This document shows, in pieces, positions 1 to 64,000 of a stretch of 64,000 bases of DNA (position 1 is its first letter; each line of letters opens with the position of its first letter). The notes under the pieces are model-generated. The model was not told the origin of the DNA. It was given only the letters and a program-made list of their open reading frames with translations, and made no database searches. Origin of the DNA: Anastatus disparis (lineage: Eukaryota; Arthropoda; Insecta; Hymenoptera; Eupelmidae); contig JAFFSR010000240.1 in assembly GCA_017163975.1 (NCBI GenBank), positions 1 to 64,000 on the forward strand. The letters run 5' to 3'. Both the position numbers and the translations under genes were made by a program.

Positions 1-903
1 TTTTGACGCACCTAAAACACGTCGCTAATAAAGCGATAAAGAAAACGTTGCAGTTAAGTCGTCTTATGGCCAATACCAGCGGCCCGAAATCAAGCAAACG
101 ACGACTTTTAATGATAGTCACGACGTCCATCTTATTGTACGGCTCTGAAATATGGGCTAACCAAATGAGAAAAGAGACGCACCGAAGCGTACTATCTTCT
201 GTTCAAAGGAGAGGGGCTTTAGAGTCACCAGCGCCTATCGCACTGTCTCGGGACCCGCGGTGCTAGTCATCGCAGGAATCATCCCGATCGAATTACAGGC
301 GATGGAACGCAAGCGAACCTACGAACGGAAGAAAACAGAAGATGGAACTGCAATCGTTCAGAAAGAAGAAAGACAGGTGACCATGGAAACCTGGCAAAAA
401 CATGGAATCAGATGGTGAAAGGCCGATGGACACACGTGCTCATTAGGGAGCTGGCTCCATGGGTCGATAGAAGATACGGGAGGTCAACTATTACCTCACC
501 CAGTTCCTTAGTAACCACGGGTATTTCTGCGCTTATCTCAGTAAAATGGGAAAGACCCAGAGCCCGGGCTGCATCTTCTGTTTCGCGGATCGCGACGATG
601 CGTATCATACGTTTTTCGTCTGCCATCAGTGGAACGAAGAAAGACGCCAGGTTGCGAGGATATTCGAAGCGTTAACGCCAGATAACATTATCAGTGAAAT
701 GTTGTCGGCCAAAGAAAAGTGGGACGCTATGGCACTATTTGTCGAAAGCGTCCATAAGAAAGAAGAAACCGTTCTTAGATAGGGCAATCGAACTAAGTGC
801 GAATGAGGAGCGGGGAGTCAGGCTTATACCTCACCATAACCTAGAGGCAGTAGCCGGTCCTCTAGATTCGGGTGCGGAGGGTGACGACGAGGACTCGTCT
901 TGA
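1..903 (+). pseudogene. R1-clade LINE ORF2, C-terminal part (5' end outside window)
   Basis: This is the end of a non-LTR retrotransposon polyprotein, downstream of the reverse transcriptase palm. The first frame (about 3-220) reads through a region whose core (SRLMANTSGPKSSKRRLLM, then SILLYGSEIW) matches the equivalent part of the element at 1777-6923 (SRLMRNVGGPKASKRKLLM, SILLYGAEIW). The same order of blocks continues in shifted frames and ends with a C-terminal zinc-knuckle-like motif at about 567-640 (CIFC, then H and C in AYHTFFVCHQW), typical of R1 elements. An acidic tail (GDDEDSS) runs to a stop at 903. At least two frame changes are needed, so it is annotated as broken. It is a different family from its neighbour: the C-terminal tail and 3' UTR do not match. 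Confidence 0.8.
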
Positions 904-1559
904 GGACGAGAAACGAATCGTGCACCCAGGAAATGTTTAGAGATAGCGGCAAAAGCGCCAGCTTTAGCTGTGGTATGAATGAGTGTCGTTGTAAAAGCGC
1001 GAGATTGAATGTTAGTATGAGTCAGACGCGGTAGAGAGGATAGCCCCACAAGAGGCATAAGATCCATCTTAGAACAGGAGAATCAAGACTGAAGAGAAAA
1101 TTATGGACTGATTTTGCTCCTTTACAGAGCCAGTCCATACCATACCATATATATGCGATCGATTTATGCTCCCCTTTACAGAGCCGATCGCCAGGCAGAA
1201 GATAGCCTTTTAAATCATGTTGCTTATTAGGCATAGATCTATATTATTGGAAATCTGTATATTTACAGAAGAAGTCAGAAGGAAAAGGTCCAAAAGACTT
1301 AGAACGCGGTGCCACCCTGAAGTAATGTGATAAACAGTTCCGGGGTGGAACAAACGCCTGGGGATGATTGGAGAATCTCTTGCACGTCCAGTGACTGCAT
1401 TTTTTGCTATCATTAGACAGGCATGAGGATCGCGTAATTTTAGAGGTTTGCTAGTTTATCTAGAACCCCTCTCAACCGTCTGTACTCTGTTCCCGGATAT
1501 ATCCGAGCCCAGCGAACTGACGGCGGTCTGACAGCAGATTTTATTCGTTCAACCAATGG
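904..1559 (+). other. 3' UTR of the first R1-clade LINE
   Basis: No coding frame is seen between the ORF2 stop and the poly(A) tail. Two related blocks, near 1110-1137 and 1159-1190, share a core close to GCTCCTTTACAGAGCC and are each flanked by short complementary arms (GGACTG/CAGTCC and GATCG/CGATC), so they could fold as two similar stem-loops. A role in recognition of the 3' end by the reverse transcriptase is possible but only inferred. Confidence 0.5.
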
Positions 1560-1777
<218 letters not shown>

Positions 1778-2205
1778 GGAGGATAACCAGTGATCCTTAT
1801 CAGTCAGGATAAGGTGAGGGATACGCCAACTTTCAGGGTCCCAGTACCCGCCTCCTGGGCAACGTGACCGTCGCGTCAATGCTCTCTGCAGCAACGCTAT
1901 AACGATCACGGCAGATGGAAGCTCTGGCTCTAGGTCCACCTGACCCGGGTGGTAGCACCTAGTAAGGGTCCGCTCTGGGTACGAGATAGGGGTGGTTCCC
2001 CAATTATTAACCACGCGTAATGGAATATGTGTGACGATTCAACAATATTACCCCAGGTGAGTACCCTGTACAGGGAAATCTCACCTCCACTTCCGATCGG
2101 GTGCAAGCCCCGGTGGGTGGAGCCGGCGTCAAGGATTCTGGGGGGCGCCAATCTCACAATGACCACGAAGAAAAGTCGGAGAGAACCTCTCAATTAGAGA
2201 CTTTT

Positions 2206-3618
2206 ATGATACATGCCAACAGTCTGCAGGGACCAGACGGCGAATTTTGGCAGAACATTGCTGAAATCCTCCGAAGACTTCAGATCGCAGAAAAAGAAAG
2301 AGATTCCATTTTGAAAGAGATTCTTAACAAATTAGACACAGCAAAGGGGTCAATTAAACCTAATTACGTCGAAGAAATTAAGAAGGGTGTGCCTACGGCT
2401 CTAAGTAAGGTAAAAGAACTTAGAGACGAGATAAGAAGAGAAGAAAAGCAAAAGGAAAAACTCGGTGAGTTACTTTTAGGAAAACTAGCAGAAACATCAA
2501 CAGATACCGTCCATCTCAGGAAGAACCGAGTAACAAGTCAAGAAGCGGGCAAAAGAAAGCCCACAAGTCCACCAGTAGGGGACCTGCATCGAAGCAAGAT
2601 TGGCAGGACCTCAACAAGCTCTAATCTTCAAATAAGTTCTTCTAGAGGAAGATCAGTAAGTGCAACATCAGCCTATTTACAAGATGGTAAAGTACTTTCT
2701 TCACCAGCATCATCTAGATTTGCTGATTCAGAAGATAATGCATGGGAAGCTAATCCAAGAGATCGACGCAAGCGCCGACAACTTTTAAAACGAGCCGTCG
2801 AAAATAACGCTAATCTTGGAAACACCACAGTACAGATACCGGTTCAAACAGAACATCTCCAGAAAAGGACGAAGAAAAAGAATAAGAGTAAGAAGAGAAA
2901 ACCAAGACTCCCACAAGATGCCGTAATTATTAAACCGGTTGCAGGTAAATCCTTTGCAGATATCCTTAAAAATATAAATGAGACAACAATGCCTACTGAC
3001 GGACCAAAGATAGCAAAGTACACTAAGACACGAAAGGGAGATCTGCTAATCAAGTTCAAAGGAAAGAGCAACGATATTGCTGTGGCTGCAACTGCTTTGA
3101 CAGAAGCGGTCAAAGATTCGGGAGAACTACAGAACCTACCAGCTATGACAACAGTCAGGGTCTTTGATCTTAATAGTGGTACCACAATAGAACAAGTCCA
3201 GTCGGCCGTGAGGAAGACTATACCGATACTGACCACTGATCCTGTAGTCACACTTTCGCATCCGAACCAAAGAGAAAAAGTGATAGCCTTTGTTGCATTA
3301 CCCGCTGTAAACGCGGTGGCTCTTGCTGAAGCGAGATATCTCACGATCGGCCCTTTTAACTGTCGTGTAAGGGATTACAACCCAGTGAAAAGATGCTACA
3401 AATGCCTTGGATTCGGACACACCTCCTACTCCTGCAAAGGCCCAGATAGAACAAATTACTGCTATAAATGTGCTGAAGAAGGTCACAAGGCAATGGGTTG
3501 CGTAAATGAAGAAAAATGCATTGCCTGCAAGGACGCAGGAAGACCAGCAGAGGAGATAAAGCACCGTCTAAGGCACAGGAAAGTGCTGGACCTATCGAGA
3601 GGCATGGGGGATGCCTAA
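2206..3618 (+). CDS. R1-clade LINE ORF1, gag-like RNA-binding protein
   Basis: The first in-frame ATG is at 2206; the frame is open from 2101, so a start further upstream is possible. The N-terminal third is charged and probably coiled-coil (many E/K/R, for example around 2400-2500). A basic, serine-rich linker follows. The C-terminal part carries retroviral-type zinc knuckles: CYKCLGFGHTSYSC, then CYKCAEEGHKAMGC, then a CIAC...H remnant, the arrangement usual for R1/Jockey-type ORF1. Such proteins coat the element RNA. The frame is uninterrupted for its whole length, unlike ORF2. The stop at 3616-3618 lies 14 bases before the likely ORF2 ATG at 3633, so the ORFs are adjacent or slightly overlapping in different frames. 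Confidence 0.85.
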   Translation: MIHANSLQGPDGEFWQNIAEILRRLQIAEKERDSILKEILNKLDTAKGSIKPNYVEEIKKGVPTALSKVKELRDEIRREEKQKEKLGELLLGKLAETSTDTVHLRKNRVTSQEAGKRKPTSPPVGDLHRSKIGRTSTSSNLQISSSRGRSVSATSAYLQDGKVLSSPASSRFADSEDNAWEANPRDRRKRRQLLKRAVENNANLGNTTVQIPVQTEHLQKRTKKKNKSKKRKPRLPQDAVIIKPVAGKSFADILKNINETTMPTDGPKIAKYTKTRKGDLLIKFKGKSNDIAVAATALTEAVKDSGELQNLPAMTTVRVFDLNSGTTIEQVQSAVRKTIPILTTDPVVTLSHPNQREKVIAFVALPAVNAVALAEARYLTIGPFNCRVRDYNPVKRCYKCLGFGHTSYSCKGPDRTNYCYKCAEEGHKAMGCVNEEKCIACKDAGRPAEEIKHRLRHRKVLDLSRGMGDA

Positions 3619-3632
3619 AATCCGCCCAAAAA

Positions 3633-6600
3633 ATGACTAAGATACTACAAGCGAATAGACGTAGCCCAGAGACTTTTGCACTTTTGCAGGTACTGGCTAA
3701 AGAAAAGAAAGTAGACATTGTCCTTGTAAGTGAAATTGGCCTAGTTAAGATAGCCGGACCGAACTGGATTACTGACAATCTCAAGAAAACAGCGGTCTGG
3801 GTTACAGAACCAGAAAATATAATTATTGACAAAGGAGGTAAGGGAAATGGATTCGCATGGATTAGGATCGGCGACATTACCTACGTTAGTTGCTACTTCC
3901 GACCTATTACTCCAGGTGAATCGGACAGTATAAATGACTATCTTGACGAACTGGAAGATACAATCCAAAATATGCAAGGTAGCATCATTCTCGGAGGAGA
4001 CTTCAACTCCAGAGCCGTTGAATGGGGATCTGGGGAAACTGACTCAAGAGGACGAAAGATTTTAGATATGACATCAAGACTTGGACTCGAGTTACTAAAC
4101 GATGGCACAACGACCTTTAGAAGGACTGGTCAAAGAGAAACAGTACCAGATATCTCTTTTGCCTCTGAAGATATAGTAGGAAAAATAAATGATTGGGCAG
4201 TTCTAGACGAATTTAATCTAAGTGATCATGAATATATAATGTTCTCCATCGGTCACCCACAACAAAGATACCAACAACAGCGGACTCCAAAATGGAATCT
4301 TGCAAAGCTGGACAAACAAAATTTGAACTCACCATCCAGCGAGGAGAAAGAGCCCTAGCAGAACTCCCAACAGAGATGGCGCAAGACGCGGAACAGCTGG
4401 TCGAAACAACCATGGAACTGATTGAGTATGCCTGCGTAACTTCAATGCCAAAGAAAAATGACAAAGAAGAAAGACTCCCAGCCTACTGGTGGAATAAAGA
4501 AATTGCGGATCTAAGAAGGGGAGTGTCAACGCCCTACGAAGAAGAAGAACGCAAAGAGCAAGAAAAAGAAATGACTGGACTGAAACAAATAGACGTAAGA
4601 ATGAAGAACGAACAGCAAGAAAACATCTGAGCGTAGCCATAAAGAAGAGTAAAACATCACACTGGAGATCACTCTGTGCCGAAGTAAATGATGACCCATG
4701 GGGCCTAGGATACAAAATTGTACTAAAGAAGCTTGGAAGTACACCAAACCACCGCCACGCGATGTCAAAGTAATGGAGGAAATAGTTTCAGCACTGTTCC
4801 CAGATCACAAAGAGAAAAATTCAGCAAACCGAAGTTAACATCGAGGAGATACCCCTGTTCACCGAAAAAGAACTGGAAACCGCGGTGGGATCTATGAAAA
4901 ATCATAAGGCACCAGGACCAGATGGCATTCCTTCAGAAGTCCTCAAGCTGGTGGCGGAAATAGCTCCATCAGTGCTACTGCGCATGTACAACACATGTCT
5001 TAAAACTGGGACTTTTCCAAAACAATGGAAAAGGCAAAAATTAGTTCTCATAGACAAAAAAAGGAGATCCAAATAGCGCATCCGGAAATCGGCCTTTATG
5101 CATGTTAGACACTGCAGGAAAGGTGCTGAAGAAGCTTATAAGACCGAGGCTCCAAGCAGCGGTTAAGGCTAGTGGTGACCTATCTGATAAGCAGTTTGGA
5201 TTCCGGAGGGAAAGTCAACAGCAGATGCAGTCTCGGTACTAAGAGAAACGTTTCGAATGGAGCAGAGAAAAAATCAACATACGAAAGAAATCATATTACT
5301 TGCTACCATCGACGTTAAGAACGCTTTTAACTCCGCTGGATGGGAAAATATTATAAACCTTCTGAGATATAAGTTCAAGATTCCCCTCTACTTACTTCGT
5401 ATGGTAGAAAGTTACCTGAATGATAGACAGCTCTTGTATGAAACCAAGGACGGTCTTAGAACTAAAAAAATATCAGCAGGGGTTGCACAAGGGTCAATTC
5501 TCGGACCAGAGCTGTGGAACATATCGTATGACGGAATCCTTAGACTAGAGCTGCCCGACGGATGCTATCTAATAGGCTATGCTGATGATCTAGCTATCGT
5601 CATCGCTGGTAAGAACAAAAGAGGAAATCCAAGAAAAACTCTCCAGTGCTATGAGAATTCTGAGAAGGTGGCTTGACGACCATGGATTAGATCTTGCGGC
5701 GGAAAAGACCGATTTAATATTCTTAACCAAAAAAGAAAAGCGAGCTTTAACAATATTCAAGAAATGCACATAGAGGATCTCGTAGTTGAGTCAAAAGAGT
5801 CTATCAAATATCTAGGATTCACCATAGACTCTAAAATGAACTTTGGAAAACACATCAAGGAAGGAGCAGACAAAGCGTCTGCAGTCACACAATCTCTTAG
5901 TCGACTTATGAGGAACGTCGGCGGTCCAAAAGCTAGTAAGAGAAAACTGCTGATGTCGGTCACCAACTCCATACTCCTGTATGGCGCAGAGATATGGGGA
6001 GAGACAACACAAAAAAAGAAGTCTATCGAAAACGAATAGCCAGAGTGCAGCGAAGGGCTGCGCTAAGAGTTTGCAGTGCATACCGCTCTGTATCAGAGAC
6101 TGCGGTATTAGCCATTGCGGGAACTATCCCAGTTGACCTATTGGCATTAGAACGCAAGGCACAGTACGAAAAAAGATGTAATGCTGAAAAAAATGGTGAA
6201 ATCTATATCAGAGCTAAAATCGCAGAAGAGGAAAGAAATAAAACCATGCAACTGTGGCAGCAAAGGTACGAGGGCAGATCACAGAGGCAGATGGACTACG
6301 CGTCTCTTACCTAGTATAAAGAACTGGACAAAAGGACTCACGGAGAGGTAAACTATTATCTAACCCAACTACTCTCTGGACATGGATACTTTCGGTCCTA
6401 CCTGTTCAAGCAGAAAAAAGGTGGAAAGCCCTTTGTGTCTCGCATGCAGACAAGCAGTGGATAATGCAGAACATACGCTCTTCATATGCAGACAATGGGC
6501 CCAACAACGACAAACACTCAGGAAAGTATCGGAGAATTCAATTCTGAAAATATAGTGGATCTCATGTTAAAAGGGGAAGAAAACTGGAATGCTGTAGCTA

Positions 6601-6655
6601 TATATGTGGAAGAAATTCTACGGACCAAGAAGCAGAAAGGCCTGGTCGACGGATA
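3633..6655 (+). pseudogene. R1-clade LINE ORF2: APE endonuclease, reverse transcriptase, C-terminal zinc knuckle
   Basis: The endonuclease domain (3633 to about 4260) shows IILGGDFNSRAVEWGS and the terminal SDHEYIMFSI, the active-site blocks of APE-type nucleases that nick the target. The reverse transcriptase follows: the HKAPGPDGIPSE block near 4903, LLATIDVKNAFNSAGW near 5300, AGVAQGSILGP near 5480 and the catalytic YADD at about 5578-5589. The thumb-like KYLGFTIDSKMNF and a C-terminal CLAC...H...C knuckle near 6440-6500 complete the R1 pattern. No RNase H was seen. The reading frame is interrupted at several places (near 4315, 4587, 4746, 4825, 5058, 5205, 5650, 6035, 6310). Three of these are cured by one added base in an A run; others are not, so this copy is probably dead or badly sequenced. 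Confidence 0.88.
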
Positions 6656-6902
6656 ATTCACTCAGAAGTTTTCAAAGAAAACACAGGACGGTTAATAAAA
6701 AAAAAAACAATGCAAACACTAACTTAGTGAAGACCAGCCATCTTGTGTAATGTTAACACGGGTCCAAGATGGAAATCTCTTTGAGGTTTAGGTAAAGAGA
6801 GGAAGGGTTTTAGTGGGTCGTACAGGTGAGGTACAGCCCCACACACCGGTTGGTCTCGCATGGCCACTGATGGTGCGGATGCGCATTTCCCCCTCTTCGG
6901 AT

Positions 6903-6922
6903 AAAAAAAAAAAAAAAAAAAA

Positions 6923-7000
<78 letters not shown>
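6903..7000 (+). repeat. Poly(A) plus (TTA)n tail of the second LINE
   Basis: Twenty-one A are followed by about 25 TTA units, repeating the junction at 1560-1776. A tRNA-like SINE begins a few bases later. Confidence 0.95.
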
Positions 7001-7012
7001 TTAATTATTGCG

Positions 7013-7380
7013 GTGGCGTAACGAATAGAGCTCTTGCCTTCAACGTGGAGGGCATGGGCTCGAATCCTGGCCAGGTACGTCTGACTGTTTTTCCGAAAGA
7101 AAAATTAGTGTATGTGCTAACAATATCGCGACTCTTAAAAAATCCGACCTCATTGGGTATCGGCTGATTGTTGGTCACAAAAGTGACTGACCATCCATCG
7201 GTAGTCAAAGATTTCGGTATGGCGTGTCAGATAGGCTAGCCTGATGTCAATGTATTAAACAGATGCTGGGTTAGATTTATCTGATATAGTCATATGAACA
7301 AAGGTTAATTAAAGTTAATTATATAGAGAACAATATCCTCATATATTAACTTATTTCTTAAAAAAAAAAATTATTATTAT
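7013..7380 (+). mobile_element. tRNA-derived SINE (family 1) with A-run and TTA tail
   Basis: The head resembles a tRNA gene with an internal RNA polymerase III promoter: a box-A-like GTGGCGTAACGAATAG and, about 40 bases on, a box-B-like GGCTCGAATCC. The body (about 7080-7355) has no ORF. The tail is ten A followed by TTATTATTAT, the same type of tail as the two R1-clade LINEs just upstream, which suggests that the SINE borrows an R1-like machinery or target. The rest of a tRNA fold was not verified, so it is not called a tRNA. Confidence 0.7.
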
Positions 7381-8874
7381 AATTATTACTATATTAATTG
7401 GAATTCGAAATTAGAACAACTGAGTTGCGAATTTATCGATCGATCGACTGAACTACCAGAAATCTTTGTTTTATATTCTATTTTGAAAACAACAATAAAA
7501 TATTAAATTTGTTCATGTGTATTTACTTACAAAGAAAATGATGGCAATTGGGCTTGGTTCTAATACATTCATTCAATGTCCTGTGGTAGGACTCTAAGTA
7601 ATTATTTGTTCTGTCCACCATATTAAAAACACTAAAAACTTCTGGAGTGATTTTTTTCATCCATTCATTCCGAAAGTAATAATTTATAAATTTTTTTCCA
7701 TTTTTCAGAATGCGTTGCTCATTTTCAAATACGGATTCAACTAAATTTTCAATTTCATTTTTATCAATTATACAAAAGAACATCGCACATTTTTTAATGA
7801 TGTCATGTCCAACATTCTCTTTAGCATTGTTTTTTATATAAAGCCGATAATCTTTAGATTTAGCTTTTCTTATGATCGCCTAAAATATTAAAATGAAATA
7901 AAACTTTAAATAAAGAAAACACTATTAGTTACAAGCAATCAGAAAAGTTATTAATTAAAAAAAACTTAAATAGCGCATCAGAAAAACAAAAAATATATGT
8001 TTAATGCAGTGATTGCCTTATTAATTATTAAACTTCCTAATGAAATTTACCAATAAAATAACTGTACCTATTACTCGTTCTAATTTTAACATGAATTGTG
8101 GCTATGTTTTTATTAAATTAAAAATTGGTGACAATTTTCTACCAGGATATGATTGCTATTATTATTCATATTTTTTATTTATTTTACATTTGTATCGATG
8201 TTTCTACCCTTTTGCACAACAAAGTTAGTAAATGAGAGACCAGATGAGGAGAATTAAACTCGCGCCATAGAGTATATGAGTCCTGCCATTAGCCTCTACT
8301 ACACCGAGTTTTACATTATACGATATAAGAAAGTTAATTTTTAAAATTATATATCTGTTAAAATATTTGGAAAGAAAATTTATATAATATATATAATTGT
8401 TTATGCAAAGTGAAATTTTTTCTGATGCAATGAACTGTAAAAGGAATTATCCTTTAATTTCGAAAAATAACATTCATTAATTGAAGAAAAGAAAAATTAA
8501 TTGGAAATAGAATAAAAATTTGGTTTTTTATAGTTGTTTGCACTTGTTAGGCGTTAAATCTAAATTTTTAAATTTTTTTTATAATTATTATTTTGATTAT
8601 TCTAAAAATGAGGAATAAAATAATTATCAATTATACCTGACAGAAATGAAAATGGCATCCCTTAACGGTACATTGAAATGAAAGTTTCAATGACTTTATA
8701 AGTGCTTTCTCAAAGTCGCAAATAGCTCTCTGAGGCTTGAAATTAGGAAACTTATTTTTATGTGTTTCCATACAGACTTGTAAGATTTGGTTGTCTTTCG
8801 ACTCATTAGTACCCATATACATGGTACTACCTATAATTAAAAATAAAAAATTTTTAAAATTATTTCTTTAAATC

Positions 8875-9037
8875 GCTTCATTTGTGCTAAAACTGCTATG
8901 CTTATAAGTGATGAAGGTTTTCCATGTGTTCTCAAACAAAACACATGTAATAGTGCTTCTATAAAGTAACAAAGACCGGGATTCGAATTCAGGCTAATAA
9001 ATTGCAAATCCATCGCTCTACCGATTGAATTTAATTA
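8875..9037 (-). mobile_element. tRNA-derived SINE (family 2), diverged copy
   Basis: Read on the minus strand, it starts with a tRNA-like head (AATCGGTAGAGCGATGGAT, then GAATTCGAATCCCGG as box B) and continues with the same body as the copies at 9738 and 56485, including the part corresponding to AACAAAACACATGT. It lies in an intron of the MULE-derived gene. No target duplication was found. Confidence 0.6.
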
Positions 9038-9737
9038 ATAAGACTGCGATATAGCATTATATACAACGTCAAAGAATATAATGCTATTCAAAATTGCGTT
9101 ATTTAAAGTTTAAATAATATAATAGTACTTTTTGATACTTGTGCGTTGAATTATAAATATTCGTGTGGTTGATATGCACGAGGGTCAGCAAAGCCGGCCT
9201 AAGTATCATAGCAATCGTACAAATATTTATAATTTAACGTACAAATATAAAAAATATTTTATGGGGAAAGTAATGTAAACTTACTACATTAAATTTCTTA
9301 CACATGACCGTAAGAACTTGCTGAATTCCTTTTATATTTGGCCTAATTTTGAACGTTCCATCAACAAAAATGTTATTTTCGTTTTGAAATTCTTGAACCA
9401 AATTTGAATCATAAAGAATCAAATGATCACTTTTTGATGACGAAGTGACAAGATACGCTTCTATCGAATGCTCTTGGTCTCCATTTTTGTAACTCAATAG
9501 ATGAGAATTTTGCTTCAAATGGTCTCCGAAAGCTTTTATACTGCTATAGTGCTTTGCGATTCCTGGGTTTTTTTTATTATTTTTTGCACGCTGTATAGTT
9601 TTTAGCATTGTAGGAAAAGACACTTCAGTTGCTAAGTCAGGATGGCTAGAAAATAGGATATTTTGTATAATATTCATAATATTCATCACAGTAGGACTCT
9701 CGTATCCCACAAAAGCTACCAGTTATTTACAATTTAT

Positions 9738-9925
9738 TTATTTATTTTTTATTTAACATCGCTGTATTTCAGTTATCATTATGATACTAATTAGTGACGG
9801 TGATTGTCAGTGTGCTTGTGAATAAAACGCATGCAAAGTACAGTGATATTTGTAGAGCGGGCTTCGAACTCAGAACCTCGAGATTACGAATCCATCGCTC
9901 TACCGAATGAGCCACTGAAGACCTC
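9738..9925 (-). mobile_element. tRNA-derived SINE (family 2) with 13-bp target-site duplication
   Basis: The insertion is flanked by ATTTACAATTTAT at 9725-9737 and 9926-9938. On the minus strand the head reads GTGGCTCATTCGGTAGAGCG with box B GAGTTCGAAGCCC, then a family-specific body, and ends in CGTTAAATAAAAAATAAATA. It lies just upstream of the DGTF exon of the MULE-derived gene. Confidence 0.85.
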
Positions 9926-9938
9926 ATTTACAATTTAT

Positions 9939-10842
9939 AAAAAGTATATCATAGGGAAATTTTTAGTATGTTTTTTCATTCTATCTTATTTAGAGCCTAA
10001 GTAGGTTTATTTAAATGTTATTTTATTTTATTGCTTTTGAGATTATTTTAAAATTATTTTGAATTTTGATTTTTATAAAATTCTAAATTAAAAAGTTAAA
10101 ACTTTCTGATAATTTTAAAAATAGTCAAAATTCCATTTGATTTGTCAATTTTTTATTCGATAATTTAAATAATTTTGATCTGTTCTAAATAAAAAAATTG
10201 TTAGCATTTTATAGAACGGAAATATATTAAGTGTATTGAAATAAATTTTAATTTTTAAATTTAAACAAATATTTAAAATTTTCAATCCAAATTAAATTAA
10301 TTATGAGTTTACGAAAAATTTCTTCTCTTCTATTTTATTACATTTTGGTACTTCTTGAATATTTAATAAATTTTCACTTCAGGTTATTTGCTAAAAATGA
10401 AGTTTGATTAATATTATCAACCATGAATAATGGTCAATGATTAATAGCAAAATTTATTAACATTTTTATGCTTTTACCGATGAACACGTACCGTGAATGA
10501 CGTAATTTCTGATCACCTAAGAGGTATTTCTGATCACATATTTACATGTAAAAAAGTAAAAGTATATTTCTTTTCACACAAACGAAGCATTTCTTACGCT
10601 CAATCTATTTTTCCTCATATATTAAAAAAAGGTTTTTCCTACTAAAATCTTAAAGATTATGATTTATAATAAATAATGATCAGAAATTACGCCCTGATAA
10701 TCAGGAACTACGTCTTTTACGGTACAAGTTTCGATAGTTGACAAACAAATGAATTTGTAGCTAAGAAGGCTAAGCCACGGGCAATAGTTTTTTTCTTTTG
10801 TTTGACAATATTTTTTTTTTAATTCAACAGAATATTTTAATC
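9939..10842. other. A+T-rich stretch, no gene recognised
   Basis: Simple A/T-rich sequence between a SINE and a foldback element; this is intron of the MULE-derived gene. No ORF with recognisable content, splice-flanked exon or promoter motif was seen. Confidence 0.6.
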
Positions 10843-10846
10843 TTAA

Positions 10847-11221
10847 GAGATGTAAAATGTAAACTACACGGGTATTCATAAATATTGACTATCTTTCTAT
10901 TTCATTGCAAAATTTTCAAGAAAGAAATGCATTAGATTGTAGTATGTACTATAAATATTATTCAGTTAAATTTTTAAATCAATTTATTCATTAGATATCC
11001 AGAGTTTTAGATTCCAATATTATTTATTAAAATTTTTCGATTTTGTAGAAGAAATCTTAACATCTTAAAAGCTAACGAATGAATTTATTTTAAATTTTAA
11101 CTGAATAATTATCATATGGTACGTACTACAAGTAAATATATTTTTTTCTGGAAATTCAACAATAAAATAGAAAGACAGATAATACTTATGAGTGCAGGTG
11201 TAGTATCAGTTTCACATCTCC
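10847..11221. mobile_element. TTAA-flanked foldback element (family A, copy 1)
   Basis: The two halves are inverted repeats of each other: the left half begins GAGATGTAAAATGTAAACTA and the right half ends in the complement of a closely related sequence. TTAA lies on both sides (10843-10846 and 11222-11225). A second copy is at 20029-20395. There is no coding capacity, so it is a non-autonomous element needing a transposase that uses TTAA targets. Confidence 0.8.
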
Positions 11222-11225
11222 TTAA

Positions 11226-11700
11226 TAAAACATTATTTCTTTTCTATAATGATGTAAAATGAAAGATTTATTTATAATTCCATGATTAAAGAAAATATTT
11301 TAGGAATGAAATTTAATCGAAAGAATTCTTTGTGAATACTTTGTGCATATTTTAAAAACTAAACAAAGCAATCATCGAGAACTTTTTATCAATATTTTCG
11401 TTTACGAAAGTATGCATGAAGAATACTTTTTTTATTCTCTCTTCTACGCCGTTTGCTTATAAAGATCTATCTATCTAAATAATGGAAACATTATCAGTAA
11501 TACATAATTTGTTATAATGATTGTTAATATCAAACGAGTAATATGAAAAAATTTTTTATAATAAATTTATGCCCTAGAGATAAAAGGGATTACTGTCGTA
11601 AATTTTCTTTTGTTTTACCTTCTTTGGTAGACTGATTGTCTTATAGAAAATAATTAAATTTTATAACTAAAATTCATAATGTTAAACAGTTTGTTGAGAT
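11226..11700. other. A+T-rich stretch, no gene recognised
   Basis: Intron sequence between the foldback element and the FLYWCH exon; nothing recognised. Confidence 0.5.
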
Positions 11701-12065
11701 TCATTTACTTGGATGATACTTGATCAAAGATTGATTTATTTGAACACCCCGGAACTGACTCGTTTGCTCTTTGTTTGATGATCTCTGTAATTTTTTTTTT
11801 TTCAAATGTTGCATGAGAGCTTTTTATGCACGAATGTTCTTCTTTTAACTCGATAGAATCAACATCATGCGATGCGTTGATATAAAGTTTGGCTTTACAG
11901 CCCTTTTTAATGCAGCCATATCTGTAATAAAAATTATCCGACGTAATATAAAAATAATTACATTTGAAAATACGCGCGTACTCTACTTCTACGATTATTC
12001 GAAGCTCAACAAACATAGAAGTCTCTTACCCTTTATATAATTGAGTAGCGTAATTGATTTTTTCG

Positions 12066-12090
12066 AGATAGAGAGAGAGAGAGAGAGAGA
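12066..12090. repeat. (GA)n microsatellite
   Basis: About ten GA units upstream of the FLYWCH exon on the minus strand; possibly in the 5' region of that gene. Confidence 0.9.
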
Positions 12091-12529
12091 AAAGAGCACA
12101 TTTATGTAGATTCAGTTTTTGAATTATAATCAGAATTTTTGAGATTCAGTATACCTATATACTATCTTTTAATATACATTATTTTTAAATGAAGAACGTG
12201 AGAATTATACATTTTATTGAAAACTTTAAAAGATAAATTAATATGCAATAAATTCGAAACCAAGCAAGTTTTTGATATTTAGATTCAACTGATAACATTT
12301 TATTTTTTAGATTATTAAATATTAAATTGTATTACCAATAAAAAATTTTTACAATAAACTGCGTGCATTTTGATTATTGAAAATAAATATTATTACTTGA
12401 TTTTTATAAAACATGTTTTTGTATAATTTAATGTGCAATATACTTTGAACGCTATGTGCTTGTACTGTTTTGTTAATTAAAATTTTAAATCGTTATTAAT
12501 CATTGTATGAAAGAAAAAATAGTTTATTA

Positions 12530-12625
12530 TTAACTTAGGTGGAAAGGCTGGATTTACGTAACGAGTTTCATAAACAGCCTTTACACCAGAGGTAAATAAT
12601 GATTTTAAGGTTAGAATACGAAAAA
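12530..12625. repeat. Short hairpin repeat, GGAAAGGCTGGATTTACG type
   Basis: The segment around GGAAAGGCTGGATTTACG and the near-complement in CATAAACAGCCTTTACACC form a stem. A longer, less diverged copy is at 60590-60760, bounded by TAATAGTACATTATTTACC and GGTAAATAATG. It is non-coding and of unknown class. Confidence 0.6.
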
Positions 12626-13382
12626 TTTTTTTAATATAAAAAAATTATTGAAATAAAAATATCAAAATGATTTAAAAGAAAAAATATTTTAATAAAAGAT
12701 TAATTAAAAATTGTTTTTTAAATTAATTAAAATAGAATGCATTTATTGAGGAGAAAGATACTATAAATTTACATATAAATTTAATGATGTTTTTTAAAAT
12801 TAGAAAAATATTTTCTAAAAGTAGCAACATGAAATTATATTTAATGAAAATTAAAAATATTTAAACCTACAATTAAAAAGAGATAGTCATATGAAAATTA
12901 ACCTTGTTTTTCCTTATTTTTAACTCCATAATTGTAGCCATCAAAATGAAATCCACGTAAGTTAAGTGGAGCTCCATTGCAATTAATACAATTAATACAT
13001 ATTACAATTATTTTCTGAAAATAAAATTTAAGATTTCTAATTCAAACTTTTACTATATTCTTTATGTTATATTGTACCGATAGTGACTGCCTTCACCCAA
13101 CTGCGTTAATATTGATTTAATCAAAAAGACAAATGACAAAATTTATGAAAGGAACAAACGGTCATTCTTTTAACTTTCTAACAAATTAAATTAATTCAAA
13201 GAAATTTTGGATTGATCTATTATCATCCGAATATATTTAAAAATGATTCTCAAACTGTAATGCTCGAGGATATTTATTAATTGATTATAAATCGTTAATT
13301 TCTATTTTCTAAAGTATATTTTTACTACAGTAAAATTTTCAATTTTAATTATTGTAAAATGTTATGATATATTTGAAAATGA
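12626..13382. other. A+T-rich stretch, no gene recognised
   Basis: No coding frame, tandem repeat or inverted repeat of note was seen here. Confidence 0.5.
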
Positions 13383-13384
13383 TA

Positions 13385-14523
13385 CAGTACCGCTCAAAAG
13401 ATCGTAAAATTTTTTTTTTTTAACTTAACTTTAAACTGCAATATTTCGAAACGGTTCGATGAATTTGAAAAATCCGGACGGCGTTTGAAAGATCAGACAA
13501 AATACTATTTTTTGTGTCCTGCCAAATATTTTTATCTCTTTTTTAATCTATTTCTAATGATAGAAAATTTTTTTATTTTTACGAATTTTTAAATTTCAAT
13601 CAATCGAATGTAACTTTTAAGAAATTGATAAAATTAAAAAAATTCGAACGTGACTGAAAAGTAGAGTGAATTTTCTAAATCTTTATGTTCAATGATTTTT
13701 TTGTATCTATTTTCAACATGTAGTTAAAAATGCGCAAAATGAAATGTACAATAAAATCAATTTTATATGATAATATTTTCCAATATCGCGGTCTATTATT
13801 GAAGTTACATTTCAGCATGTGTTCAAATCTGTAGTTCGTATATACATACGAAGAATCAAATTTGTAAATAACTTTAATTTATTCAAAAAAAGGACACTAT
13901 CATTTATAATAATTGTGATAAAATTTGTGATAATTTTGTTAAAAGTATACAATACCGTTTATTAGTTCATAAAAAAAATTTTTTTTTAGAAACTCAACTT
14001 CAAACTGCGATATTTTGGAAATGACTCGATAAATTTCAAAAATCTGGACGGCGTTTAAAAGATTAGACAAAATACTATCTTTTTGTATCTTGCTAATGTA
14101 AACCAAAATTGACTCGTGACATTGGGAAATATTATCATATCTAAAATTGATTTTATTGTACATTTCATTTTTGCGCATTTTTAACTACATGCTGAAAATA
14201 GATACAAAAAAATCATTGAACATAAAGATTTAGGAAATTCACTCTACTTTTCAGTCACGTTCGAATTTTTTAATTTTATCAATTTCTTAAAAAGTTACAT
14301 TTGATTGATTGAAATTTAAAAATTCGTAAAAATAAAAAATTTTTCTATCATTACAAATAGAGTTTAAAAAAGAGATAAAAATATTTGGCAGGACACAAAA
14401 AATAGTATTTTGTCTGATCTTTGAAACGCCATCCGGATTTTTCAAATTCATCGAGCCGTTTTCGAAATATCGCAGTTTGAAGTTGAATAAAAAAATTTTT
14501 TTCACGAACTTTGAGCGGTACTG
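13385..14523. mobile_element. TA-flanked inverted-repeat element (mariner/Tc1-like ends), composite
   Basis: The ends read CAGTACCGCTCAAA and its complement TTTGAGCGGTACTG, each next to TA (13383-13384 and 14524-14525), the target duplication of Tc1/mariner transposons. The arms are about 400 bp long and pair over blocks such as TCCGGACGGCGTTTGAAAGA. A third partial copy of the arm, in the left-arm orientation, occupies about 13960-14090 between them, so the element is composite. No transposase is encoded; small frames on the minus strand are shadows of the arms. Confidence 0.8.
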
Positions 14524-14525
14524 TA

Positions 14526-14890
14526 TATTTATTCTATAAAAAGCATGTATGCCGGAATTTCACCTTTAAAGTATTTCTAAGAAAATATCACCATGAAAGA
14601 AATTTTCGCTTTGGAGACTACAATTTGAATAAAAAAACTTCTATGGATTTGATGAAATTGACTCCAGCTTTGAATAACTAGACATTAAAACTTGAAATAC
14701 TTCAATTCAAAAACTATTCAAATGGTAGAAATAAAAGTTCACTATATATAATCATATTTTGAATTCTTCAACTTTGAAGAATATTTAAATCGGCTGCATT
14801 CGACACTGGGCATGAACAGACTCTGGGTTGGGCTTGGGCAGACTCCCAAATTTGAAATAATAAATATATGAAAATATTAATTAATGTATT
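14526..14890. other. Intergenic A+T-rich stretch
   Basis: Nothing recognised between the TA-flanked element and the minisatellite. Confidence 0.5.
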
Positions 14891-14892
14891 TA

Positions 14893-15240
14893 CACTGAGC
14901 GGGAGTAAAGTACTTTTCTCTTAAATTTCATTATTGATAAAATTGACCGGGCGTATAGTACTTTTCTACATCGAATTTCATATTTTAAAAAATTAAGCGG
15001 GCGTAAAGTTCTTTTCTCCCTCAAATTTGATGCTTGTGAAGATTGAGCGGGCGTAAAATACTTTTCTCCCGAAAATTTCATTCTTTAGATATTAAGCGGG
15101 CGTAAATTACTTTTCTTCACAAAATTTCATACTTTAGAAAATTAAACGGACGTAAAGAACTTTTCTTCCACAAATTTGATGCTTGAGTAGATTGACCGGG
15201 CATAAAGTACTTTTCTCCGCAAATTTGATATAAAAAATCA
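14893..15240. repeat. Minisatellite, seven units of about 50 bp
   Basis: Units are spaced 48-50 bp and centre on GCGGGCGTAAAGTACTTTTC followed by an A/T-rich part near AAATTTCATACTTTAG. The array stops about 30 bp below the stop codon of the minus-strand MSANTD3-like gene, so it would lie in its 3' UTR or just beyond. The short minus-strand frame at 14890-15081 is only repeat translated. Confidence 0.9.
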
Positions 15241-15267
15241 TTTTAAAGGAATTTAACATAAACATTT

Positions 15268-18200
15268 TTATTTTTCTTTATTTAGATTTTCCAATTTATA
15301 TTGCCAATATAATTTTTCTGCTTTGGACGCTTGTAGCTTATTAATCAATATTTTCCTCTCCAAACGCTCGCATTCTCTTTGGTGGAACGGCTTTCTTATT
15401 TTTATTGGTGGAGCATTGAATGTTGCTAAAAAATTTTTTAATGAACTTAAAAGTAAAATACAATTTTTTGATTCACGTAGAATCAAAAGTTCTATTCGTT
15501 GTGAAATAAAAAAGGGAAATTTGTGATCTTAAAAGGGTTTGTGAAATGAGAAATTGCTTATTAACTGAAGAAATTGAAATGTTAACATTCTTAATATTGC
15601 ATAACGGGATGTCGGAGCTGTTGGAATCGATTTCTGCTTTTTTAATTTTATTATTATCTTTTTAAATTCATTATTTAAACATATAATGACTTATCCGCAC
15701 TGAAACTATTACAATAATTTTTGTTAAAATAAAAAATCAGTTGACCTTTTTTTATATAAAGTTTGATTGAAAATTAGATATTGCGCTCGGTAAACTTAAC
15801 CTCAAAATACTGTACATTTAAAGTTTGTTTATAACTTTTTATGCATAGTGTTTTAGTGAATCCCCTGAGTTGCCCGCACACATAATTAATCTTACAAATT
15901 ATCTTACTGTAGTAAAAGAACTTAATTTGATGCATCATTAATTCATAAACTTTGAATGAAAATATTATCAGGAAGGGGGGGCAGCTACGACATGCCGTTG
16001 ATGGAAAAATTCTTTCAGAATGAATACAAGGTTCATGACTAGGATTTTGCCTCTATCTCTCAAAATTGAGAGTTAGAGCAAAAGGACCTAATTGTTTTTA
16101 TAATTGTAAGCTACAAAATATATCCCAAAATAAAATAAAAATTCACGTTCAGTAACTTTAATACTATTCTTGTAATAGAAATAAGTTAGAAATGTAAAAA
16201 AAAGCTGAAAGACCACAAGTAATTGTAGATAATGAAAATTATAATACCAGATTTTTCTCTACCATCAGTAACAACCGAACACGTAAAAGCTCTCTTTGAT
16301 GGAGTCCCGTTATCTGTAATAATGTTAATTTAAAAATTACAATTAAAGAAATCAAGCGTTATATTGAAAGGTCATGAATAACTTTATAACCTTAGATAAC
16401 AAAACGTACGCTAAAGTTAGATTAAAATCTGTAATTTGAAATTATGATACGCTACTTGTAAGATAAATTAGTCAAAAATGTAAAAATAATGCTAAAAGTG
16501 CAAATAAGACTACAGATAAAAATAAATTATAACTATAATACCAGATTTTTCTGCAAAATTCCCTGTGATGACAGAACACGCATCAGCACTCTTTGAAGGG
16601 GTACCTTCATCTATAATAATTTCAATTTAAAAATTACGATTCAATTTTTTAAAAATAGAGCGTTACATTCAAAGGACGTGACTATCTTTATAACTTTTGG
16701 TAACAAAACATACCCTTCAGTTAAATCAAAATGTGTAATTTACAATCATTATACGCTACTTGTAAGAGAAATTAGTCAAAAATGTAAAAATAATGCTATA
16801 AATGCAAATGTAACTACATACGAAAATAAATAATAACTATAATACCAGATTTTTCCACACCATTCCAGGGACTGCCGAACACGCGGCTGTACCTTTAAAA
16901 GGGTCCCGACATCTATAATTCAATATTTAAAAATCTAGCATTACATTCAAAGGACGTGACTATCTTTATAACTTTAGGTAACAAAATGTACCCTAAAGTT
17001 ATATCAAAATCTCTAATTTGCAATCATAATATGCTAGTTGTAAAAAAAATTAGTCGAAAATATAGAAATTATGCTTTAAGAGCAGGCCGGATTTGCTGTC
17101 CTTGTCTAATTGGTATTTTTTGTTATTTACTCAGTATTAATCGGTGTATCTGCAAATTGAAGTAATATGCGTAATAGATATTATTATTACAAATATTTAT
17201 GCACAGAAAAAAATCTATCGCTTTGTTTTTGAGAAAAGTAAGGAACGCGAAAATATTATAAACATAATCTTTTACTTCGGCGTTCCTTACTTTTCTCAAA
17301 AACAAATCGGTAGATTTTTTTTTCTTGTGCATAGATATTCATAATAATAATATCTATTGCGATCAACCATTATTTTGAAGATACACCGATTATTACTTGA
17401 GTAAATAACAAACAACTCAATTGTTACTCGGTCGGTATCAGGTTCTACTCCGGCCTGCCGTTAAGTGCAAATGTGACTACAAATGAAAATAAATAATAAC
17501 TATAATACCAGATTTTTCTACACCATTCTCAGTGACCGCAGAACATGCAGCAGCACTCTTTGAAGGTGTTCCGTCATCTATAATAAATTCAATTTAAAAA
17601 TTACAATTTAAATGGTAAAAATAAGACTCAACTGATATGGCCATCAATTCAATTTATTTTTCTTTATAATATATCCTACGTTTCGGTTCCTTATTGAACC
17701 TCTCCATAAGGAACCAAAACGTAGGATATATTATAAAGAATAATAAATTGAATTGATGGCCATATCCAGTTGAGTCTTACTTTTACCATCTAAGTTTATT
17801 TATTCTGTCAGTAAATTCACACTTAGATATTTTAAATTACAATTTAATTTTAAAAATCGAGCGTTACATTCGACGACGTGACTATCCTTATAACTTTAGG
17901 TAACAAAACGTACACTAAAGTTATATCAAAATCTTTAATTTGCAATCTTAATAAGCTATTGTAAGAGAAATCAGTAAAAAATGTAGAAATAATGTAAAAA
18001 TAATGCTAAAAATGAAAATGTAATAGTAGATGAAAAGAAACTAACTGTAATAACAGATTCATCTTTACTGTCAGTTACCACAGAAGAAGCCACAGTACTT
18101 TTTAAAGGAGTCTTGTCATATATAAAAATTTTAATTTAACCATTACAATTTAATAATCACTTGAAATGTAAAGAATTTATTTATTTACCTATCGGGGAAA

Positions 18201-19328
18201 TCTGATACAATAAATTGTTATTGGCCACTAATTTTTTCAGCTGCTTGACACTTCTCTGTAAAATTATAACATTTTGTTTATTATCCAACGGAATTATATA
18301 AATCAATATTTTTGAAAATATTGACTCAGAATTTCCAAAAAAAATATCAATGAATAAATAAAGCAAGAATTGTTAGTAACAGCTCCAAAATTTCGTTATA
18401 ATGCTATTATTTATTTTTACTATTTATTTATGTTAATTTATTTAATTTATTTTTGTAACGTCCTGTATATAGGTTTAAGGTGTGAGTGTATTTATTGTAT
18501 GAGTGTTGGCTGAATGGTTGGTGAGTGAGAATTTTTATTTGATTTTATTTTTGACTGCGTTTCATGCTATTGCGTACGCTTGTTATTTTATTTTATTATG
18601 TATTAAATTTAATTTTTTTAAAATTTTAATATTGTGACTGATAGATATTGTATGACTGATTTTTATTTATATGATTATTTTTATTTATATTGACGTGTAT
18701 TTTATGATTACTTTGTGATATCACTTTTATTTATTTTTGTTTGTGACTTACTTATTCAGTATTATTAGGTTTAGTGACTGACTGTTATATTAATTGTGCA
18801 ATATTTACATTTATACTTTTTATAGCATTTTGTGCAATATTTATTGTTTTTGTATTTACAAATTGTATTACACGTTTTTGTACTCTTATACAAAATAAAA
18901 TAATATTTATCTATAATACATTACGCGAAAAGTGCGAAAACTAGGATTAGCGTGTGTTTAAGTTAGTACATTTCAAGATTACAATAAATGTTTCTCTAAT
19001 AGATAGAAGATAGAGAGCGATTTTTGTAATTTAGCGTGTGAAGTCTATTTTTGAGGTTAATAAAATATAAATGCAATATTAAAATAAAATAAATTAATTA
19101 ATTCATTAAAAAAAATTTTATTTTTTATTTTAAAATAATTTACTTACGTGAACATCAGTTTTGCTTTCATAATTAAATTTATCCGCAATTTTGCACCAGG
19201 CTGCCTCCTTAGCCTCGATGATTGCTGCTGATCTGAGTTTGTTAGAAATTATTGATTTATATTCATCGATTATTTTAACGATTATCTTTTTTCTTCTTCT
19301 TTGTAAAATTTATTCTCTTGTCGGACAT
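15268..19328 (-). CDS. MSANTD3-like Myb/SANT DNA-binding protein gene (possibly pseudogene)
   Basis: Exon 1 (19328-19150; ATG at 19328; donor GTAAGT) encodes a Myb/SANT-like domain: MSDKRINFTK, IIDEYKSIISNK and EAAWCKIADKFNYESK. Exon 2 (18255-18189) continues with RSVKQLKKLVANN and ends in phase 1. The last exon (15425-15268) starts in phase 1 and ends with HQRECERLERK and YWQYKLENLNKEK, matching the C-terminal coiled coil of MSANTD3-type proteins. Between them lie phase-1 mini-exons described separately. The family has one N-terminal Myb/SANT domain of zeste/MSANTD type and binds DNA; its targets here are unknown. A frame change is needed in exon 1 within an A run near 19285, so the copy is either broken or miscalled there. 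Two foldback elements sit in its introns. Confidence 0.68.
17080..17460. mobile_element. TTAA-flanked foldback element (family B) inside the mini-exon array
   Basis: It interrupts the third 300-bp unit between GCTTTAA and GTGCAAATG. TTAA is duplicated at 17076-17079 and 17461-17464. The ends are GAGCAGGCCGGA and TCCGGCCTGCCG, and the arms pair along most of their length (for example TTTGTTTTTGAGAAAAGTAA against its complement). The neighbouring units show the uninterrupted site. Confidence 0.85.
17611..17833. mobile_element. Palindromic insertion with 13-bp direct flanks
   Basis: A near-perfect palindrome (about 17611-17792; arms from ATGGTAAAAATAAGACTCAAC to GTTGAGTCTTACTTTTACCAT) is followed by a small second hairpin (CTAAGT...ACTTAG). 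AAATTACAATTTA is present on both sides (17598-17610 and 17834-17846), as expected of a target duplication, and other array units lack the insert. A 13-bp duplication is unlike the TTAA elements, so the class is unknown. Confidence 0.65.
18256..19149 (-). other. First intron of the MSANTD3-like gene
   Basis: A+T-rich sequence bounded by GTAAGT next to exon 1 and TTTTACAG before exon 2. No other element was recognised in it. Confidence 0.5.
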
Positions 19329-19734
19329 ATTGAAAGTTTAATATTTATTTTTCAATAGTTTAAGCGTTGTTAAGGCACAATATCAACATTGTCCTAACAA
19401 CGCAGTACTGAAAAAAAAAATAATCAACTCCTTTGGTACTCTGCTTTTCATAGAATGTTTTTATGTTTGTTAGTGCATAACTCTTGGACGGATTGACCGA
19501 TTTGAGATAAAAACGAACTTTTCTGATATGAGCACTACTTTTCAAGCAGATCTACCCACAATAAAAGCAAAAAATTGTAATATAAATAAAAAAGTGTTAG
19601 ATTAAAAAATTTTTTTTTAAATATAAGACCTTAAAATATGTTGCTTTAAAAACCACTTAATTATATATTAACAGCGATGCCAGAAGTTAGCAAATTCTGT
19701 AAGCAAATTCACTGATAATTCGTCAAGTGGATGA

Positions 19735-19870
19735 AAACTAATAGTTGAGCGCAATAGATTTAACAACGAGCAAACGATTCTATCCTATGAAAAATTATGA
19801 AATTTTCATTATTTTTCAAGTAAAGTATGAAACGAAAAAACAGTAGAACTTAAATTCAATTTTTTCAATT
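19735..19870. repeat. Fragment of the 27.7-kb foldback element
   Basis: The segment around GAGCAAACGATTCTATCC and AAATTTTCATTATTTTTCAA resembles the arm of the element at 27712-28311 (AAGCAAACGATTCTTTT and TTTTGATTATTTTTCGAG). It is diverged and incomplete. Confidence 0.5.
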
Positions 19871-20028
19871 TTCAATTTCGAATCGAACTTTTTTTTATCA
19901 AAGAATCGAAAATTGAAGTTTTTCTTTATTTGTTGACATACTTAAATGTATATCTTGTTAGAAATATTACAAAGCAAAGTTTTATTTTTTTCTAATCCCG
20001 ATAAGTACTGAAATATCTAAAACTCTTA

Positions 20029-20395
20029 GAGGATAAAATGGACACTACCCTGTACTCATAAATATTCACTATCTTTACATTTTATTGCAATATTTTCAAT
20101 AAAAAATTCATTAGCTTTGTAGTATGTACCATGAAGATTATTCGTTAAATTTGAAATAAATTCATTCATTAGTTATTGAGAATTTTGGGTTCTAAAATTA
20201 TTTATTAACATTTTTCAATTTTGTACAGGAATCCAAATATCTTAAAAACTAATGAATGAATTTATTTGAAAATTTATCTAAATAATCATCATGGTACATA
20301 CTACAAGCTAATGCATTCTTTTCTGAAAATTCAGCAATAAAATGGAAAGGAAGGTAATATTTATAAGTACAGGTGTAGTGTCCGTTTTACATCTC
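20029..20395. mobile_element. TTAA-flanked foldback element (family A, copy 2)
   Basis: It is the same family as 10847-11221: shared stretches include ATAAATATTCACTATCTT, TTGTAGTATGTACCATGAAG and their complements in the right arm. TTAA follows at 20396-20399; the left flank is TTAG, probably a mutated TTAA. No ORF. Confidence 0.75.
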
Positions 20396-20531
20396 TTAAA
20401 ATAATCAACTGTTTTTAGCTTAATTTAAAAAATAACGAATTGTTAATGCCCATATTATATACGTAACATACACTTGTGAAAACATATACTTGAGAAAAAG
20501 GATGTAATAATCTAGTTGAAATAAATACTTT

Positions 20532-20715
20532 GTTGATATATAGCATTCGTTTTTATTTACGAATTATCATTCGTGGAGCGTATAGATTTCGTTAAAATTG
20601 ATTTTCTATAGTATAGATTACGTGTAGCGGATTTATCTCACACGTGCTATAAAATAATATACGATACGTATACTCGAAGTGTATCGTAATGTACTATTTT
20701 CGATTTCATCGAAGT
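20532..20715 (+). mobile_element. Repeat family H with 3' hairpin, copy 1
   Basis: It contains one unit of the motif TTTTATTTACGAATTATCATTCGTGG, then a shared block (GATTTTCTATAGTATAGATTACGTGTAGCGG) and a terminal hairpin from ATACGATACGTATACTC to GTATCGTAATGTACTATT. Related copies are at 37100-37460 and 52370-52735. The minisatellite-plus-3'-hairpin layout recalls Helitron/Helentron-derived elements, but that is inference. Confidence 0.5.
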
Positions 20716-20785
20716 TTGTACCGTCGATCAATTTACTGCAGTACTACTTTAAGGCATATATTTTTAACAAGGTGATTTGTACCTT

Positions 20786-21016
20786 CACTGTTAAAAAAAA
20801 TATTAAATTCAATGTTAAATATGAAACCAGCTTCCGATCTGTGTTATTAATCTTAAAAGTTATTTCTTAAAATTAATAATTTTACCTTAATTTTACCAGA
20901 AAATTGCATAAAAATTAAGAATTTTATCGTAATTTTAAGAATTAATTTTTAAAATTAATGACATGTATTGGAAGCTAGTTTCATATTTTACATTAAATTT
21001 AATATTTTTTTTAACG
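20786..21016. repeat. Inverted-repeat element
   Basis: The left arm (TGTTAAAAAAAATATTAAATT through ATGAAACCAGCTTCC) pairs with the right arm (GGAAGCTAGTTTCATATT through AATATTTTTTTTAACGA). There is no ORF and no clear target duplication. Confidence 0.6.
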
Positions 21017-21039
21017 ATGTTGCAAATGAAGTTTCAGCT

Positions 21040-21400
21040 TATTTATTAACTTAAGTTCTAACTTAAATTCCGATTTACGTTGTGACTTAAGTTCTGACTT
21101 AAGTTCCAGCTTAAGTTCTTACTTAAGTTCCAGCTTAAGTTCTTACTTAAGTTCCAGCTTAAGTTCTTACTTAAGTTCCAGCTTAAGTTCTTACTTAAGT
21201 TCCAGCTTAAGTTCTTACTTAAGTTCCAGCTTAAGTTCTTACTTAAGTTCCAGCTTAAGTTCTTACTTAAGTTCGGACATAAGTTTCAACTTAAGTTCGG
21301 ACTTAAGTTCTAACTAAGTTTGGACTTAATTTAAAACTTAATTCTGACTTAAGTTCTAACTTAAGCCTCAACTTATGCTTTAACTTAAGTCTTTTCTTAA
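21040..21400. repeat. Minisatellite built on CTTAAGTTC
   Basis: A 24-bp unit (ACTTAAGTTCCAGCTTAAGT plus TCTT) is repeated about eight times with high identity in the middle and decays at both ends into 12-bp variants. Each CTTAAG is a 6-bp palindrome. No coding frame of interest. Confidence 0.92.
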
Positions 21401-21419
21401 GAAAGAAATAAAGTTGTTA

Positions 21420-22505
21420 CTCAATAATTAACCTCAAACTGTCATAGTTATTAGAATAACCAAATTTTCTCGATTGTCTTATTGGTAGGAGATATTCAAA
21501 TTCATGACCTCTTATTGGTTGGAGTTTTGTCGTTTGGGAGAAATGTCCATGACTCTAATATGTATATTGAAAATATAACAATAAAAGCATTTATCAATAT
21601 ACTTACTTGAATATTTTTATATTTATATCATTTCGTTTCGTCACTTTTATCAGCCAATAAGAAAGAGTTTTTAGATATTAGCAACAGCGCCACCATTAGC
21701 CAATCATATTTCTCATTTCATCAGAATCAACCAATCCATTTTCAGTTTCAATTTTCCATCATCACTTTTTTAAGAAGGGATTAAATAGTTGAACAATCAA
21801 TTAAAATTCTAAATGGTATAATTTTATTTTTAGGTTATAACCTAATACTATCAATTTTGAATTAAAATTTTGTGTTTTTTTTTTTTTAACTTCATAAAAA
21901 ATTGAAATAAATTATTTTACATCAAATTAATAATGTAATATAAAAAATACTTACGCATTGCAGTTATAAGTGCGTCGAAATTATTTCTTTAGAAAATAAA
22001 CTTAACACTTAACACGTGCATCCAGTTACTCAGCGTCCCAGTCGGTATATGTACCGACAACTGCACGTGCGTTCAGTTACCCGGCAATTATTCAAATTAT
22101 TGTACCCTTGCATAAACGATCAAATTAACGATCAATTAAACATTTTTTTAATTAATTTCATTTTTTTAATTGATTCTAAATATTCCATTGATCATATAAA
22201 CCCTTACATCACCAATGAAAAATTAAAATTAATTAAATTATGAGCTTACGAGTTCCAGCGTTATTCTTAGCAATATGGTTAAGAGGTCATATGTATAAGA
22301 CTTTGAACCGTCACGCTATACTTTAAACAAAGTTTTTTATTATTAAATAAATAATTTTATATTATTATTAATATTATATTTCTAGCTTCATATCTAAAGA
22401 AATTAAAATGATTTAAACTATTATTATATTTTATTTAATACTTATATAATTAATAAAACTTATATTAGTGTTCAGTTACAGGGACATGTACAGTCACTGG
22501 GACAT
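21420..22505. other. A+T-rich stretch, no gene recognised
   Basis: No supported gene. A small palindrome (GTCGGTATATGTACCGAC) is at about 22043. The 75-codon frame at 22016-22243 has no recognisable content. Confidence 0.5.
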
Positions 22506-22510
22506 TTACC

Positions 22511-23075
22511 TTACATAAAATCATGATAAAAGCTGCGTTCATTCGGTTCAACGCTCGATTTTTTGGAGAGTTATGAGCAGCTTTGTCTAGATTATAAGAA
22601 ATTTTAAAAAATTTACATCCACTTCATAATTGTACAGTTTTTGAAAAAAATTATTCTATAAAGTTTTTACTAATTGCATATTAAAAGTTGAAATTAAAAC
22701 CTTTCGATTGAAAAAAAGTGTTCAAAAAGCTCAAGTTGTTTAAAAGTTGTAAAGAAATAAAAATACCGCAAATATTTAGCTAAAAATGTGCATAGAAAAT
22801 AAATGCTGCATTTTAGTCTAAATTTAATCTTAATTTTTATCCTTCATAACTTTTGAACAACTTGAGCTTTTTGAACACTTTTTTTAACAAAAGTTTTTAA
22901 TCTCAACTTTAACATACAATTATCAAAAACCTTATAGAATAAGTTGTTCGAAAATTGTACAACTTTAATTTCAATTTTTAAAAATGTCTTAAAATCTCGA
23001 TAAAACTGCTCATCACACTCAAAAATCGAGCGTTGGACTGAATGAACGCGGCTTTTTTCATGATTATATGTAAAA
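22511..23075. mobile_element. Long foldback element, about 560 bp
   Basis: The ends (TTACATAAAATCATGATAAA and the complement of TTTACATATAATCATGAAAA) continue into arms of about 250 bp that pair through GCGTTCATTC, CAACGCTCGATTTTT and AAAAAGCTCAAGTTGTT. The loop around 22790 is short. The target duplication could not be resolved and no protein is encoded. Confidence 0.7.
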
Positions 23076-23289
23076 AGAATATTCCAAAGCTAGAAGAAAA
23101 TCTGAGATCTAAATGCAATGCATTCTGTAAGTTATTTTTTTCAGCGAAAATCGTTAAGATCAACTTTGATCTTGTAGCGGTCCTATTTCTGTTCACGGTC
23201 TTCAGGTGATATTCTTATCATTAATATTTGTTTTGTTGCTTATTATTAAGTTTTTATCTCATTATATATAAGATACATACAGCAATATG

Positions 23290-24545
23290 AATTGAAAATA
23301 TATTTATCGACGATTTTCTCTAGACCGGTACTTTTAGAAATATGATAATTTGTATTTTTAATATGAAGTAAAAAGTATTTATTGGCAACTTTCTCCAGTG
23401 CAATACGCTTGGCAGTGCGATTAAATATTTTTTAATATTATAAGAATAAGTAAAAAGTTCTTAAAGACGATTTTCTTGAGTACAATACTCATGGATGTGC
23501 GATAACCAATTCTTTACAATCTTATACATGATTTGATATGGAATGAAGTTTGATAAGTTATTCAGTAAATGAAATTTTAAAATCTATTAAGATATATTGA
23601 TGTATAACATAAATCGAGTACAAAGTTCTATCTTATATGATAAGTGAACTAAAAATGTTCTTAGTTCATATATGTTTGAAATATTTAACAATAGTAGTAA
23701 GTATTTTTTTTTATTTAACGTCGCTGTATTTATATTATCATTGCGATGTAGCGATGGAGATTATCAATATATTTGTGAACAAAGCACATATAACTCACAG
23801 TGGTGCTTTTACCAATCCGCCGAGAGCGGGATTCGAACTTGGGACCTCGAGATTAAGAATTCATTGATCTGCCGACTGACTGACGACCTCTTCATTTAAT
23901 CTCAAGCTTGTCAATCTAAAAACTTTTATTAGTATAATTATTTTTATTATTAATTTTAATTAACATTCAATTGATCATTTTTGTTCGTTAGAAGTTTTAG
24001 TTAAATTATATTTTTTACTGTAAAATAATTAATTAATTTTAATAAAAATAATAAATTATGTATTTATAGAAGAAATTGAATTTTTGATTTCTTTATTAAT
24101 ATTTTATTATAGTGAATTTTATAGAAACAGTTTGAAATGTAATTATTTTTTATAATTTATCATTAATAACTTAATATTATAGCAATCATTTGGTTTAAAA
24201 AGAAATAGAACATTCTATTTCTTTATCAATGTTACTATATCTATACATACAGATTTGGTAGTAACAACGTTTCCTTTTTTATCAATGCCTTATAGGCAAA
24301 TATATAAACGCCAGATTTACTTTTTACTAAAAGATACTATTAAATTAATCATATCTCACATGAATAATAATATAATTATTCTTGTTTGAATTTATTATTT
24401 TATAAGTTATTTTATATTTATTTTAATATTATGTTTAATAAAAATTTTAATAAACATTCTAAGTTGTTACTATCTTGCTATAAATGGATATAATTCAAAC
24501 AGATTCATATAATTAGATTAAATCATTAAATCATTCTTATAACAG
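23290..24545. repeat. Dispersed duplicate of 59520-62160
   Basis: Blocks before the SINE (around GCGATTAAATATTTTTTAAT and AATACTCATGGATGTGCGAT) and after it (around AAAAGAAATAGAACATTC, ACGTTTCCTTTTTTATC and CAAACAGATTCATATAATTA) reappear in the same order at 59.5-62.2 kb. This copy lacks the two transposon insertions present in the other. No gene was recognised. Confidence 0.75.
23704..23895 (-). mobile_element. tRNA-derived SINE (family 2)
   Basis: On the minus strand it has box B GTTCGAATCCCGC within a tRNA-like head and the shared body, ending in CGTTAAATAAAAAAAA. A SINE stands at the equivalent place in the duplicate region (59925-60116), so it was probably inserted before the duplication. 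Confidence 0.75.
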
Positions 24546-25415
24546 AATTAAATAAAGAGTAAATTTCAGATAAGACAAAACTTGTATCAGAAAGCATTTT
24601 TTTTTTTAAAACCAAAATCAATACATTTTCACCTGAGTAATTCAATAGCCAATAATGTTGCAACAATAACTGTAAGTCCTGCGCGAAAGTTACCATGCCA
24701 CATTTTCTAACAATCAATATAAACTGACTAATGCATAAAATAATTGTTCATTTGGACCATTGACGATTTAATGCAATAAATAATGGCGTTTTGGTTTCAA
24801 AGGATCGTTTGAAAATAATTCTAATCTTAAATGTAAATATTCTTTTATCAATGATTTTAAATGAGTCTCTGATATTGGACGAGGTCTGTCATTTTCATGC
24901 GTACCGTAATTAAAATTGATAATTCTAGAATCAATTGTTTCTAATGTAATACCTGTTACTTCTATTATATTTTTAAATAATAAAGACATCATATCCGAGA
25001 ACACCATTCAAAATATCTGCACTCATATTGTCAGTAACATGATAATTAACTAAAATATTAAAAATACGTTCTGATGTAATGCCAGTCAATTTTGGATTAC
25101 ATAACTTGACATCTTTACTGTAATTTTCACGATTTCGCTGGCAATTTCAGTCGTAAATTATACGTCTGATTTCTCAGCTTTACAAAATCTACATGGATAA
25201 TTTGATGAGAAAGATTCTACGAAACCTGAAGTACTGTGTAGTTCAAGATTATCTCCAATAAAAGGGCTAAAACAAAATAAACTTTAAATGTTTGACCATT
25301 TATTTTGATATCTAAACCGTTATTTTCCAAGTCCTTTAAATCTTCGATCAAAGTATAAAATAATTTCTTAACACCAAACTTGATACGTTTCTGATGTATT
25401 AAAAAGATAGGCAAT
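24526..25415 (-). pseudogene. Degraded transposon-type ORF, family not identified
   Basis: Minus-strand fragments can be read in order: FGVKKLFYTLIEDLKDLENN, NGQTFKVYFVLAL, then after a one-base frame change (A/T run at 25260-25263) GDNLELHSTSGFVESF with a PCRFCK motif; then INFNYGTHENDRPRPISETH with LKPKRHYLLH at 25007-24768; then a short tail. The block order is that of a widespread group of uncharacterised insect transposon-derived proteins, but neither superfamily nor catalytic residues could be assigned. Several stops and frame changes show that it is not intact. Confidence 0.45.
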
Positions 25416-25419
25416 GAAA

Positions 25420-26580
25420 ATCATCGATAGTTGACCAAGTAGATTTTGTGGTAAACTCGGAATCGTATAATAAACAGCACCAATTTTGTTTACGTTTTTA
25501 TGAGGACTAACCGATTAACTTTTTCTTTATTAACTTAAAATTTTATTGTACGGTTTTTGAAAAAAAAATTTTCTTGGTTTTTATTAATAAATAAATATTT
25601 TCCAAATTATAATAGAGTTCTTCTTGAAGATAGAGGATTTTCTGCAAGAACCTACATTACTGCGATTTTGTAGGATGGTTATAGTCATTAAGTACAACTA
25701 GATTTCTATTTGATTCAAAAACTAAGAATCAAATAGATTTTTCCTCTTACTCCTAAATTCTATTTTTTTCAGTGTGCATATTGCCACAGCGTTTTCCCGA
25801 TCGTAAAGATCTCGTGACTAACCAAGATAGCAGACAAGGCACTCTATGGGCAGCCTAAATTAGTCCACGCTAATATTCTAACAGGGGTAACTCAAGGCGC
25901 AAGTAGGGCCCAGCCTATTTACGTTGATATGCACATGCGTTAACACACACTACTCATTGCTTTTTCCTAACCAAAATTTAAGTATGTATGGTTTATGTTA
26001 TGTATAGATATAGATTTACTGCAGAGAAAATATTGCCTTCTAAAGGCCTCGCTATCACCCCGATACACAGCGCCATTCAACGCAATGGCTTGCAATGAAA
26101 GGGCCTAGAAAGACTTTCTTGACTATTAGTTAATTAAGCTTTAATAAGATAATTTTTTATATCATTAAATGAGTTAAAACTTTGCTGGAAAGTTTAAAAG
26201 GGCTACGTGAAAAGATAAAAAGGTTCTAGCTAGTTTATAGCTTAAACTATTTTCTGTTATTTTGTTTAAAATGAATAAACTTTGATGGATATTTTTAATA
26301 TTTTTAAACTAAATAAAATTTACTTTAATTTTAATTAAATTAAAACCTTTTAAAACAAAATTAATAATATTATTCAGCGATAAATTATTAAAAACATAAA
26401 GATTGGTTTTTCCATCAATGGTGGATTAGTTCTACTATATTTAGAATAAAACTCAAATTACTATTTTCTAATTAATACAAAAAAAAAGTAATGTATGATT
26501 TTTCCTTCGAAATAAATACTGAAAAATAGAATAAATTGGTTAAAAACTATTATCAAAACAACATCTAACACATTAAACAT
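25420..26580. other. No gene recognised
   Basis: Non-coding by inspection. A slightly GC-richer patch lies at about 25790-25930, without a recognisable feature. Confidence 0.45.
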
Positions 26581-26589
26581 AATTCACAT

Positions 26590-27204
26590 TAGGGGTGTGC
26601 AAATACTCGAATAATCGAGTTCGAGTCGAGTCGAGTTTTTTCTTCGAGTTCGAGTCGAGTACTCGAGATCCTTAAGTACTCGAAAAAATACGAACTACTC
26701 GAAAAAATACGAGTTACTCGAGTAATCCGAATTACTCGGATGGCTCGAGTTACTCGAATATAATACTCGACTCGACTCGAAGTTAGTTTAAAAGTTTTTC
26801 CTATATTCTTTCTAAATAGACGGATAAACAGAATTCACAGAAAATTAATGAAAATAAAGTGTAAAAAAATGATTTTTTTAAGTATAAAAAAGAACTAATT
26901 ATTACATAATAATATAATATAGTTTTTCGAGTTGTTCGAGTAGCTCAAGTCATTCGAGTTACTCGAGTCATTCGAATAACTCGAGTCATTCGAGTAACTC
27001 GAGCTATTCGAGTAACTCGAGTTATTGGAGTAACTCGGGTTATTCGAGTGACTCGAGTTATTCGATTAGTTTATATTTTTTCGAGTAACTCGATAAATTC
27101 GAGTAACTCGAAAAGTTCGAGTTAATACTCGACTCGGACGAGCTCGAGTCGAGTCGAGTAATTTGTTCGAGTTACTCGTAGTTCGAGCTACTCGCACACC
27201 CCTA
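26590..27204. mobile_element. hAT-like MITE with internal ACTCGA array
   Basis: The termini are TAGGGGTGTGC and GCACACCCCTA, flanked by the 8-bp direct repeat ATTCACAT (26582-26589 and 27205-27212); an 8-bp duplication is the rule for hAT transposons. Inside, both flanks are filled with degenerate tandem ACTCGAGT/ACTCGAATA-type units. There is no transposase, so it depends on an autonomous hAT element elsewhere. Confidence 0.88.
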
Positions 27205-27212
27205 ATTCACAT

Positions 27213-27707
27213 GCATCCATCCTCAGCATTTCACATTTGTCGTCGTATACGCAAATATTAAGCTTAGAATAAAATGCAATGCAACAACTAGCAAGAGCCA
27301 TTACAAAAGTCATATTTTCCGTTTATAACAACAGCTGGAAAAGGATGTGAAATACGTAAATAATGAAATTTCCCGTATAAACTTTTAGTTACGTACATTC
27401 GGCGGAAAGGATATTTTTCCGAATGTGTATACTTCAAATGGCAGCGCTGTATATTTTACCACGCATAGTTCATTCAGTTAGAGAGAGAGAGGGAAAGCTA
27501 GCTGCGAGAGAAAGAGATAATGAGTGCATGCTTTAATGTGGCAACGTTGCACGTCGTAATTTTGTAACTATAGATCATTTAAATAAGTACTAAAATAGTA
27601 TATTATGATACATGTGACTTACATGTAAGACCTCAGCCGATGAAAAATATTCATTAGAAGCTGAGTTATAGTGAAATTTGTCCGGGCGTCTCGCCGACTT
27701 TTTGCAC
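27213..27707. other. No gene recognised
   Basis: Non-coding by inspection; a short GAGAGAGAG run is at 27482. Confidence 0.4.
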
Positions 27708-27711
27708 TTAA

Positions 27712-28311
27712 GGGGATGTAATAGTGTATATGATTTCTACATAGTTACCGACATTACAGTTTTCCAAATTTTTAATCTTTATTCAAAAATTTTCAAAAAT
27801 ATCTCTATATTAAGAGGCTGTCTATAGTTTTGTTCTTGTCTAATCTAAATTTTCTTTATTATTAATAAATTAAATATTTTCATAGAAAGTAAGACAACCG
27901 CCTAATAGAGCAAAAGACAAGCAAACGATTCTTTTATGGAAAATATGAAATTTTGATTATTTTTCGAGTGAAGTCTGAAACGGAAAAACAATCGAACTTG
28001 GATTGAGTTGATTCAACTGTTTTTCCGTTTCAGACTTCACTCGAAAAATAATCAAAATTTCATATTTTTCCATAAAAAAGAATCGTTTGCTTGTCTTTTG
28101 CTCTATTGGGCGGTTGTCTTACTTTTCTATGAAAATATTTAATTTATTAATAATAAAGAAAATTTAGATTAGACAAGGACAGAAATGATACAGCCTCCTC
28201 TTAAGCTCTTTATTAGTAGAAATGGAAGACTGTAATATAGAGATATTTTTAAAAATCTTTGATTAAAAACCAATAACTTAGAAAACTGTAATGTCGGTAT
28301 TTTACATCCCC
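27712..28311. mobile_element. TTAA-flanked foldback element (family C), 600 bp
   Basis: TTAA is present at 27708-27711 and 28312-28315. The ends are GGGGATGTAATAGTG and the complement of GTATTTTACATCCCC. The arms pair almost to the centre (CCGTTTCAGACTTCACTCG at about 28025 against its complement at 27971). No ORF. The GGGGATGT end resembles the GGATGT end of the transposase-exonuclease element at 31702. Confidence 0.85.
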
Positions 28312-28770
28312 TTAATTAACAAATCTCCGGTTCTAATAACTTTATCTAGATAAATAAAAAATCAATTTGTTTGTTATGGATTAATGAACAAAACCTACCT
28401 AGTCACATTTTTCCATCATTTTTAGTTCGAAAGATAAAACGCTTTAAACATTTAAATTGTTTATAACAAATTACTCAACTGTCAGATCGTAAAACACTAT
28501 CGATATTCGTGTTCAGCGAGTCAAAATACATAAAAAAAAATCTTTGTGTTCCCATCTAAATTTAAAAGGCCACGGTGACCCCTCTGGCGACTAGACTATA
28601 TTGTCAAAAACAAGTTTTTCTCTATTCATGTTTGAAAATTTCAGCAATAAAATATAATAGTATACAAAATTTATACACATTTAATTTAGAAAAATCATTT
28701 TTATGTATAATGATAAAGCAAATCATTCTAAAAAATAAAAAAATTAAAGTATATTAAACATTTTTCAGTT

Positions 28771-31240
28771 GTCGAGCCGTTAGTTGGACGCACGTGTGTT
28801 GATGATCAAGATTGCGGATTGAAGAACGGCTTTTGCAACATAGTTAAGAGTCTGTGCGACTGTAATAGGAATTTTGTCCCATCAAAAGATAATACCAAAT
28901 GTTTAAAAGATAAATTTTTATTATTAATTCAGAAAATAAATTTTAAAAATAATTTAATAATTTTCATAATATGAAATGCGTATTTTCTTTGTTATTACGT
29001 TGCTATGGGACTTCGCAGTCGTTGCATAGAGGATGAACAATGTTTAACAAAAGTTGAGAATTCCATTTGCGAAAATAGAAAATGCCATTGCGTTGATGGT
29101 TATTATCAGATCATTCTCGGCGAGTGCAAACTTTTGGGGTCGAGCGTAGCGAGGCCTCGAAAGTTGCACGAGCTAGGATGATCAATATGCATCCATGGTC
29201 TAATATACTATTTTTTTGTCCCGAGGCCGAGACATTTAAAGTTTTTCCGTAGGACGCAAAATGGTCATTTTGCGGCCTAGGGCAAAAAAATAATTTTTAT
29301 AAACAACATGTTATCCCTGGTAGAATAGTAACCATTTTTTGGCCATTTTTGCTGGTCTACATGCTAAAAATGGCATTTATCCAAAAATTCTGGAAACGTT
29401 TTGAACATAATTTCTAGATAAGTGTCACTTTAACATGCCTTAACTAGCAAAAATGGCCAAAAAATTTTTAATTTTCTACCAGGGATAATATAATTTGTTT
29501 TGTCATTTAACGAAAATCTCGTTTTCAAGAGTTACGTAATGGTATATAAGATTTTAAAGACTAAAAATAAAGAAAAAAAATAAAATATCTACTTTTAGAA
29601 TGAAAACAAGCAAAACAATTATTACCAAGTGTCGACGTGTATGGCGTCAGAGTCAGGCATCGCCTACCTGACAACATAACACTTTCTAGAATGATAATTA
29701 TTTTCATATTATCTTGAGAAAAATAATTTTGTTTTTTTCCAATATGTAAGTAATTCGAGTTTTTCGCTGTACATTTTCATGAAATAGAATGATCCTGAGG
29801 AGGAAATTATATTCCTATGTACAATAATAGTGAATTCTTAAAAGTTGAAAATTTTTTTTCTGAATTTCTGAGATTTTTCTATTTTCTGCTCTTTACTATC
29901 TCAAAATAGAGTGGTCTGTAAAAGGAAAAATTAAGAAAATTAGAATTCCTATTCGCAGAATATGCAAAGGAATGTGTACACGACCGGCAATGCGAGCACA
30001 TTACAGGAGCTAAATGTTTAGAGTATAGAAAATCAAAACTCTGCCTTTGTCATCAAGGTACGATTATCAATTACGATTATAGTGCTCGAAAATGTTTACC
30101 AATACTCACATCCATCAATGAGGAGTGCGAAGAATCAGTACAATGTCATAAGAGTTTCAAAAATGCTGAGTGCTACGACAAGAAATGTTATTGCCTGTAT
30201 GCTTATCATTTTGATGAAAAAATAAATGCATGCTTATCTAATACAGGTATGAGTAGTTTAAATAATTTATTCAAGGACGAAAATTGTATTTATTAATTAA
30301 AGCGATAATATTTTAACTAAAGTTTTTTAAATAATTTACGTTTAGATTAATCTCTATTATTATGTAATTTAATTTTAAAAAAGAGAAACATAAAAATTGG
30401 TAGTTTTTATTTTTACGCCGTCAAACTTTCTTGTATTTGATTGCTAACGTTATATAAATTTTGAAAAAAATTTATATGGCTTTATTTATAGACGGACTTA
30501 ATCTAATTATCACTATGTAGTACAAAATTAAATATTCAAAATTTTTCTTTAAACCTTTAGATCATCGTGTATTGATAATGATAAGGTTTTCATTAATTTT
30601 TTATGAATCATTCTATTCTTTGCTTCTGTAATTAGATTGGAGTTCAGCCAAAAATTTAATCTATTAATGTTAGCAAACGCGGTTTACATTTTTTCCTTTA
30701 TATTTATTGGATTTTCTATTACACACACTATACCAAAGCAAAAATTCTACTCTGTGAAAAATAACAAACGTGATGTTTTAGATGGTTAAAATAATTTTGC
30801 AAATAATGCGTTTTTTTCAATCAAAAGAAGAAAAAAATTTTTTTTAGCTTTAAACTTTTATATTTTGTTTCATTTTTTAAACTCGTTTATATTTTTGCAA
30901 ATTCAGTTCGTGGTCATTTGAAATAATTTAATATGTTATTTATTATATCGGAAAAGTAGGATATAATTACATTTTGTATCACATAATTAATGTTTAATTT
31001 TAGCTTACGGATCTGAATGTTCCAAAATTATGGATGGTTGTTATGAAATTCATTCTCCAAATTCCGCAAATACGTTACAATGTTCCGATAAAAATGTTTG
31101 TGACTGTAAAAATAATTATTATCGTGTCGATGGCAGGTGTCATTATTCAGGTAAAAATTATAGATCTAAAATTAATATTTTTAATTCATATCAAAATTTT
31201 TATGTTAATTCAAATATTTTTATTTTTAGGGGCACACTAA
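28771..31240 (+). CDS. EB-module cysteine-rich protein gene, 3' part (secreted or extracellular, inferred)
   Basis: Successive exons each encode cysteine-rich EB-type modules. Exon from 28771 (acceptor TTTTTCAG): TCVDDQDCGLKNGFCN, SLCDCNRNFVP. Exon near 29003-29135: CIEDEQCLTK, CHCVDGYYQI. Exon 29962-30245 (acceptor TTCGCAG, donor GTATGAG): two modules, CVHDRQCEHITGAKC...CLCHQG and CEESVQCHKS...CYCLYAYHF. Exon 31004-31151 (donor GTAAAAA): CSKIMDGCYE...CDCKNNYYRV. A final exon at 31230 adds three codons and TAA at 31238-31240; AATAAA follows near 31420. The later introns are phase 1, allowing module shuffling. The 5' end was not found. The expected donor after the first exon reads ATAAAT, not GT, and the second exon's acceptor does not fit the phase, so the upstream part may be damaged. 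EB modules occur in extracellular invertebrate proteins. Confidence 0.65.
29105..29295. repeat. Hairpin insertion with GAGCGTAGCGAGG loop
   Basis: The exon of the EB-module gene runs straight into this block: GATCATTCTCGGCGAGTGCAA pairs with TTGCACGAGCTAGGATGATC, enclosing TCGAGCGTAGCGAGGCC. TAATATACTATTTTTTT follows, then a second small inverted pair (CCGAGGCCG and GCGGCCTAGG). Similar GAGCG-AGCGAG loops are at about 37393, 52660 and 57980. Confidence 0.55.
29312..29494. mobile_element. Small inverted-repeat element (TTATCCCTGGTAGAA ends)
   Basis: The left end TTATCCCTGGTAGAA and right end TTCTACCAGGGATAA are perfect complements, and inner blocks (GGCCATTTTTGCT / AGCAAAAATGGCC) also pair. 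The target duplication is unclear; TA is possible. Non-coding. Confidence 0.65.
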
Positions 31241-32126
31241 ACAGTTTTTTATAGTTCAATATTTTTGATAATGGTTTCTTTTGTCATTCACATTTGATGT
31301 TTTTTAAATTATGTAAATTTTACAATTTTTAACTGAGAATTATTCATTTGTAAATCTAATTGCTTACTGTTTTTTATTGTGCACAGTATATTTTATAAAA
31401 TAATTATTTACACAAAAATAAAATATTTTATAGCACTTTTTAACATAAATTCACTCTTTTGCCACGATTTCCTGGAGAAAAAATAGTCTATTATTTTACA
31501 GTGAAAAACAAAAGTACTGTGAAAATTTTTTAACTTTTTTACACTGTTCAATAAAGAAAGACTACTTTTAGATGTGCCTAAAACTTAAACAACAAGCAAC
31601 GGCAGTATATTAAACAATAATTTGATATCTGGATTAATTTATAGAGTTTTCATTTATAATTGTAAGGTGCAGATTATTTATATTAACATTTTTCAAATTA
31701 AGGATGTTCAATGGTGTCATGCGGGGAGGTGAAGAGTCAGAGGGGTACCCTATGCTTTAACATAGGAAAGAAGAATCGCTGCCAACTTAAAGTAATGAAA
31801 TATTTTTCAACAAAAAGTTCTTTGAATGGCGCTAAGGAATAAAATATATTACTCAAATTACATTTAAACGTTTTTTTTGATAAACAAAACATTTTAAAAT
31901 GTTTTTTAATTTATTATTAATTAATTTAAGTTCGATAATATGTTGAATGAGATTTGGCAATGCAGCGTTTTTACTTTTGTGTTGGTAATCTCGGATCACT
32001 ATATATAGATATACATAAAGATGTAAAATTATATACTCCGTACAAACGAACTAGATACAGTGTGCGTTTACTTTTGTTGACGATACAGTGAGAATAATAA
32101 CCTATAAAATTTGAGTGAAGTGAAAA

Positions 32127-35100
32127 ATGTCAACTTATAAATGGAAAGGACGTTTTGTGAGCAAAAAAGTTTATGAAGCAATGCTGCGAAGGTCTGAAAA
32201 TGCAAAAAGTTGATTAGAGAAACTAAAATCAGAAGTTGAAAAAACAACCAGCGTTGTAAAAGGTAATAGGATCATCGATATGGAGCATATAATCCATGAA
32301 ATGCATTGCAGTGATTGCTCTGAACCATTGTTACTACAAAATATTGAAAAAGAGACTATTGCGGGTCTTGGTTCTACTTTTTACATACGGTGCCAAAAGT
32401 GTCTCGTCTTGAATTCTGTAAAATCTGGGCCAGAGTACACAAATCCATCTAGTGGGAGGAAGGTTTTCGCTGTAAACACAAAAGCAGTACTAGGTAAAAA
32501 TATTAATATTCTTTCATGCTTACATAACTTTAATTTTTAATTTACAAATCTGAAAAATTAAAATTTAAAATTGAATTCCAGGATCACTTCATACTGGCAA
32601 TGGACAAACTCATTTGAATGAATTTTTTAATATAATAAACGTGCCAGAGTTCAATTCTCAGCTTTTCAAAAAGCACGAAAGGATAATAGGACCTGTAATA
32701 GAATACATTGCCAAAGAAAGCTGCTCAGAAGCCACAGCTATGGAGCGTGTTATGACTGAAGATAGCATAGCTGAATTACAAAAATTGTTGTAAGTCTCAT
32801 CGACTGAACAATTTATTTTTTTTTTCAATGAAGAGTCAATGAACTCATATTAAAATTTTTGTCTCTATTGTTATCTATAATGCAGAATCGTATAAAATTT
32901 ATGCATTAATCATAATCAATTGCACATGTAATTTTTATTATTATTAGTAAAATTTATAATCAGATTTTTTAAATAAATATTTAGATTTTACTATTAATTT
33001 TAGTTATAATTATAGTTCATAAACAATCATGTAATTGGAGACATAATTTTAATAAAATTTAGTACATGTAATTTTTATTATTATTAGTAAAATTTATAAT
33101 CAGATTTTTAAAATAAAATATTTAGATTTTACTATTAATTTTAGTTATAATTATAGTTCATAAACAATCATGTAATTGGAGACATAATTTGAATAAAATT
33201 TATTTTATCTATAATGCAGAATTGTATAAAATTTATGCATTAATCATAATTAATTGTAAATGTAATTTTTATTATTATTAGTAAATATTACAATCAGATT
33301 TTTAAATAAATATTTAGATTTTACTATTAATTTTAGTTATAATTATAGTTCATAAACAATCATGTAATGAGAGATATAATTTTAATAAAATTTCCTTGAG
33401 AAAATCAACATTGAATGATTTAAAAGTTAATTTCAAATATCTCATTTCCTTCCCTTCATAGACCACCTGAAATGCAGAATGGATACCTGATTGTAAATGC
33501 TGATGCTTCAGACTCAAACGATGAAACAATTGTAAGAATTTTCTGTTCTTATGATATGGGATGGAGTCAGCGTGGCAATGGCTATACCTATGATAGCTTA
33601 AATGGCTATTGTGCTCTCATCGGTATGAAGACTGGCAAAGTACTAGATTTTTGTACTCGAAATAGAAAGTGTAAGATTTGTGATTCAGAATTAAAAACTG
33701 GTATACACAAAGAACATGATTGTAGATTAAATTTTACTGGGAGTGCAAAAGCCATGGAGGCTGATGGTGCTGTTGAATTGGTAACACGAAGCCAAATTTT
33801 AAAAGAATCCAATGTACAAGTTGGTATTTTCATTGGGGACAATGATAGCTCTTCTATCTCAGCTTTGAAAGATACCACTAATTATAATATCCTGAAACAA
33901 TCAGATATGAACCACACTACAAAAGGAGTTGGAAATTGTCTCCATGAAATTCATAAGGATACAAAAAAAGATCCAGATAAAGAACTATCCAATGATATGA
34001 TTAAGCACATTCAGCGGTGCTTCACTTTTGCCATCCACCAAAATAAAGGTGACATTGTAGGAATCCAGAGTACCTTAAAAAATATTCCTGATCACTTGTT
34101 CAATAATCACAGTAATTGTGGTGAATGGTGTAGAAGTAATACTGAAAATTACTCAAGTATTAATCTATACAATCATGCTTTGTTCGAAGCATTGCAAAAT
34201 TTGTTCTTTCAACTGTCAGACAATGCTCAAAAATTCACCTTCGCTGCTAGTAGTCAACCAAATGAGAGTCTGAACCACTCCATGTGTTCGAAAGCACCAA
34301 AAGGAATTTCATACAGCACATCAGAGTCTGCTGACTTTAGATTTAGTGCTACCGTAGCTCAAAAAAATACAGGAAAACATTATCTTAATAAATGTATGGA
34401 TGTTTTAGATATACCTGGGGATCGACAGCAATTAGAAAAACATGCTGATAAGTATGATAAAGATCGCTTAAAAATCAAAGAGAAGACTAGTAATCCAGAA
34501 TTTAAGAAAAAAAGATTAGAACTAAAAGCTTATAGAGCCCAGTTAAGGAATAAAAAAGAAAGATCAGAAGATAATACCTACAAAAGCAATATGACTCTAT
34601 TTGATGAAGTACAACCACAACATATACAGATAATAAATATAGATATACCATATAAATATGGAGAACACAATTTGGCTATTATTTTTTTTGATTTGGAAAC
34701 TGGTAGTCTCAAAGCAAATTGTGATATCTTGCAGATTTCTATGAAATGTCATCAATATATATTGAATATATTCATAACACCAACTCAATCAATTCAACCA
34801 TCAGCTGCTAAAGTAAATGGATTTAGCAAACTGCACAAAAAACTTTTTCAGCATGGCAAAGAAGTACAAACAATTTCCAAAGATGCAGCAACTAAAAAGT
34901 ATTAGATTATTTAAAACTTTTTGGGAAAAAAACTATTCTTGTAGCACATAATTGCATTTTTTGATTCTACACGTCTCTTGAATATGATAAAAAAGTCATC
35001 CTTACTCGATGAATATGAAGAGTATGTGTATGGATTTTGTGATACTCTACAAATGTTTAGAAATAAGTTTCCCAAAAGAGAAAATGGATATAAACTGACT

Positions 35101-35499
35101 GTTTTAGCCAATGAACTTTTAAATCTTCCATGTGATGGAGCACACGATGCTCAGTTTGATGTGACTCTTCTAGAAAAGCTTTATGTAGCTCATTTTAGTT
35201 CATCTGAATTAACAGCTGCAACTAAATTAATTCATGATATTACAAGTCAAATGGACAACTAGGATAACATCAGAAAGTTATTGCCTACTTTAGAGCCGAT
35301 GAAAGATATATTGAGTCTTACAATAAGGTCCAGGTTAGCTAGCTACGGAATCACTTATGAAAAGATTATTGATGTATTTAAAACTAAAGGAGTCATGGAA
35401 ACCAAAGCTTTATTACAAAATAAAGTAGATAGAAAATCTACAATACTCAAGACTGAAAAGACTATAAAAAAGATATTAGATTTCATATCTAATAAATAG
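32127..35499 (+). pseudogene. Mutator-like transposase with C-terminal DEDDh 3'-5' exonuclease domain
   Basis: Three exons: 32127-32494 (donor GTAAAAA), about 32582-32791 (acceptor TTCCAG, donor GTAAGT) and 33463-35499 (acceptor TTCATAG). Exon 1 has paired CxxC motifs (MHCSDC, RCQKC). Exon 3 gives CSYDMGWSQRGNG, IGDNDSSSISAL and QPNESLNHSMCSKAPKG, the likely acidic triad of the Mutator-like transposase domain. The C-terminal 250 codons look like a DnaQ/PML-type exonuclease: IIFFDLETGSLKANCDILQI (Exo I), VAHNC next to FD (Exo II) and GAHDAQFDVTLLEKL (Exo III, H and D). Defects: TGA at 32211, frame changes at 34894-34898 and near 34960, TAG near 35260. The first frame change and others in the window fall in A/T runs. 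Without these the protein would exceed 750 residues. Confidence 0.75.
32924..33440. repeat. Intronic tandem duplication, three units of 140-190 bp
   Basis: Units start at ATGTAATTTTTATTATTATT near 32926, 33067 and 33260 and continue through TTAGATTTTACTATTAATTT and CATAAACAATCATGTAAT. They lie in the second intron of the transposase gene and are very similar, so the duplication is fairly recent. Confidence 0.85.
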
Positions 35500-36727
35500 T
35501 CGAGTGATTATAGTCAAGTAATAATAGTCTAGTAATCTAAAAAATTTAATATATTTTTATAAATATATATAAAACATTTTATATTTTGATGTTAAATTAT
35601 TTTTTATACTACGTGTCATTAAAAATCATAATTTATTGTTAAAAATGTTACATTTTTAAACATTCTATTAATATAATAAATACATTAATTAAAAATAAAC
35701 TAATGGCATTTTTTATTTATGTATATTTAATTAAATTACTGTTATTATATGGAATTTCACTAATTAAAAAATTAATTGCATGATATAATATTTAATAATT
35801 TTTATAATTGCATATCAACACTTTCATAAACAAAAACTTTTGGTTATAAAAACGAAAATATTTTAAATATACATATTAGACAATTTAATTTGTCATTTCA
35901 TTAAAAAATTTTTATATATTCTGAATTAGAATACATATTTTAACACGCATTAGTTTCATTGCTAAAGGTGTTTACATTTTAAAGGTGCAATATTTCTAGG
36001 TTAAATTTAAAAGCAGAAAAATATTTTTAAAACTTATGTTACGTATACGCGATGTTGCCAAATCTCTTACGTAGCAGTAGCGGGTTTTCAAAAATTAACT
36101 CTTACTTTCACTTTAACTTTGAAAATCTCTGTCAATTTTCCTGAAAGGTATATACATAATTATATGAAATGAATCCTTAGATAATATACTTTCATAATAT
36201 CTAAATTTTAATTTGATCTGTTAACTTTTTTGACAGAAATTTGTATAAAACGCAATCAGTTCTCAGATCGCCCATAAGAGCCCATGTTATTTTTCGTATT
36301 TTTAACATTGAATTTCTCGAAAAAACATGCGGAATGAAATACTGAAAAAATCGAGGTAATTTAATTTAATATAATTAATCATATTTTACAATTTCAAAGC
36401 ATTCTGTTAACTTTTATGTAACCATTGAACATCCTTAAATAACAATTATAATCACGTAAAATACGAATAAAACGAAAGTTGATACTAGCGTAACATGTGA
36501 AGAGAAGAGGTAGTCATTTCAATACTCTATTATACGCTAACTCGGGAATCTCCCACATCCCCAACTGCTAATACAGTACATAAGTTACCTATCGCTGCTC
36601 TTACGGCCCTATTACATACATGAAACGAAATTTAGATTTTTGTTATTACAGAAGTCAATTTCAACAAACAGTTTCAACAACAGTTTTAATGATATTGATC
36701 AAAATTAATGATTATTGCATGTTTTAA

Positions 36728-37075
36728 GGTGGATCATCCGCTAGCTATAGTTTGTTGTTCATAAAAATTAAAAGTTACAAGAATTCTTCAATATTTTGAA
36801 AATAATTAATTTATACCAAGAAAAAAATCCCGTAAATTTTCAGCTAGCCTTAACGACTGATTTTATTATTTATGCTCACTTAAAGTTTATCTTTTTACTA
36901 CTATAAGATACAAAACACGCAAATTTTGAGTGAGCACATATAAAAAAATTAATCGTTAAGGCTACTTGAAAATTTACGGGGATTTTTTTCTTGGTATAAA
37001 TTAATTATTTTCAAAATATTGAAGAATTTTTTTAACTTTTATGAACAACAAACTATAGCTAGCGGATGATCCACC
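36728..37075. mobile_element. TTAA-flanked foldback element (family D), 348 bp
   Basis: TTAA lies at 36724-36727 and 37076-37079. The ends GGTGGATCATCCGCTAGCTA and TAGCTAGCGGATGATCCACC are perfect complements and the arms pair nearly throughout (TACCAAGAAAAAAATCCC against its complement). The sequence is so regular that insertion is probably recent. Non-coding. Confidence 0.9.
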
Positions 37076-37099
37076 TTAAGTATATTTTTGAAATTTTTA

Positions 37100-37462
37100 T
37101 TTTCTCTTATCTTTTTCGATTCATTATTCACAAAGTATTTAGTATTGGCTCATTTATAGTTTTCACTTTCCTTTTTTAATTTATCATTCACGGAACGCCT
37201 AGTATTTGCTTTTTTATAGTTTTTGTTTTTATTTTTTGAATTATCATTCGCGGAGTGCATAGTTTTTGTTTGTTATTTTATTAATAGTACAGATTTAATA
37301 TGGCGAATGTATGTCACTCGAGCTATAAAATAGTATAAGATACTCGTGATTTTAATGGCACATTATTTCACGGCGTTTAACAGCCGAGCGAAGCGAGGGA
37401 TCTCACACCTTCAAATAATGAGCCATTTAAGCCATTTGTATCTTAATATACTATTGCACAAT
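37100..37462 (+). mobile_element. Repeat family H with 3' hairpin, copy 2
   Basis: About three degenerate 63-bp tandem units (ATCATTCRCGGARYGCNTAG pattern) are followed by a hairpin from AAATAGTATAAGATACTCGTG to TCTTAATATACTATT, whose loop contains GCCGAGCGAAGCGAGGGA. It matches the order of parts in copies 1 and 3. Confidence 0.55.
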
Positions 37463-37546
37463 CAATCCTATTGCATAATAATTGTGCAAAAATTTTATTT
37501 TTCCTTTCATAATTACTGATTATTACTTTCCTAAATAATCAAACTA

Positions 37547-38696
37547 ACAAGGAGAGTGTTTTTCCTTCGGCACACAGATTGTAACCAAACTTGTTGAGTA
37601 AGTTCCTAGTAACAAAAATAAATAATATGTAGAGTTATAGAGCCCAACGCTTCCTCACTTTTGAATTATTCAATTTTATGATATGAGAAAAATGAGTTTA
37701 TCGACTAAATTCAAATTTTATGCTAAAACAAAAAATTTATAAAAAGTTAATATAGCATCATCAAATTTATAAGTATGTGTAATTAAAAGACACATAATAT
37801 ATTAGAAAAATAAATATTCAATTAAAAACAGCTGATTGAAATAATATTTATTACCTGGTTATACCGTCTTTTTTAATAAAAATCATGAATTCACCAAATA
37901 TCTATTTAATATTTTAAAAATTTGAACCTTGCACAAAATTATTTTCTTGAATATATTTTTTCTTGTATTATCTTAACCTGAAAGTAATAGAAAAATGTTC
38001 ACAAAGTATACATGTTCTATTTTTTAAATTAGAAAAAGCTTAACCATAAAATATATAGATACTTATCTGATGATTGTTGAGTAAATTTCACATGCTTACG
38101 TGTAAGTCCATGTTCTTGTACTATATTGAATCCTTAACAATATAGTAGATTTTTAATGACAAACAGAATTAGATTGAATTTATCTTTTATAATATATGAT
38201 GTTATTCTATCAGCCATTCGCATCAGCTCTTTGAGTATTTAGCTCCATGTTATGAGCTGAAAGAATAATTAATTTTCATCATATACTTGATGCACTTTTA
38301 CAACACTGACATTATTTACAACACTAATACTTCTTTTGGTTTCTGATCAGCAGTCAACTGTTGACAAAACAAAACAAAAAAATTTAAATTGGCGTGTATT
38401 AAACAATAGTTGTATAATCACAATTACAATGAAACTGATTGCAAAGTGATTACATTTGTGTTGCACACTTATATATATATATATATGTAACCACTTACAT
38501 AACCCATGTAAAAACAATAATACATACACTTTTTAAAAATATAAATAGAAATCACATATGAAACTTCATTATAACCTAATAAGGCAATTCTGAATACACA
38601 TTTATAGCGAATGTACGTATTTACAGAATCTTAATACTTTACTTTTAAATGATTTAAAGTTTTGATTCAACTTGATTTTAAAATACTATTTTTATT
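37547..38696 (+). repeat. Left terminal inverted repeat
   Basis: Pairs with 41996-43153. Landmarks are CGGCACACAGATTGTAACCA near the outer end and TTAATACTTTACTTTTAAAT near the inner end. Confidence 0.88.
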
Positions 38697-39454
38697 ATTT
38701 CACTTTTTTTTAAAAAGAGTAAAGTATTATACTTGCACGTAATTTTGGACGTCAATGGATTACGCACGATATCGCAGTCATACTGTTTGCATCCTTTTCT
38801 TTTTCCTTTAGCATGTCAAACAGCTGGTTATTTTTACCAGAAGATTATTGCTGTTGGTAAAGAAGATTGTCATAACAGCGCGATTACCATTATTAACACG
38901 TGTTCGTCATTCGTCAGTTTAGTTGATAGTATATTTATTTTCATTTCAAGTATTATTCTTATTGTATTAATTAATGAGATAAGTATATTTTATTCTAAAT
39001 TAAAATTTCATTATTTTGATTAAGATAGTGAATACTTTGTGATAATTTTTGTGATTTTCAGGTTAAAAAAATGTATTTTTAAAAGTTTTGTGGAAAAAAG
39101 AAATTTTATAGTGCATGAACTGTTTGAAAATGGATGGAAATTTTAAAGAAATAAGATCTACAGTGTGTGGAATATTTGAAAAAACGTGATAATAAACAGT
39201 GGAGGTAACAATTTAAACGACATTTTTATTTATTATATAATATATTTTGTATACTTTAAAAGTAAAAATTTATAAGTGACTGACATTAATAAATAAAAAT
39301 TATTTAATGTAAATCAACATTAAAAGTATTTTAGAAATTATTTTGAAAGCTTTTAAATTAATCATTTACAATTCAAATTTTGAAAATATTTTTAATTTTA
39401 AGGTAGAAATTAAATAATTCAATTCATTTTGAATATTTTAAAATGACATTTATT

Positions 39455-41284
39455 TTACATATTTACAAAAGTTTGTGTACATTTTTCAGGATGGTACAAT
39501 TCATAAAAACATTGAAAGCATAAACACTCTCTACACCAAGCACATTTCATAAATGCAAGTGAATTACAATCACATCTTTCACTACGTTTTTGAGAGAAGC
39601 ACACTTCATTTACATTCATGAAAATGTCTCTATCGCTAATTAATCCAGAGGAATACCACGCATACTGAATCATTGGATTAAATAATGGAGCAGATAGTTG
39701 ATGGTGAATCACTGAATGAATTTTTACAGCATCATCTCGACTGTTAATTTGTCTTTGCTGCTGCATCAAGTACGTTGAATTTTGTAATTTTTTACAAATA
39801 TTTTAATTTGCCTATGCAAATATGTATCTAATGGCTGACAGTAAGGTGTGCAGCCTGGAGGTATATATTTAATTGTGCATGTTGATTCATTATTTTCATT
39901 CTTGAATTTGTCAAATAAATTGGATTGGGATTGACCACCCCATGAATCCAAAATCAATAGAAAATTATTATTATTTACATAAGGTTGCAGCACATCTTTT
40001 GTGTATTCAGAAAATATAACTTTGGATAATTTTCCAGATTTTGAACATTTTATGGAAACATTTTTATACTTCTCTTCAAGAGTTTCCATTTCCAATTGAA
40101 TGCGTGGACCAAACTTTCCTGTTGTCTCTTGCAAACATAGGAAAACCTTGGGTAACAGCTTTCCTGATGCAGTGATTGAATATTGCGCAGTGTAAGTATG
40201 CGTTACTTTATTCATATCTCCAAGATGCACTTCTACAGACTTTTGTCCAATGTACCCAAGTGTTCTTTGTACATTTGTTCTGTACTCACACCCCATCTGA
40301 TCTGTATTAATCACAAAATTTAAATTGTAGGTGGGTATGAGTACACGGCATTCTTCTTGAAATTTGAAACTTATATTTTTAATTTCATCTAAAGATTTGA
40401 ATTCTGTTGGCTTCACATATCTTGTCACCTTCCTCTGACGTATTCTATGATTTTTTTTAAATGTACTTGCCCAAGATTGTGAAGCCTCAAACGCAAAGGT
40501 TCCATTTCCAAGAAATTGCATTGCTGCTTGCAAACCCCATTCTTGAATGTTCCTCGTGGAGACTGGTTGTTTATTTGAACGGGCATCCTGGAATCTTCTA
40601 AAAGTCCAGTCTTCGATTTCCTTCAATTTATCATATTTTGTGCCACCATTTAATACATCTCTTTTCCATCGATAAACTTCATCCTTTCGAGTTAAAGAAG
40701 GCCCAACAAATTTTGTAATGATTTCAAAGTCCAATTTGGATGTTCTGTGAGAAGATTAACAGCCTTAATTTTTTTGGAAATTGGAATCAAATTGAACTTT
40801 TTTTTTTTATCTGGAGGCTCATAGCCAGTAGAAGATTGACTTGTTGGAAGCGATTCTGTAATAAAAATAGATAATTAAGTATATTAAATTGAAAGAAAAA
40901 GATTTTTAAGGAAATAATTTTACCTGAAGATTCTGAAGTAAACTCTTCGCTATATTGATTGGATGGTTCATCAACTTCCCACTCGACAACTTCAGAAGGC
41001 AAGCACAACTCATCGCATATTACTGGTTGTAAATCAGTAATATACTCTATTAAAATGTTTGCCATTTCTTGGCCAGTTTCTTCTACTTTCATTGAAGAGG
41101 ACACGGATGAAGATACACTGATCATACCCCTTTCTTTTAAAATTTCAATGCACTTATAAACACTAGCAGTTATAAATTGCAGTGATTCATTTTCAGAGCC
41201 ATGAAAATCTTCATCCTCACTAAATTGCAGTGATTTATTTTCAAAGCCATGAAAATCTTCACACTCACTTGAATCACAATCCAT
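39455..41284 (-). pseudogene. DDE transposase, pogo/Tc5-like, of the long-TIR transposon
   Basis: Exon 1 (41284-40926, donor GTAAAAT) is acidic and contains a direct repeat of EDFHG-ENxSLQF. Exon 2 (from about 40859, acceptor TATTACAG) has a basic segment and a helix-turn-helix-like stretch (KAVNLLTEHPNWTLKSL), then the DDE core: FVINTDQMGCEYR (first D), LLILDSWGGQ (second D) and IPPGCTPYCQPLD (third acidic position). The C-terminus carries a cysteine cluster (CDCNSL, CAWCRECLCFQCF, HPEKC). Frame changes near 40711-40714 and 39788-39793 lie in T runs and each is cured by one extra base, so the gene could be intact in the organism. It would cut and join the element's own ends in the nucleus. 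Confidence 0.8.
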
Positions 41285-41995
41285 TTTTAATTTTTTAAAA
41301 GGAAATCAATAAAAATTTATCAATTATTAACTATAAATTTTGAATGATTTTAACAGATAGTATAACAAAAATAGAAATAACAAAAATAGAAATAACAATT
41401 ATAATGAAAATAAAAAATCTAATTGTATAACAAGATTGATCTTGGTTAAATAAATAAAAATAAAAATCTATTTATATAATAAAATTAATCTTGTTTAAAT
41501 GATTAAATAAAGTTTAATAGCTATAAATAATAAATTAAAAATAAGAAAAGATAAAAAATTACAATAAATATATATACAATTTTAACTAAAAAATCTTTCA
41601 AAATTTTAAATAATAAATTAATTAAATTTGATAATTACAAAAAAAATTAGGTTAATAAAAAAAATAATTAATTAATACAAAGAAAAATCAAACAAAATGA
41701 TTAAATTGATAAGTTAAGAAAATTTTGAACTGAAAAGAAATTTAAAAAGGTAAAATAACTATAAATTTAAAATAAATAATGGAAAACTGAAAAATGCTTT
41801 GCAATACTTAAGTGGTCGCTTTGAGGTTTTTCACTGTTGTAAAATTTTAAATATTTAAACAAAATTTTAAATATACTTTAATTTTGAAGTGCTAGATGGC
41901 GCCACAAAATAAAAGTATAGCAAGCAAAAACCAACGAATTGAATAAAATATATGTGCAAATGATATAAAAATATTATTTCTATTGTTTACATGAA
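41285..41995. other. Upstream region of the transposase gene
   Basis: A+T-rich sequence between the first exon and the right terminal repeat; the promoter should be here but no motif stands out. Confidence 0.4.
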
Positions 41996-43153
41996 TAAAA
42001 AAATAGTATTTTAAAATCAAGTTAAATTAAAACTTAAAATCATTTAAAAGTAAAGTATTAAGATTCTGTAAATACGTACATTCGCTATGAATGTGTATTC
42101 AGAATTGCCTTATTAGGTTATAATGAAGTTTCATATGAGATTTGTATTTATATTTTTAAAAAGTGTATGTATAATTATTGTTTTTACATGGGTTATATAA
42201 GTAGTTACATATATATATATATATATAAGTGTGCAACACAAATGTAATCACTTTGCAATCAGTGTCATTGTAATTGTGATTATACAACTATTGTTTAATA
42301 CACGCCAATTTAAATTTTTTTGTTTTGTTTTTGTCAACAGTTGACTGCTGATCAGAAACCAAAAGAAGTATTAGTGTTGTAAATAATGTCAGTGTTGTAA
42401 AAGTGCATCAAGTATATGATGAAAATTAATTATTCTTTCAGCTCATAACATGGAGCTAAATACTCAAAGAGCTGATGCGAATGGCTGATAGAATAACATC
42501 ATATATTATAAAAGATAAATTCAATCTAATTCTGTTTGTCATTAAAAATCTACTATATTGTTAAGGATTCAATATAGTACAAGAACATGGACTTACACGT
42601 AAGCATGTGAAATTTACTCAACAATCATCAGATAAGTATCTATATATTTTATGGTTAAGCTTTTTCTAATTTAAAAAATAGAACATGTATACTTTGTGAA
42701 CATTTTTCTATTACTTTCAGGTTAAGATAATACAAGAAAAAAATATATTCAAGAAAATAATTTTGTGCAAGGTTCAAATTTTTAAAATATTAAATAGATA
42801 TTTGGTGAATTCATGATTTTTATTAAAAAAGACGGTATAACCAGGTAATAAATATTATTTCAATCAGCTGTTTTTAATTGAATATTTATTTTTTCTAATA
42901 TATTATGTGTCTTTTAATTACACATACTTATAAATTTGATGATGCTATATTAACTTTTTATAAATTTTTTGTTTTAGCATAAAATTTGAATTTAGTCGAT
43001 AAACTCATTTTTCTCATATCATAAAATTGAATAATTCAAAAGTGAGGAAGCGTTGGGCTCTATAACTCTACATATTATTTATTTTTGTTACTAGGAACTT
43101 ACTCAACAAGTTTGGTTACAATCTGTGTGCCGAAGGAAAAACACTCTCCTTGT
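41996..43153 (-). repeat. Right terminal inverted repeat
   Basis: Complement of 37547-38696, with occasional substitutions and a difference in AT-repeat length near 42210. Confidence 0.88.
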
Positions 43154-43159
43154 AAAACT

Positions 43160-44745
43160 AGCTAAGTACAAGTTAAAAATTTGGAAAATTTAGGCAAATT
43201 AAAACTAAAAAATAGATAATTCAGCTAAATTTAAGTTAAAAAATAGATAACTTTAAATTTAAGATGAAAGCCAACAGTCAGCCTTGTTCTTATTACCAAC
43301 TATTGATATCTATAACCGACCATTACTATTGTTAAAAACTAATAAAAAACTAGTTGTATATAAGATAAAGGTGACATGGGCGGGCTAAGATAGTAGATAA
43401 TATAGAATGCGACTTATATTATTTCTAACCCTAAATCTTTCAACATCGTTTTTTTTACGTTTTTGAAAATTGAATATTCTGTATGATGTTATATGTTATG
43501 TGTAGGTTTTTCTCGCATTCGATTCAACCCTAACCGTGCACTGTTGGCAGAACACATAAACATATTACATTTTTATAATTAATTATAAATAAATCTTTTT
43601 TTAGTGGTCAACCCAATTTATAAAATAGCTCATTTTAATCTTAATAAAAAAAAGCTGATGATTGATCACCATTTTATATGTATCTATATTTTTTTTGAAA
43701 ATTATGAATAAGTTTTCATTAAATTGCATAAGGTTGCATGTTAAAGTTATTAATTTTAATTTCATTTTACTCGTTTATTTTATGGTTGACCCCAGCTGTT
43801 CTTTATACCATTCTAAAGCTCTGAGTTTCTACTTTAATTTTTATTAGTTTCAGATAAGATTATATTTTTAAGCGTGACCTGCTTATGCCACCTTAAGCTG
43901 AAAAATAGGTAACATCAGCTAAGCTAAAAAACAAATATATTTATCTAGATTTTGGCTGGAAAGTAGAAAAAATTAGCTGCCAGTTTTTACTCAATCACCG
44001 ATCATATATCCCTATTATCGACTATTACTGTCCTTAAAAATTAGTTAAAAATAAGTTAAAAACTGATGCGCACGGCAATGTAAACAATTATTAGCTTTAA
44101 ATCTTTAGAAAAAAACTCATTTCCTCGCGCGTAAGTGAAACAAGTATTTTCGTTATTAGTGAAAGAACGTGGTGTTTTATTCACTAGTAAAGAGATGTTA
44201 TATTTTTTCTACTAATGAGGAAATGTGGTATTTTGTTGGAAAACCTTGTTGGAAAATAGTTTGTTTCTCAACGTGTGTGGAAAAGCTTTGTTTACTAAAC
44301 GAGAAGTTTAGGACCATAAACAAAAGTGAAGGCTGTAACGAGTTTCCTAAAAATATTTTTTTCTTATTCTTTCCTCAAAATTCAACTTCTTTTCTTTTTT
44401 TTGGTTCTTATAAGAAAAATTACATTATTCACTTCATAAACGATAAAGACTGTTTTACAAAACTCTCGTCTTTATGCACTATTTACAAACTATACTTTTT
44501 CCATAAGAGCCGAAAAATTTTGCGATTTTAGAATTGGATTGGACAAAAAATATTTTCCAACCTTCATTGATAGAAAATCCAGTTGAATCACAGTGAACAT
44601 TTGAAAAAATAAGAAAAAGAAAAACCAAATAAAAATATTGGAACTAATAATGATTTTCAATGTCTTGATGAGATATTCATTGAATAAATTTAAAAAAGCG
44701 TAATTAGAAGAAAACAAAGCGTGACATATACGATACACCATACTT
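43160..44745. other. No gene recognised
   Basis: Two weakly similar blocks (about 43170-43330 and 43895-44070) both hold AAAAATAGATAAC/AAAAATAGGTAAC and ACTATTACTRT; they may be an old duplication. The 120-codon frame at 44169-44531 is lysine/phenylalanine-rich and resembles nothing known to me. Confidence 0.4.
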
Positions 44746-44750
44746 ATACA

Positions 44751-44870
44751 TTAACAGCCCAACGATGATCTAACTAAAGCTCATACTTTCTCTTTATTCT
44801 TTTAAACAATTTCAGAAATTATCACATAGATTATAAATTGAAAATCAAGAAAAAATATAATCTTGAACAT
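44751..44870 (-). repeat. BEL/Pao LTR fragment (inferred)
   Basis: The block from CAGCCCAACGATGATC to AAAATCAAGAAAAAATATAATC recurs at 53998-54125 in the same orientation and lies directly downstream of the BEL/Pao coding remnant. AATAAAGAGAAA on the minus strand would be the polyadenylation signal. Confidence 0.5.
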
Positions 44871-45470
44871 TCTCTCCTCCGTCTAAAAATATATTGATTT
44901 TGTACTTCTACAAATCGAATTAATGTTTTTAGATTTCCACTTTGAGTTCGAACTTCAGCCACGCGTCTTTTCAGGATAAACTTTTCCAGCAATACCTTTC
45001 CTTCATTTATTCCTTTGTATATTGTTATCAAGAATTAAAACTGTATCCCCTTCTTTTAAAGATTCATCACTTGTATGCCACTTCTTACAATGAAGGTAGA
45101 TTCTTTAAACAGCCTACGCCAGAAGGCATTAGCAAAATATTGACTAATCTTCCAACCTTTTCTTATACAAAATATCTGAGCGTCGCAATCTCCAAATCTA
45201 ATATTACAAGAAGATGTACCAATTAAAAAATGATTCGGCGTTAGTGCTTTTTGATCCTTTGGGTCTATGGAAATATGAGTTAACGGGTGCAAATTAACAT
45301 CATGGGTACCTTCAATTTCTGCAAAAACAGTGACTAAAACTTCTTCTTTAGGAGCTTGATCTCGCAAATAATAGTGAGCGCAGTTTTTACGTTCGTAATG
45401 TTTGTCTAAGACCGATAATCCAATATTTCTATCGAATTTCATTACAGACTGTCTCGTTACTTCCATGAAA
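44870..45470 (-). pseudogene. BEL/Pao retrotransposon polyprotein, C-terminal remnant
   Basis: Minus-strand frames contain LHPLTHISIDPKDQKALTPN followed by HFLIGTSS, then GWKISQYFANAFWRRL, then in another frame WHTSDESLKEGDTVLILDNN and finally VRTQSGNLKTLIRFVEVQ. This order (region after the integrase core, ending with the DUF5641-like tail) is that of BEL/Pao elements. Stops and frame changes show decay. The upstream part was lost or displaced: the LINE at 45573 begins about 100 bp away. Confidence 0.8.
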
Positions 45471-45558
45471 ATATTTTTCGTGATGTTTTATTAATAATTT
45501 TGTTAATTTTTCTTTTTTATCAAGTATGATTGATTTTGAATTAAAATAATTCAAAACC

Positions 45559-45572
45559 AATCATACTTAAGG
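45559..45572 (+). repeat. Target-site duplication of the I-group LINE, 5' copy
   Basis: AATCATACTTAAGG; the same 14 bases follow the poly(A) tail at 50973-50986. Confidence 0.9.
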
Positions 45573-45748
45573 ATTCGCGCGTCGGCGCTCGTCGGGAACA
45601 GACGTGTTTGTTGTTGCTCCGATACTAGTGTTCTACAAATATATCATTGGTTTAGTATATTTTCGCTTGGGCTCCGGCCCGGATAATACGAGTGTTCGTG
45701 CGTGTAGGAGGTTTTGCGGGGCGGAATTAACACGCTGCATCGCGGTGA

Positions 45749-47144
45749 ATGATGGAGAGTTTAACTCCAGTTCATTCACCAATGGAGACCGTTTTAGAAA
45801 ATGAAACTATGTCTCAACCAAGTTTAACAGAACAGACTCAAGATGGGCTTTTAGATGATAGAAGCCTATCACAAATTACTGAAATTCCCACTTTTTACGT
45901 CAAGAATAACGCAAATTCTACTTATTCTTCAGTGACTCAAAATGAGAAAGTTGCATCAAGAGATCAGGGACTGGTAATGATGTGTGTGGGTGACTTAACA
46001 TTAAGTGATTATGTGTGTGCCATCGGGAATATTATAAAACCGGAGAATATCATATACGCGTATAAATCTTCCAAAGGCCGAGTATGCCTATATTTATCCA
46101 ACAAAAGTCTAGTCGAAAGCCTAACCGAACAATTTGAATACTTGGAAATCAAGAATAACAATGTTTACATCAGACCTCTAGTAGCTAACTTTAAACGTGT
46201 AATACTATCTAATGTTCCCCCCTACTGTTTCGAACAAAACACTTGAAGATATATTCGATCAACTTAAAATTAAAAGAAATTCCAACGTTACACACAAGAA
46301 GGCAAAGTATAGACAAGGAAGGCTATAGCCACATCTTAAGTTCTAGAAGGCAAGTCTTCGCTAAATTTGACGATCTATCAAGAATTCTCCTCAATTTTTT
46401 AAAGTTAATAATGACGATATAGATTACTTTATATATACAACAACGGACGCCATGAAATGCTTTATATGCAAATTAGAAGGACATGTTGCCAAAAACTGTC
46501 CAAATAATAGCACGTCAAATCTACAAAATAAAAGTAACAGTATCTTGACTACAGAAGATAATAGCAGAAAACAAGTACAATCGTCCGCAGTTACAACTCA
46601 ATGTCCTTCTATCATTAATTTGCAAAATGAAAATAATTTTAAGAGACCTCTGTCAATAAACAGCAGCGAAGATTTTAATAGTCTCAATGACTCTACCAAA
46701 AGTGAGTTTACAACAAAAATCAAGCCGTCTTCAACCTTTATAGCTAAGAAAACTTACAAATCTAATAGGAAAAAGAGCAAAATAGAAGTGTCTCACGATG
46801 AAGTTATGGAAAAAATCGAAAATGCGTTAAGACCAGGCGAAACTATTTTCAATGACTCAGACAACTCGTTCTCCTTCAATTATAATAACTTTCTAGAATT
46901 TGTTAAAGCCTCACATAAAAACCCAAATGTCGAAGACGAGGCAAAAAAGCTATCAACTAATTTAACTGAAATTTCGGACTGCATCACAAAAATCTATGAA
47001 AAGATCAATGATAAAACAATTGAATCGAAACTTACTAGATTAAGGAAAAAGCTTTACTCAAACAGCGCTTCAACAGAAAACATTAACAAGGACACTGAGA
47101 GTGCAAGCAATCAGGAAAATAGTGATTCTGACAGTGAAGTGTAA
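45749..47144 (+). pseudogene. I-group LINE ORF1, gag-like, single zinc knuckle
   Basis: The frame opens at 45749 with MMESLTPVHSPMETVLENET and continues to 46246, through VMMCVGDLTLSDYVCAIGN, likely the RNA-recognition-like region. After disturbed sequence (46247-46440, including in-frame stops) it resumes with one CCHC knuckle, CFICKLEGHVAKNC, and a serine/asparagine-rich tail ending at 47144. The protein should bind the element RNA. It lies 38 bases ahead of ORF2. Confidence 0.75.
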
Positions 47145-47182
47145 GCCGCATCTTAAATCATCTCTATAAAATATTATTAAAA

Positions 47183-50100
47183 ATGGGTCACGAGGATTTG
47201 AAAATTTTATACTGGAATGCAAGAAGCATCATCAAAAGAAAACAAGAAGAACTCGAACTAGAAGAGAATCTCCGCTCTTCAGATATCTTTATTTGTGTAG
47301 AATCGTGGCTAAACTCTAGTATAGAAACTTTCGAACTCTCGGGTTATAAAACGTTTAGGATAGATAGATCTCATTCAAGCGGAGGTGGTATTCTTATTCT
47401 AATTAAAAACTCTATCCCATACAGGCAAATAAATAATATTTCATCACCAGACCAATCCGTTGAATTAGCTGGTATAGAAATTCAAACTTCACCTACTTTC
47501 AATCTATATGTATGTTATCGTGCTCCAGGTAAGCTCACGCAAGACCAATGGGAGAAAATCTTCTCTAATATAGATCCGCAATCAAATAATCTGTTTGTGG
47601 GCGATTTTAATGCCCACAATTCTTGTTGGAATTGTAATAAAACAGACCAAAATGGTATTTATCTGTACGAATGCATTGACAAACATAAGCTATTTATTCA
47701 TAATATAGATTCTTTATCTTATACTGATAGTACATCAAAATCTAATATTGACCTCATTCTTTCGACTAATAACTTTTCTGACAGAATTAACACACAAATG
47801 CATGAATTTACCTGGGGCTCGGACCACTTTCCGTTTTTTATAAATATCAATACTAAAAAGTAGTTTACAATAAAAAACGTATAAAATAAGATCTAAAAGA
47901 ACGGATTGGTCAATTTTCAACAATAAATTAGAAAGCGAATATCCATACCTACTATCTCATGAATACGACAGCCTTTCAGCAACCGAAAAATATAAACATC
48001 TTGTCAAAATTATAACTGAATCTGTTCTTAAAAGCACTCCAGAAAAAAAAGCGATAAATACCAAAATGTACCGAAACCCCGCTTCATGGTGGGATGAAGA
48101 ATGTAACGTTATTAAAAATTATCGTAAAAAAGCGTTCCAGAAATGGAATCAATCTAAATCTCTTGAAGACCTATTAGAATTTAAAAGAACATCTGCAATT
48201 GCAAAAAATACATTCAAAACTAAAAAGAAAAACTTTTTCATTAACTTCGCTCAAACAATTAACTTACATACTGATAGCTCTTATGTATGGAATAAATGTA
48301 AGATCTTTAAGAATAAATGGGTTGACGTTAGGCCACAGCATAATTCGGAAAATTTGCAGAGGGATAATAAAATCCAAACTCTTGATAAGATCTGTCCTCC
48401 TTGGGTTCCTAATAATCCTGACTACATGCCCATGTGCCAAGCTAACGATTTTTTAGAGGATCCTTTCAGCTTTCTAGAATTCAATGTTGCATTAGAAACT
48501 CGTAACCCTAATTCATCACCGGGAACAGACGGTATTGACTTTATGATCATACAAAAATTACCCCTTAAATACAAATTACTTCTATTAGATACATTCAATG
48601 ATATGTACAAGCAGAGTAGTTTTCCTGAAAGTTGGAATGATTCTTATTTACATCTTATTAGTAAACCTGATGGTAAGTCCTTCCGTCCAATTGCCCTTAC
48701 ATCCGCCTTCTGCAAATTGTTTGAAACAATTATAAAAAATAAGTTTCAATGGTGGATTGAATCTAATAAAATTTTGCCCAGTAATCAAGCTGGCTTTAGA
48801 AAAGGCCACAGCTGCACAGACAATGTCTTTAAGTTAGCTTTAGAAATTAATGATGCTTTCATTAAAAGAAAACATATGTATAGTGTATTCTTAGACGTTA
48901 AAGGAGCCTATGATAACGTTAACCCAGATATTCTTATAGACAAGCTGGCTAATATAGGTTGTCCTTATAAACTGGTTAAATTTATAAAATTTTTAACAAA
49001 CAAAAGATCTGTATTTATTGGAGATATTGATGTTCATAGAGTTACGTATAAAGGAGTTCCTCAGGGGGGAGTCCTCTCTCCTCTTTTATATCTAATTTAT
49101 ACTTTGGATATTGATAAAGATCTTCCCAAAACGGTAAACATGTCCCAATTTGCTGACGATATAGAAGTCCACTCCAAAAATCCAAACACTTTACAGAAAG
49201 CAGTCAATATAATTCAAACAAGGTTAACAAACTTGGGACTGGATCTCTCTGAGAAAAAACAACATTTGTTGACTTTAATAATTTAAGTATTCCCCCTGGG
49301 GAAGCTTCAATCAAATTAAACAATATCATAGTTAACTCAAGCAGTCACGATTCGATTCCTAGGAGTCATATTCGATTATAAGCTCACCTTTGACCAACAC
49401 TTAAACTATGTTCTTAAGCGAAGCCAAAAATCTCTTAACATGATAAAATTTTTACAAGGTACTTGGTGGGGAGCAGATCCTAGCACTCTAATGATCTTTT
49501 ATAAAAGCTACGTTAGGTCCGTAATTGATTACTGCAGTTTTGTTTATTATCCCTCCAGCAAGGCAAAAAAAATAATTTAGAACGCATTCAAAACTCAGCA
49601 ATAAGATCCGCGTTAGGTTATAGAATTACGACTCCCCATATTATTCTATTAGCAGAATCAAAAACTCCTCTTATCCATGAAAGAGTAAAATTCCTTTGTT
49701 ATACATACTTAACAAAAGTTCTTAGTAATAAAAGTCTTCCTATTAGTAATACCGTCACCAAGTTCCAAAAAAATATTAAAAATTCAATAAATTTAAGCGC
49801 AAAAAACTATTCGTAGAATGTATAGAATTTGTTATAAAATTTGCTCCGAGCTTACACTCTGATGACATGTTTGACCTATACTCTTGTAAATATGAAACCA
49901 GTATGGCATCAATTCCGATAAATATTGATTTAGGAAAAAGTCTCAAAAATTGCAATGAAAAAAATGATGTCTTTAAAAATATGGAAAATGAAAATGTCAA
50001 TTTAATATTTACTGACGCCAGTAAAATAGAAAACTCACACTCGGTGGGTACTGCCTGCGTGATACCAAAATTAATCTTATTATATCGAAAAGTTTAGACT

Positions 50101-50879
50101 CAATGTGCTCAATTTACACGGCTGAATGTTCCGCTATCAATGACGCTCTGGGCTATGCCCTCCAAAATTTAAACACACGAAATAAAATCTTTTCAGATTC
50201 ATATAGTGCTACTCAGAGCCTAAATAACTCTTCACTTAGCATTAAAACTAATCCTTTCATTCTTAAAGCTAAAGAAAAATTCCTTAAGTTTAACAAATAC
50301 AAAAGTGACACAGGTTCAGTCGAGATATACTGGATACCTTCTCATAGTGGGATAATAGGCAACGACCTTGCAGATTTATATGCGAAGGAAGCGTGCAAGT
50401 CGGAAATCTTGGATTCAACCGTGGTTCCATTCTCTGATCTGCGCGCAATATTTAAAGAGAATATGGATATCAATACTAGAAACTATATAAATGAAAACAA
50501 GGATAAAAAAGGGGTTAAATATTTTGAAAATTATTATTACACAAACTCAAAACCATGGTTCTACAACAAGAATATTCCTCGCGAACTTATTGTCACTATT
50601 AATCGTCTGAGAGCGGACCATTATAGCCTAAATGCCTCTCTATCTAGAGTAAATATTATTGATAATCCTGAATGCCCCTGTTCAAATACAAGCCAGGACA
50701 TAAATCATATCGTATGGCAGTGCCCACTGTACGAAGAGCATAGGAACACATTCTTAAAAAAAATTCTGAGAATCGGTTTTCAACTTCCTCTAAAAGTAGA
50801 ATTGTTACTTTCAGAACCGAACTTAAGTGCATTAGAAACTATCCTATCGTTTTTTAAAAAATGTAATTTGCGCATATAA
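47183..50879 (+). pseudogene. I-group LINE ORF2: endonuclease, reverse transcriptase, RNase H
   Basis: Endonuclease: LKILYWNARSIIKRK, CVESWL, NNLFVGDFNAHNSCW, SDHFPFFI (47183-47863). Reverse transcriptase (48066 to about 49300): NSSPGTDGID, SFRPIALTSAFCKLFE, SVFLDVKGAYDNVN, GVPQGGVLSPLLY and the catalytic FADD at about 49150. RNase H (about 50005-50420): FTDAS (D), TAECSAI (E), IFSDS (D) and WIPSHSGIIGNDLADLYAKE (H, N, D). The C-terminus has a CPC...H...C knuckle near 50670-50730. Frame changes near 47885, 49256, 49568, 49803 and 50070 are each cured by one extra base in an A run; one near 49355 is not. Premature stops are otherwise rare, so this copy may be young. Confidence 0.9.
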
Positions 50880-51764
50880 CTTTGGATAAAACAATTATGT
50901 AAAAATTTATTTGCTAAAGCCATTGTAAAGCAAATAAATCTATAATAAAAATAAAAAAAAAAAAAAAAAAAAAATCATACTTAAGGCTCATCAGAATTAG
51001 TATTATGATTTTTTACTATTGTACGATGAAACTAACATGAGTCCAGTAGTACATTTTCATTTTCCAAGATGTCATCTGTTGAGTTATATTTCATTTTTTT
51101 GAAGTGAGGTTCATCGGAGTCACTTTGTTGAACATGTGCTTCTATTTGATTAAACTGATATGAGTTCGATGATACATTTTCACTTTCTAAGATTGCATCC
51201 GCTGAGTTTAATTTCATGTTTTTGAGTGAAGTTCATTAGATTTAGTTGGTTGAACTTGTATTTTCATTTGATGAAACTAACATGAGTTCAATGGTTCATG
51301 TTTATTATTGAAAGAGATCTCATCTGTATTATTATTATTTGTAGATGTCGATGGCTTTGTTTATATTATTTATAGCAGCATTTTCTTTTCTTTATGTACT
51401 ATAATAGGATTATGTGGAGTATGATAAGCATTCTTAATTGGTGGATGATTTAAAATATGATTTTTATGAATATTATCTGAATTAGATACATCATATCAAA
51501 TATCTGTCTTTTATTCGATACAGAAAAATCTACATGTCCAGCCTCCATGATTTGTTTTTATCAAGTCTCCAGCAGCATTAGATAGGGCAGTTGCTGGACT
51601 CCTTCTAAAGCAATGTCCTGTATATTTTTCTGGTTCTGGTAATTGTAAAAATGTAGCAATAGTACTTGGTATTTCACAGACTTTGTTTTTACTAATGAAT
51701 TGTTTATTACATTTGCCCTTCTGATAATTAAAAAAAAATCTATTTTCTAACATGCCATCTGGTC

Positions 51765-52369
51765 TCAGTAAAATATATTTATAGCACTGCGTGAGCTAAA
51801 TTCGCGTTTTCTACACCATTTAGCGGGAGCTAAATACAACTTTTTTGAACTGTGTAAAAAAGTACTACCGTCAGAAATTTCGCACTTTATTATACTGTTC
51901 AAAAAAGTAATATCGAAATCACGCATCACAATCACTCTTTGTGTATATATTAATACGTAGAAATGTCTTTTCACACATGATAATACGTAGAAAATCAATC
52001 AAAAATATAAATACTTTAATAAAGAATTGAAAACATCAAGAAAATCAAAACTATAGTTTATAAATTACTGTTGTGCCGTGAGTTGTCGAAACAAAACATC
52101 TGTGAGCGGCGCATAGCGTGTACAGGGTGTACGGCCTAAGAATGAGAAAGAAAGAGATAGCTGTACGAACAATAAACTAGATGCTTTGCTTTGTCTGACC
52201 TGTGTATACATAAATCTAAATAATCGGCAAGTCTCTCTTTTATCATATTGTATTTAATTAATAAAATATCACTGACATCAATACTTATTTGATATAATTT
52301 CTCAATCTAAGAATATTTTTGATATCGTTTTTGCTTTTTTGTTTGTCGATGGGTCTATCATTGATAATA
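51765..52369. other. No gene recognised (intron of the recombinase remnant)
   Basis: The segment at 52080-52220 is GC-richer (GTGAGCGGCGCATAGCGTG) but has no coding signature. Confidence 0.4.
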
Positions 52370-52738
52370 AATAGTTTTACTTTTTTCGATTTATTATTCG
52401 TGGTGTGCATAGTTTTGCTGATATATAGAATTCGTTTTTATTTACGAATTATCATTCGTGGTGTGCATAGTTTTGCTGATATATAGAATTCGTTTTTATT
52501 TACGAATTATCATTCGTGGTGTGTATAGTTTTTGATAATATTGATTTTCTGGGGTATTAATTACGTGTGGCGAATTTATCTCACACGTGCTATAAATAAT
52601 ATACGATACGTGTGCTCGAAGTGGTCTCTTAAACGACGTGCATAGCACCCTCGCTGCGCTCGGGCGCTAACTGCACGCCGTGTAAAAAAGGACCACTTAG
52701 AGCACGTGTATCGTAATGTACTATTCTTCACTATGTTA
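52370..52738 (+). mobile_element. Repeat family H with 3' hairpin, copy 3
   Basis: Two and a half nearly identical 66-bp units (ACGAATTATCATTCGTGGTG with GCTGATATATAGAATTCG) precede TTACGTGTGGCGAATTTATC and a long hairpin: ATACGATACGTGTGCTC pairs with GAGCACGTGTATCGTA, enclosing inner pairs and CCCTCGCTGCGCTCGGGCG. The right border GTAATGTACTATT is as in copy 1. This is the best-preserved copy. Confidence 0.65.
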
Positions 52739-53499
52739 TACTATGCTTTTGTAATCACAAAGTTATAAGTAAGATAAGTTTCAGTTTCACCAACTGTAAT
52801 CATAAACTGATTATTCGTATCCTCAATATCTGTTGTTTTTATATTGATGATCTCTTTTGCATCTAAGAGCACCAAAAACCAAAGGATAACCTAAAATTAT
52901 AAGTTTTAATATTGAATATATAAAAGACGTGTTTTTATAAGTTTAAAATAAATAAAAAATAATCAATAAATACTTTTACAGTTAAATAAATTGTATCATC
53001 AGCTAGTTGGAGAACCTTTTTAACATCAAATAAGGTTAGAATTTTAGATTTTTGAAGTTTATAACCTTTAGATTTATTTTTCAGAGAGGCTTTTAACATT
53101 AGATAATTATCAATATTGATCCTTTTATGATATTAAGAGTAGCTTTCAACTTTGACCAGATAATCCAAAGCATTGGTGGTTTAAATTTTTTAATCAATCC
53201 TTCAAAATACACAAGAAAAACTTTCTCATCAAATGATGCTTTGTTTTGTTCCTTCCATAACATAAATTCATGATACACTTTCATATACATTTTTTTTTAT
53301 TTTTCCGGTAACAAATCATTTAAAATCAATTGTGCCTCATTGTCAAAATCACGTAAAACTTGTTCTGTGTCAAAATTTTCATCATCGGATGAGTCATCTG
53401 ACTCTTTTGCTACTTTTATTGACTTTTACAAAAGATAAAACTTTCTTGGTGTCTGATTGTTTAACTGGCTTGATCAGTAACGGCTGAACAAGGCTTAAG

Positions 53500-53997
53500 T
53501 TTATAGATGGACTCACACTTGAAAATTGCCTCGCCGTAAAGTTGTTTAGAGGGCGTACTTGACCTCGTATTAACGCCTGCTAAGAGAGACTGTAGTACGC
53601 ACTACTTACTGGCAGTGTAGGAAAAATAAATTCACTAAAACTTTAACCTTAAAAAAAGATAAATTTATAATCATTAAAAATGCAGAAATTTAATAAAAAC
53701 ACAATTAAATACTTTATAAAAAAGAATTAATATATTAATTTACGAGTTTTAGTTTTTACAATACAGTAGAAGTAGAAGTAAGCTTTTAACATTCCAACAG
53801 GACTGACTGAAAAATAATTATTATTAAAGATTTTAATTTTGATATTTTTATAAACAATTCGTTGCTTAGCAGTTGATCGTTTCTATAGTACGCTCGTCCA
53901 CAAAGAACTTCAATTCTCTGTCCCAGTGCCTCTTCAATTATCGAATACTACTGTATTCGGGGAAGGAGGGAGATATCCTGGACGATATTTATGTTCC
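53500..53997. other. No gene recognised; one segment similar to 62735-62840
   Basis: ACTTGAAAATT, GGGCGTACTYGA and CAGTACGCAC-like words occur in the same order here (53510-53610) and at 62.7-62.8 kb, which suggests a dispersed repeat or a shared 5' region of related elements. Confidence 0.4.
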
Positions 53998-54125
53998 ATC
54001 GTGACACAGCCCAACGATAATCAATCTAAAGCTTGAGATTTCTCTTTATTCTATTAAATTATTTATTTCAGAAATTATAACACAGATTATAAATTAAAAA
54101 TCAAGAAAAAATATAATCGCGATTA
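53998..54125 (-). repeat. BEL/Pao LTR fragment, second copy (inferred)
   Basis: Similar to 44751-44870 over ACAGCCCAACGATAATC, TTTCTCTTTATTCT and AAAATCAAGAAAAAATATAATC. No internal region is attached, so it could be a solo LTR remnant. Confidence 0.5.
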
Positions 54126-54560
54126 AACACTAAAAGATTTTTTAAACACCTAATATGTTCCACGAAATTTGAAATTATATTAATAGTTTAACAAAAAATT
54201 TAAAAATAGTGATTAATATTATGCAAACCAATTCATGGCCAAGAAAATATATAAATAAAGTGGTGAATGATATCGCTTTTACCCCTGTATTTTACGTTGA
54301 TTAAGAAGATGGAAATGCTTTTGGCAGCCACACCGGATGAAAAGTCAATTTCAAAACAACCTCCTTAAAGTTAATAATATAATTTATTTATACATGAAAC
54401 TTACATGATAACTCACATAATAACATTCAATTACCATTATCAATCATCATATACTATAAATAAAATGAAGAATCACCAGTGATAGCTCCTTGTTCACCAA
54501 CATAAATAAATAATTTCTATTTTATTTCAACCAAAAATGCATTGTAAATTAAAAAAAAAT
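54126..54560. other. No gene recognised
   Basis: A+T-rich; nothing recognised. Confidence 0.4.
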
Positions 54561-54562
54561 AA

Positions 54563-55143
54563 TACTTACAAATGATATTGTACCTATATTTTGATGATAA
54601 TAATGAATCAATAAAAAATTCCTTTGTTAAAAATAAAGTGTAAAAAAGCTATATAAAATGTTATTGAAAATATATAAACTATCTTCAACAAAATTTAAAA
54701 AATAATTAGTAATTAACGTAAAAGTAAGAACAAAAGTAATATTACAGCTATAAACTTGCCAGGCCCACTCTACAAAAGTTAAATATATCATTAATGTTAT
54801 AAAATTAGATTATTTTTCATTGAATACTAAATTGTGAAAATTAATATATATTTTGAATTTCCTTCGAGATTCTAAAAAAGTCAATCCTAAAAATGTTTTA
54901 AATGGATGTGTGTTCACCAAGAAATAGAACTTTTGAAGGGTGGGCCTGGCAAGTTTATAGCTGTATTATTATTTATTCTTACTTTTACGTTAATTACTTA
55001 TTATTTTTTTAAATTTTGTTGAAGATAGTTTTATATTTTCAATAACATTTTATATGATTTTTTTACACTTTATTTTAACAAAGGAATTTTTTATTGATTC
55101 ATTATCATCAAAATATAGGTACAATATCATTTGTAAGTATTAT
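54563..55143. mobile_element. Foldback element with 210-bp arms
   Basis: The left arm starts AATACTTACAAATGATATTG and ends at ACTTGCCAGGCCCAC; the right arm mirrors it from GTGGGCCTGGCAAGT to CATTTGTAAGTATT. About 160 bp separate the arms. Arm identity is high. No clear target duplication and no ORF. Confidence 0.8.
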
Positions 55144-55920
55144 TTTAAATCATATGAAAACTTGACTAACATTATTGATTTCAGTATTTTTTCAAATGTA
55201 TTTTTGTTATAATTAAGTTCCCACTTTTATTATCTATAATGTTAAAGCCTTTTTTAGAGATATAATAGATTTTTTTATAGTTGATTGTATGAAATTAGTT
55301 TAAATTTTTGACAAAATATTTTTATTTTTGAGATAGTGAAGAGTATTTTTTTAAAGCTAACTTGCCGTAATTTTACCTTTTTAAAGGTTTTTGGGGAGAT
55401 ATCACAACTTTTCAAAGTCGAAAATTCTTATCTCAATAAATTTATTAACTTTACCGATAATCTGATACTTTAATATAATAACACTAATTTTATAGCTAAT
55501 TGTATCAACCTAATTTTTATATATTTATTATTATTATAAAATATTTGTTTTCGAAAAAATTTTAATCTTATTTTCTTCCACACTTTCAAATTAATCAACT
55601 ATTATAAAACTTATTTTGTCTAAATATCGTATGAAAAACTAATTAATTAATTAAGAATGTGTTTAAAATATGCAAATATTACTTTTTCATTTGTTGCTGT
55701 TTTCATTTTTAAATACCAAATCGGTATTAACGACTTTTGAATCTCGCCGCTTTCAACTGTTGAATTTTATGTACGGGACGTTTTACTGCGCACGCGCAAA
55801 CTGATCACATGAACGCTCGTGATTTTGTGGCAGCTCGTCAGCTAAACACTAAATTCTTATATTGTTTATTTACGCGATATCTTTATACATATACATTTAG
55901 CATGTTCTGAAAGTATTCGC
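55144..55920. other. No gene recognised
   Basis: A+T-rich; one GC-rich patch near 55780-55800 (GACGTTTTACTGCGCACGCG) without known meaning. Confidence 0.4.
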
Positions 55921-56484
55921 CTGAATACATGCGTTCATTATTAAAAGATCTCAACTATAAAAAATGGGAATACTCAGGCACTCAACAAGATTATTTAAAC
56001 TACCTCAATTCAGATAAAACTCTTTGCAAAACTCTAAAGAAAAAAAAATTTGAAAGTTATAAAAATTCACCGAAACCATAGACTTTCGAAATAACAGTAA
56101 ATATGTTTGGAACAAAATTAAAACCTTCAAAAACAAATGGGTCAAGACAAGCGCACCAAATCATGACAGGACACTATTCAAGATTCAAGCTGAAAAAGTC
56201 TAAACAAAATTGCACCACTTACACTTCCTGGCAATACTTCTAAGGCGGTTCCTAAGATTACCACTAAAAATCAATCCTTCTTTGATACTCCATTTGATTT
56301 CCACGAGCTCAACACCGCTCCCCAGTCCAGGAACAAGCATTCTAGTTGCGGGATCGATGGAATTGATTATAATATTTTAATAAACATTCCAATTAAATAC
56401 AGATTAGAACTCCTGGATATTTTCGATCAAATGCGATTAACAAATTTATATCCCTCAAGCTGGAAAGAATCATACATACATTTT

Positions 56485-56692
56485 TTTTTTTTTTTTTTTA
56501 TTTAACGTCGCTATATTTATGCTATATGCTATTATTGCTATGCTAATCAGCGACGGAGCTCGTAAGTGTGTTTGTGAACAAAGCACATGTAACGTACAGT
56601 GGTGCTTGTATCAATCGGTCGGGAGCGGGATTCGAACTCGGAACCTCGAGATTACGAGTCCAACGCTCTACCGAATGAGCCACAGACCGACC
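56485..56692 (-). mobile_element. tRNA-derived SINE (family 2) inside the LINE, 14-bp target duplication
   Basis: CATACATACATTTT flanks the insertion at 56471-56484 and 56693-56706. On the minus strand it reads GTGGCTCATTCGGTAGAGCG, box B GAGTTCGAATCCCGC, the family body and CGTTAAATAAA followed by a long A run. Without it the LINE frame reads continuously across the site. This is the cleanest copy of the family. Confidence 0.92.
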
Positions 56693-57928
56693 CATACATA
56701 CATTTTATTACCAAACCCGACGGATCGGGTCTCAGACCAATAGCGATGACCTCGTGCCTTTCCAAGATATATAAACTTATGGTCAAAAACAGACTGCAAT
56801 GGTTCTGTGAAACATAATTCAATTTGTCCTAGCTCAAACTCTGGATTTAGAAAAGGACGTTCTTGTAACGACAACCTCACAAACTTAACACTATATATAG
56901 AAGATGGGCTGCTCAAAGGTAAAGGCACACTAGCCGCCTTTCTCGACATACAAGGAGCTTTCGACAATGTGGATCCTGAAATTCTTACCTCCAGACTTGC
57001 AGAAATCGGGTGCTCACTCTCAGTGATCAAATTTGTACAACACCTGACCCAACAACGCTCTATTTATACTGAATTCAACCAGAATAATCCACGCTTCACA
57101 AATAAAGGTATACCACAAGGAGGAGTTTTGAGCCCTCTACTTTATTTAATCTATGTTGCTGATATTACAGAAGGCTTATCCAAATTTATACGACTTTCTC
57201 AATTCGCCGATGACATAGCTCTTTACACAAACATACTTCCGCTAAATAAGACTAAAAGTTTACTTACCAAGGGTGTAGAAAACATCAGGACCAACTTGTT
57301 TAAACTGGGCCTTTCTCTAAATCTTAAGAAAACAAAACTGATTTATTTCAACAGTAAAAAAATAACTCCAGGCAGCATCTCAATCACTAGAAATGGGCAA
57401 AAATAAAATCTACAGATTCAACAAGATTTCTTGGTATTATATTTGATTATGAAATGTCTTTCAAACAGCAAATCAGAATCCTTTCCATCAAGTGCCAAAA
57501 AGCCCATAGAATATTAAAATACGTTTGTGGGACATGGGGGGGTCACACCCGAGACCCTACTTAGACTCTATCAAAGCATCATGCGCCCATCATTGATTAT
57601 GGGATTCACACTTATTTTCCTAAAACAAAAGCTCTAGTCAACTCTTTAGAAAGGTTGCAATACGCACCTCTCAGCGAACTGCTATGGGATATCGTTTATC
57701 TACTCCCAAAAATGTTATATTAGCAGAAATCAAATTCACTACCATCAAGGATAAAGCTATGTACTTGGGATGCAATCATCTAGCTAAAGCCCTTTCCAAT
57801 GAAGATAATTCAGCGCACAAAACGATCAAAAATTTCTTCAAACTCCACAAAAATAGTAAACTTAAGAGAAAAAGACTAATAACCGAGTGCGTAAACAGGA
57901 TAGTCCAATACACTAACAATAGTATATT

Positions 57929-58235
57929 GTGTAACGAGTAGGTTTAGTTGACTATTGCGCACGAGGGCAAGCTGGCGCACGAGCGTAGCGAGTAGCGCCA
58001 TTGCCCGGAGTGGCGCAATAGTCAACTAAACCGAACGAGATTCACATACTATTTTTTCTCATAAGTGCTGGGTGTAAGAGAGAGAGTGGCATGTTAGGGC
58101 GCGGAAAGGGGGTTAGGAGGGCGAAGCCCCCATTTAAAAAATTAATATGTAAATAAAAAAAAACATTTCATATAAATATTATTTTTTGCATCGCCAACAA
58201 CTTTCATCAAGAAGCTAACACACAAATGACTCGTA
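57929..58235. mobile_element. Hairpin insertion with GAGCGTAGCGAG loop, within the LINE
   Basis: TAGGTTTAGTTGACTATTGCGC and GCGCAATAGTCAACTAAACC form a stem around GCGCACGAGCGTAGCGAGTAG. The flanks ATAGTATATT and ACATACTATT resemble the borders of family H. GGGGGTTAGGAGGGCGAAGC follows. LINE sequence resumes near 58240. Borders are approximate. Confidence 0.55.
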
Positions 58236-59127
58236 CATAGTCGTGCAGTCAATGTAAACAATCACTGCTCCATTTTCACAGCTGAAGCTACAGCTATAAA
58301 TACTGCACTTGACCTAGCTAACAAAAACAGACACCAAAGAAACATCATCTTATCAGACTCTCAAAGTGTTCTACAAAGTCTACAAAGTAATAAACCAGCC
58401 TCACTTAGTCATCCTTTAATAGCTTCAGCTAAATATAAAATTTGGAAAATCTGTAATAACAGTTTTATAGACACACCACTAAAATTTGTATGGATATCTG
58501 CGCACGAAGGTATACTTGGAAATGAATAAGCCGATCAACATGCCAAAACTGCCACCAAATCTCCTCCTAGTAACTTCCAAGTGCCCTATCAAGATTTCAA
58601 GGCAATCTGGAGAAAAATGACTAATGAAAAAAATAGGTACATGTAAAGGCGTCTATTACTTCCAAAATTTTAACAATGAGTCCAAGCATACATGGTTTAA
58701 AAACAAAAACTTAACAAGAAGGAATATAGTCACGATTAATAGACTAAGAGCGAATCACTACAGCTCCGCAGCTTCCTTAGCCAGAATAAATATAGTTGAC
58801 TCCCATTCGTGCACATGCGGACTCACATTCCAAGATGCAGATCATTTGTTATGGCACTGCCCACTATACCAGCTACAACGTTCAAAAATGCTCTCTAAGC
58901 TAAACGAAAACAAGATCCAAACACATCAAAACATAAGTGCTATTTTAAAAACAGTAAATGTTAAAGTGATTAAAATAATATATGAATTCTTTACTAATTG
59001 TACAATCTCATTATAATGTAAAATTTCTAAATATTTTTAGCAATATACATGTAACTTTATTCTTTATAAAGCTGTATAAACCTTTTTAGGTTTGGGTAGG
59101 CTTAAATAAATAAAAAAAAAAAAAAAT

Positions 59128-59385
59128 AATTTATTAAACATTTGTAAATGATGCACTTTGTGCTTCTGAATTCTTTCAAAAAGAAGTAATTTTCCATTCT
59201 AGAACGTAAGTGCTCCTACCGAAACTGGTACAATTCAAAAAATTTTTTCCGTGAACCAGGGAACGTAAAGGTTGATCCAAATTTTTAAGTAATCACATGG
59301 ATTCATAAGCTTCCGATTTCTTATCATTAAAAAAATTCATAAAAATTCATAAACTTTTAATTTGCAATATTTTTTTATTTTAATT
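59128..59385. other. No gene recognised
   Basis: Non-coding by inspection. Confidence 0.35.
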
Positions 59386-59515
59386 TTATCTAACGTCGCT
59401 GTATTTATGCTATCATTGCGATGCTAACTAGCGACGAAGTCGTCAGTGCATTTATGAACACAGCACTTATAACGTACAGTGGTGCTTGTATCAATCAGCT
59501 GCGAGAAATGATGAA
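59386..59515 (-). mobile_element. tRNA-derived SINE (family 2), head missing
   Basis: It matches the body of the family (CGTCGCTGTATTTATGCTATC through GTGGTGCTTGTATCAATC) but stops before the tRNA-like head. Confidence 0.75.
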
Positions 59516-59924
59516 TTAAAAAACATTTATCAACGATCTCCTTCAGTGCGATACTTTTGGAAATGCGTTATTTTGTATTTCTACTACAAAGTAAAAGTAT
59601 TTATCGATTACTTATTTTGGCGAAATACCTTTAGAAGTGCAATCTAATACTTTTTAATATTATGAGAATAAATAAAAATTTCTTACCGACGATTCCCTTC
59701 AGTGCAATACTTGTAGATGTGTGATAATCAACTCTTTACAATTTTATGCATGTTTAACGATGTAGGAAAAAATGATTCTTTTATAATATTCTCTCTGTAG
59801 ACAGTCCTTATATACAATTTGGAGATCTTCCTTGTTCTTCTACTTCTAGTTAAAAAAAATTGATAATCATAACCTAACGAAAAAGAAGAAGAAGAATATT
59901 CTCATAATTTATATTTTTTGTTTA

Positions 59925-60116
59925 GCGTTACTGTATTTATGCTATGATTGCGATGCTAAATAGCGACGAAGGTGATCAGTACGTTTGTGAACAAAGCACA
60001 TATAATGTACAGTGGTACTTGTATATCAACCCACGGAGAATGGAATGCGAACTCGGAACCTCGATATTACAAATATATTGCTCTACCGAGTGAGCCCCTA
60101 AGGTCTCTTCATTCAA
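59925..60116 (-). mobile_element. tRNA-derived SINE (family 2), diverged
   Basis: Whole-length copy with a damaged head (box B region ATGCGAACTCGGAACC). It occupies the same place in the 59.5-62.2 kb duplicate as the SINE at 23704 in the other copy. Confidence 0.75.
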
Positions 60117-60122
60117 TCTTAA

Positions 60123-60808
60123 GAGGCGGTCGGGACTATTTGCCGCATGGAGACACTGCAGTCAGGTGAAAGAAAAATGTAAAATAATTTTTTACTCAGC
60201 GATTTACTATTTACTGAAACAATAATATACTTCTAATGTTGTCAATAACTCTAGCCATATATATGAAGAATAATTATTGATGCTAATCTTGTTTGAAAAG
60301 TCTAAAATATTGTTGTAAAGCGAAAAATGCAGCACGAGATAGAGCCGGCGTGAGCATATGAATTCATCATTCTTTAGTATCACTTTCTCTGTCGCACTAA
60401 AGAAAAATACTCATGCTTACATCGGCTCTATTACGCGCAGCATTTTTTGCTTTACAAAAATATTTAGACTTTTCAAACAAGATTAGCATTGATAATAATT
60501 ATTCTACATATATATGGCAAGAGTTATTGACAACATTAGAGGTATATTATTGTCTTAATAAATTGCAAATCCGTGTATAATAGTACATTATTTACCTCTG
60601 CTGGAAAGGCTGGATTTACGAAACGAGAGGTTTTTTTGTAACGAGTTTCGTAAAACAGCCTTTACACCAAAGGTAAATAATGATTTTTTCCAGTATGGAG
60701 CCGAAAAAGAAAAGAAATTGCGATTTTGAGGTTAGAATGCGAAAAAAATATTTTATATTCTTCTCTCACCTGCAGCGCCACCAAGCGGCAAATGGTTCCG
60801 ACCGCCTC
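60123..60808. mobile_element. TTAA-flanked element (family E), 686 bp
   Basis: Ends GAGGCGGTCGGGACTATTTG and the complement of AAATGGTTCCGACCGCCTC, with TTAA at 60119-60122 and 60809-60812. The homologous region at about 23,900 shows the empty site with one TAA-like core. Inside are a 340-bp palindrome (60217-60558) and the GGAAAGGCTGG hairpin repeat (60590-60680). Non-coding. Confidence 0.85.
60217..60558. repeat. Palindrome nested in the family E element
   Basis: The arms run CAATAATATACTTCTAATG through TTTTCGCTTTACAAC-type blocks and mirror each other to the centre near 60385, with GTTGTCAATAACTCT on the left and AGAGTTATTGACAAC on the right. Confidence 0.8.
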
Positions 60809-61127
60809 TTAAGCTCATAAATTTAAAAGGAACATTTGATTTTATTTAAATTTATAATTATTTTGATTACAACTTTTAATTAACATTATATTAACAATTT
60901 TTATTCATCCAAAGTTTTAGTTAATTTTTACTATACAATAATTAATTGATTTTAATAAAAATAACAAATTATATATTTATAATTGAATTTTGAATTTCTT
61001 TATTTATATTTCATTATATTTAATTTTATATAAACAGTTTAATATGTGATTATTCTTTACAATTTATTATTAATAATTGAATATTATTTGTTTTTAAAAG
61101 AAATAGAACATTCCATTTCTTTATCAA

Positions 61128-61132
<5 letters not shown>

Positions 61133-61181
<49 letters not shown>
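61133..61181. repeat. (AT)n microsatellite
   Basis: About 24 AT units directly before the GGGGGCGTCC element; the paralogous site has only CTATATCTATACATACAG. Confidence 0.95.
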
Positions 61182-61184
<3 letters not shown>

Positions 61185-61857
61185 GGCGTCCACGTCAAAC
61201 GTACATGGAAAAAAAATAGATTTTCTCTAAACTTTGTCAAAATGTTTGTTTTTGTTCCCTAGATCCTGAATTTTGAAACAAGTTTTTAGAGTGGTCAACA
61301 GAATTGACCTCTACAGCTTAATTCAGAAAATTCCTGTAGTATGAAAGAGCTTTTGAAGTTTTTTCATTTTAAACATCTGCGTAATTTGGATTCTTAATAT
61401 AATATAATGTTTGACCTTGCAACTAAAGGTCTCTTTAAGACCTTCAATTTGTGAGGTCGGAGACCTTTCTACGACGTTTGGGTCCGAAGATACAATGATT
61501 TAAAAGTTGTCTTTTTTCGAAGTAGACGAATGGAATACAGAGTCGATTACGTAAAAGGAAATTCAACTCCATAAATCAAAGGAATGGTCGTGAATTTATT
61601 ATTTATAAAAATGATGAATCGTAAATTTTTTCATTTTTTGTAGATCAAAAATGAGTTTTGATGCTGGAATAATTTTCGAATAGCCCTATTTTTGCAAAAA
61701 TGCGTTTTTGGCCAACTTTGAGCCCCTATAGCTCGGAAACATTTGCTCAAAAAAATCTGAAAAAATTCAGGGATACTCAGGGAACAAAAACAAACATTTT
61801 GACAAAGTTTGGAGAAAATCTATTTTTTTTCCATGTACGTTTGACGTGGACGCCCCC
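61182..61857. mobile_element. Non-autonomous DNA element with about 80-bp TIRs (GGGGGCGTCCACGTC)
   Basis: The first about 80 bp (from GGGGGCGTCCACGTCAAACG to GTTTTTGTTCCCT) are repeated in inverse orientation at 61778-61857. The interior (about 515 bp) has no transposase. The target duplication is hidden by the AT repeat (ATA on both sides). The paralogous region at 24.2 kb is the empty site. The superfamily is not determined. Confidence 0.85.
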
Positions 61858-62375
61858 ATATTATACAAATTTAGTAGTAATAACGTTCCCTTCTTTATCG
61901 ATGCTTTGTAAGTAAATATATAAACGCCATCAGATCTACTTTTTACTAAAAGTTACTATCAAATTAATCATTTTTCATATGAATAATAATATAATTATTT
62001 TTGTTCGAATTTATTTTATATGTAATTCTATACTTATTTTTATATGAATTTCAATAAACAATCTAAATTGTTATAATCTTTCTATAAAAAACGAATGTGA
62101 TTCAAACAGATTCATATAATTACATTACAGAAATAAATCATTATTGGAACAGAATTAAAAAAATAGTGATACACACAGGGCCTGCTTTGCTTACTACACT
62201 CTCGAAGTGTATATACGACTTTTCACCACATCCGGAGGAAAGTGCGTTACAAAATTATCGAATTAATAATTCGTTATCGCGCACTAATATTAATTCACAA
62301 CACTCCGCGAATGATAATTCCTTGAACGCACAAATATCGACAAACAAAACTTGCATAAACACGATAGGGCCGTTA

Positions 62376-62522
62376 CACTAAAAAAAATACAAGATACAAG
62401 ATACAAAAATTAAATTGATTAGTATTTATATATATAAAACAAATATATTGTCTCTTGTATTTTTTATGTATAAATATACTAATTAATGTTATTTTTGTAT
62501 CTTGTATCCTTTTTAAGTGTAA
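62376..62522. repeat. Hairpin repeat (TTACACTTAAAAA ends)
   Basis: ATACAAGATACAAAAATTAA on the left pairs with GTTATTTTTGTATCTTGTATC on the right; the ends GTTACACTAAAAA and TTTTTAAGTGTAAAG are also complementary. Small MITE-like palindrome without ORF. Confidence 0.65.
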
Positions 62523-63060
62523 AGCCTAACATATTAACAAAACTGAACAAACTCGAATCGACTCGAAACACGAAAGTCAGCTGCTAACTCGGACATGAAA
62601 CGCATATTAGAAATAACGACTAGCACGGCGAGTTATATGAATCGAAGTTCCCATTCTGGCCACTTCATCTATTTACATATAGTATTTCGGCGCTGCCAGC
62701 ATCTTCGCTCTTAAGCTATCATGAAACAAAGAGTATACGTAGATGGGCTCAAACTTGAAAATTAATAGGGCGTACTCGATGTATTTTTAGACTGAGTTTA
62801 GAGGGAGTACAGTACGCACTTTACGCGTGGTGTGATAAAAAAATGTATTATATCCGTCAGGTAGAATACAAAAAAATAATAAAGACCCGTATTTTTTCTT
62901 TTTTCGTGATAATGAAAATTCGAAGAAATAGAAGCAGTTAAATTGGTGTGACGTCACGTATTATGACGCTATATCTATATATATCTATCTATATTATAAA
63001 ATATTTTCGCCGCTGCCGCTGTCAGCCTCTCAAAATCCCCAATCCCCCCTCAATCCCTTC
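62523..63060. other. No gene recognised; segment similar to 53510-53610
   Basis: It contains the dispersed words described at 53500 and otherwise nothing supported. Confidence 0.4.
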
Positions 63061-63061
63061 T

Positions 63062-63440
63062 TTTACTGATAATTTTAGCTAATTTATTGAGAATTTTAGC
63101 TAAAATTCTAATTTTTCAGCCAAGTGTAGCTGAATCATTGTGAATTTTAGCTAAAAATTTAATTTTTTAGATAATTTTAGCTGAATTATTATAAATTTCA
63201 GCTAAAATATTAATTCACTAAGTTTAGCTGAATCATTGTAATTTTAGCTAAAATTTAATTTTTTAGATAATTTTAGCTAAATTATTGTAAATTTCAGCTA
63301 AAAATTAAATTATTTAGCTAATTTTAGATGATTTATTGAAAATTTTAGCTGAAAATTTAATGTTTTAGCTAATTTTAGCTGATTTATTAAGAATTTTAGT
63401 TAAAAGTTTAATATTTTAGCTAATTTTAGCTGATTTATTG
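63062..63440. repeat. Minisatellite built on AATTTTAGCT(A/G)AT
   Basis: Degenerate units of about 60 bp (AATTTTAGCTGATTTATTG, then AATTTTAGCTAAAAATTTAA) are repeated about six times. The array ends at the first recognisable codon of the helicase fragment. Confidence 0.85.
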
Positions 63441-63444
63441 TGAG

Positions 63445-64000
63445 TTTTGGTTAACGTCTGGACCTGGAGGTACTGGAAGAACATTATTATACAATGTTTT
63501 AATACACTACTTTTTAAGTAAAAACAAAAAAAAATTTAGCAATGGCTGACAGGTATTGCATCTATTTTATTACCTGGTGGTACAACGAGTCATAAAGAAA
63601 TCAAATTACCTTTAGATTTAAAAAATACAGAAAATTTGAGTGACAAATTGGATTCAGATAAAAAAGAAATTAGAGAATGTGATGTTATTTTATGGGATGA
63701 ATCTTCTATGGTTCCAAAAAGGCATTAGAACTTGTTGATAAACTTATTCGAGATATTTCTAGATTGGAAAATTACTTTTTTGGAAATAAAATACTTATTC
63801 TTGGAGGTGATTATATGCAAACACTTGCAGTCATTAAATATGGAACAAAACAAATAATTATAAATGAAACTTTAAAAAATTTTAAAATATTTAAATTAAC
63901 AAAAAATATGAGAAATAATGATGATAATTATGCAAATTTTTTATTCAAAATTGGAAGTGGTTTAATTACATCATTGGAAATTCCTGAAAATTGGAAAACA
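63445..64000 (+). pseudogene. Helitron-type Pif1 helicase fragment (runs off the window)
   Basis: Walker A is read as SGPGGTGRTLLYN at 63457-63495 (Arg in place of the usual Lys). After a frame change near 63535 come WLTGIASILLPGGTTSHKEI, DVILWDESSMVPK (Walker B) and, after a one-base gap in the A run at 63716-63720, ALELVDKLIRDI, KILILGGDYMQTLAV and FKLTKNMRN. This order of motifs is that of Helitron Rep/helicase proteins. No Rep domain lies upstream; the minisatellite starts there instead. The C-terminus is outside the window. Confidence 0.82.

Follow-up and report, generated by a model that had tools for sequence, protein, structure and literature searches.

A decayed transposon, very probably of the KolobokD lineage, with a DEDDh exonuclease behind its DDE transposase in Anastatus disparis

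A 64,000-nt stretch of Anastatus disparis contig JAFFSR010000240.1 (the window, with all coordinates counted from its first letter) contains a transposon (31702-36434) in which the motifs of a transposase are followed by those of a 3'-5' exonuclease. This raises the questions of what class of element it is, whether the nuclease belongs to it, and what such a nuclease might do there. An earlier note had described a transposon that would define a candidate autonomous family, its single spliced gene joining a Mutator-like transposase to the exonuclease. We find instead that the element, now decayed, very probably belongs to KolobokD, one of the lineages of Kolobok DNA transposons, a confidence that covers the identity of the element alone and excludes the role of its nuclease.

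Boundaries, gene structure, and decay of the window copy

The 14-bp perfect terminal repeats with TTAA on both sides that the earlier note reported are present (31698-31715 and 36421-36438; Table 1). The termini read GG...CC, i.e., 5'-RR/YY-3', and the two flanks are identical in the TTAA and differ in the adjoining bases. Searches of the window with the 14-mer, allowing up to two mismatches, recovered the two element ends alone; shuffled sequences gave an expectation of 0.27 matches and reached two hits in 4 of 100 shuffles, a control that ignores the fact that both real hits are perfect and inverted.

Table 1. Coordinates of the features of the element within the window
Feature	Position	Strand	Basis or content
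Left TTAA target-site copy	31698..31701	none	sequence
Left terminal inverted repeat GGATGTTCAATGGT, 5'-RR end	31702..31715	+	14 bp, perfect
Exon 1	32127..32493	+	ATG 32127; CxxC pairs; PF20700 positions 9-79; TGA 32211-32213 inside
Intron 1	32494..32581	+	AG|GT ... AG|G borders from sequence
Exon 2	32582..32789	+	PF20700 positions 79-138
Intron 2	32790..33461	+	AT-rich tandem repeats of ~106-141 nt at 32871-33403
Exon 3	33462..35499	+	transposase remainder, linker, exonuclease, C-terminal helical domain
DDE core	33553..34266	+	alignment columns invariant or nearly so; coordinates calculated
First D (YDMGW)	33553-33555	+	DDE core
CCHC finger	33670-33723	+	downstream of first D
Second D (GDNDSS)	33838-33840	+	DDE core
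DxxH	33904-33915	+	DDE core
H/C finger	34108-34131	+	between DxxH and E
E (NESLN)	34264-34266	+	DDE core
DEDDh exonuclease domain	34675..35215	+	Exo I-III residues
Exo I D/E	34690-34698	+	DEDDh domain
Exo II D	34963-34965	+	DEDDh domain
Exo III H and D	H 35143-35145, D 35158-35160	+	DEDDh domain
C-terminal helical (SAM-like/PML_C-like) domain	35263..35499	+	profile matches below cut-off; relatives
Right terminal inverted repeat, YY-3' end	36421..36434	-	14 bp, perfect
Right TTAA target-site copy	36435..36438	none	sequence

The profile search proposed in the earlier note matched the three exon pieces, whose GT/AG borders were read from the sequence, to one Pfam model (PF20700) in consecutive order (positions 9-79, 79-138, and 141-357). 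The junction predicted between exons 2 and 3 is also used in the gene model that the database gives for the relative P0060, and intron 2 differs in length between the window copy and another copy (L010, see below). The spliced gene thus stands as to its three exons, borders, and motif blocks, but in this copy no single open frame contains all of these blocks. A TGA breaks exon 1 (32211-32213), the exonuclease frame is broken near 34893 and again near 34957, and a late TAG (35260-35262) lies in exon 3. FFDLETGS shares the transposase frame, the AHNC block lies in a different frame between the two frame breaks, and GAHDAQFD, past three stops, returns to the first frame. The window copy is dead and encodes no single protein; the earlier note overlooked these four lesions and the PML_C-like tail, and autonomy is not supported for this copy.

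Class assignment

Relatives were collected by a protein search that found 183, of which 120 were listed; those listed under an organism name are insects, nearly all of them Hymenoptera. We aligned the 68 listed proteins with at least 580 aa, leaving out 52 shorter ones, a filter that skews the sample toward fused proteins. Within this alignment, D137, D159, H162, and E281 of the transposase are kept in all 68 rows, and the first D is found in all 58 rows that have a letter there, the other 10 being gapped. The finger between DxxH and E is equally constant (H222, H227, and C230 in 68/68; C234 in 67/67 letters), and the CCHC finger is nearly so (C81, C84, and C98 each in 67/68; H96 in 63/68). 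The five DEDDh residues are all present in 61 of the 68; the seven exceptions are substituted (P0020 and P0085), gapped (P0024, P0070, P0093, and P0112), or both (P0099). The transposase set is complete in 58 rows, and both sets are complete in 51.

KolobokD was described in 2022 (Mob DNA, PMC9587614) as a TTAA-targeting element combining a Kolobok transposase, with a CCHC finger, and a DEDDh exonuclease, and is known from arthropods, molluscs, and cnidarians; that paper gives a CCHC finger downstream of the first D, with another finger between C/DxxH and E, as traits of Kolobok lineages. Every KolobokD feature that could be tested was found here, namely, TTAA, RR/YY ends, DDE with DxxH, two fingers, and the DEDDh exonuclease. 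We therefore assign the element to Kolobok on the first four of these traits and to KolobokD on its DEDDh nuclease. As far as the available portion of that paper extends, the window element shows no difference in kind from KolobokD, so the combination of transposase and exonuclease is already known and the family is not a new one. The related KolobokE, KolobokP, and KolobokH likewise join a Kolobok transposase to an accessory nuclease or helicase, but theirs is a PD-D/ExK nuclease, a His-Me nuclease, or a RecQ helicase (PMC9587614).

PF20700 is named Mutator-like transposase in Pfam, and the title of the earlier note likewise points to Mutator. That the element is itself a Mutator (MuDR/MULE) transposon is nevertheless very improbable. 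MULE target duplications measure ~9 to 11 bp; here, the flanks agree in the TTAA and the next bases differ, and TTAA lies on both sides in 12 of the 16 two-ended loci described below. The GG...CC ends and both zinc fingers, the CCHC one past the first D and the other between DxxH and E, are moreover those of Kolobok lineages (PMC9587614). The piggyBac elements also target TTAA, yet their termini are other than RR/YY (as contrasted in PMC9587614); they were rejected on the GG...CC ends and on the match of the gene to PF20700. The exon 3 piece had no match among phages, and in a search of viral_contigs, two stretches fit a pattern, neither of which was confirmed.

Copies in the genome and selection on the fused gene

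The genome-wide search for the same ends that the earlier note had called for was carried out in the assembly (939 Mb, 399 contigs). The left 501 bases of the element recovered at least 44 matches (40 scored among 258 first-look candidates) and the right 501 bases at least 40 (40 scored among 365). Among 20 regions fetched from the 44 left-end matches, 2 are full-length (L009 and L010). Of the 18 shorter loci, 16 match a left part (~275 to 435 bases) plus a right part (~130 to 450) and are therefore internally deleted derivatives, the other 2 matching the left part alone. Both ends, with up to two mismatches, are seen in 16 of the 20; TTAA flanks 12 of these on both sides and is missing on one or both sides of the other 4. 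Two loci, L016 and L018, have common flanks (24 bp compared, one left base differing) and appear to represent a single insertion. Ends that are not linked to the gene, which the earlier note would have counted against its reading, do occur, but they are the ordinary product of such internal deletion.

Both full-length copies carry the exonuclease. L009 is 99.5% identical and has an open exon 1; one frame joins its transposase to its exonuclease and ends at the same TAG. It carries damage of its own, with the reading frame broken within exon 2 and the DxxH histidine changed. Its flanks match those of the window element at 99%, over 490 bp to the left and 1113 bp to the right, so this is not an independent copy but the same insertion seen again on a different contig, as a haplotig or a segmental duplicate. 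L010, 97% identical over its longest match, has flanks unlike those of the window and none of the four lesions of the window copy, but a stop interrupts its transposase finger between DxxH and E, and a CCHC cysteine and an Exo I aspartate are changed. Thus, none of the three full-length copies of this subfamily is intact, and, with three of the window lesions missing from L009 and all four from L010, the fusion is older than the decay.

A protein search of the genome with the relative P0002 gave at least 67 matches (64 scored among 824 first-look candidates), of which 37 span both domains (query start at or before 66 and end at or after 591), 16 of these being free of stops. Ends were sought within 1.5-kb flanks in 21 of 30 loci from this search: 4 have paired TTAA|GG ends (L032, L038, L040, and L057), the pair at L056 looks like an AT-rich chance match, and 16 have no paired ends within those flanks, their ends possibly being more distant. 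A control with 420 mismatched locus pairs gave an end pair in 31, 7 of them of GG type; these 7 look like related ends of related copies.

For the codon comparison, the closest 16 of 210 own-genome pairs were used, 9 of them at 60 to 62% protein identity. In these nine, dN is 0.23 to 0.28 for the transposase, 0.25 to 0.36 for the exonuclease, with one value inflated by the frame breaks of the window copy, and 0.31 to 0.62 for the tail, the least constrained part. dS is at least 0.8, mostly above 1, and partly saturated. The pairs are nonindependent, several sharing a subfamily and three joining L030 to copies of the window subfamily. Even so, dN lies well below dS in both domains among diverged copies, the purifying selection that the earlier note had suggested looking for. 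Close pairs within a subfamily differ at few sites and have ratios closer to 1, the pattern that decay following insertion would leave; the tail values of the two L037 pairs are distorted by a broken frame. The whole-genome evidence thus indicates that selection keeps the 3'-5' exonuclease fused to the DDE transposase.

We give almost no credence to the notion that the exonuclease entered afterward as an unrelated insertion or is a chance neighbor outside the transposon gene: its motifs do occupy different frames in the window copy, but the fusion is found in the full-length copies (L009 in one open frame), in the 37 genomic matches spanning both domains, and in the 61 relatives with five DEDDh residues within the transposase protein, which refutes a separate origin for the family and upholds the earlier note in assigning the nuclease to the transposon.

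The nuclease and its C-terminal domain

By analogy with its superfamily, the DDE transposase would excise the element at its GG...CC ends and insert it into TTAA, duplicating the target; the ends, TTAA flanks, and DDE motifs are observed in the window, the cut-and-paste step being inferred. The same polypeptide includes a DEDDh exonuclease, 3'-5' in type and akin to Plex9, TREX, and Exuperantia, together with the C-terminal helical domain, and the short same-ended copies would be internally deleted passengers that such a transposase could mobilize in trans. We lean, by a modest degree, toward a nuclease that acts on DNA 3' ends made during transposition, much as the authors of KolobokD proposed that it degrades transposition intermediates from the 3' end (PMC9587614). 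Rather unlikely, though deserving consideration, is that the exonuclease fold is mainly a nucleic acid-binding or host-evasion module (e.g., clearing cytosolic DNA like TREX1) and not one for end processing. The inactive EXO-SAM modules of Exuperantia and PML-1 bind nucleic acid (PMC12934764, as far as consulted), and the tail here resembles theirs; in contrast to them, 61 of the 68 KolobokD rows retain the full catalytic set of five residues, which favors catalysis without pointing to any one substrate. With its many coding KolobokD copies and many deleted derivatives, the genome of A. disparis makes a role of the nuclease in transposition testable.

The less expected part of the element is its tail, which resembles portions of animal PML and Exuperantia. 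In the window copy, it matches PML_C (E = 0.007, 17.0 bits) and DUF6471 (E = 4 × 10−5, 23.8 bits) below the cut-off. At a threshold of 0.001, PML_C is matched in 33 of the 68 aligned relatives (best E = 2.2 × 10−12), P0002 not being among them; DUF6471 is absent from the families that they match at this threshold and is given no meaning. A structure model of P0002 has helices in this domain, and the exonuclease and tail superpose on the EXO-SAM region of Exuperantia with the catalytic residues kept (one superposition, on PDB code 5l80, in which the tail is barely tested). The authors of KolobokD noted a similarity to exuperantia, TREX, and ERI1; PML has no occurrence in the main text of their paper, and the portion of it consulted does not describe the C-terminal helical domain (PMC9587614).

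Among structural homologs of PML-1, the EXO/SAM arrangement is reported for Exuperantia alone, and both are pseudo-nucleases (PMC12934764); Exuperantia gained its SAM-like domain and lost catalysis in arthropods (PMC5597691). The arrangement of an EXO fold followed by a SAM-like helical domain is found in KolobokD relatives, whereas the loss of catalytic residues typical of Exuperantia (PDB codes 5l80 and 5l7z) and the PXL of PML-1 is not, KolobokD retaining these residues along with its transposase. With a PML_C-like tail following its DEDDh domain, KolobokD thus resembles an EXO-SAM protein that has kept its catalytic residues. In the portions of the literature consulted, we found no paper linking KolobokD to EXO-SAM proteins, and a 2023 paper on PML/Plex9 cited in PMC12934764 may say more.

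An EXO-SAM profile search, in which the 7,997 candidates with the most shared words were scored, gave 79 hits, comprising insect EXO-SAM proteins and bacterial-type DnaQ, and neither PML nor Plex9 appears among the names listed. A second search listed 120 fish-type proteins, 176 to 261 aa long, which have neither PML_C nor PF20700 among their precomputed domains; it admits only ~98 to 313 aa and so excludes longer relatives. From 268 proteins, 266 of them with a domain hit, we dropped those with <130 aligned residues or ≥75% identity to a kept row, leaving 146 exonuclease domains (59 KolobokD, 17 EXO-SAM search hits, 39 fish Plex9-like, 30 DnaQ-like, and 1 Exuperantia; no PML) for a FastTree phylogeny rooted on a DnaQ-like row.

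The KolobokD proteins and the EXO-SAM hits form one clade (support, 0.83), and fish Plex9 (e.g., Plex9.1, PDB codes 9mrc/9mrd; similar chains 9l85 and 9l8b) forms a separate one (0.74). The single Exuperantia sequence, on a very long branch (2.5), groups with three DnaQ-like rows and Plex9, and the node joining these to KolobokD has a support of 0.23. Neither Plex9 nor Exuperantia is nested inside KolobokD; the tree argues against KolobokD as the source of a domesticated Plex9, and for Exuperantia, with its very long branch, it is uninformative. Together, the PML_C-like tail and the intact DEDDh domain before it offer a concrete starting point in the search for where Exuperantia and PML-1 obtained their EXO-SAM modules. 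A wider reading, in which the EXO plus SAM-like module, described so far from these two hosts' proteins as inactive, has its catalytically intact version in KolobokD and in which one or both host modules were domesticated from such a transposon, stays improbable, given a tree in which neither Exuperantia nor Plex9 nests within KolobokD.

A deleted derivative and an insertion present on two contigs

Four of the shorter loci carrying the ends of the KolobokD element (L024, L025, L027, and L028) represent one deleted derivative, in which element positions 1 to 275 are joined to 4290 to 4733 (722 bp in L024, L025, and L028; 1,116 bp in L027). When the right 501 bases of the element were searched against its own assembly, 36 of the 40 rows scored, from 365 candidates, covered only query positions 58 to 501, at 91 to 92% identity. 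These right-end rows suggest that a single passenger was amplified in a burst, the four loci above being those read. The window's insertion, along with its flanks (490 bp and 1,113 bp, 99%), is also present on a second contig of the A. disparis assembly (the entry covers C238 and C275), so a haplotig or segmental duplication exists in that part of the assembly.

Repeats and other mobile elements in the window

The repeat stretch of intron 2 differs in length in the full-length copy L010 (246 gapped alignment columns). The two minus-strand ORFs look like those of a second DNA transposon; the one of 329 aa, which was scanned for domains, matches DDE_1 (2.3e-8) and, under the cut-off, HTH_Tnp_Tc5 (6e-4). 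Non-LTR retrotransposon fragments lie in three places, the middle one spanning 46371 to 50879. A long simple repeat occupies 1541 to 2038, its minus-strand translation being poly-isoleucine.

Repeats and mobile-element features by window position
Feature	Position	Strand	Basis or remark
Non-LTR endonuclease	3510-4358	+	domain match
AT-rich tandem repeats, unit ~106-141 nt	32871-33403		within intron 2
ORFs, apparently of another DNA transposon	39766-41305	-	domain scan of 329-aa ORF
Non-LTR zinc knuckle	46371-47144	+	score slightly under cut-off
Non-LTR endonuclease	47138-47863	+	domain match
Non-LTR reverse transcriptase	47874-49286	+	domain match
Non-LTR RNase H	50025-50879	+	domain match
Non-LTR reverse transcriptase	56750-57406	+	domain match
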